64,000 bases of DNA from Limnochorda sp. L945t (GTDB lineage Bacteria > Bacillota > Limnochordia > Limnochordales > Geochordaceae), in assembly GCF_035593305.1 (NCBI RefSeq), contig NZ_CP141615.1, forward strand, positions 1,488,001 through 1,552,000. Direction: 5' to 3'. This document shows positions 1 to 64,000 of this stretch, piece by piece. The notes under the pieces are model-generated. The model had not been told where the DNA came from, did no database searches, and was given only the letters and a program-made list of their open reading frames with translations. The first letter of the stretch is position 1, and every line of letters begins with the position of its first letter. Both the position numbers and the translations under genes were made by a program.

Positions 1-35
1 GTCTCATGGTTGGCTTTCGTCGCGCCCCGTGAGCC

Positions 36-164
36 TCACTCCGTGACCCCGGCAAAGCGACCGCCGCCCTCGTCCCCGTGGCTCCACCATTCGGGCGACG
101 AGCCCCTTGGCTGTGGGTTTGGGCTTGGCCTCGCGGTGGTCACGGATGGCCGGTTCGTCCTCAT
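36..164 (-). CDS. Very small hypothetical protein (42 aa), translationally coupled
   Basis: Short frame whose ATG overlaps the TGA of the upstream 102-residue gene in an ATGA arrangement, the usual sign of translational coupling. It encodes 42 residues beginning MRTNRPSVTT and ending GGGRFAGVTE, with a central SPEWWSHGDEGG segment. No domain is recognisable. It is the last visible gene of the minus-strand replication module that starts near 3561. Small size and lack of a known family keep this uncertain; the overlapped start is the main support. Confidence 0.35.
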   Translation of the reverse strand: MRTNRPSVTTARPSPNPQPRGSSPEWWSHGDEGGGRFAGVTE

Positions 165-469
165 GCATGCCGTCTCATGCCATCCGAAAGTGGAGAGGGG
201 CGAATACCCGCAGAGGCGGTCGGCGGTCTCTCCGGCGGCGGGGGCGTAACAGGCTCCTCGCCTTTTTCAGTGGCTTCCGACGCCAGTCGGTTCCCGGCGT
301 ATCTGTAGACGACCAGCCGTCCCCGCGGTGCAACCACCTCCAGGTAGGACCGACTGGACCCCGTCAGCGGCCCCACTATGCCCGACCCGCCCCTCAGGGG
401 GATGCTCACCCGCTGGCCCAATAGCGGGTGGTCCGAGTCCGGCCGCCGGGCCTGGGGGTTCGCTGCCAC
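161..469 (-). CDS. Small hypothetical protein with a GQRV-type beta motif
   Basis: 102 residues from a GTG start preceded by a strong GGAGGGGAG ribosome site about three bases upstream. Residues 15-50 contain LLGQRVSIPLRGGSGIVG followed by beta-like sequence; the tail is Pro/Glu/Arg-rich. The LxGQRVxxPxRGxG pattern also occurs at the end of the TubC-like protein encoded just upstream (609-1010), so the two probably share a small SH3-like beta-barrel fold. It belongs to the minus-strand cluster with the primase-helicase gene. Function unknown; a role in the replication module is inferred from position only. Confidence 0.5.
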   Translation of the reverse strand: MAANPQARRPDSDHPLLGQRVSIPLRGGSGIVGPLTGSSRSYLEVVAPRGRLVVYRYAGNRLASEATEKGEEPVTPPPPERPPTASAGIRPSPLSDGMRRHA

Positions 470-608
470 CGACTCCCCTCCGGCCGGGCACGCCGCGGCA
501 GCGGCAGAGGAGCCGATATTCCCAACACCCCATCGCTTGCTCTCCCTTTCCTTGCGTCGAACCCTGTCCCCTTACAAACGGCACGACCCGCCCTTGCTCG
601 TCCCGCGG

Positions 609-1010
609 TCACGGTGCGGCAGAGAGCGGGCGAATCTCCTGCGGCTCGAAGATGGCCGCGTGGTTTGGGTCGCTTTCCAACGCCACAGTTGCCTGGCCGG
701 CGAAGGCCTGCAGCAGCACACCGGGGCCGCGGGGGGTGAGCACCCGCTGGCCGACGAGCGGGAAGAGCTTCGCGTGCGGCGCCTCCAGCACCGGAGGGCG
801 GTGATAGAGGCGTTCGGCCTCCCGGCACTGCGGGGGCCATTGCGACTCCTGTTGCAGGAGTGCCAGGATGGCAGCCTTGTGGGCAGTCAACGCGGCCCGC
901 AGCTCGGGAGTGACCAGCCCGCGGGGCGCCTCCACGCGCAGGCGCTCGCCCACCGCCGACAGGACGATGCCCCGGGCGCGCAACGCGTGCAGAAGAGCGG
1001 CCGCGTCCAT
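609..1010 (-). CDS. TubC N-terminal docking-domain-like protein
   Basis: 133 residues. The first ~52 residues (MDAAALLHALRARGI... to ...LTAHKAAILALLQQ) match the pattern of TubC_N-type docking domains: a short helical/beta fold with an LxxxGxxLxxxGxxL core and an LR..L..HKAAILALL helix. Such domains are known at the start of some polyketide/peptide synthases but also occur as free-standing proteins beside mobile-element primases, which fits here. The C-terminal ~55 residues carry a GQRVLTPRGPGV motif shared with the next small gene. The ATG overlaps the TGA of the primase-helicase gene (TGATG) and a GGGAGGTG site lies upstream, so translation is coupled. Likely an accessory of the replication protein. 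Confidence 0.6.
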   Translation of the reverse strand: MDAAALLHALRARGIVLSAVGERLRVEAPRGLVTPELRAALTAHKAAILALLQQESQWPPQCREAERLYHRPPVLEAPHAKLFPLVGQRVLTPRGPGVLLQAFAGQATVALESDPNHAAIFEPQEIRPLSAAP

Positions 1011-3190
1011 CACAGCTCGAACACCTCCCGTTCGCCGGACGGGGGCACCAAGGAGGCCAGGTTCGTCTGGTCTTCGGTATAAGACCCTTCTTGGCGATCT
1101 TGATCCCGAGGCCCCAAAGCCGGACACGACGCGGGGCAATCAAGACCGCCAAGTGTGTTCGGTTGGCGATCTTGACCGCCTTCAACATGGCCAGGGGGGT
1201 GACTCTGGCGATGTTGATTGCCCTTCGTCACGACGCTACCTGAAACCCCTATTTCAAGGTTGCCAACGGACGGGGCCATGGAGGCTTGCCCAGGTGGACC
1301 CGCCTCCGCGTCCGCCGAGGCCGCTGGGGCCGGCAAGGTCCAGAGCCACTCGCCAGTCCCTCGCGGCGCGCCCGGTTGCGAATGGCGGCGGCTTTCTACC
1401 TCCAGCTCCCCCTTCGCCCGCTGAAGCGTCCGGCGCGAGATGCCCGCGCGCCGGGCTTCTTCCTCCACCTGCGCTTGCGGAACCGGGCCGCCTTGGAGTA
1501 GGTTGACGAGGAAGGCCTTGGCGCGTTCCACCTGCGCCTCGCCCGCAGCCCGCTCGGGTGCCAGCAGGTCGACCGCCGTTAGTGTCGAAGGTCCCGTCCA
1601 AGCGAAACCGTCCTTGTCGATACGGTAGCCGAGGGAGGGGCCCCTGGGGCCCAGGTTGGACTTGATGTGCACAAGGGCTCGGTCGCCCGGGCTTTTGGGG
1701 TCTGCGCCCGCCAGCAGCACCGACCGGGCCACGGCGGCAAGGTCGATGGAGCCGAGGCCTCGGTAGAGGGCCCGATCCCGAGCCTCTTTGCTGAGGTGGC
1801 GAAGCACCAGGACCGAGCAGTGGAAATCGGTGGCCACTCGGGCGAGCCCCTGCAGGACCGGACGTACTTTCTCGGCCCGGTTGAGGTCGGTGTCCGGGGG
1901 CAGGTGTCCTTCCAACGGGTCGATGACCACGAGCTTAGGCCGCCGCTCCTCCAACACGCGGCGCAGAAGTTCCACATCGAGCAGCGTGAAGGGGCGCTCA
2001 TGGGCATCGCCGCGCAGGATAGCAGCCTGTCGCTCGGCCCGTCGACGACGGCGGTCCTCCTCGTCGTCCCCGCTCGTCCTCGTGTCCCGTTGGGCCACGA
2101 CCCGCACGGCCGGCAACACGTGGATGCGCCGCAGGTCCGCGCCCAGCTGCGCAAGCCGCGGGCGGATGGTGTCGGCCACGTCATCCTCCGCGGTGATGTA
2201 AACCGTGTCGGCCGGCTCACTAACAGGCAGTGGCTCATCCGGCTGCCCGGGCGGGGTACCATGCGAGAGCGCAGCCGCGATGGCCAGGGCGACCCAGCTC
2301 TTGCCGACGCCCGGGTCGCCGTCCAGAAGGGTCAGCTTGCCCAGCGGCAAATAAGGCTCCCACAGAAACTCGACCCTGGCCGGCTCGACGTCCGCGACCG
2401 TCAAGATGATGGGCTCCACGTTGGGCGACGCGTCGGAGTCGGGCCTCGAACCGGCCAGGACCTCCAGGCGGCTCTTGGGCACAAGCTCCAGCGTCCCGGG
2501 TGCTTCGAGAATGCGCGCGTAGCGATGGGGCCGGTCCGGGGTGGAATCTCCTTCACGGGCCGCCGTGCCGGGTAGGCGCACCGGGTAGACCGGCGACGCA
2601 GTAGACGGATCGACCGCGACACCGGCGTCCGAGAAACGCCTGGCCAGCGCCTCCAACGAGTGCCGAACCAGGGCGTCATCCCCTCGGGGCAGGGAGACGT
2701 GGTAAAGTAGGCATGCGCCTGTTCCCGAATCGACGAGGACGGGAGCCGGCCAGCCTTCCTCCGCGAGGGCTACCCGGATGGCGCGTGCGCGGCGGAGGGC
2801 TGCTTCGTGCTCGGTGTTGGACGGCGGCACGCCCGCCGGGCGCCGGGGATCGAGCGTGATGATCAACCACTGCCAACGCTCCACATCGAGCTCGGTGGTA
2901 CGGGGGCCATCACGGGTCAGAACCCGCATGTGGTTATTCGCCCGGGCGAGCAGCGCGTGGTTGAGGGGGTTGAGCACCACGTAGAGACCCTGGGCGCGGC
3001 GGGCGAAGGACGCGGCCCAGGTGGCGAGCGTCAAAAGGTTATCGAAATAACCGACCTCCAGGTGCGGCCGACGGTACTCCCGGGTCGTCGCCCCCTCGAC
3101 CCGCAACTCCGTGACCTGCCCAGGAACCAGCAACAGCTCGACGGCCCGGCGTATCTCGGCCTGAGCTTCTTCGGGGCTCACCCGGGGCAC
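1010..3190 (-). CDS. Primase-polymerase/RepA-like AAA helicase fusion (replication protein)
   Basis: 726 residues. The N-terminal half (about 100-245) looks like an archaeo-eukaryotic-type primase domain: LIITLDPRRPAG (motif I region), SGTGACLLYHVSLP, then VAVDPSTASPVYPVRLPGT and RPHRYARI. The middle is a RepA/AAA_25 ATPase with Walker A GDPGVGKS at 291-298 and Walker B-like KLVVIDPLEGHL near 415, followed by FHCSVLVLRHLSK. A C-terminal helix-turn-helix-like segment (RRAGISRRTLQRAKGELEVES) precedes a Gln/Gly-rich tail. Such fusions replicate plasmids and phage satellites. Motif I normally reads DxD; here the first acidic residue is Thr112, so primase activity may be altered. The GTG start is the farthest upstream plausible start and has a purine-rich GGGCGAGGGG before it; a later start is possible. 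Confidence 0.75.
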   Translation of the reverse strand: MPRVSPEEAQAEIRRAVELLLVPGQVTELRVEGATTREYRRPHLEVGYFDNLLTLATWAASFARRAQGLYVVLNPLNHALLARANNHMRVLTRDGPRTTELDVERWQWLIITLDPRRPAGVPPSNTEHEAALRRARAIRVALAEEGWPAPVLVDSGTGACLLYHVSLPRGDDALVRHSLEALARRFSDAGVAVDPSTASPVYPVRLPGTAAREGDSTPDRPHRYARILEAPGTLELVPKSRLEVLAGSRPDSDASPNVEPIILTVADVEPARVEFLWEPYLPLGKLTLLDGDPGVGKSWVALAIAAALSHGTPPGQPDEPLPVSEPADTVYITAEDDVADTIRPRLAQLGADLRRIHVLPAVRVVAQRDTRTSGDDEEDRRRRRAERQAAILRGDAHERPFTLLDVELLRRVLEERRPKLVVIDPLEGHLPPDTDLNRAEKVRPVLQGLARVATDFHCSVLVLRHLSKEARDRALYRGLGSIDLAAVARSVLLAGADPKSPGDRALVHIKSNLGPRGPSLGYRIDKDGFAWTGPSTLTAVDLLAPERAAGEAQVERAKAFLVNLLQGGPVPQAQVEEEARRAGISRRTLQRAKGELEVESRRHSQPGAPRGTGEWLWTLPAPAASADAEAGPPGQASMAPSVGNLEIGVSGSVVTKGNQHRQSHPPGHVEGGQDRQPNTLGGLDCPASCPALGPRDQDRQEGSYTEDQTNLASLVPPSGEREVFEL

Positions 3191-3330
3191 CCCCTCGCCC
3201 AGGCGGGGATGAGGGATGGCCAGGGGCCGGAGAGACGTAGGACAATGACCATGGGTCCTGCACCTCTAGGGGGCCGCACCGCAACGCCTGAGTGGGCGGC
3301 CCTCAACGACTTTCCTCGTAGCCCGGAGCG

Positions 3331-3561
3331 TCAGCCCTTCACGGCGGGCCTCCGGTCGGGACTAGCGGCCTCCAAGGGAGCGCTGACCCGGTGAAGCCGG
3401 CGCTCGGGTCGCAGGCGCTCCACCTCGTCGGCCGGGAGGAACACCCTCCCGTTCAGCGCATCGCGAAAGGCCACCACGCGGCCTCTAGCAACCCACCCGA
3501 GCAGAGTGCGCACCGGTACCTGTGCCGCCCGGGCCGCTTCTCGGGTTCCCAACAGCTGCAT
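3331..3561 (-). CDS. Excisionase/MerR-like helix-turn-helix protein
   Basis: 76 residues, MQLLGTREAARAAQVPVRTL... then GWVARGRVVAFRDALNGRVFLPADEVERL. This is the compact winged HTH of excisionase (Xis/AlpA)-like proteins: a TREAA helix, the VPVRTLLGWV recognition helix, and a beta wing ending in a DEVERL helix. ATG is preceded by GGGGGAG eight bases upstream. It lies at the head of the minus-strand replication cluster, divergent from the gene at 3836, where a directionality factor or copy-control regulator would be expected. No integrase is visible in the window, so its partner may lie beyond the left edge. Confidence 0.65.
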   Translation of the reverse strand: MQLLGTREAARAAQVPVRTLLGWVARGRVVAFRDALNGRVFLPADEVERLRPERRLHRVSAPLEAASPDRRPAVKG

Positions 3562-3782
3562 CGCATGGCTCCCCCCTCGACAAGGACTCGGCGCCGCTCG
3601 GCCGCCTGTTATCCGGCCGCGGCGCCGTCGCCAGGACAAGGTCAAAGGCCGCGGCCAGCCGCTTCAGCCCGTCGGGCCGTTCGCACCGGCAGAGCAGGAT
3701 CCGGAGTCCTGGCGCCCGTGTCGTGGTTCGCACGAGCGGCGCGTTGGGCGCGGAGGCGGAGAAAGCCTTTGCTGCACAGTGG

Positions 3783-3812
3783 TTGACGTTTTGCGAACCC
3801 TTTCGCTACGAC
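3783..3812 (+). promoter_or_regulatory. Probable promoter for the 320-aa gene
   Basis: TTGACG (3783-3788) and TACGAC (3807-3812) separated by 18 bases, 24 bases before the start codon at 3836 and just before the GGGGAGGTGA ribosome site at 3821. The -35 box is good and the -10 box weak. It drives the plus-strand gene away from the HTH/replication cluster. Confidence 0.4.
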
Positions 3813-3835
3813 AAGCTTCAGGGGAGGTGAACCCG

Positions 3836-4798
3836 ATGGGTCGGCGAGGGAAGTTGCTTGAACAGCCGCTGCGCGAACACCTGTTCGATCTGATCGACCG
3901 AGGCTTCTCTGAGGTGGAAGTCATCAAGGCGTTAAGGGCCGAGGCAAGAAGAATGCAGTTGCCACCGCCTGACCCGCGCACCGTGTCGCGCTATCGCCTT
4001 GCGTACGAGATCGCCACGGGAGCGCTAGACCCCAAGGACCCTGAGGTCAAGGGACGGCTGGACCCACTGCGGATCAAGGATGGGTTCTTGGAGAGAGTGC
4101 GGCTTCTGGTGCACCATCGGCAGACACGCCGCGAGGCAGAACCGGCGGCGCACCCAGCCCTCGTCCCAAGTTGGCGCGCGCAGCACGTGGAGCGCTTGAT
4201 GCAGTTGGCCGAGACGATACGAGGCTTCATCTACAACCCGCAAATCCGCCTGCACGCCGAGGTGGGGTGGGATCTTCCGAGGTCTCTGGAAGTGAAGGGC
4301 GTCGACTTGGCCCTGGAGCCGGAGCGGTGGCTTGGGACCGTGGTGCCGGACCTCGACATCGAGTCGGCCTGGGGAGAGCTGTGGCCGTACCTCCGGGAGC
4401 ATCTGGCCAAGAGCCCCTTCTGGAAGCATCTGGATGCCCTGCGCCAGGCGGTGGACACGTACGACCGGGCGCTGGAGGCCGCGGGGCAAAAGGTGGCGGA
4501 AGAGGACCCTTCCTTTCGGTCATTTTGGGCCGACGTGACGTTTGCCCGCCAGTATCCGGTGCCGTCGCGCACACCGGTGACGCCGGACAGCGGCTCGGAG
4601 CACCCGCCCCTCTACGACTTGGACAAGGTCGAGTGGGCCGTCGAGAAGCTGCGTGAGATCGCACCGGACTTGGACAAGCACCGGTGGGACTTGGTGCGCC
4701 TGCTGGAGGCCCTGCGTGACGACCTGCTGCCCGACCGAGTGGCGCGTCTGATCGCAGAAAGTACCTGTAGCCTCTGCCGGGACACCCCGGCGGAGTGA
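3836..4798 (+). CDS. Hypothetical helical protein of the replication module
   Basis: 320 residues starting MGRRGKLLEQ, with an ideal GGGGAGGTGA site six bases before ATG. The first ~60 residues (LFDLIDRGFSEVEVIKALRA, then PDPRTVSRYRLAYEI) look like a helix-turn-helix or resolvase-type DNA-binding head. The rest is rich in charged helices with Trp/Leu spacing (ESAWGELWPYLREHL, DKHRWDLVRLLEALRDDLL) and ends with a CSLCRD pair of cysteines. I do not recognise the family. It is divergent from the primase-helicase cluster and may regulate or partition the same element; this is inferred from position. Confidence 0.6.
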   Translation: MGRRGKLLEQPLREHLFDLIDRGFSEVEVIKALRAEARRMQLPPPDPRTVSRYRLAYEIATGALDPKDPEVKGRLDPLRIKDGFLERVRLLVHHRQTRREAEPAAHPALVPSWRAQHVERLMQLAETIRGFIYNPQIRLHAEVGWDLPRSLEVKGVDLALEPERWLGTVVPDLDIESAWGELWPYLREHLAKSPFWKHLDALRQAVDTYDRALEAAGQKVAEEDPSFRSFWADVTFARQYPVPSRTPVTPDSGSEHPPLYDLDKVEWAVEKLREIAPDLDKHRWDLVRLLEALRDDLLPDRVARLIAESTCSLCRDTPAE

Positions 4799-5131
4799 GC
4801 CGCGCGTTCCGGACGGAGAAACCGACCGGCCCGTTCCTGCGCTGGCCTGTGCGCAGGGAGGAGACCGATCCCCGGATCCAGGATCGCCAGGAGACGGCTC
4901 GCCACCCTTGCCGGTGGCGTGCCCGGTCTCGGGCCGGCCGGGAAGGGGCTATGCCTTACAAATGTCGCAACCGCCGGCGGGAGGGGCGGTCTCCCGAGGC
5001 TTACGCCCTCTTTCTCCCGCAGCCTAAGCCCGTCGTAGCCTTGACTGCGCCCGCCGAATGAGTGGCGCAGGTTGTGGAGTCCTTGTTGCGGCGTCTGCGT
5101 CGGCGGCCTAAACTGCCTCGGGTGAACTGCG
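4799..5131. other. Intergenic stretch, one hairpin, no gene seen
   Basis: 333 bases with no convincing gene. A stem-loop at 4891-4930 (CGCCACC/GGTGGCG core at 4900-4906 and 4913-4919, flanked by GAGAC/GTCTC) may end transcription of the 320-aa gene; it lacks a T run. I looked here for a cobalamin riboswitch ahead of the cobalamin-binding protein gene and did not find the conserved core. Confidence 0.4.
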
Positions 5132-6070
5132 GTGCGCATCGTGTCGCTGGTCCCGAGCGCCACCGAGCTCGTCTGGGCACTGGGCCTCACCGACCATCTC
5201 GTGGGACGCAGCCACGAGTGCGACTTCCCTCCGGAGGTGGCGGGCGTGCCGGTCGTCACCGCTTCCCTCATCCCGCCGGGCGTCACGGGGGCCGAACTGG
5301 ACGCGCTCGTCAGCCGGGCGGTGCGGGAGCACGGCTCGCTGTACACCCTGGACCGCGACCAGATCAGCCGGCTCCGTCCCGACCTCATCCTGACCCAGGG
5401 GCTGTGCGAGGTTTGCGCGGTGGCGTACGACGAGGTGAAGGCTGCAACCGCCGACTTGCAGGTCCACGTCGCCGCGCCGGTCATCCTATCGCTGCAACCC
5501 ATGACCCTCGCGGACGTGCTCGCCCAGCTCGAGACCGTCGCGTCGGCCGCCGGCATCGAAGCGAGAGGCCGGGAGGTGCGCAGGGGCCTGGAGGCTCGCC
5601 TGGAAGCGGTGAGGCGGCGAAGCGAAGGGCTGGCGAATCGCCCTCGGGTTTTCTGCATGGAGTGGCTGCAACCGCCCTGGTGCGCCGGGCACTGGGTGCC
5701 CGAGATGGTGGAACTGGCCGGGGGCAGCAACCCGCTGGGCCAGCCGGGTCAGCAGTCCCGCCGCCTGGGATGGGACGCCATCCGCGGCTGCGACCCCGAC
5801 GTGATCGTCCTCATGCCTTGCGGATACGACCTGCAGCAGACCGTCGCCGAGTATCGGGACCTGCGTCGGCGCGGCCGCCTGCCAACGTGGTGGGATGAAC
5901 TGCGAGCGGTGCGAGAACGTCGCGTCTTCGCCGTCCAGGCCAGCGCCTACTTCAACCGGCCCGGGCCCCGGGTCGTCGACGGGGTCGAGACCCTGGCCGA
6001 GGTCTTGCACCCCGACCTGTTTGGCTCTTTGCGGCTTCGAAGCAGCTGGCTGCCGGTCGAAAGGGGCTAA
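5132..6070 (+). CDS. Cobalamin-binding protein (BtuF-like, TroA fold)
   Basis: 312 residues, MRIVSLVPSATELVWALGL... is the classic opening of BtuF/FecB-type vitamin B12-binding proteins. Further matches are GRSHECDFPPEV, RLRPDLILTQGLCEVCAVAY, the RPRVFCMEWLQPPWCAGHWVPEMVELAGG block, and DPDVIVLMPCGYD. There is no signal peptide, as in many bacterial homologues annotated as cytosolic cobalamin-binding proteins, so it may act in salvage or signalling rather than as the periplasmic subunit of an importer; no BtuC/BtuD genes are adjacent. The GTG start is preceded by GGGTGA. The 3' end overlaps the read-through tail of the convergent GNAT gene. Confidence 0.85.
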   Translation: MRIVSLVPSATELVWALGLTDHLVGRSHECDFPPEVAGVPVVTASLIPPGVTGAELDALVSRAVREHGSLYTLDRDQISRLRPDLILTQGLCEVCAVAYDEVKAATADLQVHVAAPVILSLQPMTLADVLAQLETVASAAGIEARGREVRRGLEARLEAVRRRSEGLANRPRVFCMEWLQPPWCAGHWVPEMVELAGGSNPLGQPGQQSRRLGWDAIRGCDPDVIVLMPCGYDLQQTVAEYRDLRRRGRLPTWWDELRAVRERRVFAVQASAYFNRPGPRVVDGVETLAEVLHPDLFGSLRLRSSWLPVERG

Positions 6071-7433
6071 GTCGGGCGGACTCGCTGCCAGGCCTCACAA
6101 CACATACCTGTCGCATTGATCGTTGTTTGACCAGTGGCATCGCGCGGCGGACGAGCGGGAAAGGGCGTGGCCGCCCGATACATCGGGCGAGCCACGCCTT
6201 CGGGATGTCAGGGTAGCCGATGACGGATGGCCGGGTCGCCGACCTTTGAGGCCTCCGCCCAAAGCAGCACCAGGCGCAAGGCCAGCTCGTAGATGGCACG
6301 GCTTGGGGGGCCTGCCACTCGGTGGCCATCACAGCGTCGACCAAGTCGTGGTCACCACCCGTTCCTGCCGAGCCGCTGGCGCCATTGGGCTGAGGTGGGC
6401 GCAGTGGTCGATAAGCCGCGGCAGACCGTTGCAGGCCAGCTGAAGGTGGTCGAGTGTCCTGGCGGCCACACAGCGCCTGGTCGGCTCCGGCCAGCTTCAG
6501 GCGGTGGCGGATGTGCTTCGTCGTGGCGGCGGACCGGAAGCTACGCGTGAGACGGCCAGCGGCAAGCCGACCGGATGGCAATGGATCCACCTCGCCGGGC
6601 CGGGCGCCGACTCCGTAGGTACGGGGAGCCAGGCGGGCACGGATGCGGTCGAGAAACGCCTGGAGAGGCATGACGAGGTCGTCGAGGGGCTCGCCGTCGA
6701 TGTAGATGTTCTCCTCCCCTAGGCGCAGGGCGTCGGCCCGGTCAAGGATCAACTGCTCGGCCGTTTGCACCCGGCTCGAGAGCGCCCGGGCCGCCTCCAG
6801 GCGCCTGCGGCACATCTGCATCATCCAGGGGCAGCGGCCGGTGACCACGGCCGCAACGTGCACGACGGGCTCGGCCCGCGCCCGCGCCGCAGCAGGGGTC
6901 GAGGCTTGGGTCGGGGCGGGAGCCAAAGCTGAGGGCCGGGGCCCGGCCGCAAGCGCCACCCGGCCGTCCGGCCGCAGCCGCTTCAGCAGCAGAGCGGCCG
7001 GGCCGCGGCGCTCGACCATCTCGAACCCGAAGTGTTCGAAAAACGCCACGGGCATCCAGCCTGCGTATGTGAGCACGGCGAGCCCGGCAGAGCCGGCGGC
7101 GGCTTCGAGGGCCCGTTCCATGAGGGATCGGGCCAGACCCTGCCTCGCCGCCTCTTCGAGCACCCACAGGCATCGGATGACCCACAGGCCCTCGCCTTCG
7201 AGCGGGAGCGGGGCCGCGTCGACCGGCATGACCTCGAGGCGCCCGACGGGCCTGCCTTCCTGGAACGCCCCGAAGGTGCGCACGCCCATCCTCGCCACCG
7301 CCCGGTGCACCCGAGCCGCCTCGGCCAGGGCGCCGGCCGGGGCGACGCCCGGCATGACGCACATGCCGTTGATCGCTCCGATCTCCTCGGCGGGGACCTC
7401 CCGCACATCGCAGCGATCGCCGGGCTCTGGCAT
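5952..7433 (-). CDS. GNAT N-acetyltransferase with C-terminal thiol-containing domain and read-through tail
   Basis: 493-residue frame of which only the first ~270 residues (6624-7433) look like protein. Residues 10-155 are a GNAT acetyltransferase: VIRCLWVLEEAARQGLARSL is the acetyl-CoA-binding beta4/alpha3 region and AGWMPVAFFEHFGFEMVERRG the C-terminal beta strands. After an Ala/Pro linker, residues 188-268 form a small domain with a RCPWMMQMC cysteine motif and ENIYIDGEPLDDLVMPLQAFLDRI, reminiscent of thioredoxin-like tails on YoaP-type acetyltransferases. The remaining ~223 residues are Arg/Pro/Ser-rich, overlap the cobalamin-binding gene antisense and contain the 6164-6198 hairpin, so the original stop was probably lost. 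Starts at ATG with GGGGTGA, seven bases after the regulator gene upstream. Confidence 0.7.
   Translation of the reverse strand: MPEPGDRCDVREVPAEEIGAINGMCVMPGVAPAGALAEAARVHRAVARMGVRTFGAFQEGRPVGRLEVMPVDAAPLPLEGEGLWVIRCLWVLEEAARQGLARSLMERALEAAAGSAGLAVLTYAGWMPVAFFEHFGFEMVERRGPAALLLKRLRPDGRVALAAGPRPSALAPAPTQASTPAAARARAEPVVHVAAVVTGRCPWMMQMCRRRLEAARALSSRVQTAEQLILDRADALRLGEENIYIDGEPLDDLVMPLQAFLDRIRARLAPRTYGVGARPGEVDPLPSGRLAAGRLTRSFRSAATTKHIRHRLKLAGADQALCGRQDTRPPSAGLQRSAAAYRPLRPPQPNGASGSAGTGGDHDLVDAVMATEWQAPQAVPSTSWPCAWCCFGRRPQRSATRPSVIGYPDIPKAWLARCIGRPRPFPLVRRAMPLVKQRSMRQVCVVRPGSESARLSPFRPAASCFEAAKSQTGRGARPRPGSRPRRRPGARAG
6164..6198. terminator. Long hairpin between convergent genes
   Basis: GGCGTGGC pairs with GCCACGCC and the inner CGCCCGA with TCGGGCG, a 15-bp stem with one bulged A and a TACA loop. 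It sits between the 3' ends of the cobalamin-binding gene and the conserved part of the GNAT gene, as expected of a bidirectional terminator, though no T run follows. It now lies inside the GNAT gene's apparent reading frame. Confidence 0.5.
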
Positions 7434-7439
7434 GCTCTA

Positions 7440-7790
7440 TCACCCCGTCCTCAGGGCGGCGGTCTGGGCCACCAGGCAGGCCAGGAGCTCCTTGGCCGGC
7501 TCGTCCAGCCAAGCGGCCTGGCGGATAGAGCGACCACGGAGCTCCTCCGACCGCACCACCAGAGCCAGGGCCAGCCGCTCCGCGGTCGTCGGAGGGGGCG
7601 GAGCGCCACTGCCTCGCCGCCACCGGTACACAAGCGAGCGCTGTACACGGACCCGACCGGCCAGTTCCATCGCAGAGAGACCTCGCTGTAGTCGCGATGC
7701 GTCCGGCCGCCGCGCAAAGCTGAGCGCCCGAGCCGCCTGAGTCACCGTTTGGCGCAGCGCGGCGGCCTCCGCCACGTGAAACGTCGCCAT
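7440..7790 (-). CDS. XRE-family transcriptional regulator
   Basis: 116 residues. A Cro/cI-type helix-turn-helix is visible at about 38-80 (LSAMELAGRVRVQRSLVYRWRRG, then PPTTAERLALALVV), where the second helix and the VYRWRRG recognition segment are typical. The C-terminal third is helical (EPAKELLACLVAQTAALRTG) and may dimerise. It lies seven bases upstream of the GNAT gene, so the two form an operon and the regulator probably controls it. Palindromes upstream at 7894-7904 and 7970-7981 are candidate operators. Confidence 0.65.
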   Translation of the reverse strand: MATFHVAEAAALRQTVTQAARALSFARRPDASRLQRGLSAMELAGRVRVQRSLVYRWRRGSGAPPPPTTAERLALALVVRSEELRGRSIRQAAWLDEPAKELLACLVAQTAALRTG

Positions 7791-7893
7791 AGGCCTCTGT
7801 GGAGGAGTTCTCGAGCCCGCTGGGCCTGGATCACGACAGGGGTTTCTGCCACGGGACCACCTCCGGCCCAGCCGACGTTCCCATTGTACCGCT

Positions 7894-7981
7894 CATACAG
7901 TATGCAGCAATAGTAGGGCCCCGAAAACTGGGCGTCGAAACACGGTCGGAGCCAGGTACAGCGTCTACCGTATACGTGTAC
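7894..7981. promoter_or_regulatory. Two short palindromes upstream of the XRE gene
   Basis: CATACAGTATG at 7894-7904 is a perfect inverted repeat around a central A, and GTATACGTGTAC at 7970-7981 contains CGTATACG. Both lie in the otherwise empty 7791-8327 stretch, about 100-190 bases upstream of the XRE start. They share the GTAT/ATAC half-site, so they may be operators for the regulator. Confidence 0.3.
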
Positions 7982-8327
7982 AACGCCCCGGGGGACGTGC
8001 ATACCCGTCCCATCTGCGGGAGCTGGCCAGCATGCCCAGGGCGGGGGGAAGTTCAGGACCCGCAAGGCGGGCGGCAGCAGCGGGTGGCCGCCGGGCGCTC
8101 GGAACCGGGCGGCGTCAAGCAACGAACGGGGAGGAACCAGCATGGCCCGCAGAGGCGTGCCGTGCATCCGATCGGAGTGGCCTGAGTGGGAGGTCTTCCC
8201 AGATGAGATGCGACGCCTTGGTGAGCTCCTCCTGCGGTTGCGAGCGGCACTGGGTCGCAGTAGACCGCACAGCATCTCAATGTCGGTCTGCTTTGACCTC
8301 ACGGACGTGTGTTCGCCGAGACGGAGC

Positions 8328-8618
8328 CTGGGCGGCCCCGAGGTGGTGACCTACGGGCAGTTGCTTCCGGTGCTTTCGGCGCTCACGGGCCGACCCCTCG
8401 AATACCGCCAGATCCCGCTGGAAGAGGTAGCTGGCCGCTTCGGGAACGACATCGCTGCCATGATTCGGCTCTTCAACGCCCGGGGGTTCACCGTCGACAT
8501 GGCGCCGGTGTTGCGGCGCTTCCCGGTACGGCTCATCTCCGTGCGGGAATTCCTAGCGAACCGCTGGAGGCAGACCGGCACGGGGGGCACGCCTACCGGC
8601 CGGGAGGCGCGCGCCTGA
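8328..8618 (+). pseudogene. C-terminal fragment of an NmrA-like NAD(P)-binding protein
   Basis: The last ~97 codons (LGGPEVVTYGQLLPVLSALTG, RPLEYRQIPLEEVAGRFGND, AAMIRLFNARGFTVDMAPVL, RRFPVRLISVREFLANRW) match the C-terminal part of NmrA/atypical short-chain dehydrogenases, which normally follows a ~200-residue Rossmann domain. The nucleotide-binding GxxGxxG half is absent; the frame extends upstream to 8142 with unrelated sequence. The surviving part is in one frame and ends in a normal stop, so this is a deletion remnant rather than a functional gene. Confidence 0.65.
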
Positions 8619-8625
8619 GGGGGCG

Positions 8626-8778
8626 ATGGCCGTGGAACTGGGAGTAGGGGGCCGCGTTGCCATCGTCACCGGTCCTCCTCGGGCACCGGCCGCGCCGGCG
8701 CCGTTGCTTTCGGGCGGGAAGGCACCCGGGTCGCGTGACGTACCGCTCCAACCGCGCCGGAGCGGTCTGCCCTGCATG
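8626..8778 (+). pseudogene. N-terminal fragment of a short-chain dehydrogenase, frameshifted
   Basis: MAVELGVGGRVAIVTG is the standard opening of an SDR oxidoreductase. After that the sequence continues in another frame as SSGTGRAGAVAFGREGTRVA and then in a third as VTYRSNRAGA, reconstructing the Rossmann TGxxxGxG motif and the next beta strand of an SDR. Two small indels break the frame, and nothing matching the catalytic YxxxK part follows. It begins eight bases after the NmrA fragment stop, so both belonged to one damaged oxidoreductase locus. Confidence 0.6.
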
Positions 8779-8839
8779 AGTAAGCAAAGGGCGGATGAGG
8801 CAGAAACAAGGGAAAGTGGACGGAGGGGTCTCCGTTGAG

Positions 8840-9778
8840 TCAACGGGCCGCTGCGCCTTCAGTGCGTCGGGAACCTTCCCGCAGCCGCAATCGCCCCCGA
8901 CCCGCCGGCCGGCGGTGCACCAGCCAGGCGCCGGCTACGACAGCCACCGTGCCCGCAGCCATGCCCCACGTGAGCGGCTCGCCCAGCAGCAACACGCCCA
9001 GGGCCACGGCCACCACGGGGTTGATCAGCGTGACGTACGACGCCTGCACGCTGCCCAACCGGTCGATCAGGTAGAACATGAGCCAGTACGCCAGGGCCGA
9101 GCCCACCAGCGCGAGATACCCCAGCGACCCCAGCGCCGGCCATGTCAACGCCCTGGCGTCCGGCACCTCCCGTGCCGCCAGGGAGAGGGCAAGCAGGTAA
9201 AGCCCCGACGCTCCCAGATGGATGGCCGTGTTGGTGTAGGTGTCAGCCCGGAAGAAGCGCTTGCTGAAGACGTAGGACGCCGCGTAGCAGAAGGCCGCCG
9301 CCAGCATGCCGGCCTGCGCCAGCATCCGCATTTGCGCACTGCCCGCAAACCCTGTGCCTTCCCGCACTCCTGACGCCATCAGCACCCCTGCGAACCCCAC
9401 TACGACCGCCGCCATTTGCGCCAGCCTCACGGGTTCCCGGCTCCAGAGGCGGGCCAGCGGCAGTGTGAACAGCGGCATGGTGGCCACCAACACCGCCGCC
9501 TGCCCCGATGGGATGAACCGCTCCCCCCAGAAGATGAGGGCGAAGGCCGCCCCGTTGAGCGCAGCGAAGACCAGCGGCGGCCACCATTCCCGCCACGCCC
9601 TCGGCAGACGCCTGCGGAGCGCCGCCATGACGGCCAGCAGGGCCAGGCATGCGGTCAGGTTGCGCAGCCCCGCCAGCATGAACGGCGGCCAGTGCTCGAC
9701 GCCGACTTTGATGAAGAGATAGGTCGAACCCCAGATGAAGCTCAGCGCCGCGAAAGCGACCGCCGTCCCCACGCTCAT
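8840..9778 (-). CDS. EamA/DMT-family transporter
   Basis: 312 residues with about ten hydrophobic segments in two EamA repeats. The first begins AFAALSFIWGSTYLFIKVGVEHWPP and continues with FWGERFIPSGQAAVLVATMPLF; the second includes FCYAASYVFSKRFF, SALAYWLMFYLIDRLGSVQAS and the signature TLINPVVAVALGVLLLGEPLTWG. Members of this drug/metabolite superfamily export amino acids or other small metabolites across the inner membrane; the substrate cannot be read from sequence. ATG is preceded by GAGGGAG. It is divergent from the YceI gene; the 328-base gap between them holds a CCACGTGG palindrome but no gene. Confidence 0.85.
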   Translation of the reverse strand: MSVGTAVAFAALSFIWGSTYLFIKVGVEHWPPFMLAGLRNLTACLALLAVMAALRRRLPRAWREWWPPLVFAALNGAAFALIFWGERFIPSGQAAVLVATMPLFTLPLARLWSREPVRLAQMAAVVVGFAGVLMASGVREGTGFAGSAQMRMLAQAGMLAAAFCYAASYVFSKRFFRADTYTNTAIHLGASGLYLLALSLAAREVPDARALTWPALGSLGYLALVGSALAYWLMFYLIDRLGSVQASYVTLINPVVAVALGVLLLGEPLTWGMAAGTVAVVAGAWLVHRRPAGRGRLRLREGSRRTEGAAAR

Positions 9779-10106
9779 CGTCCATATCTCCCTCTCCGGC
9801 CCGCTCTCTGCGGGATGCTGTCATCTCCGCACGGCGAGAACCCTGGCCTCGTCGAGCCGACTATACCACGTGGTTCGGTTGGGTTTTCCTCCACCTCCAG
9901 CAGCATCTTCCTCTGGTCCCTGCTCTGACCGCAACGCGTCAGTGAGCGAACTTGTGGGACGCGCTATTCACGCCTACCATGACGCACCGGGACCTTCTCA
10001 GCTCCTTCACAACACCATCATCGCACGGCAACGAAGGCCCGGTATACGGAACGTGACGGTCGCCTGCCCCGGCCGGGCCACGACCGCACCAGAGGGAGGG
10101 ACCCCG

Positions 10107-10847
10107 ATGCGTCCTGTCCGCCACCCGGGTGTCGTGCGAGGATGCACCCGTTCTGCCATCTTGCGGACCATTGTCACCGGTGCCGTTCTCATGGCTTCGG
10201 CGTCCCTGGTGTACCTTGCGGCACGTCTTTGGGACAGCCCCGTCACCGCCGCACCGGCCAGCGCGCCAGGCTCCCGGGGTGAAGCTTCCGCCAGCAGCGA
10301 GGCCGGTTACGAGCGCTTCGTGATCGAACCCGCGGAGTCCCAGGCCCTGTACCGGGTGGGCGAGGTCTTCCTAAACGTCAACAGGCCGAACGTGGCCGTC
10401 GGCGTCACCCAGGCCATCCGCGGCGAGATTCTCATCGACCCACGCCGCCTGGCCAACAGCCGGCTCGGTACCATCCAGGTGGACATCAGCCAGCTGACAT
10501 CCGACCAGCCCCGCCGCGACCAGGCCATCCGGGAGCGGTGGCTGGAGTCGGCCCGCTTCCCCATCGCGGAGTTCAGGGTCTCGTCGGTGGAAGGCCTGCC
10601 CGATGCGTACCACGAAGGCGTGGCGGTTCCCGTAACGCTGCACGGCCAGCTGAAGATCCGGACTGTCGAGCGACCTGTCACCTTCCAAGGGTCGTTCGTG
10701 CTGGCGGACAACACCCTGAAGGGGACGGCCCGTACCACCATCCGCATGACGGACTTCGGGTTTGACCCGCCGTCCATCCTGGGGCTGCTGCGGGCTGAAA
10801 ACGAAGCGGAGATCCAGGTCGAGATCGTGGCCCGGCGGGTGGGCTGA
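10107..10847 (+). CDS. YceI-family lipocalin-like protein, membrane-anchored
   Basis: 246 residues. An N-terminal signal-anchor (AILRTIVTGAVLMASASLVYLAARLW, about residues 18-43) is followed by an Ala/Ser linker and a complete YceI domain (about 75-246): FVIEPAESQALYRVGE, VGVTQAIRGEILIDP, the RDQAIRERWLESARFPIAEF motif in which the family places its ligand-contacting residues, and VERPVTFQGSF. YceI proteins bind isoprenoid-like ligands in an extracytoplasmic lipocalin barrel. AGAGGGAGG precedes ATG. Probably transcribed alone. Confidence 0.85.
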   Translation: MRPVRHPGVVRGCTRSAILRTIVTGAVLMASASLVYLAARLWDSPVTAAPASAPGSRGEASASSEAGYERFVIEPAESQALYRVGEVFLNVNRPNVAVGVTQAIRGEILIDPRRLANSRLGTIQVDISQLTSDQPRRDQAIRERWLESARFPIAEFRVSSVEGLPDAYHEGVAVPVTLHGQLKIRTVERPVTFQGSFVLADNTLKGTARTTIRMTDFGFDPPSILGLLRAENEAEIQVEIVARRVG

Positions 10848-11063
10848 CCACGGGGGCGGCCGGCCGCATTGGGGCAGGAGCAGGCCGTGAAGCCCGGGTG
10901 CTACTCGGCACGCTGCCCTGGATCATGACGAACGCGGGAAAGGTCCCGGGCCCTCCGGCATCATGAGGAACCGGGACCGAACGTCCTTTCCGCTTTCTAA
11001 TCGAACCTCGTCGAGGCGGGTGGGCGCCTCGGCCCGGCTGCCGAAGAGGGCCGGCCGAAGGCG

Positions 11064-11840
11064 TCACGCGCTCAGCCGGCGCAGCGAAGAGACGGCCCAG
11101 GCTACCATGAGGCCCGCGAACAGGGCCAGAAGGCCGACGTCCCGCCCCACGACCGCCCACTGCCACCCGTCAAGGAGCAGGATCCGTACCCCCTCCACGG
11201 CCCAGTGAAGCGGGTTGGCCGCGGCCACCTGCCGTACCCAACCCGGCGCCAGGTTGAGCGGCATCAGTGTCGAGGACAAGAACATGGCAGGCACGCTACA
11301 GAACTGCAAGGTCGACACCACCGCGGTCTGCTCTCCCGTTGTGGCAGCCAGGGCGTGGGAGAAGGCCCCCAGCGCCACCCCGAACATCCCCAGGATCCCG
11401 GTGATGCCCAGGATACCTGGAGCGCCCGTCACCACCCGCACACCCATGAGGTGGGCCACCCCGAGCACCAGAAGACATTGCACCACCGCCACCGCCGCCC
11501 ACCAGGCGATGCGACCCATCATCAGGGAGGCCCTGGCCGCCGGCGTCACCAGGAGCCGCTCCAGTGTGCCCCGCTGCATGTCGTACACCAACCCCAGCCC
11601 CGACCAACCGGCGGCGAACATGGCCGTCATCCCCATAACGCCGGGGAGCAGGAACTCCACGTAGCTACGTGCGCCGAACCCGGGCACGCGTACCATGGGT
11701 TCAAACAGCCGCCCGAACAAGAGCAGCCATAGCAGCGGTTGGAACAGGCTCATGAACAGCCACACCGGGGTTCGAAACGAGGTCCGACACTCCATGGCGG
11801 CCACTGTGGCCGTGTCCCCCATGAAACGGGCCATCGTCAT
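11064..11840 (-). CDS. ABC-2 type transporter permease
   Basis: 258 residues with about six membrane helices of the ABC-2/DrrB type: TPVWLFMSLFQPLLWLLLFG, the YVEFLLPGVMGMTAMFAAGW segment, the QRGTLERLLVTPAARASLMM coupling region and NPLHWAVEGVRILLLDG near the end. It pairs with the ATPase encoded 73 bases upstream to form a drug or lipid exporter. AGGAGGTAAG lies four bases before ATG 11840; a second in-frame ATG at 11834 has a more usual spacing and may be the true start. Confidence 0.85.
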   Translation of the reverse strand: MTMARFMGDTATVAAMECRTSFRTPVWLFMSLFQPLLWLLLFGRLFEPMVRVPGFGARSYVEFLLPGVMGMTAMFAAGWSGLGLVYDMQRGTLERLLVTPAARASLMMGRIAWWAAVAVVQCLLVLGVAHLMGVRVVTGAPGILGITGILGMFGVALGAFSHALAATTGEQTAVVSTLQFCSVPAMFLSSTLMPLNLAPGWVRQVAAANPLHWAVEGVRILLLDGWQWAVVGRDVGLLALFAGLMVAWAVSSLRRLSA

Positions 11841-11913
11841 CTTACCTCCTCTTCGTACGTACCGCTGTCGACATCGAACTGCCTGAGTAGCGGAGCATCT
11901 GCGTAACCCCGTA

Positions 11914-12957
11914 TCACGCTGCCCGCTGGGGCGGCCGTCCGGCCTTTCCCCGGCCTTCCTCTGGCGCCATACCGGAGGCAATGGCTTGCTCCTGGGCCTC
12001 CTGCAACGTGCGGCCGGTGTGGGCCTGGAACACGTCATCGAGCGACGGGGGGTACACGAAGATTCCCAGAACGCTCACCGCGGCCCCATGAAGGGCCTCT
12101 GTCAAGCGGGCCGCAGCACGGGCGCCGGCCGGCAGGGTCCACTCGAGCTGGGTCGTACCATCGGGAAGCCCCCGGATGGTCGGCGCAGGGATGTCGTCGA
12201 ACCAGCCTGCCGCCAGCGCCTCGCGGACGGCAGGGAGCTGGGCGGAAGGCACTGCAAGGCGGACCCGGTCTCCCCCCAAAGCCGCCTTCAGCGCTTCGGG
12301 ACGCCCCGACACGGCAACCTTCCCTCTGTCCAGGATGACAAGCCGGTCGGCCAGTGCGTCAGCCTCCTCAAGGTAGTGGGTGGTAAGCAGCAAGGTGGTG
12401 CCGTTTTGCCGCACCAGCTCTTTGATGTGGTTCCAGATGTGCCGGCGGCTGGACGGGTCCAGCCCCGTCGTCGGCTCGTCGAAGATGAGCACCGGCGGAC
12501 GGTGGAGCAGGGCGGCGGCCAGGTCGAGGCGCCGGCGCATGCCACCGGAATAGGTCCTGGCCAGGTGCGAGCCGGCCGGTGCGAGCTCCAACCACCGGAG
12601 GAGCTCTCGGATGCGGGCCCGGCGTTCGGAGGCAGGCACCCCATGCAGGGTGGCCACCATGGCCAGGTACTCTTCGCCCGTGCTCTCCGGCGGTGCTGTT
12701 GCCCCCTGGGGCACGTACCCGAGGATGCGCCGCACATCGGCCTGCGAGCGGGCGACGTCTCGTCCCATGAGGAAGACCCTGCCGCCCGTCGGCGCCAGGA
12801 GGGTCGCGATGATGCGGGCGAGGGTCGTCTTCCCCGCCCCATTGGGGCCGAGAACCGCTACGACCTCCCCTTCCTCCACCTCCAAGCTGACGCTGTCCAA
12901 CGCCCGGGCACCCCGTCGGTACGCTTTGCTTACCTGGTCGACGACCACCGCCAACAT
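11914..12957 (-). CDS. ABC transporter ATP-binding protein (DrrA type)
   Basis: 347 residues. Walker A is GPNGAGKT (about 38-45), the signature TYSGGMRRRLDLAAALLH, Walker B VLIFDEPTTGLDP, and the switch His lies in LLLTTHYLEEADALADR. A ~120-residue C-terminal extension with the LDDVFQAHTGRTL motif is typical of daunorubicin-resistance (DrrA) subfamily ATPases. It lies between the padR regulator and the permease, so the three genes form a regulated exporter operon. GGAGGAGGT precedes ATG. CAACG-containing repeats at 12980-13002 upstream could be a regulator site. Confidence 0.9.
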   Translation of the reverse strand: MLAVVVDQVSKAYRRGARALDSVSLEVEEGEVVAVLGPNGAGKTTLARIIATLLAPTGGRVFLMGRDVARSQADVRRILGYVPQGATAPPESTGEEYLAMVATLHGVPASERRARIRELLRWLELAPAGSHLARTYSGGMRRRLDLAAALLHRPPVLIFDEPTTGLDPSSRRHIWNHIKELVRQNGTTLLLTTHYLEEADALADRLVILDRGKVAVSGRPEALKAALGGDRVRLAVPSAQLPAVREALAAGWFDDIPAPTIRGLPDGTTQLEWTLPAGARAAARLTEALHGAAVSVLGIFVYPPSLDDVFQAHTGRTLQEAQEQAIASGMAPEEGRGKAGRPPQRAA

Positions 12958-13040
12958 AGACCTCCTCCTTCCGAAAATACAACGACGTTTATCCAACGTT
13001 GACTAAGACCCCGAAAAGAACCTCGGGGTGCCCTCCTTGC

Positions 13041-13736
13041 CTACTCTCCCTCCCTTTCGGGGCCCACGGGCCCTAGGCCGTTCCCCTTTGCCGTCCAGAC
13101 GTCCTTGAGCTGTTGCAGCCGCTCGCGGGTTTCCTCGAGCCCCGTCCTGCCCTCTTGCACCATGCGGATGAGGCTGCGCACGAACGCGATGTCGGCGTCG
13201 AGCACCCGGCGGGCGTTGTCGAAGGCGGCCTCCACGGCCGGAGGCATGGCGTACTGCGCCTTGATGGCCCTCCCGGTCTCCCACAGCTGCCGGGTCTCCT
13301 CGAGGCGCCGGACGGTGCGCTCGAGAATGGCCACCGCTTCCGCGGAAGGCAGGACGTCCAGCCATCCCGCCGCCAGGGCGAAGTCCGAGCGGGTCGAGTG
13401 GGGCTCCGCCGCCAGCAACCGGCGCACGATGCGTTCGAAGGCTCGCTCCCCGGCCGGCGTGATGGCGTATACCTTGCGCAGGCGGTCACCCGTCCGCTCC
13501 TCTGCAACGGCCTTGATCAGCCCCTCCCCCTCCATGCGCTTGAGCGCGTGGTAGAGAGAGCCCGGAAGGACGCTGGACCAGCGGTCCATCTGCTGGATCC
13601 GGATCCAGCGCTGGATCTCATAGCCGTGAGCAGGGCGCTCCCGCAAATAGCCCAGGATGATGAGCCTGGTCGCCTCGCCCCGGGTGTCGCGCTCCCCCTT
13701 CGCCGCCGTCTCCGTCGCCTCCAGGCTACTCAACAT
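13041..13736 (-). CDS. PadR-family transcriptional regulator
   Basis: 231 residues. The N-terminal winged helix (LIILGYLRERPAHGYEIQRW ... VLPGSLYHALKRMEGEGLIK ... KVYAITPAGERAFERIVRRLL) is diagnostic of PadR. The C-terminal ~110 residues form the helical dimerisation domain of the long PadR subgroup. It is the first gene of the minus-strand exporter operon and probably represses it. The ribosome site is weak. A partial inverted repeat with CTCAA/TTGAG arms (13730-13755) overlaps its start region and might be its own operator. Confidence 0.85.
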   Translation of the reverse strand: MLSSLEATETAAKGERDTRGEATRLIILGYLRERPAHGYEIQRWIRIQQMDRWSSVLPGSLYHALKRMEGEGLIKAVAEERTGDRLRKVYAITPAGERAFERIVRRLLAAEPHSTRSDFALAAGWLDVLPSAEAVAILERTVRRLEETRQLWETGRAIKAQYAMPPAVEAAFDNARRVLDADIAFVRSLIRMVQEGRTGLEETRERLQQLKDVWTAKGNGLGPVGPEREGE

Positions 13737-13989
13737 TGGCTATCCGTCATTGAGCATACAGCCTTCTCGGGGTCTCTGTCAAGCCGCTTCTTCCCCGTCG
13801 GGGCGAAACGGCCCGAATGCCCTTGGTCGCCGCCCCATACAGCTGCAAGGCCCGTGCTCGCCGCGGTCGTGGAACCGCACCTTCGGCAGCAGCTCCTTTC
13901 CCGGGACCCATTGACACGGGGTGCCGGTTCAGGCTACTAATAGGTTGATGTGTTTAAGCATATGGACCTAGTGAGGGAGGGGGGCAGCC

Positions 13990-14670
13990 GTGCCCTTCAT
14001 GGTCGATGCCCTGCCGATTAGCAACGCCGAGGTTCAGCGGATCTACGACCGCCGGAGCCGCCACTACGCTCGCACCGTCGGCCGGTTCGAACGGCGCGCC
14101 CACCTGCGCGCCATCGAGCTGGCCCAGATCTCGCCCGGCGACAAGGTGCTCGAAGTGGCAGTCGGCCCGGGCACCACGTTGGTCGAGATTCTGGCGAGAG
14201 TCGAGGGGGACAACGTCGTCCACGGCGTGGACATCTCGACCGGCATGCTGCGACAGGCAGCCAGGACGGCGGCCGCCGCCGGCTACGCCAACTTCGAGCT
14301 CCGACAGGCCGATGCCCGTCAACTGCCCTACCCAGACCACAGCTTCGACCTCGTTTACAACGGATACATGCTCGACCTGATGAACCTGCAGGCGATCCGT
14401 GCGGTGTTGGCCGAGTTCCGTCGGGTCCTGCGTCCGGGAGGGCGGCTGGTGCTGGTCCACGTGAGCAAGCGGCACCCCGAGCGGATCACCGGGTTCGAGC
14501 GCCTCTACGAGGCGCTGCCGAAGCGCCTGGTGCCAAGGGTCCTGGGCCTGTGCCGACCCCTCGCGGTCGAGGCCTACGTGCGAGAGGCCGGCTTCGTCGA
14601 CGTCGTGCGGGAGTTCGTCGGCGGGCTGATGCCGTCCGAGATCATCGTCGCGCATCGTTCTCGTCCGTAG
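13990..14670 (+). CDS. SAM-dependent methyltransferase (UbiE/COQ5-like)
   Basis: 226 residues. After a YDRRSRHYARTVGRFERRAH lead typical of UbiE-like enzymes come the SAM motif VLEVAVGPGTTLVEI, VHGVDISTGMLRQA, ADARQLPYPDHSFDLVYNGY and FRRVLRPGGRLVLVH. The substrate is unknown; small hydrophobic methyl acceptors such as quinones or arsenicals are possible. It starts at GTG behind GAGGGAGGGGGG. Its 3' end overlaps the convergent ArsR gene by 29 bases, and the pair may be functionally linked. Confidence 0.85.
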   Translation: MPFMVDALPISNAEVQRIYDRRSRHYARTVGRFERRAHLRAIELAQISPGDKVLEVAVGPGTTLVEILARVEGDNVVHGVDISTGMLRQAARTAAAAGYANFELRQADARQLPYPDHSFDLVYNGYMLDLMNLQAIRAVLAEFRRVLRPGGRLVLVHVSKRHPERITGFERLYEALPKRLVPRVLGLCRPLAVEAYVREAGFVDVVREFVGGLMPSEIIVAHRSRP

Positions 14671-14950
14671 GGCAACAGCTTTCGATGGCGTCGGCCAGCG
14701 AGCGGAGGGCGTTGACGGCGCGGCGCCGGTTCAGCCGGTAGTAGACCTCCTTGCTCCGTTTCTCACCGGCCAGGACACCGGCGTCCTTCAAGACCTTCAG
14801 GTGATGGGAGACGGCCGGGCGGCTGAGCTTGAAGTGGGAGGCGATGTCGGTGACATTCATCGGGCCGCGGCTGCCCACCAGGAAAACCAGTTCCATCCGT
14901 ATGGGGTCCCCCACCGCCTGCAGCATCCGCATCAGGTCCGGGTCGGTCAC
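14642..14950 (-). CDS. ArsR-family metalloregulator-type repressor
   Basis: 102 residues, VTDPDLMRMLQAVGDPIRME, then VTDIASHFKLSRPAVSHHLKVLKDAGVLAGEKRSKEVYYRLNR, the canonical ArsR winged helix. The tail has a CC pair (AIESCCPTDEND) that might bind metal or sense redox, but the classical helix-3 ELCVC metal box is replaced by FKLSR, so this is probably not an arsenic sensor. GTG 14950 has a GAGGGAT site. A perfect palindrome lies 20 bases upstream of the start codon. Confidence 0.85.
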   Translation of the reverse strand: MTDPDLMRMLQAVGDPIRMELVFLVGSRGPMNVTDIASHFKLSRPAVSHHLKVLKDAGVLAGEKRSKEVYYRLNRRRAVNALRSLADAIESCCPTDENDARR

Positions 14951-14969
14951 CGGGGATCCCTCGCTTTGA

Positions 14970-14991
14970 CGCGTCGAAATGTTTCGACGCG
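14970..14991. promoter_or_regulatory. Perfect 10-bp inverted repeat, ArsR operator
   Basis: CGCGTCGAAA (14970-14979) and TTTCGACGCG (14982-14991) are exact reverse complements separated by TG. It is placed between the arsR start (14950, minus) and the membrane-protein gene (15046, plus), where it could control both. ArsR-family repressors bind inverted repeats of this length. Confidence 0.65.
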
Positions 14992-15045
14992 AAGGTAGCA
15001 CGGCCGGCGCCGCCGGGTCAAGGCGATCGATTCTTTGACAAACAG

Positions 15046-15432
15046 GTGGTGGGCAACGAGGTGGCCAGAGTAGCTACGAACGGGTTCGCCGGGCTGTTTT
15101 TGATCGCGCTCGGCCTGTATCACATTCTTGCAGGTGGCCCGAGCATGGATCGGTGGCTTCGGTCGGTAGCACCGGCACTGAGCTTCCGCCAGATGACCAT
15201 GGGCACGCTCGGCTTTCAGATGGGCGGTTACCTGGCCATCGCCCTCGGGGGAGCGTTCCTCGTACTGGGAAGCTCACTGCCCAGGACGTTTTATCTGTAC
15301 TGGGCGGCGGCCACGCTGCTCTTCGGTAGCGTGTCGCTCTATTATTTCCGGTCGTTTCACGCCTCGCAGCTAGTCCTGCTGCCCTCAATCGTGCTGGGTC
15401 TCTTCTATCTCACCTCTCGTGGCCCGGTCTGA
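15046..15432 (+). CDS. Small hypothetical membrane protein
   Basis: 128 residues with four predicted membrane helices (GFAGLFLIALGLYHILAGG, GYLAIALGGAFLVLG, FYLYWAAATLLFGSVSLYYF, LVLLPSIVLGLFYL). No family recognised. It starts at GTG (15046) or an in-frame GTG 15 bases later; AGGTGG overlaps the first. It is divergent from arsR across the palindromic operator and so is a likely regulatory target. Confidence 0.6.
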   Translation: MVGNEVARVATNGFAGLFLIALGLYHILAGGPSMDRWLRSVAPALSFRQMTMGTLGFQMGGYLAIALGGAFLVLGSSLPRTFYLYWAAATLLFGSVSLYYFRSFHASQLVLLPSIVLGLFYLTSRGPV

Positions 15433-15583
15433 CCGGACGACCCACGCGAACCACGACCCTGCCTACAGGGTGAAGGAGGAACTGCAGCGCAACCCGGTGC
15501 GCTGCAGTTGGCCAAAGGTCATTGGCGTTGCGTACCCCTGGACGCACGACTACTTCGCCGAGGTGGAGGCGCCGGTCCCCGCC

Positions 15584-17686
15584 CTACACGGCCCTGCGCT
15601 GCACCGCCTCCATCGAAGGGCCTCGAGCAGCCAGGAGGGTAACCAGGCCCACAGCCAGCCCGGCTGCGTTCACCCCGAGGTTTGGGTGCATCAGGAGCAG
15701 CCCCGCAAGCCCCGCAGCCATCCGCGCGGCTGCTGACATGGGCCGGGTGGAGTAGCCGACGTTACCCACGGCCATGAACCAGATGGCCACCGCGGTGGCA
15801 ACCAGCCTCGTGGCGATCATATACACGGCGCTCGCTGCCGGAGCCGTCTCCAGCACGGGGACGATGAGCAGGGCCGTACCGGAGTACGAGAGGATGAACA
15901 GAAAGCCGATGACGTACTTGGGAAGCGCCACCAGGGCTGCCCGCACCCCGGTGCGGATGGGGTCGGTCTCCATGACGGAGGCGGCTGCATACGCCGACAG
16001 CGCCACGGGCGGCGTGATGTCCGCCAGCACGGCGTAGTAGAAGAGGAACATGTGCGTGGCCAGCACCGCCGCCTTTTCCGGTATGCCGTTGGACACGGCC
16101 ATGCCGATGATGGCCGGCGCGGTGAGCGCCGAAGCCAGGGTGTACGTCGCAACCGGCGGGACGCCCATCCCCAGCAGGAGCGAGAAGCCCGCCGCAAACA
16201 GCGTGGCCAGCAGCAGGCTGTGCCCGGAAACCTGGGTGAGCAGCAGCGAAAACTTCGAGGGTAGGCCCGTCAACACCATCATGGCCATGATGATATTGGC
16301 CGCCACCACGGCGCCGGCAGTCGGGATGAGCCCCTCGAACCCCTTGCCCAAAGCCCCCGCCGCGGCCCTGAGCGCCGGCCGTGTCTCGGGGGAAAGGTAA
16401 GCGATGGCGATGCTGAGGAAGACGGCAAAGGTGACTGCCAGGTCCACCGAGAAGCCGCGGACAATCATGTAGACGATGAGCACGATGGGCAAGAAGACGT
16501 ACAACCGGCGTGCCACATAGGCCCACCCGTAGACGTTCTCCACGCTGACGGGGCGCAGGCCCGCTTTCTTGACGTATTGCTCGTTGTAGAGGAGAATGGC
16601 CAGGATGTACAACAGCGCCGGGATGATGGACATGATGACCACGGTGAGGTAACGGATGCCGAGCAGCTCCACCATCAAGAAAGCGGCTGATCCCAGCACG
16701 GGCGGCGTGATGAGAGCGACCGTGCCTGCGGTGGCCACAATGCCGCCCGCGGCCTCCCGGTCATATCCTGCCTGGTCGTAAAGAGGCCGGGTGAGGGTAG
16801 CGACGAACTGCGTGTCGGCCGCGCCCGATCCCGAAAACATCCCCATCAGAAGCGACAGCAGCGCCGTCGTGCGGCCCGGGCCCGCGGGGCTGCGCCCCAC
16901 CGCGACTAGCGCCATGTTGGCTAGGATCTTTCCGATGCCCAGGCTGGACAGCACCCCGCCGAGGATGGTGAAGTAGACGAGGTACTTCGCCGAGATGCCC
17001 GTGATCTGGCCGAACAGCGCCGCCTCCGTCTCCACGTAAATCTTGCCGAGCAGGAAGTCCACGCCGAACCCGGCGTGCCCGAGGGCGCCCGGCACGTAGG
17101 CCCCGAAGACGTTGTAGAGCATGAAGACGAGCACCAAAACGGGCATCACCGGGCCGATGAAGCGAAAGACGAGCCCGAGCACCAGCACCGCGAGCGACCA
17201 TCCCATGGCAAGGTCCCACGTGGTGGGGACCACGGCCCGGTAGATGAGCGCCTCATAGTCGAACACCATGTAGAGGTATGGCAGGGCCGCCAGCGCGGCC
17301 GCAACCAGGTCGAGCCACCGCACCCGCCGGTCCTTCAGGACCGCCGCCATGCTCACGACCCAGCTCAGCACGGCAAGGCCGGACTCGGCCGGGCGGTACT
17401 CCATCGCCCCCAGCAGCAGGATCAGAGGGCTCGCCGAGAGCGCTGCCATCAACAGCCCGCCGGCCCTCCGCCCGCCGCTTTGGGCGGGCCTCATGAAGGC
17501 GATGAGATAGCCCGCTGTAACCACGAGCCACACGTGCGTCGCGCGCGAGAGCTGCGTCAGGTCCAGCACGGGGATCCGGAAGTGATTGAGCAGCGGGTTG
17601 AACGGGTGTAGGACCAGGTACAGGTGGTACAGCGCGGCCGCCACCAGAAACGCCGACGTTAGCCTCCGAACCAGCGCGTCGCCCAC
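15584..17686 (-). CDS. TRAP transporter fused permease (4TM/12TM)
   Basis: 700 residues, a DctQ-like four-helix part fused to the DctM-like large subunit, the form that accompanies TAXI-type binding proteins. Landmarks include FNPLLNHFRIPVLDLTQLSR near the N-terminus, the GMFSGSGAADTQFVATLTRP and ATAGTVALITPPVLGSAAFL loops and the C-terminal ADITPPVALSAYAAASVMET. It moves carboxylates or similar solutes using ion gradients. GTG 17686 has GGAGGTG eight bases upstream; it overlaps the DUF1850 gene by 28 bases. Confidence 0.9.
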   Translation of the reverse strand: MGDALVRRLTSAFLVAAALYHLYLVLHPFNPLLNHFRIPVLDLTQLSRATHVWLVVTAGYLIAFMRPAQSGGRRAGGLLMAALSASPLILLLGAMEYRPAESGLAVLSWVVSMAAVLKDRRVRWLDLVAAALAALPYLYMVFDYEALIYRAVVPTTWDLAMGWSLAVLVLGLVFRFIGPVMPVLVLVFMLYNVFGAYVPGALGHAGFGVDFLLGKIYVETEAALFGQITGISAKYLVYFTILGGVLSSLGIGKILANMALVAVGRSPAGPGRTTALLSLLMGMFSGSGAADTQFVATLTRPLYDQAGYDREAAGGIVATAGTVALITPPVLGSAAFLMVELLGIRYLTVVIMSIIPALLYILAILLYNEQYVKKAGLRPVSVENVYGWAYVARRLYVFLPIVLIVYMIVRGFSVDLAVTFAVFLSIAIAYLSPETRPALRAAAGALGKGFEGLIPTAGAVVAANIIMAMMVLTGLPSKFSLLLTQVSGHSLLLATLFAAGFSLLLGMGVPPVATYTLASALTAPAIIGMAVSNGIPEKAAVLATHMFLFYYAVLADITPPVALSAYAAASVMETDPIRTGVRAALVALPKYVIGFLFILSYSGTALLIVPVLETAPAASAVYMIATRLVATAVAIWFMAVGNVGYSTRPMSAAARMAAGLAGLLLMHPNLGVNAAGLAVGLVTLLAARGPSMEAVQRRAV

Positions 17687-18093
17687 TTGGATCGCACCTC
17701 CAGGCATCCGTGACGGACTTGGTACCGGTGGGTGCCAAGCCTCACGTCTACCCCGACTTCGGAGCAGATGCTCAGCTCACGCGCCCGCTCGCCTGCAAGC
17801 CTCCGGCCCAGCTCGTAGAGGCCTGCGGTGTAGTACTCCTCGGCCGCAGCGTCGGTGCGGACAGTGAAGTCGTAAAGCGCACCGCAGACCCGAAACTGGA
17901 TTGTGACGGGTGAGCCGGTGACGGAGTTGACGAAGTCCATCTCACCGGAAGCGCCGCACGGCAGCACCACCCTATGCCGGGCGCTGCCGTCGCTCACCTC
18001 CAGTGCGGTGAGGCCCGCGGCCGCGAAGGTCACAAGAGCCAGCGCGGCCACGAGGTCTCTCCAGGCCGCCAGGAAAGCCCCCCGGCCCCTCAC
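17659..18093 (-). CDS. DUF1850 domain protein of the TAXI-TRAP operon
   Basis: 144 residues: an N-terminal membrane segment (LVAALALVTFAAAGLTALEV) then a beta-rich domain with FVNSVTGSPVTIQFRV and the YYTAGLYELGRRLAG stretch, matching DUF1850. Such proteins are recurrently encoded between TAXI binding proteins and fused TRAP permeases and are thought to be accessory subunits. It begins immediately after the binding-protein stop codon and overlaps the permease start, consistent with one transcript. Confidence 0.75.
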   Translation of the reverse strand: MRGRGAFLAAWRDLVAALALVTFAAAGLTALEVSDGSARHRVVLPCGASGEMDFVNSVTGSPVTIQFRVCGALYDFTVRTDAAAEEYYTAGLYELGRRLAGERARELSICSEVGVDVRLGTHRYQVRHGCLEVRSKWATRWFGG

Positions 18094-19131
18094 TTACTTC
18101 TTGACGGCGCCGATTTCCCGGAAATACCGAAGCGCCCCCTCGCTGTACGGGATGGTTCCGCCCAGGTACATGGCGGCGTTGGCCACCGTGGTGTCCCGGG
18201 CCGGCGGCACCGCCCTCACCAGTTCGTCGAGGTGCTCGAACACCGCCTTGGTGATCGCGTAGGTGACCTCCTCCGGGGTGTCCTTGTGGCAAACGAACAT
18301 GTTCCAGAAGGCAAGGGTCGGCGTTGCCTCCCGGGTGCCGTACACCGAGGCGTCAACCCTAGCCGGGGCTGCAAGCCCCGGAAAGCGCACGGCGAACTGC
18401 CTGGCCAGGTCGTCGGGCACCGGGACCAGGCGCAGATGCCGGCTGCGGCGGCTCAGCGTCGTGCCGAGTTCAACCACCGAAGCGGTCGGAAGCCCGCCCG
18501 ACCAGAAGTAGGCGCTGATGCTCCCGTCCGCCAGCGCCTGGGCGCTCTCGCTGGCTCCGAGGCGTTCCCACTTCGCGAAGTCCCGGGCCGGATCGACCCC
18601 GGCCACCTCCAGCACCAGCAGCGCCTCTACCTCGGTGCCGCTTCCCGGCGCGCCCGTGGAGACCCGCTTGCCCTTGAGGTCGCTCAGGCTCTTGATTCCA
18701 GTGTCGTCGGCGGTCACGATGTGCAGGTGGTTCGGGTACATGGCCCACAGGATCGAAATGGGCGCGGGCTTGGACGCGAAGCGTTCATGGCGGCTCGTGT
18801 ACGCCAGGTAGGCGGAGTCCGGCAGCACGGTGGCGCAGTAGACGGTGCCCCGCGCCAGGTCGGTGCGGTCCCGGATCAGCAGCAGGTCGTCGATGGATGC
18901 CGCCGTCTGGATGGCTGTACCCGACAGGTTGGCGTACCGGGAGATCAGCTCCGCGACGGCGGTACCGTAGTAGTAATAAACCCCGCCGATCCCACCGGTG
19001 GCCACCACCACGTTGTACCGGCCCGCCGCAGCCAGAGCCGCGAGACTTCCCGTAAGCGATGTCACAAGAACCAGGCTCAGGACAACGACCAGGAACGCCC
19101 GGACTTGCCTGCGATCCCAGCTGCCGCTCAT
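18094..19131 (-). CDS. TAXI-family TRAP solute-binding protein
   Basis: 345 residues with a signal peptide (AFLVVVLSLVLVTSLTGSLA, cleavage near residue 36). The mature start YNVVVATGGIGGVYYYYGTA is the TAXI signature, followed by SIDDLLLIRDRTDLARGTVYC and the DLKGKRVSTGAPGSGTEVEAL ligand region. It captures a solute outside the inner membrane and hands it to the fused permease downstream. AGAGGAGGG precedes ATG. It is divergent from the CoA-transferase gene, and the gap between them contains two ATAACG repeats. Confidence 0.9.
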   Translation of the reverse strand: MSGSWDRRQVRAFLVVVLSLVLVTSLTGSLAALAAAGRYNVVVATGGIGGVYYYYGTAVAELISRYANLSGTAIQTAASIDDLLLIRDRTDLARGTVYCATVLPDSAYLAYTSRHERFASKPAPISILWAMYPNHLHIVTADDTGIKSLSDLKGKRVSTGAPGSGTEVEALLVLEVAGVDPARDFAKWERLGASESAQALADGSISAYFWSGGLPTASVVELGTTLSRRSRHLRLVPVPDDLARQFAVRFPGLAAPARVDASVYGTREATPTLAFWNMFVCHKDTPEEVTYAITKAVFEHLDELVRAVPPARDTTVANAAMYLGGTIPYSEGALRYFREIGAVKK

Positions 19132-19313
19132 AGTGGCCCTCCTCTGACCCGCAGGATGAGTGGAACGTTATTGAGTACCGTTATGCTGTGCAGGCCCGAT
19201 CTCCTTTGCCAGCCGGTAGAGACCGCTATCAAGAGTCTTCCCGCCAGGCAGGACCCGCGGCGGCTTCGTGGAAGCCACTCGCTGCACGCTGTCGGAAGCG
19301 AGGTGACCCCGCC

Positions 19314-20528
19314 GTGCCCGGGCCGTTGGAAGGGATCAAGGTGCTGGACCTGAGCCGCGTCCTTGCCGGGCCGTACTGCACCCAGATCCTGGCCGACCTG
19401 GGCGCGACCGTTTGGAAGATCGAGCCTCCCTGGGGCGACGAGACCCGTGGCTGGGGCCCGCCGTTCGTCCAGGGAGAGAGCGCTTACTACCTTTCCGTCA
19501 ACCGCGGTAAGAAGAGCGTCGCCGTCAACCTCAAGGAACCCCGCGGCGCCGCCATCGTCCGCGAGCTCGCGCGCCGGGCCGACGTCCTCGTGGAGAACTA
19601 CAAGGCGGGCGACCTCGCCCGCTTCGGGCTCGGCTACGCCGCCGTTTCGGCCGAGAACCCCCGCATCGTCTACGTCTCCATCACGGGCTTCGGCCAGACC
19701 GGCCCTCGCGGCGCCGAACCCGGGTACGACATAGCGCTCCAGGGCATGACGGGCATCATGAGCATCACCGGCGACCCCGCCGGCCCCCCGACCAAGGTGG
19801 GAGTCGCCTGGATCGACGTGATGACGGGCATGATGGCGGCCGTGGGCATCCTGGCGGCCCTCCACGAGCGGGCCGGGAGCGGCCGGGGCCAGCACCTGGA
19901 CCTGGCGCTGTTCGACGTGGGCCTGGCGGCCATGGCCAACCTGGCGCAGAGCTACCTGGTGACCGGTTCGCCGCCCCGCCGGATCGGCAACGCGCACCCG
20001 CAGATCGTTCCCTACCAGGTCTTCGAGGCAAGCGACGGCTGGATCATCCTGGCCGTCGGCAATGACCAGCAGTACCGCCGCACCTGCGAGGCCATCGGGC
20101 ACCCGGAGCTGTGGGGAGACCCGCGCTTTCAGACCAACGCCGGGCGCGTGCAGCACCGGGGTGAACTGGTGCCGCGCCTTGCCGAGATCTTTCGCACTCG
20201 CCCCCGGGCCGACTGGGTGGAACGGCTCGGAGCCGCCGGCGTGCCCGTCGCCCCCGTCAACGACCTGGCCGAGGCGTTTACCGATTCCCAGGCCGAGGCG
20301 CGGGGATCGGTGTGGAAGCTGGCGCACCCCGTCATCGGCACCCTTGCCGTCGTGGCAAGCCCCCTGCAGCACCTCTCCCGCACGCCGGCCGCGCCGGGTG
20401 GGCACCCGCCGCTCTTGGGTGAACATACCCGGGAGGTGCTCCAGGAGGTTCTGGGGCTCACCCCGGCCGATGTGCACCAGCTCGCCGTGTCCGGGGTGGT
20501 GGCGGTCAGCTCCGCTCCCAGCTCCTGA
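19314..20528 (+). CDS. CaiB/BaiF-family (type III) CoA-transferase
   Basis: 404 residues: GIKVLDLSRVLAGPYCTQIL, ADLGATVWKIEPPWGDETRG, VNRGKKSVAVNL, LARRADVLVENYKAGDLARF, then GYDIALQGMTGIMSITGDP containing the catalytic Asp expected after GY. The enzyme transfers CoA between carboxylic acids. Adjacent to a TAXI-TRAP carboxylate importer, it may activate the imported acid; that is inference. GTG 19314 has AGGTGA ahead of it and gives the normal family length, so the longer upstream frame is not used. Confidence 0.88.
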   Translation: MPGPLEGIKVLDLSRVLAGPYCTQILADLGATVWKIEPPWGDETRGWGPPFVQGESAYYLSVNRGKKSVAVNLKEPRGAAIVRELARRADVLVENYKAGDLARFGLGYAAVSAENPRIVYVSITGFGQTGPRGAEPGYDIALQGMTGIMSITGDPAGPPTKVGVAWIDVMTGMMAAVGILAALHERAGSGRGQHLDLALFDVGLAAMANLAQSYLVTGSPPRRIGNAHPQIVPYQVFEASDGWIILAVGNDQQYRRTCEAIGHPELWGDPRFQTNAGRVQHRGELVPRLAEIFRTRPRADWVERLGAAGVPVAPVNDLAEAFTDSQAEARGSVWKLAHPVIGTLAVVASPLQHLSRTPAAPGGHPPLLGEHTREVLQEVLGLTPADVHQLAVSGVVAVSSAPSS

Positions 20529-20645
20529 TGCCCGGCCGGCCGTTTACGGCTTCACGGTGGCTGTCCCGGCCTCTCGCATCGGGAGCCGTGCTACAATCTC
20601 TCCGGGCAGGGGCGCCTGCCCGGGTACGGACGCCGGAGGTCAGCC

Positions 20646-21989
20646 ATGCCATCCTCGAGCACCGTGGTTAGCGCCCCCATGCCTCCGTCCGAGGCGGCGC
20701 GCCGGTGGTTGCTGCTGGCGGTCGCCACGCTGCAGCAGGCGGGGCTCACGTTCGTGCGTTTCGGCCTGCCGACCGTCGCCCCGTTCATCCGGGCAGACCT
20801 GGGCCTTTCGCTTACCCAGACGGGCGTCGTGCTGGGGGCGTTCGACCTCGGCGCGCTCGTGGCGTTTTATGCCACGGGGGTCGCCACGGACCGGTTCGGG
20901 GAGCGCCGGGTCATGGCGCTCGGAGCTTGGTTCACGGGGCTCCTGGCGGCGGCTTCGGCGGCGGCGCCCGGCATGCGGGAACTGGCGATCGTCCTGGCCC
21001 TGGCCGGGGCCGGGTTCCCGTCGAGCCAGGTGGCCGGCAGCCATGCCGTGATGGGGTGGTTTCACGCTCGGGAACGGGGCGTCGCCATGGGCGTGCGCCA
21101 GGCGGGGCTCCCGCTGGGAGGGCTTGCGGGCGCCCTGGTGCTGCCCTGGGTTGCCGCCTCCGCCGGCTGGCGCCTGGCCATGGTGGTGGCGGGGGCAGGC
21201 TGCATCCTCGCCGGCCTGGCCACCTTCCTGGCTCTTCCGGACGGCGAACCGGCCGCCCACTCCGGCGCCGTTGCCCGCCCTGGGCTTCCCCTCCACCGTG
21301 AGCCTTCCCCCGTGCGCGCCTTGCCCGCAGGCGGTTTCCTCCAGGCGCCCCGCCAATTCTTACGCGACCGGGCGCTGGTTGCCACCACGCTGATGGCCTG
21401 CCTGCTGGCGGCAAGCCAGTTTAGCCTGACGGGCTACCTGCCCCTCTACATGGTGGACGTCTTCCGTTGGGACCGGCAGGCCGCCTCCCGGCTCCTCCTC
21501 GTCGTCCACGCCGGTGGCATCGCCGGGCGGCTGCTGTGGGGCTGGGTGTCGGACCGTCGCTTCCACGGCGACCGGGTCGCCCCGCTGGTCACCGTCTCCT
21601 TGAGCGGAGCGCTGGGTGCCGCGCTCATCGCCGCGCTCGCCCTCGCGCCGCTCCCGCCGGCCGCCGTGGCGGGATCCGCCCTGCTGGCAGGGCTCACCCT
21701 CCTGGGCTGGAATGGCCTGTACATCACGCTGATCTCCGAGCTTTCGGGCCCGGCCTCGGCCGTGATGCTGGGCATCAGCATGACCGTCCTCTACGTCTGG
21801 ACCATGCTCTCGCCGCCGGGCTTCGGTTGGCTCGTGGAACGGCTTGGCTCCTACCCCGCGGCCTGGACAGCGCTGGTTGCCATCCAGCTCATGGCCGCCG
21901 TGGCCGCGACGGCCGCAGGCTCCTTCGCCCCCGCCCGGCGTGCCGGCGCCCCCCATCGCCTCCGCCCGAGGGTGGGAGGTGGCCGCTAG
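20646..21989 (+). CDS. MFS transporter
   Basis: 447 residues with twelve predicted helices. The cytoplasmic loop 2-3 motif GVATDRFGERRVMALGAW and the helix 4-5 pattern GGLAGALVLPWVAASAGWR place it in the nitrate/anion-carboxylate (CynX/OFA-like) branch. Substrate unknown, possibly an organic anion given the CoA-transferase upstream. GGAGGT lies seven bases before ATG; a TACAAT at 20592-20597 could be its -10 box, but no good -35 is seen. Confidence 0.85.
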   Translation: MPSSSTVVSAPMPPSEAARRWLLLAVATLQQAGLTFVRFGLPTVAPFIRADLGLSLTQTGVVLGAFDLGALVAFYATGVATDRFGERRVMALGAWFTGLLAAASAAAPGMRELAIVLALAGAGFPSSQVAGSHAVMGWFHARERGVAMGVRQAGLPLGGLAGALVLPWVAASAGWRLAMVVAGAGCILAGLATFLALPDGEPAAHSGAVARPGLPLHREPSPVRALPAGGFLQAPRQFLRDRALVATTLMACLLAASQFSLTGYLPLYMVDVFRWDRQAASRLLLVVHAGGIAGRLLWGWVSDRRFHGDRVAPLVTVSLSGALGAALIAALALAPLPPAAVAGSALLAGLTLLGWNGLYITLISELSGPASAVMLGISMTVLYVWTMLSPPGFGWLVERLGSYPAAWTALVAIQLMAAVAATAAGSFAPARRAGAPHRLRPRVGGGR

Positions 21990-22104
21990 GTCCTGCTTCG
22001 AGCGTCATCAAACTTACCCCGGGCTGTCGACCGCTCCGCCCCGGCACGGCAAGGGACGAAAGCCCTCCGAAGATCCTGCCCTGCCCCCGCCGCATCCGCG
22101 GGGC

Positions 22105-22587
22105 CTGGGCTTCCTGGCGCAGACGCTACCCGACCGGGCCCGATCCATCGAAGTCCACGTCTGCGGCTACAACAAGGAAAGAAGCCCCCGCACCGTCCGG
22201 CTCGACGTGAGCGGCTTCGAGCCCGAAGACCACGGGCTTCGCCGGATCCTGAGCGAAACGAGCACCCCGGACCGCCTCCACTCGAGGGTAGACGTTGCCC
22301 GGGGCTTCGAAGTGCCGGCTTTGGCCGCCGTCTCGGTGCAGCTGCCGGAAACCCGCGCCGCCGCCGCGCCCGCCACCGGCCCCGCCGCCGCCCCGGCCGC
22401 CGGCCAGGGCCAGGCCCAGGAACTGCCGCCCGGACTCGTGCGGTTCGGCCCCGCCCCGGCCCGCTACGTGCGGCTCCAGCTGCTCGAACGCCCGAAGCAG
22501 CGGGGTACGGCCTACGGCCACTCGGTGTGGACGGCCGGGTCGTTCTCCCTGTGGAAAACCGAAGTGTTGGCCCCATGGAAAGGGTAA
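22105..22587 (+). pseudogene. C-terminal fragment of a secreted/glycoside-hydrolase-like protein
   Basis: About 160 codons in one frame: SIEVHVCGYNKERSPRTVRL, GLRRILSETSTPDRLHSRV, an Ala/Pro linker, then ARYVRLQLLERP...SVWTAGSFSLWKTEVLAPW. The first part resembles the beta-sandwich that ends family-39 type glycosidases, the last the F5/8 type C (discoidin) sugar-binding fold. No catalytic domain, start codon with a ribosome site, or signal peptide is present, so this is a 3' remnant. Family assignment is tentative. Confidence 0.4.
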
Positions 22588-22722
22588 CCGGGTCAGGGTG
22601 ACCGGGTCAGGCGAGCGGGCCCGATCCTTTTTTAGTGGGCGAGCCTCGACCTGGGCCTGCCGGCTGCAGGAGAGTTTGCCTTATCGTCGTAGGGGAAACC
22701 CCGAGCGAGAGGACGGGCAGCG

Positions 22723-22890
22723 CATGAGCGGCGGGGCAAGACAGGCAGGGATGGAAGAGGCGAAGCGCCTCCTGCCGACCACCCGCCTGAGCATCACCGA
22801 GGTGTGCTTCGAGGTGGGTATTCGAGCCTCGGCACGTTCGTTGCCCGGTTCTCCCGTATGCTCGGCGTACACCCGGTCTGTTCCGGACCC
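22723..22890 (+). pseudogene. AraC-family HTH fragment with a one-base deletion
   Basis: EAKRLLPTTRLSITEVCFEVG runs in one frame and YSSLGTFVARFSRMLGVHP continues in the next. Together they are the second helix-turn-helix of an AraC-family regulator, where GYSSLGTF is the usual continuation of EVCFEVG. A single missing base near 22817 breaks the frame. The N-terminal sensor part is absent. Confidence 0.7.
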
Positions 22891-22931
22891 CCTTGCCGCC
22901 GCTGCTCCGAGGCCGTTCGTCGCGGGCTCCC

Positions 22932-23081
22932 GGACGCCTGCGACGGCGCATCGCACCCTGGTTTGCCGAGGAGCAGCGTTCCGGCAGGATGCGCGCCATC
23001 GACCCGGAGCTTGCTGCCCGGGTGTTTCCGGGGGCCCTCTCGATGGCGTTCGTTTCGCTGTGGGCGGTCGGGGCGGAGCTC
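22932..23081 (+). pseudogene. TetR-family C-terminal fragment
   Basis: GRLRRRIAPWFAEEQRSGRM, then IDPELAARVFPGALSMAFVSLWAVGAEL resembles the ligand-domain end of TetR regulators (the DPELAAxxFxGAL helix is characteristic). It is in frame with and directly precedes the ABC ATPase start, without its DNA-binding half. A TetR repressor often precedes such exporters, so this is probably the remains of the original regulator. Confidence 0.45.
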
Positions 23082-23873
23082 ATGCAGCTAGCGATTGAGG
23101 CAGAGGGGCTGGTACGGCGCTTCGGGCAGGTCACGGCGCTGGACGGCCTGTCACTCGAGGTGGAGCATGGAGTCACCTTCGGGCTCATCGGGCCCAACGG
23201 CGCCGGTAAGACCACATTCATACGCATGGTGGTGGGGCTCGATCGGCCGCAGGCGGGACAGGTGCGGGTGCTGGGCCGCACCATGCCCGATCCCGTCGTG
23301 CTGGCGGAGATCGGCTACATGCCGCAGGCGGACGCGCTCTACCCCGACCTCACGGCCCTGGAAAACCTGGCCTTCTTCGGCGCCATCTTCGGCCTTACAG
23401 GTGCCACCCTGCGAGAGCGTATGGACGAGGTACTCGCCCTGGTGGGCCTGTCCGCTGTCGCCGGACGGCTGGTGGAGCACTTCAGCGGCGGCATGCGGCG
23501 ACGGCTGTCGCTCGCCGCGGCCCTGCTGCACCGCCCGGCCCTGCTCGTGCTGGATGAGCCGACGGTCGGCGTCGACCCGGAGTTGCGGCAGGCGTTTTGG
23601 GAACATTTCGCGACCCTGGCCCGGCAGGGCACGACGGTGCTCGTCTCGACCCACCACATGGACGAGGCGCGGCGTTGCGGGCGCCTCGCGCTGATGCGGG
23701 CCGGCCGGGTGCTGGCGTGCGGGACGCCGGCGCAACTCCTGCGGCGGGCGGGCACGGACGACATGGAGGAGGCGTTCTTGCGCTTTGCGGCCGGCAGTGC
23801 AGCCGGGGAAGAGGTATCCGGGGAAGGGTCGCCCGGGAGAGAGGTGCGGGGGCCAGGGAGGAATGGGCGATGA
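23082..23873 (+). CDS. ABC transporter ATP-binding protein
   Basis: 263 residues with Walker A GPNGAGKT (about 40-47), Q-loop MPQADALYPDLTALEN, signature FSGGMRRRLSLAAALLH, Walker B LLVLDEPTVGVDPELRQ and switch VSTHHMDEARRC. ABC-2 exporter type. ATG 23082 (MQLAIEAEGL) gives the normal length; the frame is open upstream into a TetR-like fragment, so an accidental N-terminal extension is possible. Overlaps the permease start by ATGA, so the two are co-translated. Confidence 0.9.
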   Translation: MQLAIEAEGLVRRFGQVTALDGLSLEVEHGVTFGLIGPNGAGKTTFIRMVVGLDRPQAGQVRVLGRTMPDPVVLAEIGYMPQADALYPDLTALENLAFFGAIFGLTGATLRERMDEVLALVGLSAVAGRLVEHFSGGMRRRLSLAAALLHRPALLVLDEPTVGVDPELRQAFWEHFATLARQGTTVLVSTHHMDEARRCGRLALMRAGRVLACGTPAQLLRRAGTDDMEEAFLRFAAGSAAGEEVSGEGSPGREVRGPGRNGR

Positions 23874-25072
23874 ACGTGAGCTCAACCTCGGGAACGAGTC
23901 ATCCGCCCGGCGGGTGGGGGGCGAGCCTGCGGCGGACTCAGGCTGTCGCCGTGCGGGTGATGCGCCAGTTGTGGCGAGACAGACGAACCCTGGCCCTCAT
24001 GTTTGTCATCCCCGTGTTACTCATGTTGTTGATAACGTACCTGCTCGAAGGCCCGTCGGAAGCGCCCACGGTGGCCGTCGTGGCGCCCACCCAACGGCTC
24101 GCCGGCTGGGCGGTTCAGCACCTCGTCCGTCCGGCCGCCGGAGACAGGTGGACGGTCATCGACGCCGGGGCCGATGATCCCGAGACGGTCGTGCGGGCAG
24201 GACGGGCGTCTGCCGTGCTGGTGGTGCCCGGCGACCTGCTGAGCGCGCCACTGCAGGGGCGGGCCCCTTCGTTCGAGGTGGTGGTCGAAGGGGCGGAGTA
24301 TGGCACCACCGGCCGCATCCTCAGTGACCTGCGGGCCGTGCTCCCCGCCATGGCCGGCCGTGTGGGGGCCATGGCGCTGGGGCCGTTGGGCGCGGCTGCC
24401 GGGACGGGGGGCCCAACCGCAGCCCCAGGCACGGGCCTGCCGTTTCGGGTGCGCTATGTGTACGGCGGTCCCGGGATGAAGCTGACCGATCACCTGGCGC
24501 CCGGGCTTCTTGCATACCTGGCGTTTTTCTTCGTCTTCCTGCTGACGGCCGCCGCTTTCCTGCGAGAACGCCAGCGTGGGACCCTCGTGCGCATGCCGAC
24601 GTCGCCGCTCCGGCCCGGCGAGGTGGTGGCCGGGTACATGGCAGGGTTCAGCCTGCTGGCGCTTGCTCAGGCGGCGGTGGTGGTCGCGGTGGTGGTGTGG
24701 GGGCTTGGCGTGCAGTACCGGGGGAGCCTTGCGTGGGTCGTGGTCGTGGAGCTCCTGGTGACCCTCGGAGCGTCGAGCCTGGGGATCTTCCTCTCCACTT
24801 TCGCCCGAAACGAGCTGCAGGTGATGCAGTTCATCCCGCTCGTCATCATCCCCCAGGCGCTTTTGTGCGGGCTCATCGTGAGCGTGCAACTGCTGCCGGG
24901 TCTGCTGCGGCTGCTGGCGTACATCATGCCACTCACCTACGCGACGACCGCCCTTACCGACGTCATGATCCGGGGTCTGGGAGGCAAGGCCATCTGGGCT
25001 CATCTGGCGGCACTCGCCGCCTTTGCGGCCGTCTTCGTGGTGCTCGCCGCGAGGGCCGTGCGGCGGGTGTGA
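23870..25072 (+). CDS. ABC-2 type transporter permease (YhgE/NodJ-like, long form)
   Basis: 400 residues. One N-terminal helix (TLALMFVIPVLLMLLITYLL) is followed by a ~190-residue extracytoplasmic domain (EAPTVAVVAPTQRLAG ... YGGPGMKLTDHLAP) and five more helices, including FLRERQRGTLVRMPTSPLRPGE and YIMPLTYATTALTDVMIRG. This is the ABC2_membrane_3 architecture of efflux permeases. Together with the ATPase it forms an exporter of unknown substrate. GGGAGGAATG precedes ATG. Confidence 0.88.
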   Translation: MNVSSTSGTSHPPGGWGASLRRTQAVAVRVMRQLWRDRRTLALMFVIPVLLMLLITYLLEGPSEAPTVAVVAPTQRLAGWAVQHLVRPAAGDRWTVIDAGADDPETVVRAGRASAVLVVPGDLLSAPLQGRAPSFEVVVEGAEYGTTGRILSDLRAVLPAMAGRVGAMALGPLGAAAGTGGPTAAPGTGLPFRVRYVYGGPGMKLTDHLAPGLLAYLAFFFVFLLTAAAFLRERQRGTLVRMPTSPLRPGEVVAGYMAGFSLLALAQAAVVVAVVVWGLGVQYRGSLAWVVVVELLVTLGASSLGIFLSTFARNELQVMQFIPLVIIPQALLCGLIVSVQLLPGLLRLLAYIMPLTYATTALTDVMIRGLGGKAIWAHLAALAAFAAVFVVLAARAVRRV

Positions 25073-25207
25073 GCCGGGCCCCGGCTGAAGACGCTCTTGT
25101 TGAAGACGCTCTTATCGTTGACAACGCTCGTATCCTTCGTCACACGCGATCATGCCTCCCTGGATGCAAGGCACTTTCCCCGTTGGCCCTCTTCACCCGC
25201 AGCGGCT

Positions 25208-25720
25208 TCAGGGCGACGGCGCTTCCCGCGATTCCCGCGCCGGCTCCCCCAGCGGGTAGCGGTTGAGGAGCGAGGCGCCGACCAGTGCGATGAGGGCGGC
25301 GACGGGGCTCACGAGCTGCACGCCGAGCGGGCGGTCGGCGGTGTCGCCCAGGTATTCCAAGAGCAGCCCGAGCACCAAGCCCGACAGGGCGATGACTGCC
25401 TGGTTGATGACCCCTTGCACCGCGAAGTACATGCCCTCTCGCTGCTCTCCCGTTCGGGCGGCATCATCACGGGCAATCTCCGCTACCATCACGTTGGGCA
25501 GGGTGAGCAGCGCCCCGAATCCGAAGCCGGCCACCGCCATCACGATGGCGCCCCGCACGAGGGCCGGGGCGACGGCGAAAAGATGAGCCGGGAAGAACAG
25601 GAGCGCCGCGACGGCCACCAGCAGCATCCCCAACTGGAACGTCCGCCGGGTGCCCAGCCGCCGGCTCAGGCGGTTGAGCAGCGGCAGCGTGGCCAGTGCC
25701 ACGACGATTCGAGTCCCGAG
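25208..25720 (-). pseudogene. 3' half of an MFS (GPH-like) transporter
   Basis: About 170 codons with five to six helices: LGTRIVVALATLPLLNRLSRRLG, TFQLGMLLVAVAALLFFP, AGFGFGALLTLPNVMVAEIARDD (with the R/D-rich loop of glycoside-pentoside-hexuronide type carriers) and REGMYFAVQGVINQAVIALSG. The N-terminal six helices are missing; sequence upstream of 25720 is unrelated and leads into the insertion sequence. It may be an older deletion, since the flank beyond the insertion sequence does not restore the gene. Confidence 0.65.
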
Positions 25721-25799
25721 GCTCGTGACATTGCCGCCGAAGGCCCGGGGGGACGCAACGTCGCCGTCACAAGACCCTGGATAACGGGTGCAGCCGCGG

Positions 25800-25816
25800 C
25801 AAGCCTCGCCGCGGCG
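25800..25816. repeat. 17-bp target-site duplication, left copy
   Basis: CAAGCCTCGCCGCGGCG, identical to 27342-27358, directly abutting the left TGTC end of the insertion sequence. Long duplications of 15-17 bp are known for part of the IS1202 group. Confidence 0.8.
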
Positions 25817-27341
25817 TGTCAAGGGACAGTGACTTTGTCACCCTTTCGCACGTTCATGGGGACCGAGATTATGTCATCCCGCTAAGTGTACAGAGCGGAG
25901 GAGCGTGGGACGCGCATGTCCTTGAAGGGCCGGCGCCACGGGTGCGTGGCTGGCGGGCGAGAGGTAGGGCGGGGCGATGGCGGCGGGGCCGTCACCGGTG
26001 TGGGGTTAGGCAGTGGTGGGGGCGTAACGACGTCCAGTTCCTGCAGGGTATAGACCTGGCCGGCATAGAGTGCGCGTCGCACGCCGTCCAGGCCGGTCAG
26101 TACGGTGACCGTCCGGCGGGGCGTCAGGGGCACCACGTGGCGGTGCGCATCCAGCAGCTGATAGGTCTTGCCCTGGAAGCTGATCGTGGAGCCGGCGGAG
26201 GCCTTGCGCGTCTCCCGCAAGGCCAGGATAGTGAGAAGCTCATGGGCATTGGGGGCAGGACGGAAGGCGGGCTGGGGGTCTTTCGGGGCGACCGCAAAGC
26301 GGCGGTTGAAGCGTTCGATGAACCCGGGCAGGAAGTGGTTGGCATCGTCCAGGGTGCGGACGCGGGCAATGCGCAGCTCGGTTACCAGGCGGCTTTGGAG
26401 GGTTTGCCAGAGGCGTTCGATGCGGCCTTTGGCTTGGGGGGAACGGGCCGGGATATGGACGATCCCGAGGGCCTGCAGGGCCTGACCGAACTGGGTCAGT
26501 GGGATCGTCTGGCCAGCCAGTTCCTCGTCGATGGACAGCCGGCCCTGCTTGGGGGAGAAGAACAGGGTGTGGCGGTCGGAGTAGAGGCGCACGGGCACGC
26601 CGTGGTGCTGGAGGATCTGGCGGAGGACCTGGAGATAGCCCATCAGTTGCTCGGTGAGGAGAAACCAAAGGCCCAGAATCTGACTGGTGGCATCGTCGAT
26701 GGCCCCATGCAAGCAGAGGTGAGGACCGCGGTCTTCCAGCCAGGCAAACGGGCTGGCGTCGACCTGGACCAAGGCGCCGGCTTGGGGCATCCGCTCCCGG
26801 GAGCGGCGCCGGCGGGCCGCTTTGTGGGTATGGGCCAAGGGAATCCCGGCCGCCTTGAGGATGCGGGCGATGGTCTTGGCACTGAGATGGACCTGATGGT
26901 ACTCGGCCAGGAGTTCGGCCATGTGCTGGCAGCTCGCATCCCGGTAGACATCCAGCGCCAGACCCAGGACGGTTTGGCGCACGGCGTCGGGGACCGCATG
27001 GCTGGGTCGGCGGCCGCGGTTTTTGTGGGCCAGGATGGCAGCCCCGTGCTGGGCGAAGGCGTGCTTGAGACGTAGGACATGGCGTTCGGACAGTCCGAGG
27101 GCTTGAGCTCCTTCCCATACCGTGATCTCGCCTTTGAGCAGACGCTCGAGCACGGGAATGCGCTGGGCCTCGTCGGGACGCAAGAAGACGTCACCCTTCA
27201 TGGGGACGAGACATTCGCCAGGGCGGGCGTCGGCCCCGGGGGGCACCCCCCGGGGCCCCACCCCGGGCCCCCTCCGGTCATCAGGGGAGTGACAAAATCT
27301 CAGTCCCGTTCACGGGGTGACATTATCACTGTCCGGCGACA
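25817..27341 (-). mobile_element. Intact insertion sequence, IS1202 (ISNCY)-like
   Basis: 1525 bp bounded by TGTC...GACA ends. The terminal inverted repeats read TGTC-NNN-GGACAGTGA then TGTCACCC on both sides, and a second block GGGAC-GAGATT-TGTCA about 35 bases further in also matches, so each end carries two related transposase-binding motifs. It is flanked by an exact 17-bp target duplication. One transposase gene fills the element on the minus strand. Intact frame, ends and duplication indicate a recent insertion. Confidence 0.85.
25882..27201 (-). CDS. DDE transposase, ISNCY/IS1202 family
   Basis: 439 residues from ATG 27201 (MKGDVFLRPDEAQRIPVLER). The N-terminal HTH reads LLKGEITVWEGAQALGLSER then HVLRLKHAFAQHG. 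The catalytic core shows Asp in LVQVDASPFAWLED, Asp in RLYSDRHTLFF and Glu in AKGRIERLWQTLQSRL, the DDE triad of this group. A Pro-rich tail ends at the stop inside the left end of the element. No strong ribosome site is seen; a frame extension to 27261 is possible. Confidence 0.9.
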   Translation of the reverse strand: MKGDVFLRPDEAQRIPVLERLLKGEITVWEGAQALGLSERHVLRLKHAFAQHGAAILAHKNRGRRPSHAVPDAVRQTVLGLALDVYRDASCQHMAELLAEYHQVHLSAKTIARILKAAGIPLAHTHKAARRRRSRERMPQAGALVQVDASPFAWLEDRGPHLCLHGAIDDATSQILGLWFLLTEQLMGYLQVLRQILQHHGVPVRLYSDRHTLFFSPKQGRLSIDEELAGQTIPLTQFGQALQALGIVHIPARSPQAKGRIERLWQTLQSRLVTELRIARVRTLDDANHFLPGFIERFNRRFAVAPKDPQPAFRPAPNAHELLTILALRETRKASAGSTISFQGKTYQLLDAHRHVVPLTPRRTVTVLTGLDGVRRALYAGQVYTLQELDVVTPPPLPNPTPVTAPPPSPRPTSRPPATHPWRRPFKDMRVPRSSALYT

Positions 27342-27358
27342 CAAGCCTCGCCGCGGCG
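27342..27358. repeat. 17-bp target-site duplication, right copy
   Basis: Exact repeat of 25800-25816, starting right after the GACA end of the insertion sequence and ending where the -35 box of the thiamine promoter begins. Confidence 0.8.
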
Positions 27359-27388
27359 TTGCAGGCCCAGCCGGGCTTCTGGTATACT
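27359..27388 (+). promoter_or_regulatory. Probable promoter of the thiamine operon
   Basis: TTGCAG (27359-27364) and TATACT (27383-27388) with an 18-base spacer, about 40 bases upstream of the TPP riboswitch. The insertion sequence's right duplication ends one base before the -35 box, so the core promoter is intact but any upstream element has been replaced. Confidence 0.6.
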
Positions 27389-27426
27389 GGGCTGCGCGCA
27401 AAACTGCATAGAGCACTGGCCGTAGG

Positions 27427-29544
<2,118 letters not shown>

Positions 29545-29595
29545 CGAGGTGCCGTATCGTTCGAGCAAGGCAAGGGACGAGGGTACGAAGCAAGC

Positions 29596-29615
29596 ACCGC
29601 CCCGGGAGGGGCGGT
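29596..29615 (+). terminator. Hairpin after thiC
   Basis: ACCGCCCC/GGGGCGGT with a GGGA loop, 50 bases after the thiC stop and just before the second riboswitch. No T run. It may partially terminate or protect the thiC message. Confidence 0.45.
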
Positions 29616-29622
29616 CATGAAC

Positions 29623-29730
29623 GGCCACGAGGGGTGCGGCCGCCTGCAGTGGGCGGTCGCTGAGAGGGGCGCTCGAGGCGCCCCAACCCTTCGAACCTGA
29701 TCTGGGTCATACCAGCGTAGGGACGTGGGC
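29623..29730 (+). promoter_or_regulatory. Second TPP riboswitch, ahead of the thiD-thiM-thiE fusion
   Basis: Conserved GGGGTGC, GCTGAGAGG, a variable GGGCGCTCGAGGCGCCC arm, ACCCTTCGAACCTGATCTGG and the ACCAGCGTAGGGA element, closed by CCACG/CGTGG. This second aptamer sits inside the operon, between thiC and the fusion gene, so the two coding regions are sensed independently. Confidence 0.93.
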
Positions 29731-29773
29731 CGGTCGGTACGAGGACACGTGACGCCACGCGCGCGGTACGCCC

Positions 29774-29810
29774 CGGTGATCAGGTGGCCGTCCATCAGGG
29801 GGGATCACCG
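29774..29810 (+). promoter_or_regulatory. Start-codon-sequestering helix (riboswitch output)
   Basis: CGGTGATC (29774-29781) is the exact complement of GATCACCG (29803-29810), which spans the last bases of the GGGGGGA ribosome site through the first base of the GTG start. Forming this helix would hide the start, giving translational control by the aptamer 45 bases upstream. Only the pairing is seen; switching is inferred. Confidence 0.6.
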
Positions 29811-32212
29811 TGGGCTATCCCAGGGCATTGACCATCGCCGGCTCCGACAGCGGCGGGGGCGCCGGCATCCAGGCGGACATCAAGACCTTCCAGATGCTCG
29901 GCACCTACGGTACGAGCGTCGTGACGGCGCTCACCGCGCAGGATACCACCGGCGTGCACGAGGTCGTCGAGCTTTCCCCGGCTTTCGTCATGCGCCAGCT
30001 CGAGGCAGTGCTGTCCGATATCGGCGCTGACGCTGCCAAGACGGGGATGCTTGCCTCGTCCGCGATCATCGAGGCTGTGGCCCGTACGCTCGAGACGCGG
30101 CCCGAGCTCCCACTCGTCGTCGACCCCGTCATGGTAGCCAAGAGCGGCGACTCCCTGCTCGACCCCGGCGCCGTGGAGGCGCTGCGCACACGCTTGTTGC
30201 CCCGAGCGACCGTCGTCACGCCCAACGTCCCGGAGGCCCAGGTGTTGACGGGTCTGGCCGTCCGAGACGTCGCAGGGATGCAGGAGGCAGCCCGGCAGCT
30301 CGTCGCGATGGGCGCCCGGTGGGCGCTGGTGAAAGGCGGCCATCTCGACACAGGGGACGAGGTCGTCGACGTGCTGTTCGACGGCCGCCACTTCGAACTC
30401 CTGCGTCATCCCCGCATTCGAACGGTACACACGCACGGCACCGGGTGCACGCTGTCGGCTGCCATCACCGCCTTCATCGCCCGGGGCTTTCACGTGGACC
30501 AGGCGGTGAGGCGGGCACAGCGATACATGCAGTCCGCCCTCGAACAGGCCCGTGAGCTCGGACACGGCCGGGGTCCCACCAACCACTGGGCAGGAGCCGA
30601 CCTGGAGGCGATCCGGCGGCTGGGCAGTACGTCGGGCGGGGTGGTGCCGGTGCCGGAGCCGGCGCCGACACCGCAGCCCCCACCGGAGACGTGGCCGATA
30701 GGCGCGCGGCCATGGCTGTGGCGCGCCGCGCCCTTCGTGCAGCGCATCCGCGCGGAACGCCCCACCATCCACGCCATCACCAACCTGGTCACGATCCAGC
30801 GCGTCGCCTCGGCCGCCCTCGCGGTCGGGGCGGCACCGATCATGGCCGATGCACCGCAGGAGGCGGAGACGCTCGCCGCGGCTTCCCGGGGTCTGGTCCT
30901 CAACATCGGCACGCCCGACGACCTGCACCTCGAGGCCATGCTAAGGGCGGCCCAGGCCGCCTCTCGGGCCGGGATCCCCATCGTGCTCGACCCGGTCGGG
31001 GTGGGAGCAACGACGCTACGTCAGCAGCTCGTCTTGCGCCTCATCACCACGGCCCGCCCGTCCGCCATCAAGGCCAACCTGGCCGAAGGGATGGCACTGT
31101 GGGAACTCCTGCGCGCTCGCGAGACGGGTCAACCTGCCGTCGAGGTACGGCAGGCTGGGGTGGAGCCGGCGTTGCTCGGCGGTGCCCCTCGGCCTTCTCT
31201 CGAGCAGATACGGGACGTCGCCGCTTGCCTGGCGCGCCGGCTCGAGTGTCTGGTGGCCATCACGGGCCCGGTTGACGTGGTATCCGACGGCGCACGTACG
31301 CTCGAAGTGCACCACGGTCACCCGCTCATGGGCGATATCACGGGTTCGGGATGTATGGTGACCGCGGTCGTGGCAGCGTTCCTGGCGGTGGCCCGGCCCT
31401 ACGAGCGCCTGGATGCGGCGGCGGCAGCGTTGGCGGTGTTCGCCATCGCAGGCCAGCGGGCAGCGGGCGCCGTTGCCGGGCCCGGGACGCTGCCGGCGGT
31501 TCTCCTGGACGAGCTGGACGCTCTGACCAGGCAGCCCGCTCGAGCCTTCGACCCGCGGCTCTACGTCATCACCGACTCCCGCCGCACGGGAGTCGCGGGC
31601 GTGGTACCGGCCGTCGAGGCAGCGCTGCGCGGCGGAAGCCGCGTCGTTCAGCTCCGGGAGAAGACGCTCCCGACACCGGCCCTGCTGGAGCTCGGGCATG
31701 CCTTGCGGGACGTGACTCGGCAGTACGGAGCCGTCTTCCTGGTGAACGACCGGATCGACGTCGCAAAGGCGGTACAGGCCGACGGCGTCCATCTCGGAAC
31801 CGGCGACATGCCGGTGGAGCGGGCCCGGGCGATCCTGGGGCCCGAGTCCATCATCGGAGCATCGGTCGAATCGGCCGCCGAGGCGGCGGCCGCCGCGCGC
31901 GCCGGCGCCGACTACCTCGGGGTGGGCCCGGTGTACGCCACCATGAGCAAGGAAGATGCAGGTGCCGCTCGCGGCATCGAACTCGTCCGGCAGGTGCGCA
32001 AGGCCACGCACCTGCCCATCGTGGCCATCTCCGGCATCGACGAGAGCAATGCACCGCCGGCCATCGAGGCAGGGGCAGACGGTGTGGCGGTCATTGCCGC
32101 CGTCATGGGCGCGCCCGATCCCGAGGCGGCGGCACGCCGCCTGCTGGCCGCAGTCGAGCGGGGTCTCGCCCGGCGAGGTCTCGACGGGCATCGAGGAGGG
32201 GACGCGTCGTGA
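29810..32212 (+). CDS. thiD-thiM-thiE: Trifunctional ThiD-ThiM-ThiE fusion
   Basis: 800 residues encoding three thiamine enzymes in one chain. Residues 1-265 are HMP/HMP-P kinase ThiD (ALTIAGSDSGGGAGIQADIK; HGTGCTLSAAI). After a Pro-rich linker (about 275-300), residues 305-565 are hydroxyethylthiazole kinase ThiM (ITNLVTIQRVASAALAVGAAP, VLDPVGVGATTLR, GDITGSGCMVTAVVAAF). Residues 580-800 are thiamine-phosphate synthase ThiE (LYVITDSR, VVQLREKTL, LVNDRIDVAKAVQADGVHLG, GADYLGVGPVYATMSKEDAG). Together they phosphorylate HMP and thiazole and join them. ThiM implies thiazole salvage; no thiazole synthesis genes are in the window. GTG start behind GGGGGGA. Confidence 0.95.
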   Translation: MGYPRALTIAGSDSGGGAGIQADIKTFQMLGTYGTSVVTALTAQDTTGVHEVVELSPAFVMRQLEAVLSDIGADAAKTGMLASSAIIEAVARTLETRPELPLVVDPVMVAKSGDSLLDPGAVEALRTRLLPRATVVTPNVPEAQVLTGLAVRDVAGMQEAARQLVAMGARWALVKGGHLDTGDEVVDVLFDGRHFELLRHPRIRTVHTHGTGCTLSAAITAFIARGFHVDQAVRRAQRYMQSALEQARELGHGRGPTNHWAGADLEAIRRLGSTSGGVVPVPEPAPTPQPPPETWPIGARPWLWRAAPFVQRIRAERPTIHAITNLVTIQRVASAALAVGAAPIMADAPQEAETLAAASRGLVLNIGTPDDLHLEAMLRAAQAASRAGIPIVLDPVGVGATTLRQQLVLRLITTARPSAIKANLAEGMALWELLRARETGQPAVEVRQAGVEPALLGGAPRPSLEQIRDVAACLARRLECLVAITGPVDVVSDGARTLEVHHGHPLMGDITGSGCMVTAVVAAFLAVARPYERLDAAAAALAVFAIAGQRAAGAVAGPGTLPAVLLDELDALTRQPARAFDPRLYVITDSRRTGVAGVVPAVEAALRGGSRVVQLREKTLPTPALLELGHALRDVTRQYGAVFLVNDRIDVAKAVQADGVHLGTGDMPVERARAILGPESIIGASVESAAEAAAAARAGADYLGVGPVYATMSKEDAGAARGIELVRQVRKATHLPIVAISGIDESNAPPAIEAGADGVAVIAAVMGAPDPEAAARRLLAAVERGLARRGLDGHRGGDAS

Positions 32213-32871
32213 GCTTGAGGGGAGACGTGGGCAAGCCGGCCGCGACCGCGGCATCAGGGCCGCTCGGCCGGCTACAGGTTCCCGAGCCCCGCCGGCCTGA
32301 CGACCGGGCCAAGGCCCCCGGACCGACGGCGGCGGTGGCGATCGGGGGACTCCTGGTGGCAGTCGGCACCGTGAGCGCTCATCTGATCTGGTTCCCGGCA
32401 GGGGTCGCGAGGGCGTTTCCCGTGCAACACGCCATCAACGTGCTGGCCGCTGTGATGCTCGGGCCGGGCCCGGCCATCGGGATCGCGGTCGCCATAGGAG
32501 TCCTGCGGAATCTGCTCGGAGCGGGGACGCCCCTCGCCTTCCCGGGGGCCATGATCGGGGCGGCACTGGCGGGCCTGGCGTTTCGGCGCACCGGACGGAT
32601 AGCGGCAGCCGTCGCCGGAGAGGTGCTGGGTACGGGAGTCCTGGGGGCACTGGTGGCTTATCCGGTGGCGCGGTGGCTGCTGGGGCACGAGGCGACGGCG
32701 TTTTTCTACGTGCTGCCGTTCAGCGTCTCGTCGGCAGCGGGCGCCCTCACCGCCGCGGCGCTCCTCGCGACGTTGAAGCGTTCCGGGGTTTGGGGGAGCC
32801 GATGGCCATCCCTGCCACGTACGCGGCCGGACACCCGCTGCCTCCAGCCGACGCGACCGAGGCGTAGATGA
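32209..32871 (+). CDS. thiW: ECF-type thiazole/thiamine-precursor transporter ThiW
   Basis: 220 residues with five or six helices: TAAVAIGGLLVAVGTVSAHL, PVQHAINVLAAVMLGPGPAIG, VLRNLLGAGTPLAFPGAMIGAALAGL and VLGTGVLGALVAYPVARWLLG. This is the ThiW S-component pattern (QHxxNVxxxVxLGP, TPLAFPGxMxGA), predicted to take up hydroxyethylthiazole. It overlaps the fusion gene by GTGA and has GAGGAGGG upstream, so it is co-translated with the thiazole kinase that would use its substrate. The ~30-residue N-terminal and the Arg-rich C-terminal tails are not conserved. Confidence 0.9.
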   Translation: MSLRGDVGKPAATAASGPLGRLQVPEPRRPDDRAKAPGPTAAVAIGGLLVAVGTVSAHLIWFPAGVARAFPVQHAINVLAAVMLGPGPAIGIAVAIGVLRNLLGAGTPLAFPGAMIGAALAGLAFRRTGRIAAAVAGEVLGTGVLGALVAYPVARWLLGHEATAFFYVLPFSVSSAAGALTAAALLATLKRSGVWGSRWPSLPRTRPDTRCLQPTRPRRR

Positions 32872-32916
32872 ACACCGCCAGGGTGCAGCGGGCAGCGGGC
32901 AGCGGGTAGAGCGCCC

Positions 32917-32942
32917 GCAGCAGGGGCCGAAGCCCCTGCTGC
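32917..32942. terminator. Bidirectional hairpin between thiW and the amidase gene
   Basis: GCAGCAGGGGC/GCCCCTGCTGC, an 11-bp perfect stem with a CGAA loop, located between the convergent thiW stop (32871) and the amidase stop (32946). No T run on either side. Confidence 0.6.
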
Positions 32943-32945
32943 CGT

Positions 32946-34265
32946 TCAGCCGATTCCGTACTGCTCTTTCACGAAGGGGAGCAGCCCTGCCCGCTCCAGG
33001 TTCGCCAAAGGTGCGAGAAACGTCACCTGCACCACGCCCGGGTGTCGCCCGATTTCGATGGCCCCGGTGATGGTGGCGCGGTTGAGCACCTCGCCCGTGC
33101 TCATGCCCAGGAGCGTGGCAGCCCGCCGCAGCCCCACCTGGGTCGCACTGTTGAGATCCGGCCCCGTCCCGATGACGGAGATGGGAGCCGATGCTTCGAC
33201 GTCCTGCAGGCCCCAGCGCCGGGCGAGCTCGCGGGCCCGCGCCTTTTCGGCGTCGGATAGCGGACGTGCCAGCGGCGGCAAATCCTCGACCAGCGGGAAG
33301 AGCACGGGGCCTTCCAACGATCGCCCCTTCAGCACCTCGACCTGGAGGGTGACGGACCCGGAGACGTCCATGGTGTGGCCGGCGATTTCCCCGTCGCCTT
33401 GCAGGGCGTGCATGTCGCCCACGTAGATGCCCGCCCCTGGCACCTTGACCGGCGCCAGGAGCAGCGCGCCGGGTCGGACGGCGTCGACGTCCATGTGCCC
33501 GTCGGTGCGAAGCTCGAGTTGCTCGACGGTCAGCGCGTACTCGTGGGGCGCGTTGACGAGCGCGGAGCCGAAGTCGCCGGCGTTGTGCGAGTCCGGCATC
33601 CGGATGGCGGGCGTCGTCCCCAGCTGTCCCAAGAACGGCCGTAGACGCACTGCCACGCCCACCAAGTCGTGCGGTGCGAAGAGCAGGATGGGATGCTGCA
33701 CCGAGTGGTCCGGGAGCGCCGCATAGCGTGCCGCTTCACGAGCGATGCGCTCGGCCGCCTCCTGGGGCACAGTCACTCCCACCGTTCGGGGCTCGTCGAA
33801 CACCACCGTGTAGCCGTGCTCGATCTGAAAGGGGGTGACTGGCGTCCCGCACCGGGCACACCGCACGGCCTGCTGGCCGATGCCTTCCACCCGCGTCTCC
33901 GGGTAAAGGGTGCCGCAGCGGGGACAACGGGCGGCCACGTAGGGATCGCCGAGGTAGTGACCCTCCACCCAGACGTCGTGACCGGAGGCGGTTGCCATAG
34001 AGGTTACCGTGATGTCACGGATCCGGATGGCCACCGCGTCGCCTGGCTCGGCGCCCTCTACGTAGACGGGCTGGGTCACCTCGTGGCCGCCGCGAAGACG
34101 GGGCGTAATCATGGGGCCCCAACATCCCGGGGCCGTGTTGGCGATGATGGTGCCGCCGTCCTGCACCGGCCCGAGCATGGGGGCCCCGGGATCCAGAATG
34201 CCGTTGGTGAAGGTGGAAACCAGCACGGTGCGGCTCGCCGTGCGCTCACCTACCTCAATGCCCAT
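32946..34265 (-). CDS. Acetamidase/formamidase family protein with zinc-ribbon insert
   Basis: 439 residues of the FmdA/AmdA fold: NTAPGCWGPMITPRLRGGHE, GDAVAIRIRDITVTSM, MPDSHNAGDFGSALVNAPHE, GALLLAPVKVPGAGIYVGDMHALQGDGEIAGH (catalytic Glu region). Between the first and second blocks is a ribbon with C114-x2-C117 and C136-x2-C139, which could bind zinc and is absent from the simplest family members. The family hydrolyses formamide or acetamide to ammonia. It is convergent to the thiamine operon and co-transcribed with a MoaD/ThiS-like gene 26 bases upstream, so a role in breaking down a formyl- or amide-containing pyrimidine or cofactor is possible but unproven. Confidence 0.85.
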   Translation of the reverse strand: MGIEVGERTASRTVLVSTFTNGILDPGAPMLGPVQDGGTIIANTAPGCWGPMITPRLRGGHEVTQPVYVEGAEPGDAVAIRIRDITVTSMATASGHDVWVEGHYLGDPYVAARCPRCGTLYPETRVEGIGQQAVRCARCGTPVTPFQIEHGYTVVFDEPRTVGVTVPQEAAERIAREAARYAALPDHSVQHPILLFAPHDLVGVAVRLRPFLGQLGTTPAIRMPDSHNAGDFGSALVNAPHEYALTVEQLELRTDGHMDVDAVRPGALLLAPVKVPGAGIYVGDMHALQGDGEIAGHTMDVSGSVTLQVEVLKGRSLEGPVLFPLVEDLPPLARPLSDAEKARARELARRWGLQDVEASAPISVIGTGPDLNSATQVGLRRAATLLGMSTGEVLNRATITGAIEIGRHPGVVQVTFLAPLANLERAGLLPFVKEQYGIG

Positions 34266-34291
34266 CGCGATGCACCTCCCCTTCCTGGCGT

Positions 34292-34543
34292 CTAACGCCC
34301 GCCGGCGGCGGGCGTTAGCAAAGCGATCTCACAGGCGTCCAAAATCGGTTCGTCGCGGCCCAGCACCCTTCCATCAGCCACGACGAGGGCGCTTGGCAGG
34401 TGCGGGGCCAGTTCGGGGAATCGGCGGGCCACAAGCGTACGCAGCCCGAGGGCAGTAAGACCTGCTTCCACGTCCTGCAAGCGAAGGACGGGCTGTCCTG
34501 CGATCGCGGCCAGGGAGGGGCTGAGGCGAACGTGAAGGCTCAT
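34292..34543 (-). CDS. MoaD/ThiS-like ubiquitin-fold protein ending GGR
   Basis: 83 residues: MSLHVRLSPSLAAIAGQPVL, then LGLRTLVARRFPELAPHLPSALVVADGRVL and ILDACEIALLTPAAGGR. The beta-grasp pattern ending in a GG motif after LLTPAA is that of MoaD/ThiS sulfur carriers, but one Arg follows the GG, so thiocarboxylation would need trimming as in some ubiquitin-like proteins. GAGGT lies ten bases before ATG. Forms an operon with the amidase gene. Confidence 0.7.
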   Translation of the reverse strand: MSLHVRLSPSLAAIAGQPVLRLQDVEAGLTALGLRTLVARRFPELAPHLPSALVVADGRVLGRDEPILDACEIALLTPAAGGR

Positions 34544-34788
34544 GACGGTTGACCTCGAGTGTATTCTATCCGAGTACAAGTCCGAGGGGCAAGGCACCTC
34601 GTCCCGGCCAGCTGTGCCGGCCCTCCTATCTGAGGGCCTGGCAAAGCCGGTCCCGCCGCCCGTTCGCCCGTGGCAGCCCCCCGGCAGCCCGCCGTCACCC
34701 ACCCCGCGCAGGGTCTCGCCGGCGCCTCCTCTGCCGATGGCCCTTGGATCTCATGCTAGCCCGGCTCGCCGGGCTGCACAGCCACGGG

Positions 34789-35211
34789 CTAGGGGGCAAG
34801 CTCGACCAAGGTCCAGACCAGCAGGGCGTGGAGCACGACGTGGTTCGAGTCCGGGACGGGGTGGTCGGCGATGGGCGGGAGGAACTTGTGCGTGCGTCCG
34901 AACTGCCGTGCATAGCTCTCCATGGCCGCATCGCCGGCCCCGAAGAAGTAAGGGACCCACCAGTTCACGACCTGAAGCGCCAGCCAGGTGCCGTAGAACG
35001 CCTGGGCGACATGAAGGGCCTGCCTGTTTCCGCTCGCAGTCCCCGCGATCAACGCGGTCTGAACCGCGCCGACGGCAATGTCGAGGCCTCCCTGTGGGTT
35101 TCCGCCCGCGAGGTCGTTCCACGGAAACAGCGGGACCCACTCGACGATCTGAAAGTAGGCGAGCAGAACAATCTGGGGGATGAGCGCCTTCGCCACGTGA
35201 CTCGCCGACAT
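34789..35211 (-). CDS. Small hypothetical membrane protein
   Basis: 140 residues with three or four helices (LIPQIVLLAYFQIVEWVPLFPW, LDIAVGAVQTALIAGTAS, AQAFYGTWLALQVVNWWVPYFFG, SNHVVLHALLVWTLVELAP). Trp/Tyr-rich with conserved-looking Asn and His in membrane segments. No family recognised. ATG 35211 has GGGAAGGGTGGGGAG ahead, better than the longer upstream frame. The stretch 34544-34788 to its left holds no gene. Confidence 0.55.
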   Translation of the reverse strand: MSASHVAKALIPQIVLLAYFQIVEWVPLFPWNDLAGGNPQGGLDIAVGAVQTALIAGTASGNRQALHVAQAFYGTWLALQVVNWWVPYFFGAGDAAMESYARQFGRTHKFLPPIADHPVPDSNHVVLHALLVWTLVELAP

Positions 35212-35266
35212 CGCTCCCCACCCTTCCCCGCGCGAGCCGCGGTCCGCCTGCAACCGGGGCCGAGCC

Positions 35267-37624
35267 TCACTTCAGCGCCTCGAGAAGCCCGGAATACAAG
35301 CTCATGAACTGCTGGTCGGCCAGCTTGTCCGGCGAGTTCCAAGTGGCACTGACGCACAGGTGCCGGCCGTCTTTGCTCACCAGCGCCGTGGTGAGGTTAA
35401 GCACGCCCGGCTCTGACCCGCCCTTGAAGGCTACCTGCGCCCACTGCTCAGCCCGAGCCACGCCAGGGTTGATACCCATGAAGGGCAGATCCCGCACTCG
35501 GTCCATGAGCGCGCACAGCTCCCGGGTCGTGAAGAACCACTCGATGTCCAGCGCGGTCGGCTCCGGCCCGAAGGCATCCTCCGACGGGAGGGGCATCCCG
35601 GCCATCTCCTCGACGAGCCGGTACCGCCCGCCTTCGTCCGCCGAGCGAAAGCGTGCCCGCAGCGCTTCGTTGCCGCGGGCCTTCAGGATGAACATCTCCC
35701 GGGTGCTCAGAAACGGCCGGTTCCGGGGAGAGATGGCCTCGACGGCCTCCCGGCCGACCAGCGCCAGCAGGGCGTCCGCCGCTGTGTTGTCGCTCTGGGA
35801 GACCATGAGGGCCGCCAGCGAGTACAACGTGAGCGGCGCCCCGCCGGGCCAGGTCTGCAGGAATCCGGACGGCAGGCTCCTCCACTCCGGCCGAAGCCGG
35901 ACGACGGTATCCCACGACCACCGGCCCGCCTCGACCTGCTCTCGGAGCGCGGCCAGCACCGCCAGCTTGAACGCCGATGCCACTCCCATCGGTTGGTCCG
36001 GGCGCAGGGCCGCCCGCTCCCGCCCGTCTTCGACCACGATCAGGCTGACCTTGCCCGCCAATCGGTCCATCTCGGCCACAGCCCGATCCAGCCCGATGGC
36101 CTCCCGGCTGCGAGGCGGCTCGAACATCAGTTCCTCGAACCGGCCTTGCGCGTCGAGCTGAACGTGCGTCGGAAGCTCGCCGCGTTCCAGGACGACCAAC
36201 CACTTGCCCGCCTCCCGACGCACCTCCTGCAGCTGGCCGAAGTTGCGAACGAGCTCGTCCACGATGGCCTCGATCTGGGACACAGGGAGCACGGCCAAGA
36301 AGCCCGGAGCAAACCACTCCGCCTGCACCGGCCGCTGCCGGAACAACCGCTCCAGCGCCGCCTGCGGGGTGGGGTTCTGGGTGAGGCCCTCGGAAGCCGC
36401 CTGCCGTGCCGGCGCGGGACGAGCGGCCACGGCGCTCACCCATGCGCACACGTCCTGGAGCGGCGCTGCGTCGATGGGCTGGAAATCGTCCTGTACCGTG
36501 CTCGGGGTCTTCCCGAGCGAATGGCCGAGCTCCGGATACCACTTCAGCGTCACGTCCGCGTTGCCCTGCGCTCGCAGCGCCTCGGCCAGAATCCTGGCTT
36601 GCGCCGGCGGCACGCTGGCGTCCCGTTCGCCCTGGAGAATCAGGACCGGCATCCTCAAGCGCGACGCCTGCTCCATCACCGGGGGCAACGCCCGATCCGG
36701 CGCGTACATGGCGAGAAAGCCATTGCCGAGCGCCGCGTCGATGGCCTGCTCGAAGCGTGCGGGCGTCAGCTCGGTGTCCAGCGCCAGTGCCCCGTCGCCG
36801 TCGGTATCCAGGAAGCGGTGGACGGCGGGCGTCTGCGTGGTGAAGAAGCTCGGGTCCACGGCAAAGCTGGCCGCCAGTTTCGCGGCCAGCCCCCCATCGC
36901 CGGCGAAAGCGCGTTGCAGCGATTCCCCGGTGATACGCCCGGATACCGCAAACGACTTCAGGTACGGCAGGCCGACCTCGACCGCTTGCCAGACGAACAC
37001 GTCCCTCCAGGCCCCCACCACCGGCGCCTGCAGGATGAGGCCGGCGAGCTCGGGGTGCCTGGCGGCCAGGGCGGTGGCAACGGTGCTGCCTTCGCTCCAG
37101 CCGTAGACGAAGATGCGGTGGGGGTCGACCAGCGGGTGAGCCCGGGCGGCGTTGAGCACCGCTTCGGCGTCCTCGAGCATCTGCCCCAGCGTCAGGCCCT
37201 CGAACCGTTGGGTGTCGAACTGGCCGGGGCCCGCCACGTAGCGCTTGTTGTAGCGTACCGAGGCCACGCCGCAGCCGGCCAAGTGGTCGGCCGCGTCCTT
37301 GAAGATGTGAGAGAGCAGGACGGGACCTTGGGGTCCGTACTCCCAGGGGCTGAAGATCGTCGCGTCCATGTCCTGCGGCCCGGAGCCCCCGATCAGGACC
37401 ACTGCGGGAAAAGGCCCCTCCCCGGTGGGCGGCAACAGCAGCTCCCCTCGGCTTCGAAAACCGGCGAACTCCAGCTCGAGCGCCGCTCGCCGGACCTCTG
37501 CCCCCTGTCCGCTCGCCGCGAAACCCTGCGTCCCCCCCGCCGACGCAGCCGAGGCCCACGCGCACCCCAGGACCAGCCCTGTACCAACCGTCCACCACAA
37601 CGCCCGAAAAGCCCCGGGAAGCAT
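35267..37624 (-). CDS. Lipoprotein fusing an alpha/beta hydrolase to a class-A beta-lactamase-like domain
   Basis: 785 residues. A lipobox LVLGC at 17-21 suggests export and lipid anchoring. Residues ~45-400 are an alpha/beta hydrolase: oxyanion IGGSGPQD, nucleophile elbow G175-W-S177-E-G, Asp335 in QGERDASVPP and His368 in YPELGHSLGK; an EF-hand-like loop DTDGDGALALDTE sits in the lid at 273-285. Residues ~500-785 are a serine beta-lactamase-like domain with S550-A-F-K553, S611-D-N613 and KGGS near 735. A DUF3887-like stretch (about 420-500) joins them. Such a pair may act on cell-wall peptides or esters outside the membrane; function unknown. AAGGAGGTG precedes ATG. Confidence 0.85.
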   Translation of the reverse strand: MLPGAFRALWWTVGTGLVLGCAWASAASAGGTQGFAASGQGAEVRRAALELEFAGFRSRGELLLPPTGEGPFPAVVLIGGSGPQDMDATIFSPWEYGPQGPVLLSHIFKDAADHLAGCGVASVRYNKRYVAGPGQFDTQRFEGLTLGQMLEDAEAVLNAARAHPLVDPHRIFVYGWSEGSTVATALAARHPELAGLILQAPVVGAWRDVFVWQAVEVGLPYLKSFAVSGRITGESLQRAFAGDGGLAAKLAASFAVDPSFFTTQTPAVHRFLDTDGDGALALDTELTPARFEQAIDAALGNGFLAMYAPDRALPPVMEQASRLRMPVLILQGERDASVPPAQARILAEALRAQGNADVTLKWYPELGHSLGKTPSTVQDDFQPIDAAPLQDVCAWVSAVAARPAPARQAASEGLTQNPTPQAALERLFRQRPVQAEWFAPGFLAVLPVSQIEAIVDELVRNFGQLQEVRREAGKWLVVLERGELPTHVQLDAQGRFEELMFEPPRSREAIGLDRAVAEMDRLAGKVSLIVVEDGRERAALRPDQPMGVASAFKLAVLAALREQVEAGRWSWDTVVRLRPEWRSLPSGFLQTWPGGAPLTLYSLAALMVSQSDNTAADALLALVGREAVEAISPRNRPFLSTREMFILKARGNEALRARFRSADEGGRYRLVEEMAGMPLPSEDAFGPEPTALDIEWFFTTRELCALMDRVRDLPFMGINPGVARAEQWAQVAFKGGSEPGVLNLTTALVSKDGRHLCVSATWNSPDKLADQQFMSLYSGLLEALK

Positions 37625-37747
37625 ACGCACCTCCTTGACGGCGCTTCGACACCACACGGGGATTGTCTCTATCTTAGCACCGTTTACACCGTGTTACCGA
37701 GCCTCTGCAACCGGGTAAACAGGCAAGAGGATCGCACCAAGTGGCAC

Positions 37748-37797
37748 TTGACCGCCCGGGCAGGCCGGCATACCATGGGTGTAAAGTATGCTTTACA
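37748..37797 (+). promoter_or_regulatory. Promoter with XRE-type operator
   Basis: TTGACC (37748-37753), 17 bases, TACCAT (37771-37776). The perfect inverted repeat TGTAAAG-TATG-CTTTACA (37780-37797) overlaps the expected transcription start. The same palindrome type is typical of operators of small XRE regulators paired with membrane proteins, such as the gene at 38474, so autorepression is likely. Confidence 0.65.
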
Positions 37798-37822
37798 TTT
37801 CCCGGGAACGAGGTGGGCCGCC

Positions 37823-38461
37823 ATGCACATCGGGAGGCGAAGCCGGTGGTTCGTCACGCTCCTTGCCCTTGCCGGCGCCGCGGACCTCTTCCTGCTCGTC
37901 TACGGCCTCGCGGCAGGACTGCGGCCGGTCTGGGAGGGAGGGCTCCTGCTGCTGGTGCTGACGGTACATGTGGGTGCGCTGCTCTACGTGTCGGTCCTGG
38001 AGACCCGAGAGGCGGAGCTGGCCGGAGAGGAGCCATCGCCGCCCTCATGGTGGCGCCGGAAGTGGCGGGATGAAGGCGGCCGGCCGCTCCCCGATGTCCG
38101 CCGGGGCTTCGTCTTGCTCGGGTCGAGCGCGCTCCTGGTCCTCCTCGCGTGGCGCGGGCTGCTGCCGCCAAGCTGGCTCGCGGCCGCCTGGATTGCCATC
38201 GCCATCCTGGGGGGCCTCGGGCTCTTGTACCTCACGACCGACCTCGGCCAACCCGAGGCAGACCCATCCCGGGACGAACGGTCCGAGCGGATCCTGGACA
38301 AGGTCGGATACGTCACTTCCGTCGTCACGGGAGCGGCCCTGCTGGGGATGTTCGTGTTTTCCACGGCGACCGGCCACGACGACCCGGCACTGACCGGTTT
38401 GGTCTCGGTCTACCTGCTCACGGCAGGGCTTGCCTTTGCCCATTACTCCCGCAAGCTGTGA
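37823..38461 (+). CDS. Membrane protein co-transcribed with an XRE regulator
   Basis: 212 residues with six helices, among them FVTLLALAGAADLFLLVYGLA, GLLLLVLTVHVGALLYVSVLE, LLGSSALLVLLAWRGLLPP, WIAIAILGGLGLLYLTTDLGQ and SVVTGAALLGMFVFSTA. The second half (DERSERILDKVGYVTSVVTG ... YLLTAGLAFAHYSRKL) fits the DUF2178-like proteins usually found upstream of small XRE regulators. GAGGTGG precedes ATG. Twelve bases separate it from the regulator gene. Function unknown. Confidence 0.7.
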   Translation: MHIGRRSRWFVTLLALAGAADLFLLVYGLAAGLRPVWEGGLLLLVLTVHVGALLYVSVLETREAELAGEEPSPPSWWRRKWRDEGGRPLPDVRRGFVLLGSSALLVLLAWRGLLPPSWLAAAWIAIAILGGLGLLYLTTDLGQPEADPSRDERSERILDKVGYVTSVVTGAALLGMFVFSTATGHDDPALTGLVSVYLLTAGLAFAHYSRKL

Positions 38462-38473
38462 GGGAAGGCCACC

Positions 38474-38704
38474 GTGAAGAACCGGGTGCGCGAACTCCGG
38501 CTGGCCCACGGCCTCACGCAGCAAGAGCTCGGCCGCAAGGTGGGAGTGTCCCGCCAGACCATCAACGCGGTGGAAAACGGCCGCTTCGACCCCTCCGTCC
38601 ATCTCGCGTTCCGGCTGGCCCGAGTGTTTCAACTGCCCATCGAGGAGGTGTTTCTCTTCGACGTAGACCCCGACCCTCAGGAAGGCACACAGCAAGGGCC
38701 GTAG
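38474..38704 (+). CDS. XRE-family regulator (YozG-like)
   Basis: 76 residues: MKNRVRELRLAHGLTQQELG, then RKVGVSRQTINAVENGRFDP and LAFRLARVFQLPIEEVFLFD. A minimal Cro/cI HTH with the GVSRQTINAVENGR recognition helix, a very common partner of DUF2178-like membrane proteins. GTG start with GGGAAGG upstream. It probably binds the TGTAAAG palindrome ahead of the operon. The tail after residue 65 is acidic and short. No gene is seen in 38705-38882. Confidence 0.9.
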   Translation: MKNRVRELRLAHGLTQQELGRKVGVSRQTINAVENGRFDPSVHLAFRLARVFQLPIEEVFLFDVDPDPQEGTQQGP

Positions 38705-38882
38705 AGCATCCGCGGACCCGGGGCCATCCGGACCTGCGGGATCGGGACGCCGACCGCATTCGCCCGGCCGGCCGGCGGTGCCCCTCCCGCCTTGCCGGGC
38801 TGGCTCTGGCCACCGGCGCTTCGGCCCGCGCCCGCCGGGGCCCCGTGGTAGAACCCGGGTAATGCCCTCGATCCTGTTTCCG

Positions 38883-39317
38883 TCACGAAAGGTGCGCACG
38901 GAATGCAGCCCATGCCACCAGCAGCGCGGTGACTACCCACAGCACGACGACGATGACACCGCCTGCCCGGCTGGCCGGCAGGACGACTCCTTTTGCCGCC
39001 TTCTCCCTGGCCTCTGCCATGACCGCCGGGGGGATCAGCCGCAGGGCAATCAGCACGCCGACGGGAACGAGGAGGAGATCGTCCAGTTGCCCGAGCACAG
39101 GAATCGGATCGGGGATGAGGTCGATGGGGCTGAGCGCGTAGGCGAGCACCAGCGCCGCCCAGGCCTTCGCGTACCAGGGGACCCGGGGATCCCGGTACGC
39201 CAGGAAAAGCGCCGCCGTCTCCCGTATCAACTGTCCCACGCGCCGAGTCCACGAGCTCCTCCACGCTACAGCCGGTGCGGGTGAGTTCCGGCGCTCTTGC
39301 CCCGCTGACGTTCGCAT
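38883..39317 (-). CDS. DUF1232 (YkvA-like) membrane protein
   Basis: 144 residues. The segment LFLAYRDPRVPWYAKAWAALVLAYALSPIDLIPDPIPVLGQLDDLLLVPVGV is the DUF1232 signature, in which the SPIDLIPD motif is nearly invariant. A second hydrophobic helix closes the protein (GGVIVVVLWVVTALLVAWAAF). Found in many bacteria, function unknown. The N-terminal ~25 residues are not conserved and the ribosome site is poor, so the true start may be later. Confidence 0.8.
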   Translation of the reverse strand: MRTSAGQERRNSPAPAVAWRSSWTRRVGQLIRETAALFLAYRDPRVPWYAKAWAALVLAYALSPIDLIPDPIPVLGQLDDLLLVPVGVLIALRLIPPAVMAEAREKAAKGVVLPASRAGGVIVVVLWVVTALLVAWAAFRAHLS

Positions 39318-39493
39318 CGCCCGGCAACCCCCTGCAGCCCTGAGGGAACCTGACGGCTCTTGCTGTGTGCCTTCCTGTCGTCTCCTTCAGCCGCCGCCAT
39401 TGCACCGGCGACTTCCGGCCTTCTGAGCACCACCGAGCACGGTTTCGGTGCGCCGCCGGTTCACTCCTGTTCGCTGCCACACCCCCTGGGCCG

Positions 39494-39540
39494 GCCTGCA
39501 AAACCTCGACTCGCCGGTTCGATTCCGACCGCCAGCTCCA
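39494..39540 (+). pseudogene. 3' fragment of a tRNA-Cys(GCA) gene
   Basis: GCCTGCAAAACCTC is the anticodon loop (CT-GCA-AA) and 3' anticodon arm of tRNA-Cys; it is followed by GCCGGTTCGATTCCGACC, a T arm with one mismatch, and CGCCAGC-T-CCA, an acceptor 3' strand with the U73 discriminator expected of tRNA-Cys. No matching 5' acceptor or D arm lies upstream, so only the 3' half remains. It lies in 39318-39685, a stretch with no gene. Confidence 0.6.
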
Positions 39541-39685
39541 CGCTTGCGGTAGCCTTACGGCAAGGTCATCGTCCCGGCCTCTCGCCGTGGATGGCAAACC
39601 CCTGTCGTTTGGCTTCCGGCCCGTCTGGTCCGAAAGCCGCGCACCGGTACCGCTCATCCCGCATATCGCGGGAAAGGTGACGGCC

Positions 39686-40408
<723 letters not shown>

Positions 40409-40417
40409 CTTCGAGAA

Positions 40418-40453
40418 GCCCACCACGACCGGCGTCGTGAGCGGGCGTTTTTT
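40418..40453 (+). terminator. Intrinsic terminator of tRNA-Val
   Basis: CACGAC/GTCGTG stem with a CGGC loop, extended by GCCC/GGGC, followed by TTTTTT at 40448-40453. Confidence 0.9.
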
Positions 40454-40660
40454 GTTGGTCCCGCCCCGCGAGCGGGCCGGCGTGCTGCCGTTGTACGGCC
40501 CATCGCCCGAAGAGTCGCCCGCACCCCGCTCCGGAGAGTGCATCCTCGTTGCGCGCCTTGCTCTCGCCTCCATCGGGAGTCTGCTCCTACGACCCGCCGC
40601 GTGCAGACCGCATAGCGTGCCGTAGTCGGACCCGACGTGCGCAAAGGAGGGCATCGGCAC

Positions 40661-41446
40661 GTGAACAATTCTCAAAGCCAGAGCGTGCAGTCCACCGGCT
40701 CTGGCTGTCCGGACAGGCCCTTCTGTCGTCCCGGATGTCATGGCGGGGTTTACACCGTCCAACCCGGTGACACCATGTTCCTCATCGCCCAGCGCTTCGG
40801 CGTGTCCCTCAACGCACTCATCGCCTGTAACCCTCAGATCCCCGACCCGAGCCGCATCTTCCCGGGCCAGCGGCTCTGCCTACCGGGAGTGGCGCCTCCG
40901 CCGCCCTTCTGCGGTCCGGGGTGCCAGGGCGGGGTCTACACCGTGCAGCCGGGCGACACCATGTTCCTCATCGCCCAGCGCTTCGGCGTCTCCCTCAACG
41001 CGCTCATCGCCTGCAACCCGCAGATCCCCAACCCCAGCCTCATCTTTCCGGGCCAGCAGCTCTGCCTGCCGGGAGTGGCGCCCCCGCCGCCCTTCTGCGG
41101 TCCGGGGTGCCAGGGCGGGGTCTACACCGTCCAGCCGGGCGACACCATGTTCCTCATCGCCCAGCGCCTCGGCGTCTCCCTCAACGCGCTCATCGCCTGT
41201 AACCCGCAGATCCCCGATCCCAGCCTCATCTTCCCGGGCCAGCAACTCTGCATACCCGGAGGGCCGCCCCCCACGCAGTGCGGCCCCGGCTGCCGCGGCG
41301 GGATCTACACCGTCCAGCCGGGCGATACCATGTTCTTCATCGCCCAGCGTTTCGGCGTCTCCCTCAACGCGCTGATCGCCTGTAACCCGCAGATCCCCGA
41401 TCCCAGCCTCATCTTCCCGGGCCAGCAGCTCTGCATACCCGGCTGA
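40661..41446 (+). CDS. Protein with four LysM repeats
   Basis: 261 residues from GTG 40661 (MNNSQSQSVQ) with AAAGGAGGG upstream. After a ~25-residue lead come four near-identical LysM domains, each GVYTVQPGDTMFLIAQRFGV then SLNALIACNPQIPDPSLIFPGQQLCLPG, joined by PPPPFCGPGCQG linkers with paired cysteines. LysM domains bind peptidoglycan or spore cortex. No signal peptide is visible; similar proteins in spore-formers are placed in spore coats or around the cortex. DNA repeat period is 186, 186 and 183 bases. Confidence 0.9.
   Translation: MNNSQSQSVQSTGSGCPDRPFCRPGCHGGVYTVQPGDTMFLIAQRFGVSLNALIACNPQIPDPSRIFPGQRLCLPGVAPPPPFCGPGCQGGVYTVQPGDTMFLIAQRFGVSLNALIACNPQIPNPSLIFPGQQLCLPGVAPPPPFCGPGCQGGVYTVQPGDTMFLIAQRLGVSLNALIACNPQIPDPSLIFPGQQLCIPGGPPPTQCGPGCRGGIYTVQPGDTMFFIAQRFGVSLNALIACNPQIPDPSLIFPGQQLCIPG
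40737..41440 (+). repeat. Tandem DNA repeat encoding LysM units
   Basis: Four copies with a period of 186/186/183 bases, phased on TACACC at 40751, 40937, 41123 and 41306. Copies 2 and 3 are almost identical at DNA level, so the array is recent or kept uniform by recombination. Confidence 0.85.
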
Positions 41447-41466
41447 CCGCGCGGACTCGCCGCACC

Positions 41467-41494
41467 GGGCGCGGGTTCATCGGAGCCCGCGCCC
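41467..41494 (+). terminator. Hairpin after the LysM gene
   Basis: GGGCGCGGG/CCCGCGCCC, nine perfect pairs around a ten-base loop, 20 bases after the stop. No T run. Confidence 0.55.
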
Positions 41495-41559
41495 CCATCC
41501 TTCCACCTCGGACGGCGATCCCCGGCTGCCGGCCTGCCATCGCCGGGCCGTTCCTCGTC

Positions 41560-41605
41560 TATAATGGGCCGGGCAGGCTTCGAACGGGCCGGGCAGGGTT
41601 CGTGC
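41560..41605 (+). promoter_or_regulatory. TATAAT box followed by a 20-bp tandem repeat
   Basis: A consensus TATAAT at 41560-41565 (best -35 is CTGCCA, 20 bases upstream, poor) is followed by GGGCCGGGCAGGCTTCGAAC (41566-41585) and a 17/20 copy (41586-41605). The repeat lies where transcription would begin, ahead of the oligoendopeptidase gene. Confidence 0.45.
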
Positions 41606-42516
41606 CCCTCGGCCTACCATCCAAGGCCGGACCAGGGAGGAGGCCGTACGGCGTGACGGGTACGCCGGCGCACAGCACCATCCGGTGGGACCTCGACGCC
41701 ATTTTCCCGGGCGCAAGCGCGTCTCCCACCTTCCACGAGTTTCTCGCCGCCCTCCAACGAGACGTGGCAGAGTTGGGGCGGCGCGTCGACGGGATGGAGG
41801 TTCCTTCTGGACCGGAGGCTTTCGGGCCATGGCGCGAACTCGTCGCAGCCCTGCAAGACATCGTCGAGCGGGTCGAGGAAGCCGATGCTTTCGTGGCCTG
41901 CTTGACCGCCCAGGACGTCGCGGACGAGCAGGCCCGCATCCTCGAGGGCCGCGTGCATCAGGTGGCGGCGACGCTGCAGGCGGCAGAGGCGCGGCTCGAC
42001 CCCAAGCTGCTCGCCATCCCCGATCCTACCTGGCGTGCGCTGCTCGCCGACCCGCCGCTGGACGCCGTCGCCTTCCCGCTTGGCGAGCGCCGGGAGCTCG
42101 CCCGGGCGAAGCTCCCGCCCGACCAGGAGGCCCTCGCCTGCGACCTCGCGGTGGACGGGTACCACGCGTGGGGCCGCCTCTACGACCTCGTCGAGGGGCG
42201 CATGCGCATCCCCGTGGAGCAGGACGGGCAAACCGAATACCTGTCGGTGCCCCAGGCGGCCAACCGTCTCGAGAGCCCTTCACGCCCGGTCAGGGAGGCC
42301 GTCTTTGCCCGCTGGGAGCAGGCATGGGCGGCCGAAGCGCCTCTCCTCGCGGCCATCCTCAACCACCTCGCTGGCTTCCGGTTGAGCCTCTACCGCCGCC
42401 GCGGGTGGCACGACGTGCTCTACGAGCCCCTGCGCCGCAACCGCCTCTCCCGGGCCACCCTCGACGCGATGTGGGAGGCGGTGGAAACGGCCGCTGCCCG
42501 CCTGGAGCCTTACCTG

Positions 42517-43277
42517 CGCCGCAAGTCTCGCCTTCTCGGCGTGGATGCGCCGGCCTGGCACGACGTGAGCGCTCCCCTGGCCGTCCACGAGCGCCGCTGG
42601 GGCTTCGACGAGGCGGCCGCCTTCGTGACCGAGCAGTTCGAGAGCTTTTCCCCCGACATGGCGCGCCTGGCCCGGCGTGCGTTCGAGGGGCGCTGGATCG
42701 AGGCGGAGGATCGGCCGGGCAAGCGGGCCGGCGGCTTTTGCACGAGCTTCCCCATCGCTCGCCAGTCCCGGATCTTCATGACGTTCGCCGGGATGCCGGC
42801 CAACGTGGAGACCCTGGCCCACGAACTGGGCCACGCCTTCCACCACTCGGTAGTCGAGGACCTTCCGCCCCTCGTCCAGCACTACCCCATGAGCCTGGCC
42901 GAAACCGCCTCGACCTTCGCCGAACTCGTCGTCTCCGAAGGCGCCATCCGGCAGGCGGAGTCGCCCCACGAGCGCATCGCGCTCCTCGACCGCCGCCTCT
43001 CCGCCGCCACGGACTACCTCATGAACATCCGGGCCCGTTTCCTCTTCGAGACAGCGTTCTACCGGGAGAGGGAGCAGGGGCAGGTGAGCGTCGCCCGCCT
43101 CAACGCCCTGATGGAGCAGGCGCAGAAGGAGGCGTACCGCCACGCCCTGAGCAGCTATCACCCGCACTTCTGGGCGTCCAAGCTGCACTTCTACCTGACG
43201 GGCCATCCGTTCTACAACTTCCCGTACACCTTCGGCTTCCTGTTCAGCCATGGCGTGTACGCCCGGGCCCGTTCCGA
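42517..43277 (+). repeat. 761-bp tandem duplication, copy 1
   Basis: Starts CGCCGCAAGTCTCG and ends GCCCGTTCCGA. The encoded proteins of the two copies appear identical throughout, as does the DNA where I compared it. Confidence 0.9.
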
Positions 43278-44038
43278 CGCCGCAAGTCTCGCCTTCTCGG
43301 CGTGGATGCGCCGGCCTGGCACGACGTGAGCGCTCCCCTGGCCGTCCACGAGCGCCGCTGGGGCTTCGACGAGGCGGCCGCCTTCGTGACCGAGCAGTTC
43401 GAGAGCTTTTCCCCCGACATGGCGCGCCTGGCCCGGCGTGCGTTCGAGGGGCGCTGGATCGAGGCGGAGGATCGGCCGGGCAAGCGGGCCGGCGGCTTTT
43501 GCACGAGCTTCCCCATCGCTCGCCAGTCCCGGATCTTCATGACGTTCGCCGGGATGCCGGCCAACGTGGAGACCCTGGCCCACGAACTGGGCCACGCCTT
43601 CCACCACTCGGTAGTCGAGGACCTTCCGCCCCTCGTCCAGCACTACCCCATGAGCCTGGCCGAAACCGCCTCGACCTTCGCCGAACTCGTCGTCTCCGAA
43701 GGCGCCATCCGGCAGGCGGAGTCGCCCCACGAGCGCATCGCGCTCCTCGACCGCCGCCTCTCCGCCGCCACGGACTACCTCATGAACATCCGGGCCCGTT
43801 TCCTCTTCGAGACAGCGTTCTACCGGGAGAGGGAGCAGGGGCAGGTGAGCGTCGCCCGCCTCAACGCCCTGATGGAGCAGGCGCAGAAGGAGGCGTACCG
43901 CCACGCCCTGAGCAGCTATCACCCGCACTTCTGGGCGTCCAAGCTGCACTTCTACCTGACGGGCCATCCGTTCTACAACTTCCCGTACACCTTCGGCTTC
44001 CTGTTCAGCCATGGCGTGTACGCCCGGGCCCGTTCCGA
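43278..44038 (+). repeat. 761-bp tandem duplication, copy 2
   Basis: Directly abuts copy 1 at GTTCCGA|CGCCGCAAG. No shared bases are seen at the junction, so there is no obvious short-repeat slippage signal. Confidence 0.9.
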
Positions 44039-44239
44039 AGGGAGCCGCTTCGCCTCGACCTACGCGGCCCTACTGCGCGACACCGGGCGCATGACCGTCG
44101 AGGAGCTCGCCCGGCGTCACCTGGGCGCCGACCTGACCCGCCGGGCCTTCTGGGACGAGGCGTGTGCGGCCGCCGTCGCTCCGCTCGACGACTTCCTGCG
44201 CCTCACCGCAGACGGCATGCCGCCCGAGGAGCGTGGCCG

Positions 44240-45994
44240 ATGATGGGTGTCACGATGAGCGACCGCCGGCCCGAGTACGAGGTGCGGGTCGAATACGACG
44301 TGCGGGTCCCCATGCGGGACGGGATCACGCTCTCCGCGGACGTCTACCGGCCCGCCGGGCCTGCGCCCGCCACCGCAACGGCCGGAGAGACGGGCGATGC
44401 CGGTGCTGCTGCGAATCGCTTCCCCGCCATCCTTTTGCGCACGCCGTACCTGAAGGTGTCGAAAGAGCAGCACGAGCTGGCTACCTACTTCGCGTCCCGG
44501 GGCTACGCCGTGGTTTGGATGGACGTGCGGGGGAGGGGAGACTCCGAGGGAGTCTTCGTGCCGTACCGCCACGACGGCGTGGACGGCTACGACGCGATCG
44601 AGTGGGTGGCCGCCCAGCCCTGGTGCGACGGTAACGTGGGCACCCTGGGGGGCTCGTACCTCGGCCGCATCCAGTGGCTGACGGCGCTCCTGCGCCCGCC
44701 TCACCTGAAGTGCATGGTGGTGCTCGTGACCCCGTCGGATCCGTTCGTCGAGGTGCCGACCGGCGTCCCGAGCCCCATGCACCTGTGCTGGGCGCACATG
44801 ACCAGCGGCCGCGTGATGCAAAACGTCGACAGCGTCGACTGGATGAAGGTGTACCGGCACCTCCCCCTGGCGACGATGGACGAGCAGGCGCTCGGCCGCA
44901 CCATCCCCTCGTGGCGCGAAGACCTGGCCCACCCGACCCTCGACGCGTACTGGCAACCCCTTCGCTACCAGCACCGCTTTCACGACATCGACGTGCCGGT
45001 GCTGCACATCTCCGGCTGGTACGACGACGAACAGATCGGCACCCCTCTCAACTTCGCCGGCATGACCCGCCACGCTCGCACCGAACGCGCCCGCCGCTCC
45101 CAGAAGCTCCTCATGGGCCCCTGGGGCCACCAGGTCAACCGCACCAGCCGCCTGGGCGACGTCGACTTCGGGCCGTCGGCCGTCATCGACTTGCGCGCTT
45201 ACCAGCTGCGCTGGTTGGACTACTGGCTCAAGGGTATCGACACCGGCATCATGGACGAGCCGCCGGTCCGGATCTTCGTGATGGGCGCCAACACCTGGCG
45301 CGACGAGGGCGAGTGGCCCCTGGCGCGCACGGTCTGGACTCGCTACTACCTGCGAAGCGGCGGCCACGCCAACAGCCGCTTCGGGGATGGCCTCCTCTCC
45401 CCCGTTCTCCCCGGCCCGGGCGAACCCCCGGATCATTACGACTACGATCCGGCCCACCCGGTACCGTTCATCACCGAGCCTACGTCGAGCCAGATCGGCG
45501 GCCCCGACGACTACTCGGCCATCGAGCGCCGCGACGACGTCCTGGTCTACACCACGCCGCCGCTGGAGGAAGACCTGGAGGTCACCGGCCCGGTCTCGGT
45601 GGAGCTGTACGCCTCGTCGTCGGCCCGAGACACGGACTTTACGGCCAAGCTCCTCGACGTGTGGCCGCACGGGTTCGCCCAGCGCTTGTGCGACGGCATC
45701 GTGCGGGCTCGTTACCGGGAGGGGATGGAGCGGCAGGTCTTCATGGAGCCGGGGCAGGTCTACCGGTTCACCATCGATCTCTGGAACACGTCGATCGTCT
45801 TCCGGAAGGGCCACCGCATCCGCCTGGAGATCGCATCCAGCGCCTTTCCCAAGTACGACCGCAACCTCAACACGGGCGGGGACATGGTGACGGAGACCGA
45901 GGGCGTCGTTGCCCACCAGACCGTCTACCACGACGCCGCGCGCCCGTCGTGCGTGATCCTGCCGGTCATCCCGCGAACCGGCGACGGGCCCTAG
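44240..45994 (+). CDS. CocE/NonD-family hydrolase (X-Pro dipeptidyl-peptidase S15 fold)
   Basis: 584 residues. VRVPMRDGITLSADVYRPAG, ILLRTPYLKVSKEQHELATY, YAVVWMDVRGRGDSEG, nucleophile region GNVGTLGGSYLGRIQWLTAL (GGSYLG, Ser), Asp in SGWYDDEQIG and His in MGPWGHQVNR. The last ~200 residues are the jelly-roll found in cocaine esterase and PepX (LEVTGPVSVELYASSSARDTDF, HRIRLEIASSAFPKYDRNLNTG). Cleaves amides or esters; a peptidase role is favoured by the oligoendopeptidase gene it overlaps by ATGA. A later in-frame ATG at 44255 could also start translation. Confidence 0.9.
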   Translation: MMGVTMSDRRPEYEVRVEYDVRVPMRDGITLSADVYRPAGPAPATATAGETGDAGAAANRFPAILLRTPYLKVSKEQHELATYFASRGYAVVWMDVRGRGDSEGVFVPYRHDGVDGYDAIEWVAAQPWCDGNVGTLGGSYLGRIQWLTALLRPPHLKCMVVLVTPSDPFVEVPTGVPSPMHLCWAHMTSGRVMQNVDSVDWMKVYRHLPLATMDEQALGRTIPSWREDLAHPTLDAYWQPLRYQHRFHDIDVPVLHISGWYDDEQIGTPLNFAGMTRHARTERARRSQKLLMGPWGHQVNRTSRLGDVDFGPSAVIDLRAYQLRWLDYWLKGIDTGIMDEPPVRIFVMGANTWRDEGEWPLARTVWTRYYLRSGGHANSRFGDGLLSPVLPGPGEPPDHYDYDPAHPVPFITEPTSSQIGGPDDYSAIERRDDVLVYTTPPLEEDLEVTGPVSVELYASSSARDTDFTAKLLDVWPHGFAQRLCDGIVRARYREGMERQVFMEPGQVYRFTIDLWNTSIVFRKGHRIRLEIASSAFPKYDRNLNTGGDMVTETEGVVAHQTVYHDAARPSCVILPVIPRTGDGP

Positions 45995-46061
45995 AGGTAC
46001 CGTGGAGATCCAGCGGGAACCTCCCGGTGCCCGCAGCCACGTCCAAAGCCCGCCGCGCGCT

Positions 46062-46736
46062 TCAGAAGTCAATCGTGATGCTGGCCGAGAAACGGGCGCG
46101 CGGCTCGATGGGGTACCACACCCACGGCACGTGGTAACGGGCGGCGATGACCCGCCACCCGAGGCCTTGCGTGCGGAGGGCCACGACCCGCTCCACGCTC
46201 ACGTGGGCACGTTTCGCCACGTGGATGGCGAGGATGACGTCGTCGGGGCTCAGGCCCTGGTCGAGCCACACGACGACCTGGGTCCGCGGCACGGCGTAAT
46301 ATTCGTAGACAAACCGGACAAACGCCTCCCGCTCGACGCTCGCGTCGTCGACCACGACCACCGTCTTCTCCTTGGCCTTCCACTTGGGCCCCTTGCCGTG
46401 GCCCTGCCCGTGCACCCATCCCCATCCGCGGGCCTTCTGGATGGTGAGGACCCGCCGCACGGGAAGCTTCTCCTCCGCGGCCACGTAAATGGCGGTCAAC
46501 AGGCCGATGGGCCTCGGCTCTTCCTTCTCGAGCTCCACCATCACGTCATCGCCGAGCCCGAAATAGGCGCTCACCGACCCCAAGAGCAACGTCCGCGCCG
46601 CGTCCCGCTCCTCCGAGGTCAGGGTCACACTCACCCTCGCCGAAGCGGCGGCCGGCCCCGCCTGCACGGCGACGGCCGCCAGCGCGATGCCCGCCAGCGC
46701 GATGGCAAGCTGCCAGCGTCTCCAGGCCACGCACAC
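46062..46736 (-). CDS. Secreted hypothetical protein with an internal repeat
   Basis: 224 residues from GTG 46736, which has GGAGGT upstream; ATG 46754 is the alternative. A signal peptide (WQLAIALAGIALAAVAVQAGPAAASA) precedes a domain containing two related ~45-residue units: LLTAIYVAAEEKLPVRRVLT...GWGWVHG and VILAIHVAKRAHVSVERVVA...GLGWRVIAARYHVP. They share AIxVAxxxxxxVxRV and a later GWxW/GW motif. Similar repeats occur in secreted proteins of unknown function. The convergent cocE gene ends 68 bases away. Function unknown. Confidence 0.65.
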   Translation of the reverse strand: MCVAWRRWQLAIALAGIALAAVAVQAGPAAASARVSVTLTSEERDAARTLLLGSVSAYFGLGDDVMVELEKEEPRPIGLLTAIYVAAEEKLPVRRVLTIQKARGWGWVHGQGHGKGPKWKAKEKTVVVVDDASVEREAFVRFVYEYYAVPRTQVVVWLDQGLSPDDVILAIHVAKRAHVSVERVVALRTQGLGWRVIAARYHVPWVWYPIEPRARFSASITIDF

Positions 46737-46931
46737 CCGGCCAACCTCCTCCATGGTCCCTCTCCCCTCCCTGAGGCCCTACAGGCTATGGGTCTCACCA
46801 TGATACGTTCGCAGGCGCCGCCCGTTTGCTGGCCCGCCTCGTTCCCCGGATCGACCCGCGGCCGCCCGAAGGACAGCGCTGGTAATCACGGGCATAATCT
46901 GGTAGGCGGCAGGGCAGACTGCTTGCCGGCG

Positions 46932-48509
46932 ATGCGAGCACCGCGCACGTGGTTCCTGGGTCACCGGCGCCCTCGGGTCAAACCGGGCAGCCCGCCCTCG
47001 CCGGGACCCGTCACCGACTTCACGGGCAATGCCCAGGCCGACGCCGAGGCCATCGCCCGCCACCTGGGCCGGCCGGGAGACCTGCAGCGGCGCCTCTTGC
47101 CCCTGTCGCCCGGGCCCGGCCGATCGTCGCGCACCCTGCTCGTCCTGTACCTCGATAACCTGGTCAACGTGGCTCGCCTGGAACGGGCCGTCGTCCTGCC
47201 GCTGCTCGAAGGCCCACCGGGCGCCCTCGACCGCCCCGACGGGCTGCTCGGCGTCATCGCGGCCGCACACGTCCGCCTCGTTTCCACCGTGCCCGACGCT
47301 GCCACCCGGCTCATCCACGGGTGGGTCATGGTGCTCGGCGATGGCTGGCCTCAGGCCGCGGGCATCGAACTTCCCGACTGGCCCGGCCGCGCCGTCGACG
47401 AACCCCCGAGCGAGGTCGTCACCAAGGGGCCTCGCACCGGCTTCGTGGAGGAACTTCGCAAGAACCTCGCCCTGCTGCGCGTCACCTTCCCCACGCCCAA
47501 CCTGCGGGTCCAGCTCTTCAGCTGCGGCAAGGAGCCCGGGATCTCGGTGGCCATGGTCTGGATGGAAGGCCGCACCCCTCCGGAGCGGGTAGAGCGCGGC
47601 CGCATCCTGCTCGGCAGGTTGCACGACATCCTGGGGCCGGTCGACATCCAGACCGTCTCCGAGTTGGTGGGGCGGACGACCATGCGGGTCTTGCCGCTCT
47701 TCTTCCAAACAGAGCGCGTCGACCGCGTGGCGGCCGCCTTGCGGGAGGGGCGGATCGCCATCTTCGTCGACCGCTCCCCCTTCGCGCTGGTGGCCCCGAG
47801 CACGTTCTTCATGATGCTGACCTCGGCCGAGGACTACTACCAGCCGCCGGAGGTGGCCCTGGCGTTGCGGCTCACCCGGATGGTGGGCTTCCTGCTCGCC
47901 CTGGTCGCCACGCCGTTTTACATCGGGCTGGTCGGCTTCAACCCCGGAGTCCTGCCGACCCGGCTCGCCATGGCCGTGTCGGCCAGCCGTCAGGGCGTCC
48001 CTTACCCCGCCTGGATGGAAGCGCTCATCATGGAGCTCATGATGACCATCCTGGTCGAGGCGAGCGTCCGCTTGCCCCGCGCCATCGGCTCGGCGGCCAC
48101 CGTCGTGGGCGGCCTCATCATCGGCCAGGCGGCCGCACAGGCCTCCCTCATCTCCAACCTGATGATTATCGTCGTCGCAGTGTCGGCCATTACGTCGTTC
48201 GCCCTGCCCAACGTCGAAATCCTCTACGCCGTGCGGGTGATGAAGTGGCCGATGATGCTGGCCGCCGGATTGATGGGGCTCCCGGGGCTCTTCGTCGCGT
48301 TCGTGCTGATGACGATGTGGATGGCATCGCTCCGGTCGCTGGACGAGCCGTACCTGTACCCCATGGCGCCGTTCGAGGGGATCGCCGTCCTGCGGGATAC
48401 CCTGCTGCGGAGGCGCTGGGAGATCCTGCACCCGGGGCGGTACCGGCCACAGGTCCCGCCCTTCGACGCCGCGCCCACCCGGCCCGCGTCCGGTGAGGTC
48501 ACCCCATGA
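46932..48509 (+). CDS. Spore germination protein GerA family (GerAA-like)
   Basis: 525 residues. N-terminal cytoplasmic domain (about 50-275) with LLVLYLDNLVNVARLERAVVLPLLEGPP, FVEELRKNLALLRVTFPTPN and ILGPVDIQTVSELVG; then RIAIFVDRSPFALVAPSTFFMMLTSAEDYYQPPEVALALRLTRMVGF, the GerA landmark, and five to six membrane helices (VVGGLIIGQAAAQASLISNLM). It is the A subunit of a nutrient germinant receptor in the spore inner membrane. The ribosome site before ATG is weak and I could not find a convincing sigma-G promoter upstream. Confidence 0.92.
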   Translation: MRAPRTWFLGHRRPRVKPGSPPSPGPVTDFTGNAQADAEAIARHLGRPGDLQRRLLPLSPGPGRSSRTLLVLYLDNLVNVARLERAVVLPLLEGPPGALDRPDGLLGVIAAAHVRLVSTVPDAATRLIHGWVMVLGDGWPQAAGIELPDWPGRAVDEPPSEVVTKGPRTGFVEELRKNLALLRVTFPTPNLRVQLFSCGKEPGISVAMVWMEGRTPPERVERGRILLGRLHDILGPVDIQTVSELVGRTTMRVLPLFFQTERVDRVAAALREGRIAIFVDRSPFALVAPSTFFMMLTSAEDYYQPPEVALALRLTRMVGFLLALVATPFYIGLVGFNPGVLPTRLAMAVSASRQGVPYPAWMEALIMELMMTILVEASVRLPRAIGSAATVVGGLIIGQAAAQASLISNLMIIVVAVSAITSFALPNVEILYAVRVMKWPMMLAAGLMGLPGLFVAFVLMTMWMASLRSLDEPYLYPMAPFEGIAVLRDTLLRRRWEILHPGRYRPQVPPFDAAPTRPASGEVTP

Positions 48510-49630
48510 GCGAGGGCCAGCTGGCGGCCTGGGCGACCGTGGCAGGCCTGGGAGCTTCCCTTTTCCTGCCGGATCGCCTGATCGCCTGGATGGGGCCGGC
48601 CAGCTGGGTAGCCGCCCTCGTGGGGCTCGCCATCGCTACGTTGTGGCTGCTGGCCGCGTGGACGACCGGTCCGGCGCCCGCGACGCCCCTGCGGGCCGCG
48701 CCGTCGCCGGGGCCGGTGCGGGGCCTCGTGTTGGTGAGCGGCCTCCTTTCGGCCCTGTCGCTGGGCCTGACCTTGCTCCTGAGCATCGCCCACATGTCCG
48801 CCATCCTGCACGACACGGTGCTGGAGCTCACGCCCATTTGGGCGCTTCGGCTGCTCACGACGCTGCCCCTCCTGTACTCGCTGCTCCTCCCGCCGCAGGT
48901 GACCGCCTGGACGGCGCAGCTGTGGGGGTGGTTGCTCGTGCCGCTGCTCGTCTTCACGAGCATCAACTATGTCCGGCGGGGGGATTGGTCGTCGGTCGTC
49001 CGGCTGACCATGGAGTCGGTGGCACACTTCGCCCGCAGCCCCCGGGCGGCCCTCGGAGCCCTCATCCTCTTCTCCCTGCCTCTTGCCCTGGCATGGGTGT
49101 GGAGCCAGGGGCCCCGCGCGGGGCGACTACCGGCGCTGCCGCGCTGGTCGACGGTGGCCATGGTCGTCACCACCCTCGTCGTGGCCCTTCACACGGCGGT
49201 CCCCGTCGCCTACTTCGGGCCGGCGGTGGTGCGGACCATCCGAGATCCCTTCTTCGCGACCCTGGCCGTCACGACGGTACCGGGCCTGGGCAACCCTCGA
49301 GCCATCTACCTCTCGGGCCCGGGCTGGATGGTCGGCTTGCAGATGTACGGCGCCCTGATGGCCCACGCCGCCGCCGGCGCCCTTCAGGCGGCCTGGGGCA
49401 GGCCGTTGCCTACCATGCGCGCCGTCGTGGCGGCCTGGCTGGTGGCCGTGGCGTTCATCCCCCTCACCGAGTTCGCCCGGCTCGAGCTGGGGCCGCTGGC
49501 GGGCTTGCTCCTGGGCCTGGCCTCGTTGAGCTGGCTCGTGGCCCGCTGGGCAGGCCCCCTGCTCGGACGAGAGGGCTCCCGGCGATCGCCCGGCCCTGGC
49601 CCGGCGTCGGGCGAGGCGAAGGCCGGATGA
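48506..49630 (+). CDS. Spore germination permease-like protein (GerAB family)
   Basis: 374 residues, ten predicted helices (SEGQLAAWATVAGLGASLFLPDR start; LLSIAHMSAILHDTVLELTPIWALRLLTTLPLLYSLL; VPLLVFTSINYVRRGDWS). The GerAB/APC-type B subunit of the germinant receptor, which binds the nutrient ligand. Overlaps gerAA by ATGA. Divergent from Bacillus sequences, so identification rests partly on operon position. Confidence 0.82.
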   Translation: MSEGQLAAWATVAGLGASLFLPDRLIAWMGPASWVAALVGLAIATLWLLAAWTTGPAPATPLRAAPSPGPVRGLVLVSGLLSALSLGLTLLLSIAHMSAILHDTVLELTPIWALRLLTTLPLLYSLLLPPQVTAWTAQLWGWLLVPLLVFTSINYVRRGDWSSVVRLTMESVAHFARSPRAALGALILFSLPLALAWVWSQGPRAGRLPALPRWSTVAMVVTTLVVALHTAVPVAYFGPAVVRTIRDPFFATLAVTTVPGLGNPRAIYLSGPGWMVGLQMYGALMAHAAAGALQAAWGRPLPTMRAVVAAWLVAVAFIPLTEFARLELGPLAGLLLGLASLSWLVARWAGPLLGREGSRRSPGPGPASGEAKAG

Positions 49631-50847
49631 AGGTTCGGCGCGGCGCCCGGGGCACCCCCCTTCGCCGGGTCGCCCTCGGGTGCGCCCTCGCCTGGCTCGC
49701 GCTCGTCAGCGCGGGCTGCTGGGACTACACCGACATCGACCAGCGGTTCCACGTGACGGCGATGGGTTTCGACGCCGACCCGCGGGGTGTTCGGGTCTCG
49801 TTCCACCTGGGCAACCCTCCCCCGCAGGGCACTCCTGGCGGCGTGCGCGGGGGTGGAGGCGGCCCGGGGGCGGGCGGCGGAGGGGGAGGCCCATCGCCCC
49901 AGGGAGCCCAGGGCTTCCTGGTGTTGTCCGAAGCCGGCCCGAGCCCGCTCGACGCCATGGACTCCATCACCGGCCGCATCGACCGGGTGCTCGAGCCCGA
50001 CCACACCCAGGTCATCCTGCTGGGTCACGACCTCGCCCGGCAGGGGGTCCGGCCGGTGCTCGACTTCATCACGCGAGAACCCCGGGTGCCGCCCTCCCCT
50101 CCGGTCCTCATCACCGCCACGGGGACGGCCGAGCAGGCGCTGGCCACGCCCAAGCAGGGCACGTCGAGCCCGGGGGACTACTTCCTCAAACTCCTGACCA
50201 AGACGTCGGTCGGGACCCGGTGGTTGGAAGTGCCCGCCTTCGAGGCGTACCGCACGCTCTACGACCCCCTGCGCGCCCTGGCGCTGCCGGCAGTCGACCC
50301 GAAGAGCGGCCGGGTGGTGGGCATCGGGGTCTTCCGGGGCGACCGGCTGGCCGGCATCCTCGGGCCCGAGGACGCCTGGTCCCTGACCCTTCTCCGCCAG
50401 GGCGTCAAACCGGACGAGACCCGCGGCCTCACCGTGACCATTCCGGCGTCCGCCTCCTCCGGGCCCCCAGCCCGGCCGGCGAAGCTCGCCCTCTGGTTGA
50501 CCCGCTCCAGCATGCGGGTGGAGGCGGTAGGCGCCCTGGCGGTACGGATCTCGATCCGCCTCACGGCCCAGGTCGGGGAACTCTCCGGGGGGATTCGCCC
50601 GGACTTGCGCGACCCGTCGACCCGCGGCGCCGCCCAACGCGCCATCGCCGAAACGGTGCGCCGTCGCCTGACCGCGACGCTCGAGCGCCTGCAGCGCCGG
50701 GCCGTCGATCCGACGGGATTGGGCCTCCAGGTGTGGACGGCCTGCGGGCGCTGCTTCCCGCCGAGCGAGTACGTCCGGCGTTTCCCGTCGCTGCGGTTCG
50801 CCGTGCAGGTGGAGGCGACCATCCGTTCACCAGGCATGATCTGGTAA
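49627..50847 (+). CDS. Spore germination lipoprotein GerAC family
   Basis: 406 residues with lipobox LVSAGC (residues 27-32) followed by WDYTDIDQRFHVTAMGFD, the start of Ger(x)C proteins. Further matches are GFLVLSEAGPSPLDAMDSIT, RIDRVLEPDHTQVILLGHDLARQG, LDFITREPRVPPSPPVLITA and the C-terminal domain. A Gly-rich loop (GGVRGGGGGPGAGGGGGG, about residues 72-92) is inserted in the N-terminal domain, unusual for the family. Overlaps gerAB by ATGA; the three form a full ABC receptor operon. Confidence 0.9.
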   Translation: MKVRRGARGTPLRRVALGCALAWLALVSAGCWDYTDIDQRFHVTAMGFDADPRGVRVSFHLGNPPPQGTPGGVRGGGGGPGAGGGGGGPSPQGAQGFLVLSEAGPSPLDAMDSITGRIDRVLEPDHTQVILLGHDLARQGVRPVLDFITREPRVPPSPPVLITATGTAEQALATPKQGTSSPGDYFLKLLTKTSVGTRWLEVPAFEAYRTLYDPLRALALPAVDPKSGRVVGIGVFRGDRLAGILGPEDAWSLTLLRQGVKPDETRGLTVTIPASASSGPPARPAKLALWLTRSSMRVEAVGALAVRISIRLTAQVGELSGGIRPDLRDPSTRGAAQRAIAETVRRRLTATLERLQRRAVDPTGLGLQVWTACGRCFPPSEYVRRFPSLRFAVQVEATIRSPGMIW

Positions 50848-51008
50848 TGTGCCCGCTCCGTACCTCGGTCTCCATACGTTGACGGCTCTCAGAGGGCTCA
50901 CCTACCGTCGCAGCGCCCGGCCCGCGGGCGAAGTGCTGACGTCGGGCACTCCTGAGCTCGATCCCGGTCTCGATGCCAATCTCCCAGGGAGGAAGGGAAA
51001 GCTGCGAC

Positions 51009-52232
51009 ATGGTGGTCCGACTCTTTGCCCCGTCCCCGTTGCGTCGGTGGTCGTTGCGTCGGTGGTCGTTGGTCGTTGGGCGTTGGGCGTCGGGCTTCGT
51101 GGTGGTGGCGGCGGCGGTGGCCGTCGCGGTCACGGCCCTGGCAGCGCCTGCCGGCGCCCAGGAGGGGTGGACGGTGTGGGTCGCCCCGATGTACGGTGCG
51201 CTGAGCGGGGCGGACCTCCACATCCTCGATGAAGTCCTGGAGACCGTGACCACAGAAGGCCAGAACCTCACGTACTCTGCGCAAATCACCCCCCGGTGGT
51301 TTCGCCCGGGACCGACCCTCGTGCCGCGTCTCGGAGCGTCCGTGGGGATCAGCTCCCGCCTTTCGGTCGCAGCCGAGGGCTTGTTCCTCGGCTGGCACGA
51401 CTCCGCCACCCGGCGTTTCGAAGCCCCCGCAGACACCGCCACGACCGATTACGCCAACAGCGTGTTCCTGTGGGAAGGCAACTGGCGGCTGCCCGACCAG
51501 CGCGCGTTCGGACTGATCAACGTAACTCATCCGAGCGGCTGGTCCCCCATCGACTGGCATGCGGATGGGGCGATCCAGCTGGCCTCCGGCACCCTGGGCG
51601 CTCGAGCCCTGCTCTTCAACGGCGGCAACCTGCAGGTGGCGGCCGAAGGCGGCGTGGCCGTCTTCCACCTTGATCACCGGTTCGACCGGCGATGGGCCGG
51701 AGTGGCGGAATCGCCGGTAGATGCCAACGACAACGGTCGAATAGACCCGGAGCCCAGCCCCGACTATTATCTCCGCAACAACGTGTCGCTCGATCAGACA
51801 GCATCCAGCACCGGAACGGCGCTTGGCCCGTCCATGGGTCTCCGGCTGCAGGGCCGCCTCGGCGGTACGTACGTGGAAGCCTCGGCGTCTCAGGGATGGG
51901 CCTCGGGGCAGTTCGCGCTGGCCAGCCGCTTCGTGGACATAGACGACCAGTGGTTCGACGACAACCAGGACGGCACGTTCGATCGCAACGTCGTCCTCCA
52001 CGGCGACGTCCCGTTCCGCCAGCAGGTGCCCGCCACCATCCCGGTCACCCAGCTCCACGGCACGCTGCGCTACCCCCTCGGGCCGGTCAGCGTGGGCGCC
52101 GGCGTCTTCTACTCGCTCCACCGCAACGTCCCTGTCTCGCCGGAGCTGAGCTACCGGGACTACACCTTCAAGCCCCGCACCCAGGACATCTCCATCTCCG
52201 GCGCCATGGCGTTCGTGCAGGCCTCGTTCTGA
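51009..52232 (+). CDS. Predicted outer-membrane beta-barrel protein
   Basis: 407 residues. A long N-terminal signal region (WASGFVVVAAAVAVAVTALAAPAGA, cleavage near residue 50) is followed by alternating hydrophobic/polar strands (QEGWTVWVAPMYGALSG, LVPRLGASVGISSRLSVAAEGLFLG, GPSMGLRLQGRLGGTYVEASASQGWASG, LHGTLRYPLGPVSVGAGVFY) and ends DISISGAMAFVQASF, with a terminal Phe as in outer-membrane proteins recognised by BamA. Asp/Asn-rich turns (DANDNGRIDPEP, DDNQDGTFDRN) look like calcium-binding loops. A 15-bp tandem repeat lies in the signal-coding DNA. GGGAGGAAGGG precedes ATG. No named family recognised; an outer membrane is implied if correct. Confidence 0.6.
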   Translation: MVVRLFAPSPLRRWSLRRWSLVVGRWASGFVVVAAAVAVAVTALAAPAGAQEGWTVWVAPMYGALSGADLHILDEVLETVTTEGQNLTYSAQITPRWFRPGPTLVPRLGASVGISSRLSVAAEGLFLGWHDSATRRFEAPADTATTDYANSVFLWEGNWRLPDQRAFGLINVTHPSGWSPIDWHADGAIQLASGTLGARALLFNGGNLQVAAEGGVAVFHLDHRFDRRWAGVAESPVDANDNGRIDPEPSPDYYLRNNVSLDQTASSTGTALGPSMGLRLQGRLGGTYVEASASQGWASGQFALASRFVDIDDQWFDDNQDGTFDRNVVLHGDVPFRQQVPATIPVTQLHGTLRYPLGPVSVGAGVFYSLHRNVPVSPELSYRDYTFKPRTQDISISGAMAFVQASF

Positions 52233-52245
52233 CGCCGGGGGTGTT

Positions 52246-52281
52246 GCAGGAGGAGCGGCCTGTCCGGGCCGTTCCTCCTGC
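52246..52281 (+). terminator. Strong hairpin after the beta-barrel gene
   Basis: GCAGGAGGA-GC-GGCC pairs with GGCC-GT-TCCTCCTGC around a short TGTCC loop, 14 bases after the stop codon. No T run. Confidence 0.6.
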
Positions 52282-52316
52282 GGCCACGGACAACCATATC
52301 CTTCCATGGAGGACGG

Positions 52317-52334
52317 TGTAACACAACGGTTACA
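52317..52334. promoter_or_regulatory. Palindrome TGTAAC-N6-GTTACA
   Basis: TGTAAC at 52317-52322 and GTTACA at 52329-52334 form a perfect six-base inverted repeat 40 bases upstream of the ferritin-like gene, ahead of AT-rich sequence that is unusual in this window. A likely repressor or activator site. Confidence 0.5.
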
Positions 52335-52373
52335 AAAATAAGGTAATGGCTATTGCTAACAGGAGGCGCGGCC

Positions 52374-53366
52374 GTGATCCAGATACTGCCTGCCCTCGAC
52401 GACGATCTGTTGCTCCATCTGTTCCGCAAAGGCTCCCGGATGGACTGGAACTCCGACGACTTCGACTGGCAGGCGTGGGAGGGCATCGGAGAGCCGCAAC
52501 GGCGCGCCGCCGCCCGGATCATCACCCCGGTCTACCTGGGCGAGCAAACGGCCATGCTCGGGGGCGCCGCCGCCCTCAAGGAGGTGGCCGCCGCCCACCA
52601 GACGTCCGCCCAGATCTACCTGGCGAGCTTCGTGATGGACGAGGCCCGCCACTTCGAGGCCATGACCCGCCTTTACCGGCAGCTCGGGTACGATCCCGTG
52701 GGCATCCGGGAGATGCCCGAGATGCTGCGCTACCACCACCGGCTGCGCCAGGGGGACAAGCTCGACTGGGCGTGGGGCATCCTCATCAGCGACGTCTTTG
52801 CCCGCCACTTCTACCACGCCCTCATCGACCGCTTCCCCTCGACGATCCTCGGCAGCCTCTCGCAGCGCATCGTGGTCGACGAAGGCCGCCACCAGGCCTT
52901 CGCACAGGAGTACATCCGCCGGGCGCTGCCGGCCCTCGGCCCCGAACGCCGCCGCGCGCTCCTCTCCATGCGCGACGACCTGCTGCGCCTCATCAGCACC
53001 ATGCAGCGCCGCCTGGCGCCGGACGGCGACGTCCTCGGCATCGACACCCGCCGCCTCGTGGACGACTTCGCCTCCGAGATCGAGGAGCGCACCCACCGCC
53101 TCGGCCTCCCCTCCAGCCGCCCTGGCGAGCCGCCGGCACCGCCCCCGTCCCGTGCCACCGGTGGGGAGCCTTTGTCCAACGCCGCCGCCGAGAGGGTGCC
53201 GCCCACCTCCCCGGCGCGGCCCGCGGCAGGCTCCGATGGCCCCCGCCGGCCTCCGTCCGAACGCACGTACCGGGGTCCCGTCCGCCTGGTCACCCGCTGC
53301 GCCGGCTGCCTGCTGGCCCTGTGGTGCCGCCCGGCCCGGCCTCACCCGGCCCCGGCGCCGTCCTGA
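52374..53366 (+). CDS. Ferritin-like di-iron (R2/AurF-like) protein with Pro-rich tail
   Basis: 330 residues. Helical core to about residue 245 with carboxylate/His ligands as in ribonucleotide reductase R2-like proteins: Glu57 in YLGEQTAM, D89-E90-xx-H93 in VMDEARHFEA, and D169-E170-xx-H173 in VVDEGRHQAF. Where a second-helix Glu is usual the sequence reads ISDVFARHFY (Asp140). This suggests an oxygen-using oxidase rather than a storage ferritin. The last ~85 residues are Pro/Arg-rich with a lone CAGC pair and a hydrophobic stretch. GTG 52374 has a consensus AGGAGG upstream. Confidence 0.75.
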   Translation: MIQILPALDDDLLLHLFRKGSRMDWNSDDFDWQAWEGIGEPQRRAAARIITPVYLGEQTAMLGGAAALKEVAAAHQTSAQIYLASFVMDEARHFEAMTRLYRQLGYDPVGIREMPEMLRYHHRLRQGDKLDWAWGILISDVFARHFYHALIDRFPSTILGSLSQRIVVDEGRHQAFAQEYIRRALPALGPERRRALLSMRDDLLRLISTMQRRLAPDGDVLGIDTRRLVDDFASEIEERTHRLGLPSSRPGEPPAPPPSRATGGEPLSNAAAERVPPTSPARPAAGSDGPRRPPSERTYRGPVRLVTRCAGCLLALWCRPARPHPAPAPS

Positions 53367-53487
53367 GCCTCCTCCCTTGCCGGGCCTCGTTGCTGCGCCC
53401 TGGCCCCGGGCTCCTCACCTGGTCTCATCCGGTCAACCCGGGAGGGGCGCCGCATACACTGTGGCCGAAGTGAGGTGAGAGGCCCTC

Positions 53488-53910
53488 ATGAGTGAGCCGT
53501 GGGTGGTCGCGGGGCTGCTCGGCAAGGCGGTCGGCCAGGCCCTGGACCGCGGCCTCTTCGTGCAAGCGGACGTGCGCTTCGCCATCGCCGGCACCTCCAT
53601 CCTCTCCCTCCACATCCGCGCCGCGCTGGCAAGCTTCAAGGCGCTGGCCCGTCATGCGGGGCTCGGGAGCTGGTTCTCCCGGGCGCCCGTGGCGCCGAGT
53701 CCCCTCCCGCGCCGGGTGGACGTCCGGGCGGCCCACCGGTCGGGCCCGCCGCGCTGGCCCCACCGCCCAGAGCGCCTGGCAGGCCGGCCTTCCCGGCCGC
53801 TGCCCGCGCGCCCTCTGCCCGCCGCCTTGCCGGGCGCCAGCCCGTTCGTGGCGGTGCCCGTCCCGTCCTCACGGGGGTGGGGCGCGTACGCCTGCCGGCC
53901 GGCGGCCTGA
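53488..53910 (+). CDS. Gas-vesicle GvpA/GvpJ-like protein
   Basis: 140 residues. Residues 8-58, LLGKAVGQALDRGLFVQADV, RFAIAGTSILSLHIRAALAS and FKALARHAGLGSW, align with the GvpA core (xxDRILDKGxVIDAxxRVSxxGIExLTIEARVVIASxxTxLxYAEAxGL) in spacing and key residues. The remaining ~80 residues are an Arg/Pro-rich tail. GvpA/J proteins form gas-vesicle walls, but no other gvp gene is in the window, so this may be a lone relative with another job, perhaps in the spore. GAGGTGAGAGG precedes ATG. Confidence 0.6.
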   Translation: MSEPWVVAGLLGKAVGQALDRGLFVQADVRFAIAGTSILSLHIRAALASFKALARHAGLGSWFSRAPVAPSPLPRRVDVRAAHRSGPPRWPHRPERLAGRPSRPLPARPLPAALPGASPFVAVPVPSSRGWGAYACRPAA

Positions 53911-53926
53911 CCGCCCTGGCCTGCGC

Positions 53927-55207
53927 ATGGCACGCCCCGCCTTCCCCCCGCGTCAGCGGATCCTGGCCGGCCTTGGGCTGGCCGCGCTCTTGGCGGGCCT
54001 GGGGCTGGCCGCGCTCCTGGCCGCCGCGATTCGCTCGGGGTGGTGGCCGGGTCGGGGCATCCGGGGGGACGTCCCCGCCTCGGCCGTCCTGCGGGTGCCC
54101 TGGCCCGGCTGGCAGCGGCAGCTCGAGATCACCGACCCGGCCGTGCTGCGCCAGCTGGCCCGCGCACTCCCCGACCGCCCGGTGCCGCGCCCTCCACCTG
54201 TGCCGCCGCCTGCCCGTCCTCCCGCCGCAGACGAAGAGGGCGACGCTTTCGCCTCGTTCGGCGGTCCCCTCCCCCGCTGGCAGCTCATCCTGCGCTACCC
54301 CCAGGGCTCTGCCCGGGAGTTCGTCGCCTTGCCCGACGGCACGCTCCGCGACGCCGCCTCGGGCGCCCCGGCCGGCGGCGCGGCGTTGCGCCAGGCGACG
54401 CAGGCGCTCGGCCTGGAACTATCGGAGCACCTCTTCGGCGAACCCCTCCCGTGGCCCGAAGTCGACCGGATGTTCCCCTTCGATGCCGAGGCAACCATCG
54501 AAGACCTGCGCACGGGCCTGTGGCTGCGGGTGCGCCGTTACGGCGGCTACCGCCACGCCGACGTCGAACCCGTCACCCGCCAGGACACCGCCGTCCTCCA
54601 CCGCATCTTCGGCGGCCAGTGGACCTGGCGGCGCCGGCCCGTGGTAGCCATCATCCAGGACCGCCGCATCGCGGCCTCCGTCAACGGCATGCCCCACGGC
54701 AACGGCCTCATCGCCGCCAACGACTTTCCCGGCCACTTTTGTCTCCACTTCCTGGGAAGCCAGGTGCACGCCTCCGGGCGAATCGACCCCTCCCACCAGC
54801 TCATGGTGCACCAGGCGAGCGGCCGCCTCATCGAACGCCTCGCCGAAGCGCCTCCCGCCCAGCTCGTGCAGTGGGCCCTGGCCGCCGTCCAGGAATCGGA
54901 CGAGGCGGCCCTGCACCTGACGGTCACCGGCTGGGACGCGACCCTCGCCCGGCGCCTCCTGGAGAACATCCGCCACGTCACGATCGTCGGCCTGGTCGTC
55001 TCCGGCGCCACGGTCCGGGCCGAACTCGTCGTCTACTACGAGCAGCCCAACCCCGACGCCGGCTACCGGCAGGTCCTGCAGCTCCCGCTTCAGCCCGCCG
55101 GCTGGCGAGGAGGCTGGACGGTGCGCCTCGCGGATCTGGCACCCCTTCTGAAGGTGCCCACCTCCACCCCGCTGCTGCTGCGCTCGGGAGGGTACCCTGA
55201 GTGCTGA
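53927..55207 (+). CDS. Secreted hypothetical protein with conserved His/Cys motif
   Basis: 426 residues. N-terminal membrane segment (LAGLGLAALLAGLGLAALLAAAI), a Pro-rich linker near 85-103 and a C-terminal domain: RRYGGYRHADVEPVTRQDTA, RRIAASVNGMPHGNGLIAAN, then DFPGHFCLHFLGSQVHASGR with H270, C272, H274, H281 and H290. The FPGHFCLHFxxSxxH pattern recurs in secreted Firmicutes proteins that also carry copper-amine-oxidase-like or peptidoglycan-binding domains; the residues look like a metal or catalytic site. Starts 17 bases after the GvpA-like gene. Function unknown. Confidence 0.65.
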   Translation: MARPAFPPRQRILAGLGLAALLAGLGLAALLAAAIRSGWWPGRGIRGDVPASAVLRVPWPGWQRQLEITDPAVLRQLARALPDRPVPRPPPVPPPARPPAADEEGDAFASFGGPLPRWQLILRYPQGSAREFVALPDGTLRDAASGAPAGGAALRQATQALGLELSEHLFGEPLPWPEVDRMFPFDAEATIEDLRTGLWLRVRRYGGYRHADVEPVTRQDTAVLHRIFGGQWTWRRRPVVAIIQDRRIAASVNGMPHGNGLIAANDFPGHFCLHFLGSQVHASGRIDPSHQLMVHQASGRLIERLAEAPPAQLVQWALAAVQESDEAALHLTVTGWDATLARRLLENIRHVTIVGLVVSGATVRAELVVYYEQPNPDAGYRQVLQLPLQPAGWRGGWTVRLADLAPLLKVPTSTPLLLRSGGYPEC

Positions 55208-55237
55208 AAGAACGTACCCATGCAGGAGGCGGACGCC

Positions 55238-55645
55238 ATGTGGTACGAACTGTCGGTGGCGACCCATCGCCGCACGGAGGCGGTGGAGATCACCGGGCAA
55301 CTCGCCGAGGTGATCGCCCGCTCCGGGGTGCGCGACGGCGTGGCCACGGTCTATTGCCCCCATACGACCGCCGGGCTCACCATCAACGAGAACGCCGACC
55401 CCGACGTGATGGACGACCTCATGCGGTTCCTGGACGCCTTGATCGAGCGGGCCAATCCGGGGTTCCGCCACCGCGAGGGCAACGCGGACGGTCACGTGAA
55501 GGCGAGCCTCGTCGGTGCCTCGGTGAGCTTTCCCGTCCGGGACGGCCGGCCGGCCCTCGGGCGCTGGCAGGGCGTCTTTCTCTGCGAATTCGACGGGCCG
55601 CGCCGCCGCCAGGTATCCGTCCGGGTCGCGGGTGTGCTGGAGTAA
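55238..55645 (+). CDS. yjbQ: YjbQ-family protein (UPF0047)
   Basis: 135 residues: LSVATHRRTEAVEITGQLAE, GVATVYCPHTTAGLTINENADPDVMDD, GNADGHVKASLVGASVSFPV, LGRWQGVFLCEFDGPRRRQV. All are YjbQ signatures (PHTTAGLTINENAD, GNxDAHxKASLxG). Escherichia coli YjbQ can weakly replace thiamine-phosphate synthase, but the physiological role is uncertain. GCAGGAGGCGG precedes ATG 55238. Convergent with the hydrogenase operon. Confidence 0.93.
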   Translation: MWYELSVATHRRTEAVEITGQLAEVIARSGVRDGVATVYCPHTTAGLTINENADPDVMDDLMRFLDALIERANPGFRHREGNADGHVKASLVGASVSFPVRDGRPALGRWQGVFLCEFDGPRRRQVSVRVAGVLE

Positions 55646-55703
55646 GACCGGGGGCCTGCCGCCCGGAGCGGGCGCCGGCTCCGGCCCGGCGCCCGCCGCT
55701 TCG

Positions 55704-57467
55704 TCACCGGGCGAGGGGCACGCCCCGGTCCACGTAGTGGGTGTGCAGCAGTTGGTGGCTGCGGGCGCTTCCCGGCGAGCCGAGGTACTCCTGATACACC
55801 GCCCGGATCTCGGGGTTCTCGTGGGCCCGGCGGAGCGGGCTTGTCCGGTCGAGCCCGGCCAGCGACTGCGCCCGGCGCTCCACTCTCGCGACCAGGTCCT
55901 GCCCGCGCATCTGGCCGCCGCCTCCCACGCACCCGCCGGGGCACGCCATCACCTCGACGAAGTCGAGCTGCTCGTACTCCGGGCTCTCGAGCAGCTCCCG
56001 GGCCGCCTTCAAACCGTCCACGACCGCGCACCGCAGCACCCGTGAGCCGAGCTCGACCCGCAGCCGCCGGATCTGCCCCGCCCGGTGCAGCTCCTCCCAC
56101 TCGAGCTTCTCCTCCGGCAAGTCCTTCCCGGTCGCCATCCAGTAGGCGGTGCGCAGCGCTGCCTCGGCCACGCCGCCCGTACGCCCGAAGATGACCGCCG
56201 CGCCCGTGGAGGCGCCCATCAGCGGGTCGAAGGCCTCCGGCTCCAGGCGGGTCGGGTCGATCCCGGCCAAGCGCAGCATCCGCACCAGCTCCCGGGTGGT
56301 GAGCACCAGGTCGACCGACCCCTGGAGCTCCTCCCGCTGCGCCTCGAACTTCTTGGCCGTGCACGGCATGATGGAGACCATCACCACGTGCGAGGGATCG
56401 AGCCCCTCCTTCTCGGCGTAGTAGGTCTTGGCCAGCGCCCCGACCATCTCGTGCGGGGAGCGGCAGCTCGACAGGTGCCCGAGCCGCTCGGGGAAGTAGT
56501 GCTCCACGTACTTGACCCAGCCCGGGCAGCACGACGTCATGAGCGGAAGGGGCGCCTGTTCCCTGGGAGCGGCCAGCCGGTGCACGAGCTCGGCCGCCTC
56601 CTCCATCACCGTCAGGTCCGCACCGAAGTCCGTGTCGAACACCCTGGAGAACCCCAGCCGCCGCAGCGCCGCCACGATCTGCCCGGTGATGGGCGTGCCG
56701 ACCGGTGCGCCGAACGCCTCGGCCACCGAGACGCGCACGGCCGGCGCGATCTGCACCACCACGGTCGTATCCGGGCGTCCCAGAAGTTCCCAGGCGCGCC
56801 CCGTGTCGTCCCGCTCCGTGAGCGCACCCGTCGGGCAGTGCACCACGCACTGGCCGCAGTACACGCACGCCGCCTCGGAAAGCGGCGCCTTGAAGGCGGG
56901 CGCGACCCCCAGGTCGAAACCCCGCCCGGTAAAGTCGATGGCCCCTATCCCCTGCTGCTCCTGGCAGATTCGCACGCACCGCCCGCACAGGATGCACTTG
57001 GCCGCGTCCCGTACGATCGAGGGGCTCGAGACATCGGGCTCCTCCTTCAGCGCCCGCCGGTGGACGCCGTCGGCCCACAGCCCGACCCTGGCGCCGTAGC
57101 GCGCCGCCAGGCTCCTGAGCCCGCAGTCGTCGGAACGCAGGCACGACGCGCACTCCTGCGGGTGGTCGGCGAGCAGCAGCTCCAGCACCTGCCGGCGGGC
57201 CTTGTGGACCGCCGGCGTGTGGGTGCGTACCACCATACCCTCGCTCACCGGCTGGGAGCAGGCGGTGACCAGCGTCCGAGCCCCGCTCACCTCGACCACG
57301 CACAGGCGGCACCCGCCAAAGGGCGCGAGCCCCTCGAGGTGGCACAGGGTCGGCACCTCGTAACCCGCCTGGCGCAGGGCCTCGAGTAAGGTCTGGCCCT
57401 GGCGCGCCTCGACGAGGCGCCCGTCGACGGTCAGCCGGACGGTTGGCTTGTCGCTCGCAGCCGTCAT
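55704..57467 (-). CDS. hydA: [FeFe] hydrogenase catalytic subunit, group A (NAD-linked)
   Basis: 587 residues. An N-terminal plant-type [2Fe-2S] domain (CHLEGLAPFGGCRLC, about 42-56), a His/Cys [4Fe-4S] site (HPQECASCLRSDDC), a two-cluster ferredoxin (CILCGRCVRIC, CVYCGQCVVHC) and the H-cluster motifs TSCCPGWVKYVE (L1), IMPCTAKKFEAQ (L2) and VMACPGGCVGGGGQ (L3). It reduces protons or oxidises H2 in the cytoplasm as part of a HydABC-type complex coupling NADH and ferredoxin. The maturases HydE, HydF and HydG are not in the window. GGAGGTGGCGTGAG precedes ATG, one base after the upstream gene. Confidence 0.97.
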   Translation of the reverse strand: MTAASDKPTVRLTVDGRLVEARQGQTLLEALRQAGYEVPTLCHLEGLAPFGGCRLCVVEVSGARTLVTACSQPVSEGMVVRTHTPAVHKARRQVLELLLADHPQECASCLRSDDCGLRSLAARYGARVGLWADGVHRRALKEEPDVSSPSIVRDAAKCILCGRCVRICQEQQGIGAIDFTGRGFDLGVAPAFKAPLSEAACVYCGQCVVHCPTGALTERDDTGRAWELLGRPDTTVVVQIAPAVRVSVAEAFGAPVGTPITGQIVAALRRLGFSRVFDTDFGADLTVMEEAAELVHRLAAPREQAPLPLMTSCCPGWVKYVEHYFPERLGHLSSCRSPHEMVGALAKTYYAEKEGLDPSHVVMVSIMPCTAKKFEAQREELQGSVDLVLTTRELVRMLRLAGIDPTRLEPEAFDPLMGASTGAAVIFGRTGGVAEAALRTAYWMATGKDLPEEKLEWEELHRAGQIRRLRVELGSRVLRCAVVDGLKAARELLESPEYEQLDFVEVMACPGGCVGGGGQMRGQDLVARVERRAQSLAGLDRTSPLRRAHENPEIRAVYQEYLGSPGSARSHQLLHTHYVDRGVPLAR

Positions 57468-57468
57468 C

Positions 57469-59415
57469 TCACGCCACCTCCACCGCGCCGAACCGGCAGA
57501 CCTCCACGCACGTCCCGCACCGGATGCACCGTTCGTCGAGGATGGTGTACGGCTGGCGCTTCTCGCCCACGATCGCTTCCTGCAGGCAGCTGCGGGCACA
57601 CACCCCGCATCCCGGGCAGAGTGCCGGATTGATGCGGTAAGTGAGGTACGGCCCGCAGCGGCGGGCAGGGCAGCGCCCCTCCACCAGGTGGGCCACGTAC
57701 TCGTCCCGGAAGTAGCGCAGCGTGCTCAGCACCGGGTTGGCCGCCGTTTGGCCGAGCCCGCAGGCGGCGGTCATCTTGAGCAGCGTGCCCAGGCTCTCGA
57801 TCTCGTCCAGGATGGCCTCGGCCTCCTGCCGGGAGACCCGCTTCGGCCGCCCGCCCGGCGGGCTGACGATCCGCTCGAGCATCTCGTGCAGCCGGGTCGT
57901 CCCCTCCCGGCACGGCACGCACTTGCCGCACGACTCGTGGCGCAGGAAGTCGAGGAAGAACCGGGCCACGTCGACCATACACTTCGACGAGTCCATGACG
58001 ACGAGCCCGCCCGAACCCATGATGGCTCCCGTCGTCATCAGCGACTCGTAGTCGATGGGCGTGTCGAGCAGGCTTTCGGGCAGGCACCCGCCCGACGGCC
58101 CGCCGATCTGGGCCGCCTTGAAGTGGCGCCCGTCCCGGATCCCGCCGCCGACCTCGTAGACGATCTCGCGCAGGGTAACGCCCATCGGCACCTCGATGAG
58201 ACCGCTGTTGACCACGTCGCCCGTCAGGGCGAACACCTTGGTGCCTTTGGACGTGGCGGTGCCGATGCTGCGGAACCAGTCGGCCCCTCGCTCGATGATC
58301 GCCGGCACGTTGGCCAGCGTCTCCACGTTGTTGATGACCGTGGGATGGGCCCACAGCCCGGAAACCACCGGATACGGCGGGCGAGGACGGGGCATGCCCC
58401 GGCGGCCCTCCACCGAAGCGAGCAGCGCCGTCTCCTCGCCGCACACGAACGCTCCGGCGCCGATCTTGACCTCGATGGTAAACTCGAAGTCGCTCCCGAG
58501 GATGCGCCGCCCCAGGAAGTTGTACTCCTCGGCCTGCAGGATGGCTTTCTGGATACGCTCGACCGCGAGAGGATACTCGGCTCGCACGTAGATGTAGCCG
58601 TGCCTCGCCCCGATGGCGTAGGCGGCCAGCGCCATCCCCTCGAGCACCCGGTGCGGGTCACCCTCGAGCACGCTCCGATCCATGAACGCTCCAGGGTCGC
58701 CCTCGTCAGCATTGCACACGACGTAGCGCTCCGGGTCCGGCTGCTGCGAGGCCATCCGCCACTTGCGCCCGGTGGGGAAGCCGGCACCCCCCCGGCCCCG
58801 CAGGTCGGAGCGCTCGATCTCGGCGAGGACCTGCTCCGGGGTCATGGAACGCAGGGCCTTCTCCAGCGCCCGGTAGCCGCCCGCCGCGACGTACTCGTCG
58901 ATGCGGGTCGGGTCGATGCGCCCGCAGTTGGCGAGCACGATGCGCTGCTGCTTCTGCATGAGAGGGAGCTGATCCACCCGGGGCAGCACCTGCACGCAGG
59001 CAGCGGCCGCCGGTGCACCGGCGGCCCTGGCTTCGGCGTTGCCGGCCTCCCGGCCGTTGCCCCGGCCTGCTGCCGGGCCTCGCTCCACGGGGGCCTCCAC
59101 GTCTCCGGGTGGCTCGCCCAGAGCGACCCCCACCAGGAGATCCTCCGGCACGACACCGTGCACCACGTACCGGTCGACCAGCCGCCGGGCGGCGTCAGGG
59201 CTCACGGGGCCGAAAGTCAAGGTCGCCGCCCCCGGGCGCCGGACGTCCACCAGCACTTCTCGCTCGCACAGTCCCATGCACCCGACGCGGCGCACGGTGG
59301 CGGACACCCCGGCCTCCTGCAGCGCCTGCTGGAGGGCCTCGATGACCCGCTCGGCGCCGGCGGCCAGCCCGCAGCTGCCCGCGCCCACGCGGACTTCCAC
59401 CGGTGCGTCAGTCAC
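57469..59415 (-). CDS. hydB: Hydrogenase diaphorase subunit (NuoF-like, HydB)
   Basis: 648 residues. A thioredoxin-like [2Fe-2S] domain (GSCGLAAGAERV ... GCMGLCEREV) leads into the NuoF core: NADH/FMN motif SDLRGRGGAGFPTGRKWRMA, NADEGDPGAFMDRSVLEGDP, the cluster motif HESCGKCVPCREGTTR and LGQTAANPVLSTL. A C-terminal 2x[4Fe-4S] domain (CPGCGVCARSC, CIRCGTCVEVC) is characteristic of electron-bifurcating hydrogenases. The linker at 110-145 is Ala/Gly-rich. Lies between hydC (8-base overlap) and hydA. Confidence 0.96.
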   Translation of the reverse strand: MTDAPVEVRVGAGSCGLAAGAERVIEALQQALQEAGVSATVRRVGCMGLCEREVLVDVRRPGAATLTFGPVSPDAARRLVDRYVVHGVVPEDLLVGVALGEPPGDVEAPVERGPAAGRGNGREAGNAEARAAGAPAAAACVQVLPRVDQLPLMQKQQRIVLANCGRIDPTRIDEYVAAGGYRALEKALRSMTPEQVLAEIERSDLRGRGGAGFPTGRKWRMASQQPDPERYVVCNADEGDPGAFMDRSVLEGDPHRVLEGMALAAYAIGARHGYIYVRAEYPLAVERIQKAILQAEEYNFLGRRILGSDFEFTIEVKIGAGAFVCGEETALLASVEGRRGMPRPRPPYPVVSGLWAHPTVINNVETLANVPAIIERGADWFRSIGTATSKGTKVFALTGDVVNSGLIEVPMGVTLREIVYEVGGGIRDGRHFKAAQIGGPSGGCLPESLLDTPIDYESLMTTGAIMGSGGLVVMDSSKCMVDVARFFLDFLRHESCGKCVPCREGTTRLHEMLERIVSPPGGRPKRVSRQEAEAILDEIESLGTLLKMTAACGLGQTAANPVLSTLRYFRDEYVAHLVEGRCPARRCGPYLTYRINPALCPGCGVCARSCLQEAIVGEKRQPYTILDERCIRCGTCVEVCRFGAVEVA

Positions 59416-59971
59416 GCTTCTCGCTCCTCTCGAGGCGGCGCAGCAACCGGACGACCTCCTGGCGGCTCATCCTGCCGTGGATCTCGCCGTCCGCCACCAC
59501 GACCGGAGCGCGGCTGCAGCACCCGAGGCATGCGACCGTCTCCAGCGAGAACTCCCCATCGGGCGTGGTTTCGCCGGCCCGGATGCCCAGGGTCTGCTCC
59601 ACGTAGTCCAGCAGCCCCGCCGAACCCCTCACGTGGCAGGCCGTGCCCCGGCATACCCGAAGGGTGTGCCTGCCGGGGGGCTGGAGGCGGAAGAAGTTGT
59701 AAAACGTGGCGACGCCGTACGCCTGGGCGAGGCTCATCTCGCACTGCTCGGCCGCCTTCGCGATCTCCTGGCGCGGGAGATACCCGTACTGCTCCTGGAT
59801 GCTCTGCAACATGGGAATGATGTTGGGCCGCGTGGGGGTGCTCGCACTCGCCAGCCACCGGGCACGGCGGGTGGTCGCCGGCCCACGCGAGGCCGTGGAC
59901 CGCCCGTGCTCCGTCGCGCTGCGCCGGGAGGGCCCTGACGAGGACCTTGCATCCCTGGGTTGGACCGCCAC
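59408..59971 (-). CDS. hydC: Hydrogenase subunit with [2Fe-2S] cluster (NuoE-like, HydC)
   Basis: 187 residues. Residues 45-185 are NuoE: IIPMLQSIQEQYGYLPRQEI, YGVATFYNFFRLQPPGRHTLRVCRGTACHVRG and TVACLGCCSRAPVVVADGE provide the four cysteines of a thioredoxin-like [2Fe-2S] fold. The first ~40 residues are Arg/Ser/Ala-rich and not conserved. GTG 59971 lies seven bases after GAGGAGG; another GTG at 59977 sits too close to that site. First gene of the hydrogenase operon. Confidence 0.93.
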   Translation of the reverse strand: MAVQPRDARSSSGPSRRSATEHGRSTASRGPATTRRARWLASASTPTRPNIIPMLQSIQEQYGYLPRQEIAKAAEQCEMSLAQAYGVATFYNFFRLQPPGRHTLRVCRGTACHVRGSAGLLDYVEQTLGIRAGETTPDGEFSLETVACLGCCSRAPVVVADGEIHGRMSRQEVVRLLRRLERSEKRD

Positions 59972-60293
59972 ACCCACACCTCCTCGGTGATGTGCCCGTG
60001 ACCACTTTCACGATACGCCCCTTCGATCGTCACCTTTTCCGCACCACGGCGGCCATTGACAGATGTCCCTACGCGCCTGGGATGATCGTCATCCCGCCGG
60101 GATCGTTTTCGGCCCTCCGCTCCCTTTCGCCCGCGAACCGTCCCCGGGCCGTGACGCCTTGCCCCGCCCGCGCCGTGCGGTGGCCCCCGGGCCCTTACCC
60201 GATCGTCGTTCCCTCTGAGCGGCCGGACAGGGAACCCACGCTCCGCGCCGAAGGGACCGGTCCCAGCACAACGCCTTGGGAGGTTTTCGGCAG
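59972..60293. other. Divergent intergenic region, no gene seen
   Basis: 322 bases between the hydrogenase operon (minus) and the aldo/keto reductase (plus). It must hold both promoters, but I see no clear -35/-10 pair and no strong inverted repeat. Confidence 0.4.
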
Positions 60294-61265
60294 ATGCACT
60301 ATCGCACGCTGGGCAAGACAGGCCTGCGGGTCTCGGAAATCGGGTTCGGGGCCTGGGGCATCGGCAAGAGCATGTGGGTGGGCGCCGAGGATGCGGAGTC
60401 GATCCGGGCGCTCAACCGGGCGATCGACCTGGGTCTCAACTTCATCGACACGGCGCTCGCGTACGGCGACGGCCACAGCGAACGGCTGGTGGGCCAGGTC
60501 GTGCGGCAACGCTCGGGACCGATCTACGTGGCCACCAAGGTACCGCCGAAAAACGGTGAGTGGCCCGCTCGCCCCGGCGTACCGGCGGGGGAGGTCTTCC
60601 CGGGCGCCTACGTCGTCGACTGCGCCGAGCGCAGCCTGCGTAACCTCGGCCTGGAGACCATCGACGTCCTGCAGCTGCACGTCTGGTCCGACGAGTGGGT
60701 GGGCCAGGGCGACTGGCTCGATGCGGTGCAGCGGCTCAAGGCTCAGGGCAAGATCCGCTTCTTCGGGATCTCCATCAACGACCACCAGCCGGACAACGCC
60801 CTGCGGCTGATCGAGACGGGCGTGGTCGACACGGTGCAGGTGATCTACAACATCTTCGACCAGAGCCCCGAAGACCGGCTCTTTCCGGCGTGCCAGCGGC
60901 ACAACGTGGGCGTCATCGTGCGGGTGCCCCTGGACGAGGGCGGCCTCAGCGGGCGTATCACCCCCGACACGACCTTCCCGCCCGGCGACTGGCGCAACGA
61001 CTACTTCCGTGGGGACCGCAAGCGGCAGGTCTACGAGCGGGTGCAGCGCATCCTCCGGGACCTCGCCATCACGGCCGAACAGCTGCCGGAGGTCGCGCTT
61101 CGCTTCACCCTGAGCCATCCCGCCGTCTCCACCGTGATCCCCGGCATGCGGTCGGTCGCGCACGTGGAGCGCAACGTGTCCGCCGGGGACGGCAAGGGGC
61201 TCCCGCCCGAGCAGCTCCGAAAGCTGAAAGCGCACCGCTGGATCCGCAACTTCTACGGCGACTAG
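60294..61265 (+). CDS. Aldo/keto reductase
   Basis: 323 residues: [20 protein letters not shown], then catalytic Asp and Tyr in [19 protein letters not shown], Lys in [10 protein letters not shown] and the region of the fourth residue in [13 protein letters not shown] (His). FFGISINDH and the C-terminal [20 protein letters not shown] complete the TIM-barrel and NADPH-binding pattern. Reduces aldehydes or ketones; substrate not deducible. GGGAGGTTT lies eight to nine bases before ATG 60294. Confidence 0.9.
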
Positions 61266-61268
61266 CGG

Positions 61269-61299
61269 GCAGCCGGCGGGTGTGCCTCCCGCCGGCTGC
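61269..61299 (+). terminator. Hairpin after the aldo/keto reductase gene
   Basis: GCAGCCGGCGGG/CCCGCCGGCTGC, twelve perfect pairs with a seven-base loop, four bases after the stop codon. No T run. Confidence 0.65.
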
Positions 61300-61336
61300 G
61301 TACATCCCCCCACCGGTGCCGCGACCCCTTCGGTGC

Positions 61337-61365
61337 TTGACAGTCCGCAATAGTTGAGCTAGTTA
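61337..61365 (+). promoter_or_regulatory. Consensus-like promoter with a TTAACTAA motif
   Basis: TTGACA (61337-61342), 17 bases, TAGTTA (61360-61365). The -10 overlaps AGTTGAGCTAGTTAACTAA, AT-rich and partly symmetrical (TAGTTAACTA), resembling MarR-type operators. It faces the stretch 61300-61730, which has no convincing gene except possibly a short frame at 61375-61617 (VTAPVEVLLLIASRMVRERP...) that looks like a truncated regulator start. Confidence 0.5.
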
Positions 61366-61459
61366 ACTAAGAAGGTGACGGCACCGGTGGAGGTCTTGCT
61401 CCTCATCGCGTCGAGGATGGTGCGCGAGCGGCCCGCGAACGGCCGCCGCTCCTCCCGCG

Positions 61460-61560
61460 CCTTTCGCCGGTCGCACGGCGCGTCTCGCCGGTCGCCGCAT
61501 ACCCCTCGCCTGTCGCCCTATACTCCACGCCTTTGCATCTGTCCGCGGCGGGAAGCGAGC
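61460..61560. repeat. Degenerate short tandem repeat, about 21 bp
   Basis: Three to four imperfect copies of a TCGCC-GTCGCC-TATAC type unit (for example CTCGCCGGTCGCCGCATAC and CTCGCCTGTCGCCCTATAC). On the minus strand they would encode repeats like YAATGETRRATGE, but no gene with a start signal contains them. Confidence 0.5.
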
Positions 61561-61730
61561 GCGGCAGCCGCCTGCATCCGCCGGCCGTCGCGCGGCGCGT
61601 TCCCGCATCCTGCGTGAAGCAGCCCTGCGGGCCCTGCCGGCCGTAGCGGGCAGTTGGCCTGCGCATGGCACGGGCTCATGGCCGCGTACCACGGGTGTTG
61701 GGTACAGATTTCGGTTTGGGGGGAACTCGC

Positions 61731-63119
61731 GTGTCCACCTGGATGGTGGCTTTCAACGTAGCGGTGCTGGTGGGTCTCCTGGTCGTCCTCTACGCCCTGC
61801 AACGCAAGCACCTCTCCTTTTCCGGGCGGGTCTTCGCCGGCCTCGGGCTCGGGCTGGCGCTCGGCCTCGCCATGCAGCTGGCCTACGGGGCAGAGTCGGA
61901 CGTGGTGAAGCGGTCGACGGAGTGGTTCGCCATCGTGGGCAGCGGCTACGTGCGCTTGCTGCAGATGGTGGCCATGCCGCTCGTCTTCGTCTCGATCCTG
62001 AGCGCCTTCACCCGGCTCAAGCTGGCCTCGGACATCGGCAAGATCGGGGGCCTCGTGCTCATCGTGCTCCTCACGACGACGGCCGTGGCCGCCTCCATCG
62101 GCATCGCCTCGGCGCTGGGCTTCGGGCTGCACCGCTCCGGGCTCGCCACAGCGGCGGCCACGGCGCCTCCTGCCGGAGAGCTGGAGGCCCGCTTCGAGCG
62201 GGTCCAGTCGCAGACCCTCCCGCAAAAGCTCCTCGAGCTCGTGCCGGCCAACCCGTTCCTCGATCTGACGGGCGCCCGGCCGACGTCGGTCATCGGGGTG
62301 GTGCTCTTCGCGGGGCTGCTGGGGCTCGCCTACCTGGGGCTCAAGGAGAATTCGCCGGAACAGGCCGGAGACTTCGCCCGGCTGGTCGAGGCCCTCTACG
62401 GGGTGATCCTGCGCCTGGTGCGGATCATCTTGCGGCTGACGCCGTACGGTATCCTGGCGATCATGGCCCGGGCGGCGGCCACGAGCAACCTGAGGGCCAT
62501 CGTGAGCCTGGGCGAGTTCGTGGTGGCGTCGTACGTGGCGCTGGCCGTGATGTTCGGGGTGCACCTCCTGTTGCTGCTCGGGGCGGGGCTCCATCCCCTC
62601 ACGTACGCGCGCAAGGCGCTGCCGGTCCTGAGCTTCGCCTTCACCTCACGGAGCAGCGCGGCCACGCTGCCCCTCAACGTGAGCGCCCAGCGGCAGCTGG
62701 GGGTGCCGTCGGGCATCGCCGACGTGGCCGCCTCGTTCGCGCTGTCGATCGGGCAAAACGGGTGCGCCGGCGTCTATCCGGCCATGCTGGCGGTGATGAC
62801 GGCGCCCGCCGCCGGGATCGACCCGGCCTCGCCGGCCTTCCTGGCGACGCTGCTGGCCGTGGTCGTCCTGAGCTCCTTCGGGGTGGCCGGGCTGGGCGGT
62901 GGCGCCACGTTCGCGGCGCTGCTGGTGCTGTCGACCATGAACCTCCCGGTCGGCCTGGTCGGGCTGCTGATCTCCGTGGAGCCGCTCATCGACATGGGGC
63001 GCACGCTCCTCAACGTGAGCGGCAGCATGCTGGCGGGCATCCTGACGAGCCGCCTCACCGGCAGCCTCGACACGGGTGTCTACGCCGACCGCAGCCGCAC
63101 CGTCGAGGTAACGGGCTGA
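61731..63119 (+). CDS. Cation symporter of the DAACS family (L-cystine TcyP-like)
   Basis: 462 residues with eight membrane helices plus re-entrant loops: VVKRSTEWFAIVGSGYVRLLQMVAMPLVFVSI, PANPFLDLTGARPTSVIGVV, the serine-rich loop LSFAFTSRSSAATLPLNVSAQ and ALSIGQNGCAGVYPAMLAVM. The SRSSAATLP and IGQNGCAGVYPA motifs favour the L-cystine (TcyP) branch over C4-dicarboxylate carriers. GTG 61731 has GGGGGGAA upstream and a normal family length. Confidence 0.88.
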   Translation: MSTWMVAFNVAVLVGLLVVLYALQRKHLSFSGRVFAGLGLGLALGLAMQLAYGAESDVVKRSTEWFAIVGSGYVRLLQMVAMPLVFVSILSAFTRLKLASDIGKIGGLVLIVLLTTTAVAASIGIASALGFGLHRSGLATAAATAPPAGELEARFERVQSQTLPQKLLELVPANPFLDLTGARPTSVIGVVLFAGLLGLAYLGLKENSPEQAGDFARLVEALYGVILRLVRIILRLTPYGILAIMARAAATSNLRAIVSLGEFVVASYVALAVMFGVHLLLLLGAGLHPLTYARKALPVLSFAFTSRSSAATLPLNVSAQRQLGVPSGIADVAASFALSIGQNGCAGVYPAMLAVMTAPAAGIDPASPAFLATLLAVVVLSSFGVAGLGGGATFAALLVLSTMNLPVGLVGLLISVEPLIDMGRTLLNVSGSMLAGILTSRLTGSLDTGVYADRSRTVEVTG

Positions 63120-63216
63120 GCCGGGCGGTCGAGGCACTGGAGCAGCACGAGAGCGACCGGCTCTGGGGGGAGCGGCACCGCAGGAACCGGAGGGCCGCCG
63201 CCGAACTGGCCTGGCG

Positions 63217-64000
63217 ATGCCGACGCTGGAGGCTGCATGGGACACCCGTTTTCTCAGGATCTGGACGGCCCCGTCTCCGGCCGGATCTGTGCAGGATGGC
63301 GAAGATAGGCGGCGTCACGGGGCGCGTCCCGTCGAGCTTCCGGTGCAGCAGGCCCTGGCATGGCTGGCGAAGTGGCCCGCTGACCGCAGCGGCGTGGCTC
63401 GGATCCCGTGGACGCCGCCCGGCGGGGCAACCGTGCAGGCCGTCGCCGGGCCATCGGTCAGGTACTGGGCCGAGGTGGCTCGCTTCGCCCTGGAACTGGC
63501 GGCCGCGCAGCAGTTCGTCCCGTACTTGACCGCGACCGGGGAGGCCCGCTGGTACCCGGCCCGCTTCTCGCCAGACCAGGTCCGGCGCGTGCGGGCGTTC
63601 GCCGCCGCCATGCCGCCCGAGTGCCGGAGCGCCGCTCCCTCGACGCCGGCCGCCGAGCTGCTCCTCGATTTCCTTTCGGCTGCTCTCGACGCCACGGTAC
63701 GACAGGCGCTCGCGGCCGCCGCCCCGGAGCGAGCGGATCTGGGCGGCTTTCAGCCGGCCCGCAGCCCAAGCAGGCGTTTGGCCCAGAGGGCAGCCGACGA
63801 CGAGGCGGTGCGAGAGTGGGTGGCCGCGCTCACCCGCTCCGCAGAGCCTCCCTCCTCCGAGAACGGCAAGGCCCGCAGCCGACTGAGGCGCGACAGGCAG
63901 GACGGGGCGGCCCGGCAACGCCTTCGTTCGGCGCTGCACGCCTGGTTGCGGCCGCTGTTCGAGGAGCCGGAGGCCGAGTTCCGCACCTGTTTCCGCCTCG
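63217..64000 (+). CDS. SNF2/RapA-family helicase, N-terminal part (runs off the window)
   Basis: 261 codons open to the window edge, MPTLEAAWDTRFLRIWTAPS, then VQQALAWLAKWPADRSGVAR, VRYWAEVARFALELAAAQQF, VPYLTATGEARWYPARFSPD and RVRAFAAAMPPECRSA. This matches the N-terminal accessory region of the bacterial SNF2 helicases that precede a SNF2_assoc domain; the ATPase motifs would lie beyond 64000. ATG 63217 is the first methionine of the frame, but no strong ribosome site is seen, so a slightly different start is possible. Usually encoded beside a SWIM zinc-finger protein. Confidence 0.75.
   Translation, partial: MPTLEAAWDTRFLRIWTAPSPAGSVQDGEDRRRHGARPVELPVQQALAWLAKWPADRSGVARIPWTPPGGATVQAVAGPSVRYWAEVARFALELAAAQQFVPYLTATGEARWYPARFSPDQVRRVRAFAAAMPPECRSAAPSTPAAELLLDFLSAALDATVRQALAAAAPERADLGGFQPARSPSRRLAQRAADDEAVREWVAALTRSAEPPSSENGKARSRLRRDRQDGAARQRLRSALHAWLRPLFEEPEAEFRTCFRL

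Follow-up and report, generated by a model that had tools for sequence, protein, structure and literature searches.

An exact 761-bp tandem duplication in the assembled sequence of an M3 oligoendopeptidase gene

Results

The M3 oligoendopeptidase gene

We analyzed a window of 64 kb (64,000 nucleotides, the whole stretch of DNA under study) from a genome whose record consists of one contig of 3,313,549 bp. The gene of interest (Table 1) has a reading frame that matches Pfam Peptidase_M3 and Peptidase_M3_N as well as the NCBIfam model TIGR02290 (M3_fam_3, M3 family oligoendopeptidase), the latter more strongly than PepF TIGR00181, and these matches bear out its initial annotation as an M3 peptidase. 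The best relatives in the PDB are M3B oligoendopeptidases, e.g., 2qr4 and 3ce2. By profile matches across the 3.31-Mb genome, this was the sole gene with an M3 domain, and no second M3 gene was found there that could act as a backup. From what is generally known of the family, we take the product to be a probable intracellular housekeeping peptidase and not a surface antigen. The mechanical ORF opens at GTG 41602, and the likely start codon is GTG 41653, which is preceded by AGGGAGGAGG. When the length of one duplicated unit is subtracted, the frame from GTG 41653 comes to a whole number of codons (609 aa). Because the gene's normal stop codon shares bases with the start (ATG 44240) of the S15-family hydrolase gene that follows it, some polarity on the hydrolase gene is possible.

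Table 1. Coordinates of features at the M3 oligoendopeptidase locus (positions within the window).
Feature	Position	Strand	Basis
Probable ribosome-binding site (AGGGAGGAGG), 9 nt before GTG 41653 of the M3 gene	41634..41643	+	sequence
Truncated M3 oligoendopeptidase frame	41653..43329	+	profile matches, alignment; start codon choice inferred
Copy 1 of the 761-bp duplication, coding for HELGH and the rest of the second half of the M3 catalytic domain	42517..43277	+	sequence self-match, alignment
Novel junction, blunt, 0 bp microhomology	43277..43278	.	sequence; null distribution
Copy 2, 100% identical to copy 1 and out of frame with the gene upstream	43278..44038	+	sequence self-match
GTGA overlap, stop of the truncated frame over the native-frame GTG of copy 2	43326..43329	+	sequence, fragment alignment; function inferred
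Unduplicated 3′ end of the M3 gene, last 67 codons, out of frame with the 5′ part	44039..44243	+	sequence, alignment

The duplication and its boundaries

A self-match of the window at a lag of 761 showed that the segment 42517-43277 recurs head to tail as 43278-44038, with 761 of 761 positions identical. The two units together occupy 42517-44038 (1522 bases), so that both the exact, adjacent duplication reported in the initial annotation and its coordinates proved correct. Because no other exact direct repeat in the window exceeds 53 bp, a repeat of this length is far beyond chance. Across the whole genome the segment occurs exactly twice, both times at this locus. The left boundary of the duplication reads ...TTACCTG/CGCCGCAAG and the right boundary ...TTCCGA/AGGGAGCC, while the new junction between the copies reads ...CGGGCCCGTTCCGA/CGCCGCAAGTC... 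(in short form, TTCCGA/CGCCGCAAG). As had been claimed, the junction at 43277/43278 is blunt, with no microhomology (0 bp). It tells us little about the mechanism, since 50% of random breakpoint pairs drawn from the same window as a null distribution also have zero microhomology. The 18 nt located 5′ of the two breakpoints share a weak and imperfect similarity (11/18 matches; null P 0.01-0.06 depending on the statistic), which is marginally above random and would suit a template-switch origin through homeologous priming. With regard to hairpins, the single-strand folds at the three boundaries were no stabler than those of shuffled sequences (z = 1.1, -1.0, and 0.1). Duplication mediated by a mobile element or by repeats was rejected on the grounds that flanking repeats and microhomology are both lacking.

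Effect on the reading frame

The length of the unit leaves a remainder of 2 on division by 3, and the duplication therefore shifts the frame, as initially claimed. In the duplicated gene, the native frame runs for 541 codons, after which 17 codons are read out of frame up to a TGA at 43327-43329, i.e., the frame stops 52 nt into copy 2, and the predicted product is 558 aa in length. The HELGH motif (H390-H394 of the 541-aa part) is invariant in the orthologue alignment and lies inside the repeated unit, in agreement with the claim that the unit covers the active-site motif, and copy 1 is itself intact. The predicted product keeps HExxH and most of the catalytic domain but is without the final 67 residues; as read from the frame, the gene would thus be truncated late rather than deprived of its active site. 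The lost C-terminal segment (LLRDTGRMTVEELA...HLGVDLT) is conserved in an alignment of five orthologues. Because these conserved last 67 residues are lost, even though HExxH is kept, the duplication likely inactivates the peptidase. On TIGR02290, the 541-aa part covers positions 1-531 of 587 and the C-terminal part covers 296-587. The truncated part scores 559.3 bits, just under the curated cut-off of 561.7 bits, and the orthologue from G001, a genome of the same taxonomic family, passes with 626.9 bits. The assignment of the gene to TIGR02290 is therefore based on the two parts, which jointly cover the full model, since the truncated product alone misses the cut-off. In this respect, the gene resembles other TIGR02290 M3 oligoendopeptidases in that both of its parts match along the model, and differs from them in that its frame is interrupted while the orthologues have one open frame.

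The GTG within the GTGA overlap is a possible restart for a 305-aa C-terminal fragment, although the overlap itself is unremarkable, since any A, G, or T before TGA suffices to create one of this type. It is conceivable that the duplicated allele is maintained in an on/off or two-fragment form, where a restart at 43326-43329 would yield polypeptides of 558 and 305 aa, both with the active-site motif and perhaps associating with one another, and where loss of a unit would restore the single enzyme. We regard this as highly improbable.

Orthologues in related genomes

Orthologues were compared across 40 related genomes, all of them from outside the genus. The closest (51-62% identity) are single-copy and uninterrupted across the duplicated part, including those of G001 (same family), of G004, G007, and G011 (same order), and of L036 in a Fermentithermobacillaceae MAG. 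No recurrent duplication was seen in the alignment of M3 orthologues from these relatives. Since orthologues from the same order are single-copy and uninterrupted, the duplication is derived in the source lineage. It is also recent, because the identity of the copies leaves too little time for even a single difference to have arisen in 761 bp. This agrees with the initial view that the duplication, if real, is very young. In G002, a fragmented assembly from the same family, the M3 orthologue (L041, G002:C39:13414-15099) has one TGA and one TAG inside the match, perhaps reflecting sequencing error in that assembly or an independent loss.

Source genome and assembly

The source genome encodes RuBisCO, which is absent from G001, the family's other single-contig member, and has a G+C content of 69.8% in a 486-kb sample. 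Carboxydochorda subterranea L945 has been described as RuBisCO-bearing, with a closed genome of 69.48% G+C, and Geochorda subterranea LN as having 70.96% G+C and no RuBisCO (PMC11456536). The genome analyzed here fits L945 better than LN in these features, and L945 is therefore its probable source. A conspecific MAG of L945, Bu05 (GCA_014896295.1), has an AAI of 97% to it (PMC11456536). The L945 genome was assembled by hybrid SPAdes 3.13.0 from MiSeq 2x300 (about 2.0 Gb) and MinION (882 Mb) data (PMC11456536). By division, these amounts correspond to read depths of roughly 600x for MiSeq and 270x for MinION. If the genome analyzed here is that of strain L945, MinION long reads could span the 1.5 kb of the duplication.

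Exact tandem duplicates commonly originate when an overlap between contig ends is left untrimmed and is then buried by rotation of the record to dnaA. This was rejected in the present case: dnaA lies at 2.958 Mb, showing that the record is not rotated to it, no overlap was found between the record's two ends, and the ends abut seamlessly inside a mobile-element copy far from the duplication. Scanning of 486 kb (15% of the genome) revealed no further exact direct repeats above 53 bp and hence no sign of a systematic assembly fault.

Discussion

In the current study, we characterized an exact tandem duplication within a single-copy M3 gene of the TIGR02290 type. We consider it probable that the duplication arose spontaneously and very recently and became fixed or enriched in the sequenced culture. 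An artefact of assembly, in which the cells hold one copy and the assembler wrote the 761 bp twice, e.g., from a loop created by rare chimeric reads, is the main rival reading, although an unlikely one. The perfect identity of the copies is what would be expected from one graph edge traversed twice, the junction is blunt, and the gene that is broken is otherwise conserved. Moreover, the likely strain was assembled by hybrid SPAdes, in which a loop edge could be walked twice and a loop backed by only a minority of molecules could be expanded. Against this, the ends of the record lie elsewhere and do not overlap, and the 486-kb sample holds no similar repeat. The copies also show no mismatches or indels relative to each other, unlike a patch of unpolished long-read sequence. 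Finally, a de Bruijn assembly can branch exactly at both breakpoints only if k-mers of the junction are present in the reads, and the junction was therefore probably carried by at least some molecules. Taken together, the circumstantial evidence leans toward a real duplication rather than a misassembly.

A related possibility is a mixed culture in which most cells have one copy, and in which the assembly by chance captured a two-copy form that is unstable or in the minority. Since long tandem repeats are unstable, a culture with two copies should also contain one-copy cells. This scenario overlaps with a recent spontaneous duplication; however, the consensus shows the two-copy form only, and we consider a one-copy majority quite improbable.

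If the duplication occurred spontaneously, two non-homologous ends on sister or re-replicated DNA may have been joined without homology. The genes for Ku and an ATP-dependent DNA ligase lie side by side in the genome at ~1.742 Mb (L087 and L093, 1,741,801-1,743,211) and likely constitute a bacterial end-joining pair. Since these two genes adjoin, blunt, homology-free end joining by Ku and ligase is a possible source of the junction; replication template switching would be an alternative route. The frameshift would then truncate the protein ahead of its conserved C-terminal segment, probably abolishing function, and drift through the bottlenecks of pure-culture isolation may have carried the allele into the assembled sequence. 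A search of the two other closed genomes of the order showed Ku in both.

As with long exact tandem repeats in general, recombination or template switching is expected to make the allele revert at an appreciable frequency, and the initial suggestion that it is reversible through recombination between the copies can be accepted in principle. In E. coli, tandem repeats of 101 bp already delete at high frequency and independently of RecA (PMC8378479). The deletion assays in question, a standard approach in E. coli with repeats inside tetA (for example tetAdup101), resemble the present case in that an exact internal tandem duplication disables a gene and precise loss of a unit restores it. They thus model the way in which this allele would revert, but they differ in being engineered, on a plasmid, and based on a 101-bp unit (PMC8378479). 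By analogy, one would expect an exact repeat of 761 bp to be lost no less readily than the E. coli units.

Whether gain and loss of the segment amount to an evolved phase-variation switch that is under selection and regulates the peptidase is a separate matter. There is a pneumococcal precedent in cap3A, cap8E/wchA, and tts, where, by the account given in PMC4022640, spontaneous in-gene tandem duplications silence capsule genes and can revert (Waite, 2001, 2003). The likeness is that a direct duplication inside the reading frame inactivates the gene, with reversal expected from loss of a copy. Pneumococcal capsule duplications, however, have been found repeatedly and are smaller, from tens to a few hundred bp, whereas the present case is a single event of 761 bp, known from one assembly, that affects the peptidase gene of an environmental thermophile. 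The orthologues are without recurrent duplication, and the breakpoints possess neither short repeats or microhomology that would make the event recur nor any notable structure. In addition, the product is probably a housekeeping enzyme inside the cell and not a surface antigen. The initial annotation raised switching off and on by copy loss; any purposeful form of it was not supported, as there is no sign of recurrence in relatives and no second such locus in the sampled part of the genome, and we believe that there is very little chance of a selected switch. The duplication looks like an ordinary mutation, not a built-in switch.

If real, the duplication captures an unstable allele with loss of function, in the genome of a type strain from a class that is rarely cultured, and warns that the pseudogene annotated there may not be characteristic of the species. 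The locus would then also be a naturally occurring reporter with which to follow the loss of tandem repeats in a thermophile that has genes for Ku and ligase. Should the duplication not be real, the record contains a local assembly error that ought to be corrected. General understanding is unchanged in either case.

Two other repeated elements were observed in the window. Directly upstream of the M3 gene, a gene at 40637-41446 (+) encodes a protein with four LysM domains (Pfam) and contains near-identical, in-frame tandem repeats of 183-186 bp (about 90% identity, with exact stretches of up to 53 bp), making it a plausible site of repeat-number variation. A transposase-like mobile element at 25803-27356 carries a 459-aa ORF on the minus strand with HTH_32/HTH_29 and weak rve_3 matches. 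Another near-identical copy of this element lies at 1.730 Mb, and a third, 99% identical, spans the record's two ends, indicating that the point at which the circular record was opened lies within an insertion sequence.

Follow-up and report, generated by a model that had tools for sequence, protein, structure and literature searches.

The window, as we call the whole 64,000-nucleotide stretch of DNA analyzed here, carries on its forward strand a set of spore germination genes followed by a gene that very probably, given its predicted structure, encodes a genuine outer membrane beta-barrel protein. The germination genes comprise a GerAA-like germinant receptor subunit (46002..48509, PF03323 at 3e-124, with the true start further in), a weakly matched GerAB-like permease (48506..49630, TIGR00912 at E 0.026 and no Pfam match), and a GerAC-like lipoprotein whose start is approximate (49600..50847, PF25198 at 6e-27 and PF05504 at 6e-12). 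These matches bear out the GerA receptor noted in the initial annotation of this DNA, which had read the adjoining barrel as a sign of a spore-former with an outer membrane. Opposite the gerAA open frame, on the reverse strand, is a secreted-looking protein of 230 aa with no Pfam match (46062-46754). The barrel gene lies on the same strand as gerAC, with 161 bp separating the gerAC stop from the ATG at 51009, and a scan of this gap found no terminator-like or sigma70-like site, an absence that says little.

We assign the barrel gene to 51009..52232 on the forward strand. Its open frame (50973-52232) begins at an earlier ATG, from which it would encode 419 aa, as compared with 407 aa from the ATG at 51009. 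The latter, which agrees with the coordinates of the initial annotation, is the likelier start; it is preceded by a purine-rich stretch (50986..50997, forward strand) that, as we read the sequence, may be a ribosome-binding site, although with rather long spacing. The G+C content of the frame by codon position (0.67/0.52/0.85) is that of a coding sequence, and a scan of the whole window with Rfam at the gathering score gave nothing at the barrel gene. An antisense frame of 469 aa (50898-52307) also stays open in this G+C-rich genome and might be taken for the real gene, leaving the barrel frame spurious. The forward frame, however, is kept in homologs from 2 classes, and both codon bias and the AlphaFold2 model agree with it, so that we consider the antisense reading exceedingly improbable. 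Contamination was likewise considered as a source of the gene and rejected, since all 3 barrel copies lie on the single 3,313,549-base contig that makes up the genome, and contamination is put at 0.45%.

Elsewhere in the window, Rfam identified one tRNA and, at the gathering score, 2 TPP riboswitches about 2 kb apart (27423-27533 and 29620-29740). The frame at 52353-53366 appears from our own reading to encode a ferritin-like diiron protein, whose similarity to the R2-like ligand-binding oxidase and AurF families is weak and stays below threshold. At 55707-59977 are genes for an [FeFe] hydrogenase with NuoE/NuoF-type subunits, and their content suggests that this enzyme is perhaps trimeric and bifurcating.

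The N-terminus of the barrel protein is a hydrophobic stretch that reads as a signal peptide (51009..51158), with cleavage expected between AGA and QEGW. The mature protein of 357 aa (51159..52229) contains no cysteine and ends in VQASF (52215..52229), an outer membrane protein-type last strand with a final Phe. This terminal Phe is found in all 7 aligned sequences, the window protein and 6 homologs, of which 2 (L053 and L055) entered the alignment without their N-termini. In the mature protein, the beta-type hydrophobic moment averages 1.06, compared to 0.79 (sd 0.06) for shuffled sequences; 1 of 2000 shuffles had as high a mean, and 4 of 2000 had as high a share of strongly amphipathic segments (moment above 1.6). 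The signal-peptide-like start, amphipathic strands, and terminal Phe on which the initial annotation had built its proposal thus all stand. The alignment has 14 invariant columns, occupied solely by W, P, G, A, Y, and F. With no acid, base, or nucleophile among them, these columns fit a conserved scaffold and do not fit the active site of an enzyme.

Structure modeling depended on the depth of the alignment. With 3 sequences, the best AlphaFold2 model had a pLDDT of 68.9 (range of 26-69 over 5 models), and with 7 sequences it reached a pLDDT of 81.2 and a pTM of 0.76 (range of 66-81 over 5 models). The latter model is an all-beta barrel, in agreement with the barrel fold that had been anticipated from sequence, and DSSP divides it into 13 strand pieces. 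By our count, these correspond to 10 membrane strands and 5 outer loops, with the first loop, L1, including a small hairpin; this count treats the short turns at 126-129, 217-219, 297-298, and 370-371 (numbering of the 419-aa frame) as periplasmic. Loop L2 is predicted with low confidence, with block means of 56-66.

The best fold match to the model is Legionella porin I (9nh1_C, Z of 22.4), which aligns over 241 of 357 residues at 2.9 A and runs from the first to the last residue. Global TM-scores from Foldseek for chain 9nh1_A are modest, 0.49 by query and 0.66 by target. OpcA follows, with a Z of 20.0 over 204 residues at 3.9 A for 2vdf and of 18.9 over 217 residues at 3.0 A for 1k24, and the omptins are found at a Z of 17.9-19.2 over 216-240 residues at 3.8-6.7 A, after which the list falls to a designed barrel at a Z of 12.6. 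We drew on the first 10 rows of this list and cite the lower ones solely for the drop. OpcA and the omptins are 10-stranded barrels. Since OpcA, an adhesin, and the omptins, which are proteases, also resemble the model strongly, the fold cannot by itself decide the function.

Two paralogs, with 52% and 42% identity to the window protein, occur in the same genome. One of them, L005, has ROK regulator and ABC solute-binding protein genes as neighbors, and the other, L004, has a chemotaxis receptor and an IS110-type transposase (L013:8709-10190). In a draw of 398 genomes from the phylum, a profile of the 3 paralogs recovered the genome itself and a single relative, in genome G157. Once this relative had been added as a fourth row, the profile found the family in 3 of 17 genomes of the class of G157 (G157, G294, and G404), with 2 neighboring copies of a distant relative, L054 and L055, on contig 89 of G404, and in 2 of 72 genomes of the class of the window, namely the genome itself and a metagenome-assembled genome (MAG) of the same species, Bu05, whose copy is broken. 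The barrel had been proposed as a marker of a deep diderm lineage, which with this distribution it is not. Searches of genome contigs with the single protein gave 23 stretches, none of which was confirmed, and searches with the alignment gave one locus, on contig JADBKR010000004.1 of Bu05. Phages and plasmids had no tblastn match to the barrel at E up to 0.01, and 6 pattern stretches found in viral contigs were not related to it.

The known family to which these sequences lead is Legionella_OMP (PF05150, gathering score of 25.4 bits). Its cut-off is exceeded by 3 of the relatives, L007 (27.7 bits, 1.7e-6), L054 (30.0 bits, 3.2e-7), and L055 (30.3 bits, 2.6e-7), while L053 (22.9 bits, 4.8e-5) and the paralog L004 (11.4 bits, 0.16) fall under it. 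Neither the window protein, at E up to 10, nor L005 has any match to PF05150. In a single comparison, the window protein and L007 share 23% identity over 219 residues (E of 3e-10). Through these intermediates and the predicted fold, we regard the window protein as a distant relative of Legionella_OMP, one that is related to the family and would work like it; we do not call it a member since it does not reach the PF05150 cut-off. The window protein alone gave nothing above threshold in Pfam, NCBIfam, or PHROGs and nothing in the PDB by sequence, and OpcA was not found at E up to 10 with either the sequence or the profile. The 7-row profile drew 2 fungal protease sequences from the PDB at 0.05-0.06, which were taken as chance. 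Among the 7 members, NCBIfam gave weak matches to 5 outer membrane protein families, one member each, with a best value of 0.017, and Pfam gave sub-threshold matches to general outer membrane barrels in L053, L054, and L055.

From this combination of fold and family, we think it probable that the protein is a divergent Legionella MOMP-like porin, a small outer membrane pore of general or semi-selective type that is accessory to the cell and not a component of germination, and for which we infer pore activity. The signal peptide would direct export of the protein by Sec, and the BamA of this genome would insert the barrel into the outer membrane by way of the C-terminal strand with its final Phe. 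There, the 10 long strands and 5 external loops would form a small pore in the style of the Legionella major outer membrane protein. The likeness to 9nh1 is one of fold, and the link to PF05150 is a separate one that passes through the profile matches of relatives. The window protein shares its barrel and C-terminal Phe with the Legionella porin, but it is larger than 9nh1 (357 versus 256-265 residues) and has a long L2. Lpg1974, a Legionella protein of PF05150, is described as a voltage-dependent outer membrane pore in PMC10967727, which cites Younas 2018. Against a pore, the window protein itself matches neither PF05150 nor any porin profile, and barrels of 10 strands can be shut by side chains.

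Another possibility is that the protein is an OpcA-like surface adhesin or structural outer membrane protein, whose 10 strands enclose no useful pore and whose loops attach to the S-layer or to some ligand at the surface. OpcA is second in the fold list, through 2vdf, with the omptins level within 1 Z, and a family that is accessory and duplicated would suit such a role. Against this, the Legionella porin is the better structural match, and the family cut-off that the relatives pass is that of Legionella_OMP and not of any adhesin. We consider an adhesin unlikely, though a serious candidate. A protease of the omptin type would also be compatible with the fold list. OpcA and the omptins superpose well on the barrel model, but with 8-13% identity and no omptin or OpcA profile match; a search for the omptin profile at E up to 10 listed GEVED as its sole entry. 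Omptins carry a catalytic Asp/His set, and D, E, H, and S occupy none of the 14 columns invariant across the 7 sequences. We consider a protease most improbable.

The outer loops offer a further view of the small porin that we favor. The core of L2, running into strand 4 (VTHPSGWSPIDWHAD, 51522..51566), is identical at 11 of 15 positions among the 3 paralogs, a segment that was chosen by eye once the alignment had been seen. The whole of L2 is identical at 19 of 43 positions, which can be compared with 6 of 11 for strand 2, 12 of 22 for strand 9, and 10 of 22 for strand 10. Strand 3 is identical at only 2 of 20 positions and L3 at 1 of 15, and L5 is identical at 3 of 4. Conservation of an outer loop to the degree of the best strands hints at a site of constriction or ligand binding, and in a pore, L2 (with HPSGWSPIDW) may fold over or into the lumen. 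The low model confidence of L2, and the similar conservation of strands 2, 9, and 10 to L2 taken whole, count against this. The conservation of the L2 core and L5 would serve an adhesin as well. Two other loops contain acidic motifs resembling calcium-binding loops, DxNxNGxxD in L3 (51720..51746) and DxNxDGxxD in L4 (51957..51983), which were found by a pattern scan that carried no chance control. The L4 motif is found in the window protein alone among the 7 sequences, and its region gave the GEVED match, which is sub-threshold (0.031). A motif similar to that of L3 occurs in L005, and the same scan found no calcium-type motif in L004 or the 4 distant relatives, so that calcium would be a private trait. 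The motifs may bind calcium and thereby stiffen the mouth of the barrel, and such loops would also suit a surface role of the adhesin kind.

An alternative that takes the position of the gene into account is a germination-linked porin, transcribed by read-through from gerA, located in the outer membrane of the spore, and admitting germinants. The shared strand, the 161-bp distance behind gerAC, and the gap with no detected terminator-like or sigma70-like site favor this reading. Both intact paralogs, however, adjoin other genes, ROK/ABC in one case and IS110/chemotaxis receptor in the other. Three further gerA loci were raised by DNA similarity and opened: L064, the second of this genome; L065, the apparent Bu05 counterpart; and L063, in a genome of the same family. 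At each of these, GerAA and GerAC were found by BLASTP, and no barrel was found by BLASTP at E up to 1e-4, nor did any picked ORF end in Phe. The search of the class also found no barrel of this family in the genome that holds L063. The paralog neighborhoods and the 3 gerA loci thus show no constant partnership of barrel and gerA. The initial annotation was right about the position of the barrel next to a germination operon, but the operon seems to have no part in the identity of the barrel, and their adjacency looks incidental. We consider a germination porin very unlikely. The broader proposition, that diderm spores own an outer membrane across which a porin read through from gerA passes germinants in an arrangement with no monoderm counterpart, strikes us as highly improbable.

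Comparison with Bu05 bears on whether the family is dispensable. According to PMC11456536, which further on names Bu05 as C. subterranea, Bu05 and L945T are apparently one species, and the L945 genome is closed. The genome of the window, a single contig of this species, is very likely that of Carboxydochorda subterranea L945. The sole family copy in Bu05 is the ortholog of L005, the third barrel gene, and it has an internal gap in which 700 bp are missing (L014:10127-10826 versus L015:17617-17618) between flanks that are about 98% identical; the region around this gene is also about 98% identical in Bu05. Since the gapped copy is all that Bu05 has, the cell can do without the family, unless this part of the MAG is incomplete or wrongly assembled. 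The 40 kb of the window from 24001 to 64000 have no orthologous stretch in Bu05 among the candidates scored (the best 40 of 448 and the best 40 of 296), where about 1.05 kb was the greatest length of a match, at 65%, and those reaching at least 89% were shorter than 45 bases. This missing stretch may reflect a strain difference, such as an island, or a gap in the MAG. Overall, the barrel family looks like a small, dispensable, duplicated, and accessory one.

Genes for outer membrane biogenesis in this genome include BamA with POTRA domains, TamB, OmpH/Skp, LptF/G, and the flagellar P-ring and L-ring proteins FlgI and FlgH, together with 8 matches to TolC-type proteins. For lipid A, we found LpxC, LpxI, an LpxA-type acyltransferase, a FabA/FabZ-type dehydratase, and, on our own reading, an LpxD-like sequence. 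LptD appears to be represented by a divergent protein (L011:13350-15743) that adjoins LptF. It matches 13 PDB sequences at E up to 10, of which 12 bear the name LptD and the remaining one is called "LPS biosynthesis protein," with a best value of 3.8e-5 and matches that span some 40-170 residues, bar one C-terminal stretch. The NCBIfam match to LptD (1.7e-11) is far below the cut-off, and the Pfam LptD profile PF04453 had no match in this genome; this profile matched just 2 of 14 control genomes, versus 7 of 14 for Omp85. The gene set of an LPS-type diderm (BamA, LptD, LpxC, TolC-type, Skp, and TamB) is therefore present, with LptD assigned by weak but consistent matches, and the Bam and Lpt genes that the initial annotation had proposed looking for do exist.

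The same proposal included OmpM, an SLH-tethered porin of diderm Firmicutes. A candidate of 630 aa could be located (L038:6547-8436), which on our own reading begins like an SLH domain and finishes in NLRF, but it is a weak one since it has no Pfam match and its only profile match is to the NCBIfam SomB-porin at 0.011. The window protein resembles OmpM in being an outer membrane barrel of a diderm of the Bacillota, the setting in which PMC10628300 places OmpM, and differs from it in having no SLH domain, with the 3 SLH matches of the genome lying elsewhere.

The lpx, lptF/G, skp, bamA, tamB, flgH, and flgI genes lie near spoIIID and a gene whose product partly matches the SpoIVB protease (L011 and L012, G000:C1:2713001-2753000). 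The SpoIIID match (5e-41) is at L012:14310-14567, close to this outer membrane cluster, and the SpoIVB-protease match (L012:5848-7947) is partial, at 1.5e-11, with an NCBIfam value of 1.9e-13 that is far below the cut-off. From gene content, SpoIIID and the GerA genes suggest that this strain forms spores. Limnochorda pilosa is reportedly called a "Gram-negative spore-former" in a 2016 title by Watanabe. It is counted as sporulating in PMC7924749, which also remarks that sporulation genes are missing. The words "endospore," "sporulation," and "germination" are absent from the main text of PMC11456536, where the 2 instances of "spore" belong to the reference list.

Published TEM of strain L945 shows an outer membrane (PMC11456536), in line with the gene set. 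The same paper presents Limnochorda pilosa, Geochorda, and Carboxydochorda as Limnochordia with diderm envelopes as well. The inference of a diderm cell in the initial annotation is right and already published. Citing Taib 2020, PMC11456536 relates that the Limnochordia have been used in arguing for a two-membrane ancestor of the Firmicutes, and the other 2 diderm groups are treated in PMC5007114. What the present analysis contributes here is a gene-by-gene confirmation of much of the outer membrane equipment in a cultured species of Limnochordia, and the barrel itself leaves the view of the lineage unchanged. It is one more divergent relative of the Legionella-type porins in the Bacillota, and its distribution, which is patchy, duplicated, spread over 2 classes, and broken in the sister MAG, seems that of an accessory protein of the cell surface, as opposed to a marker of ancestry.
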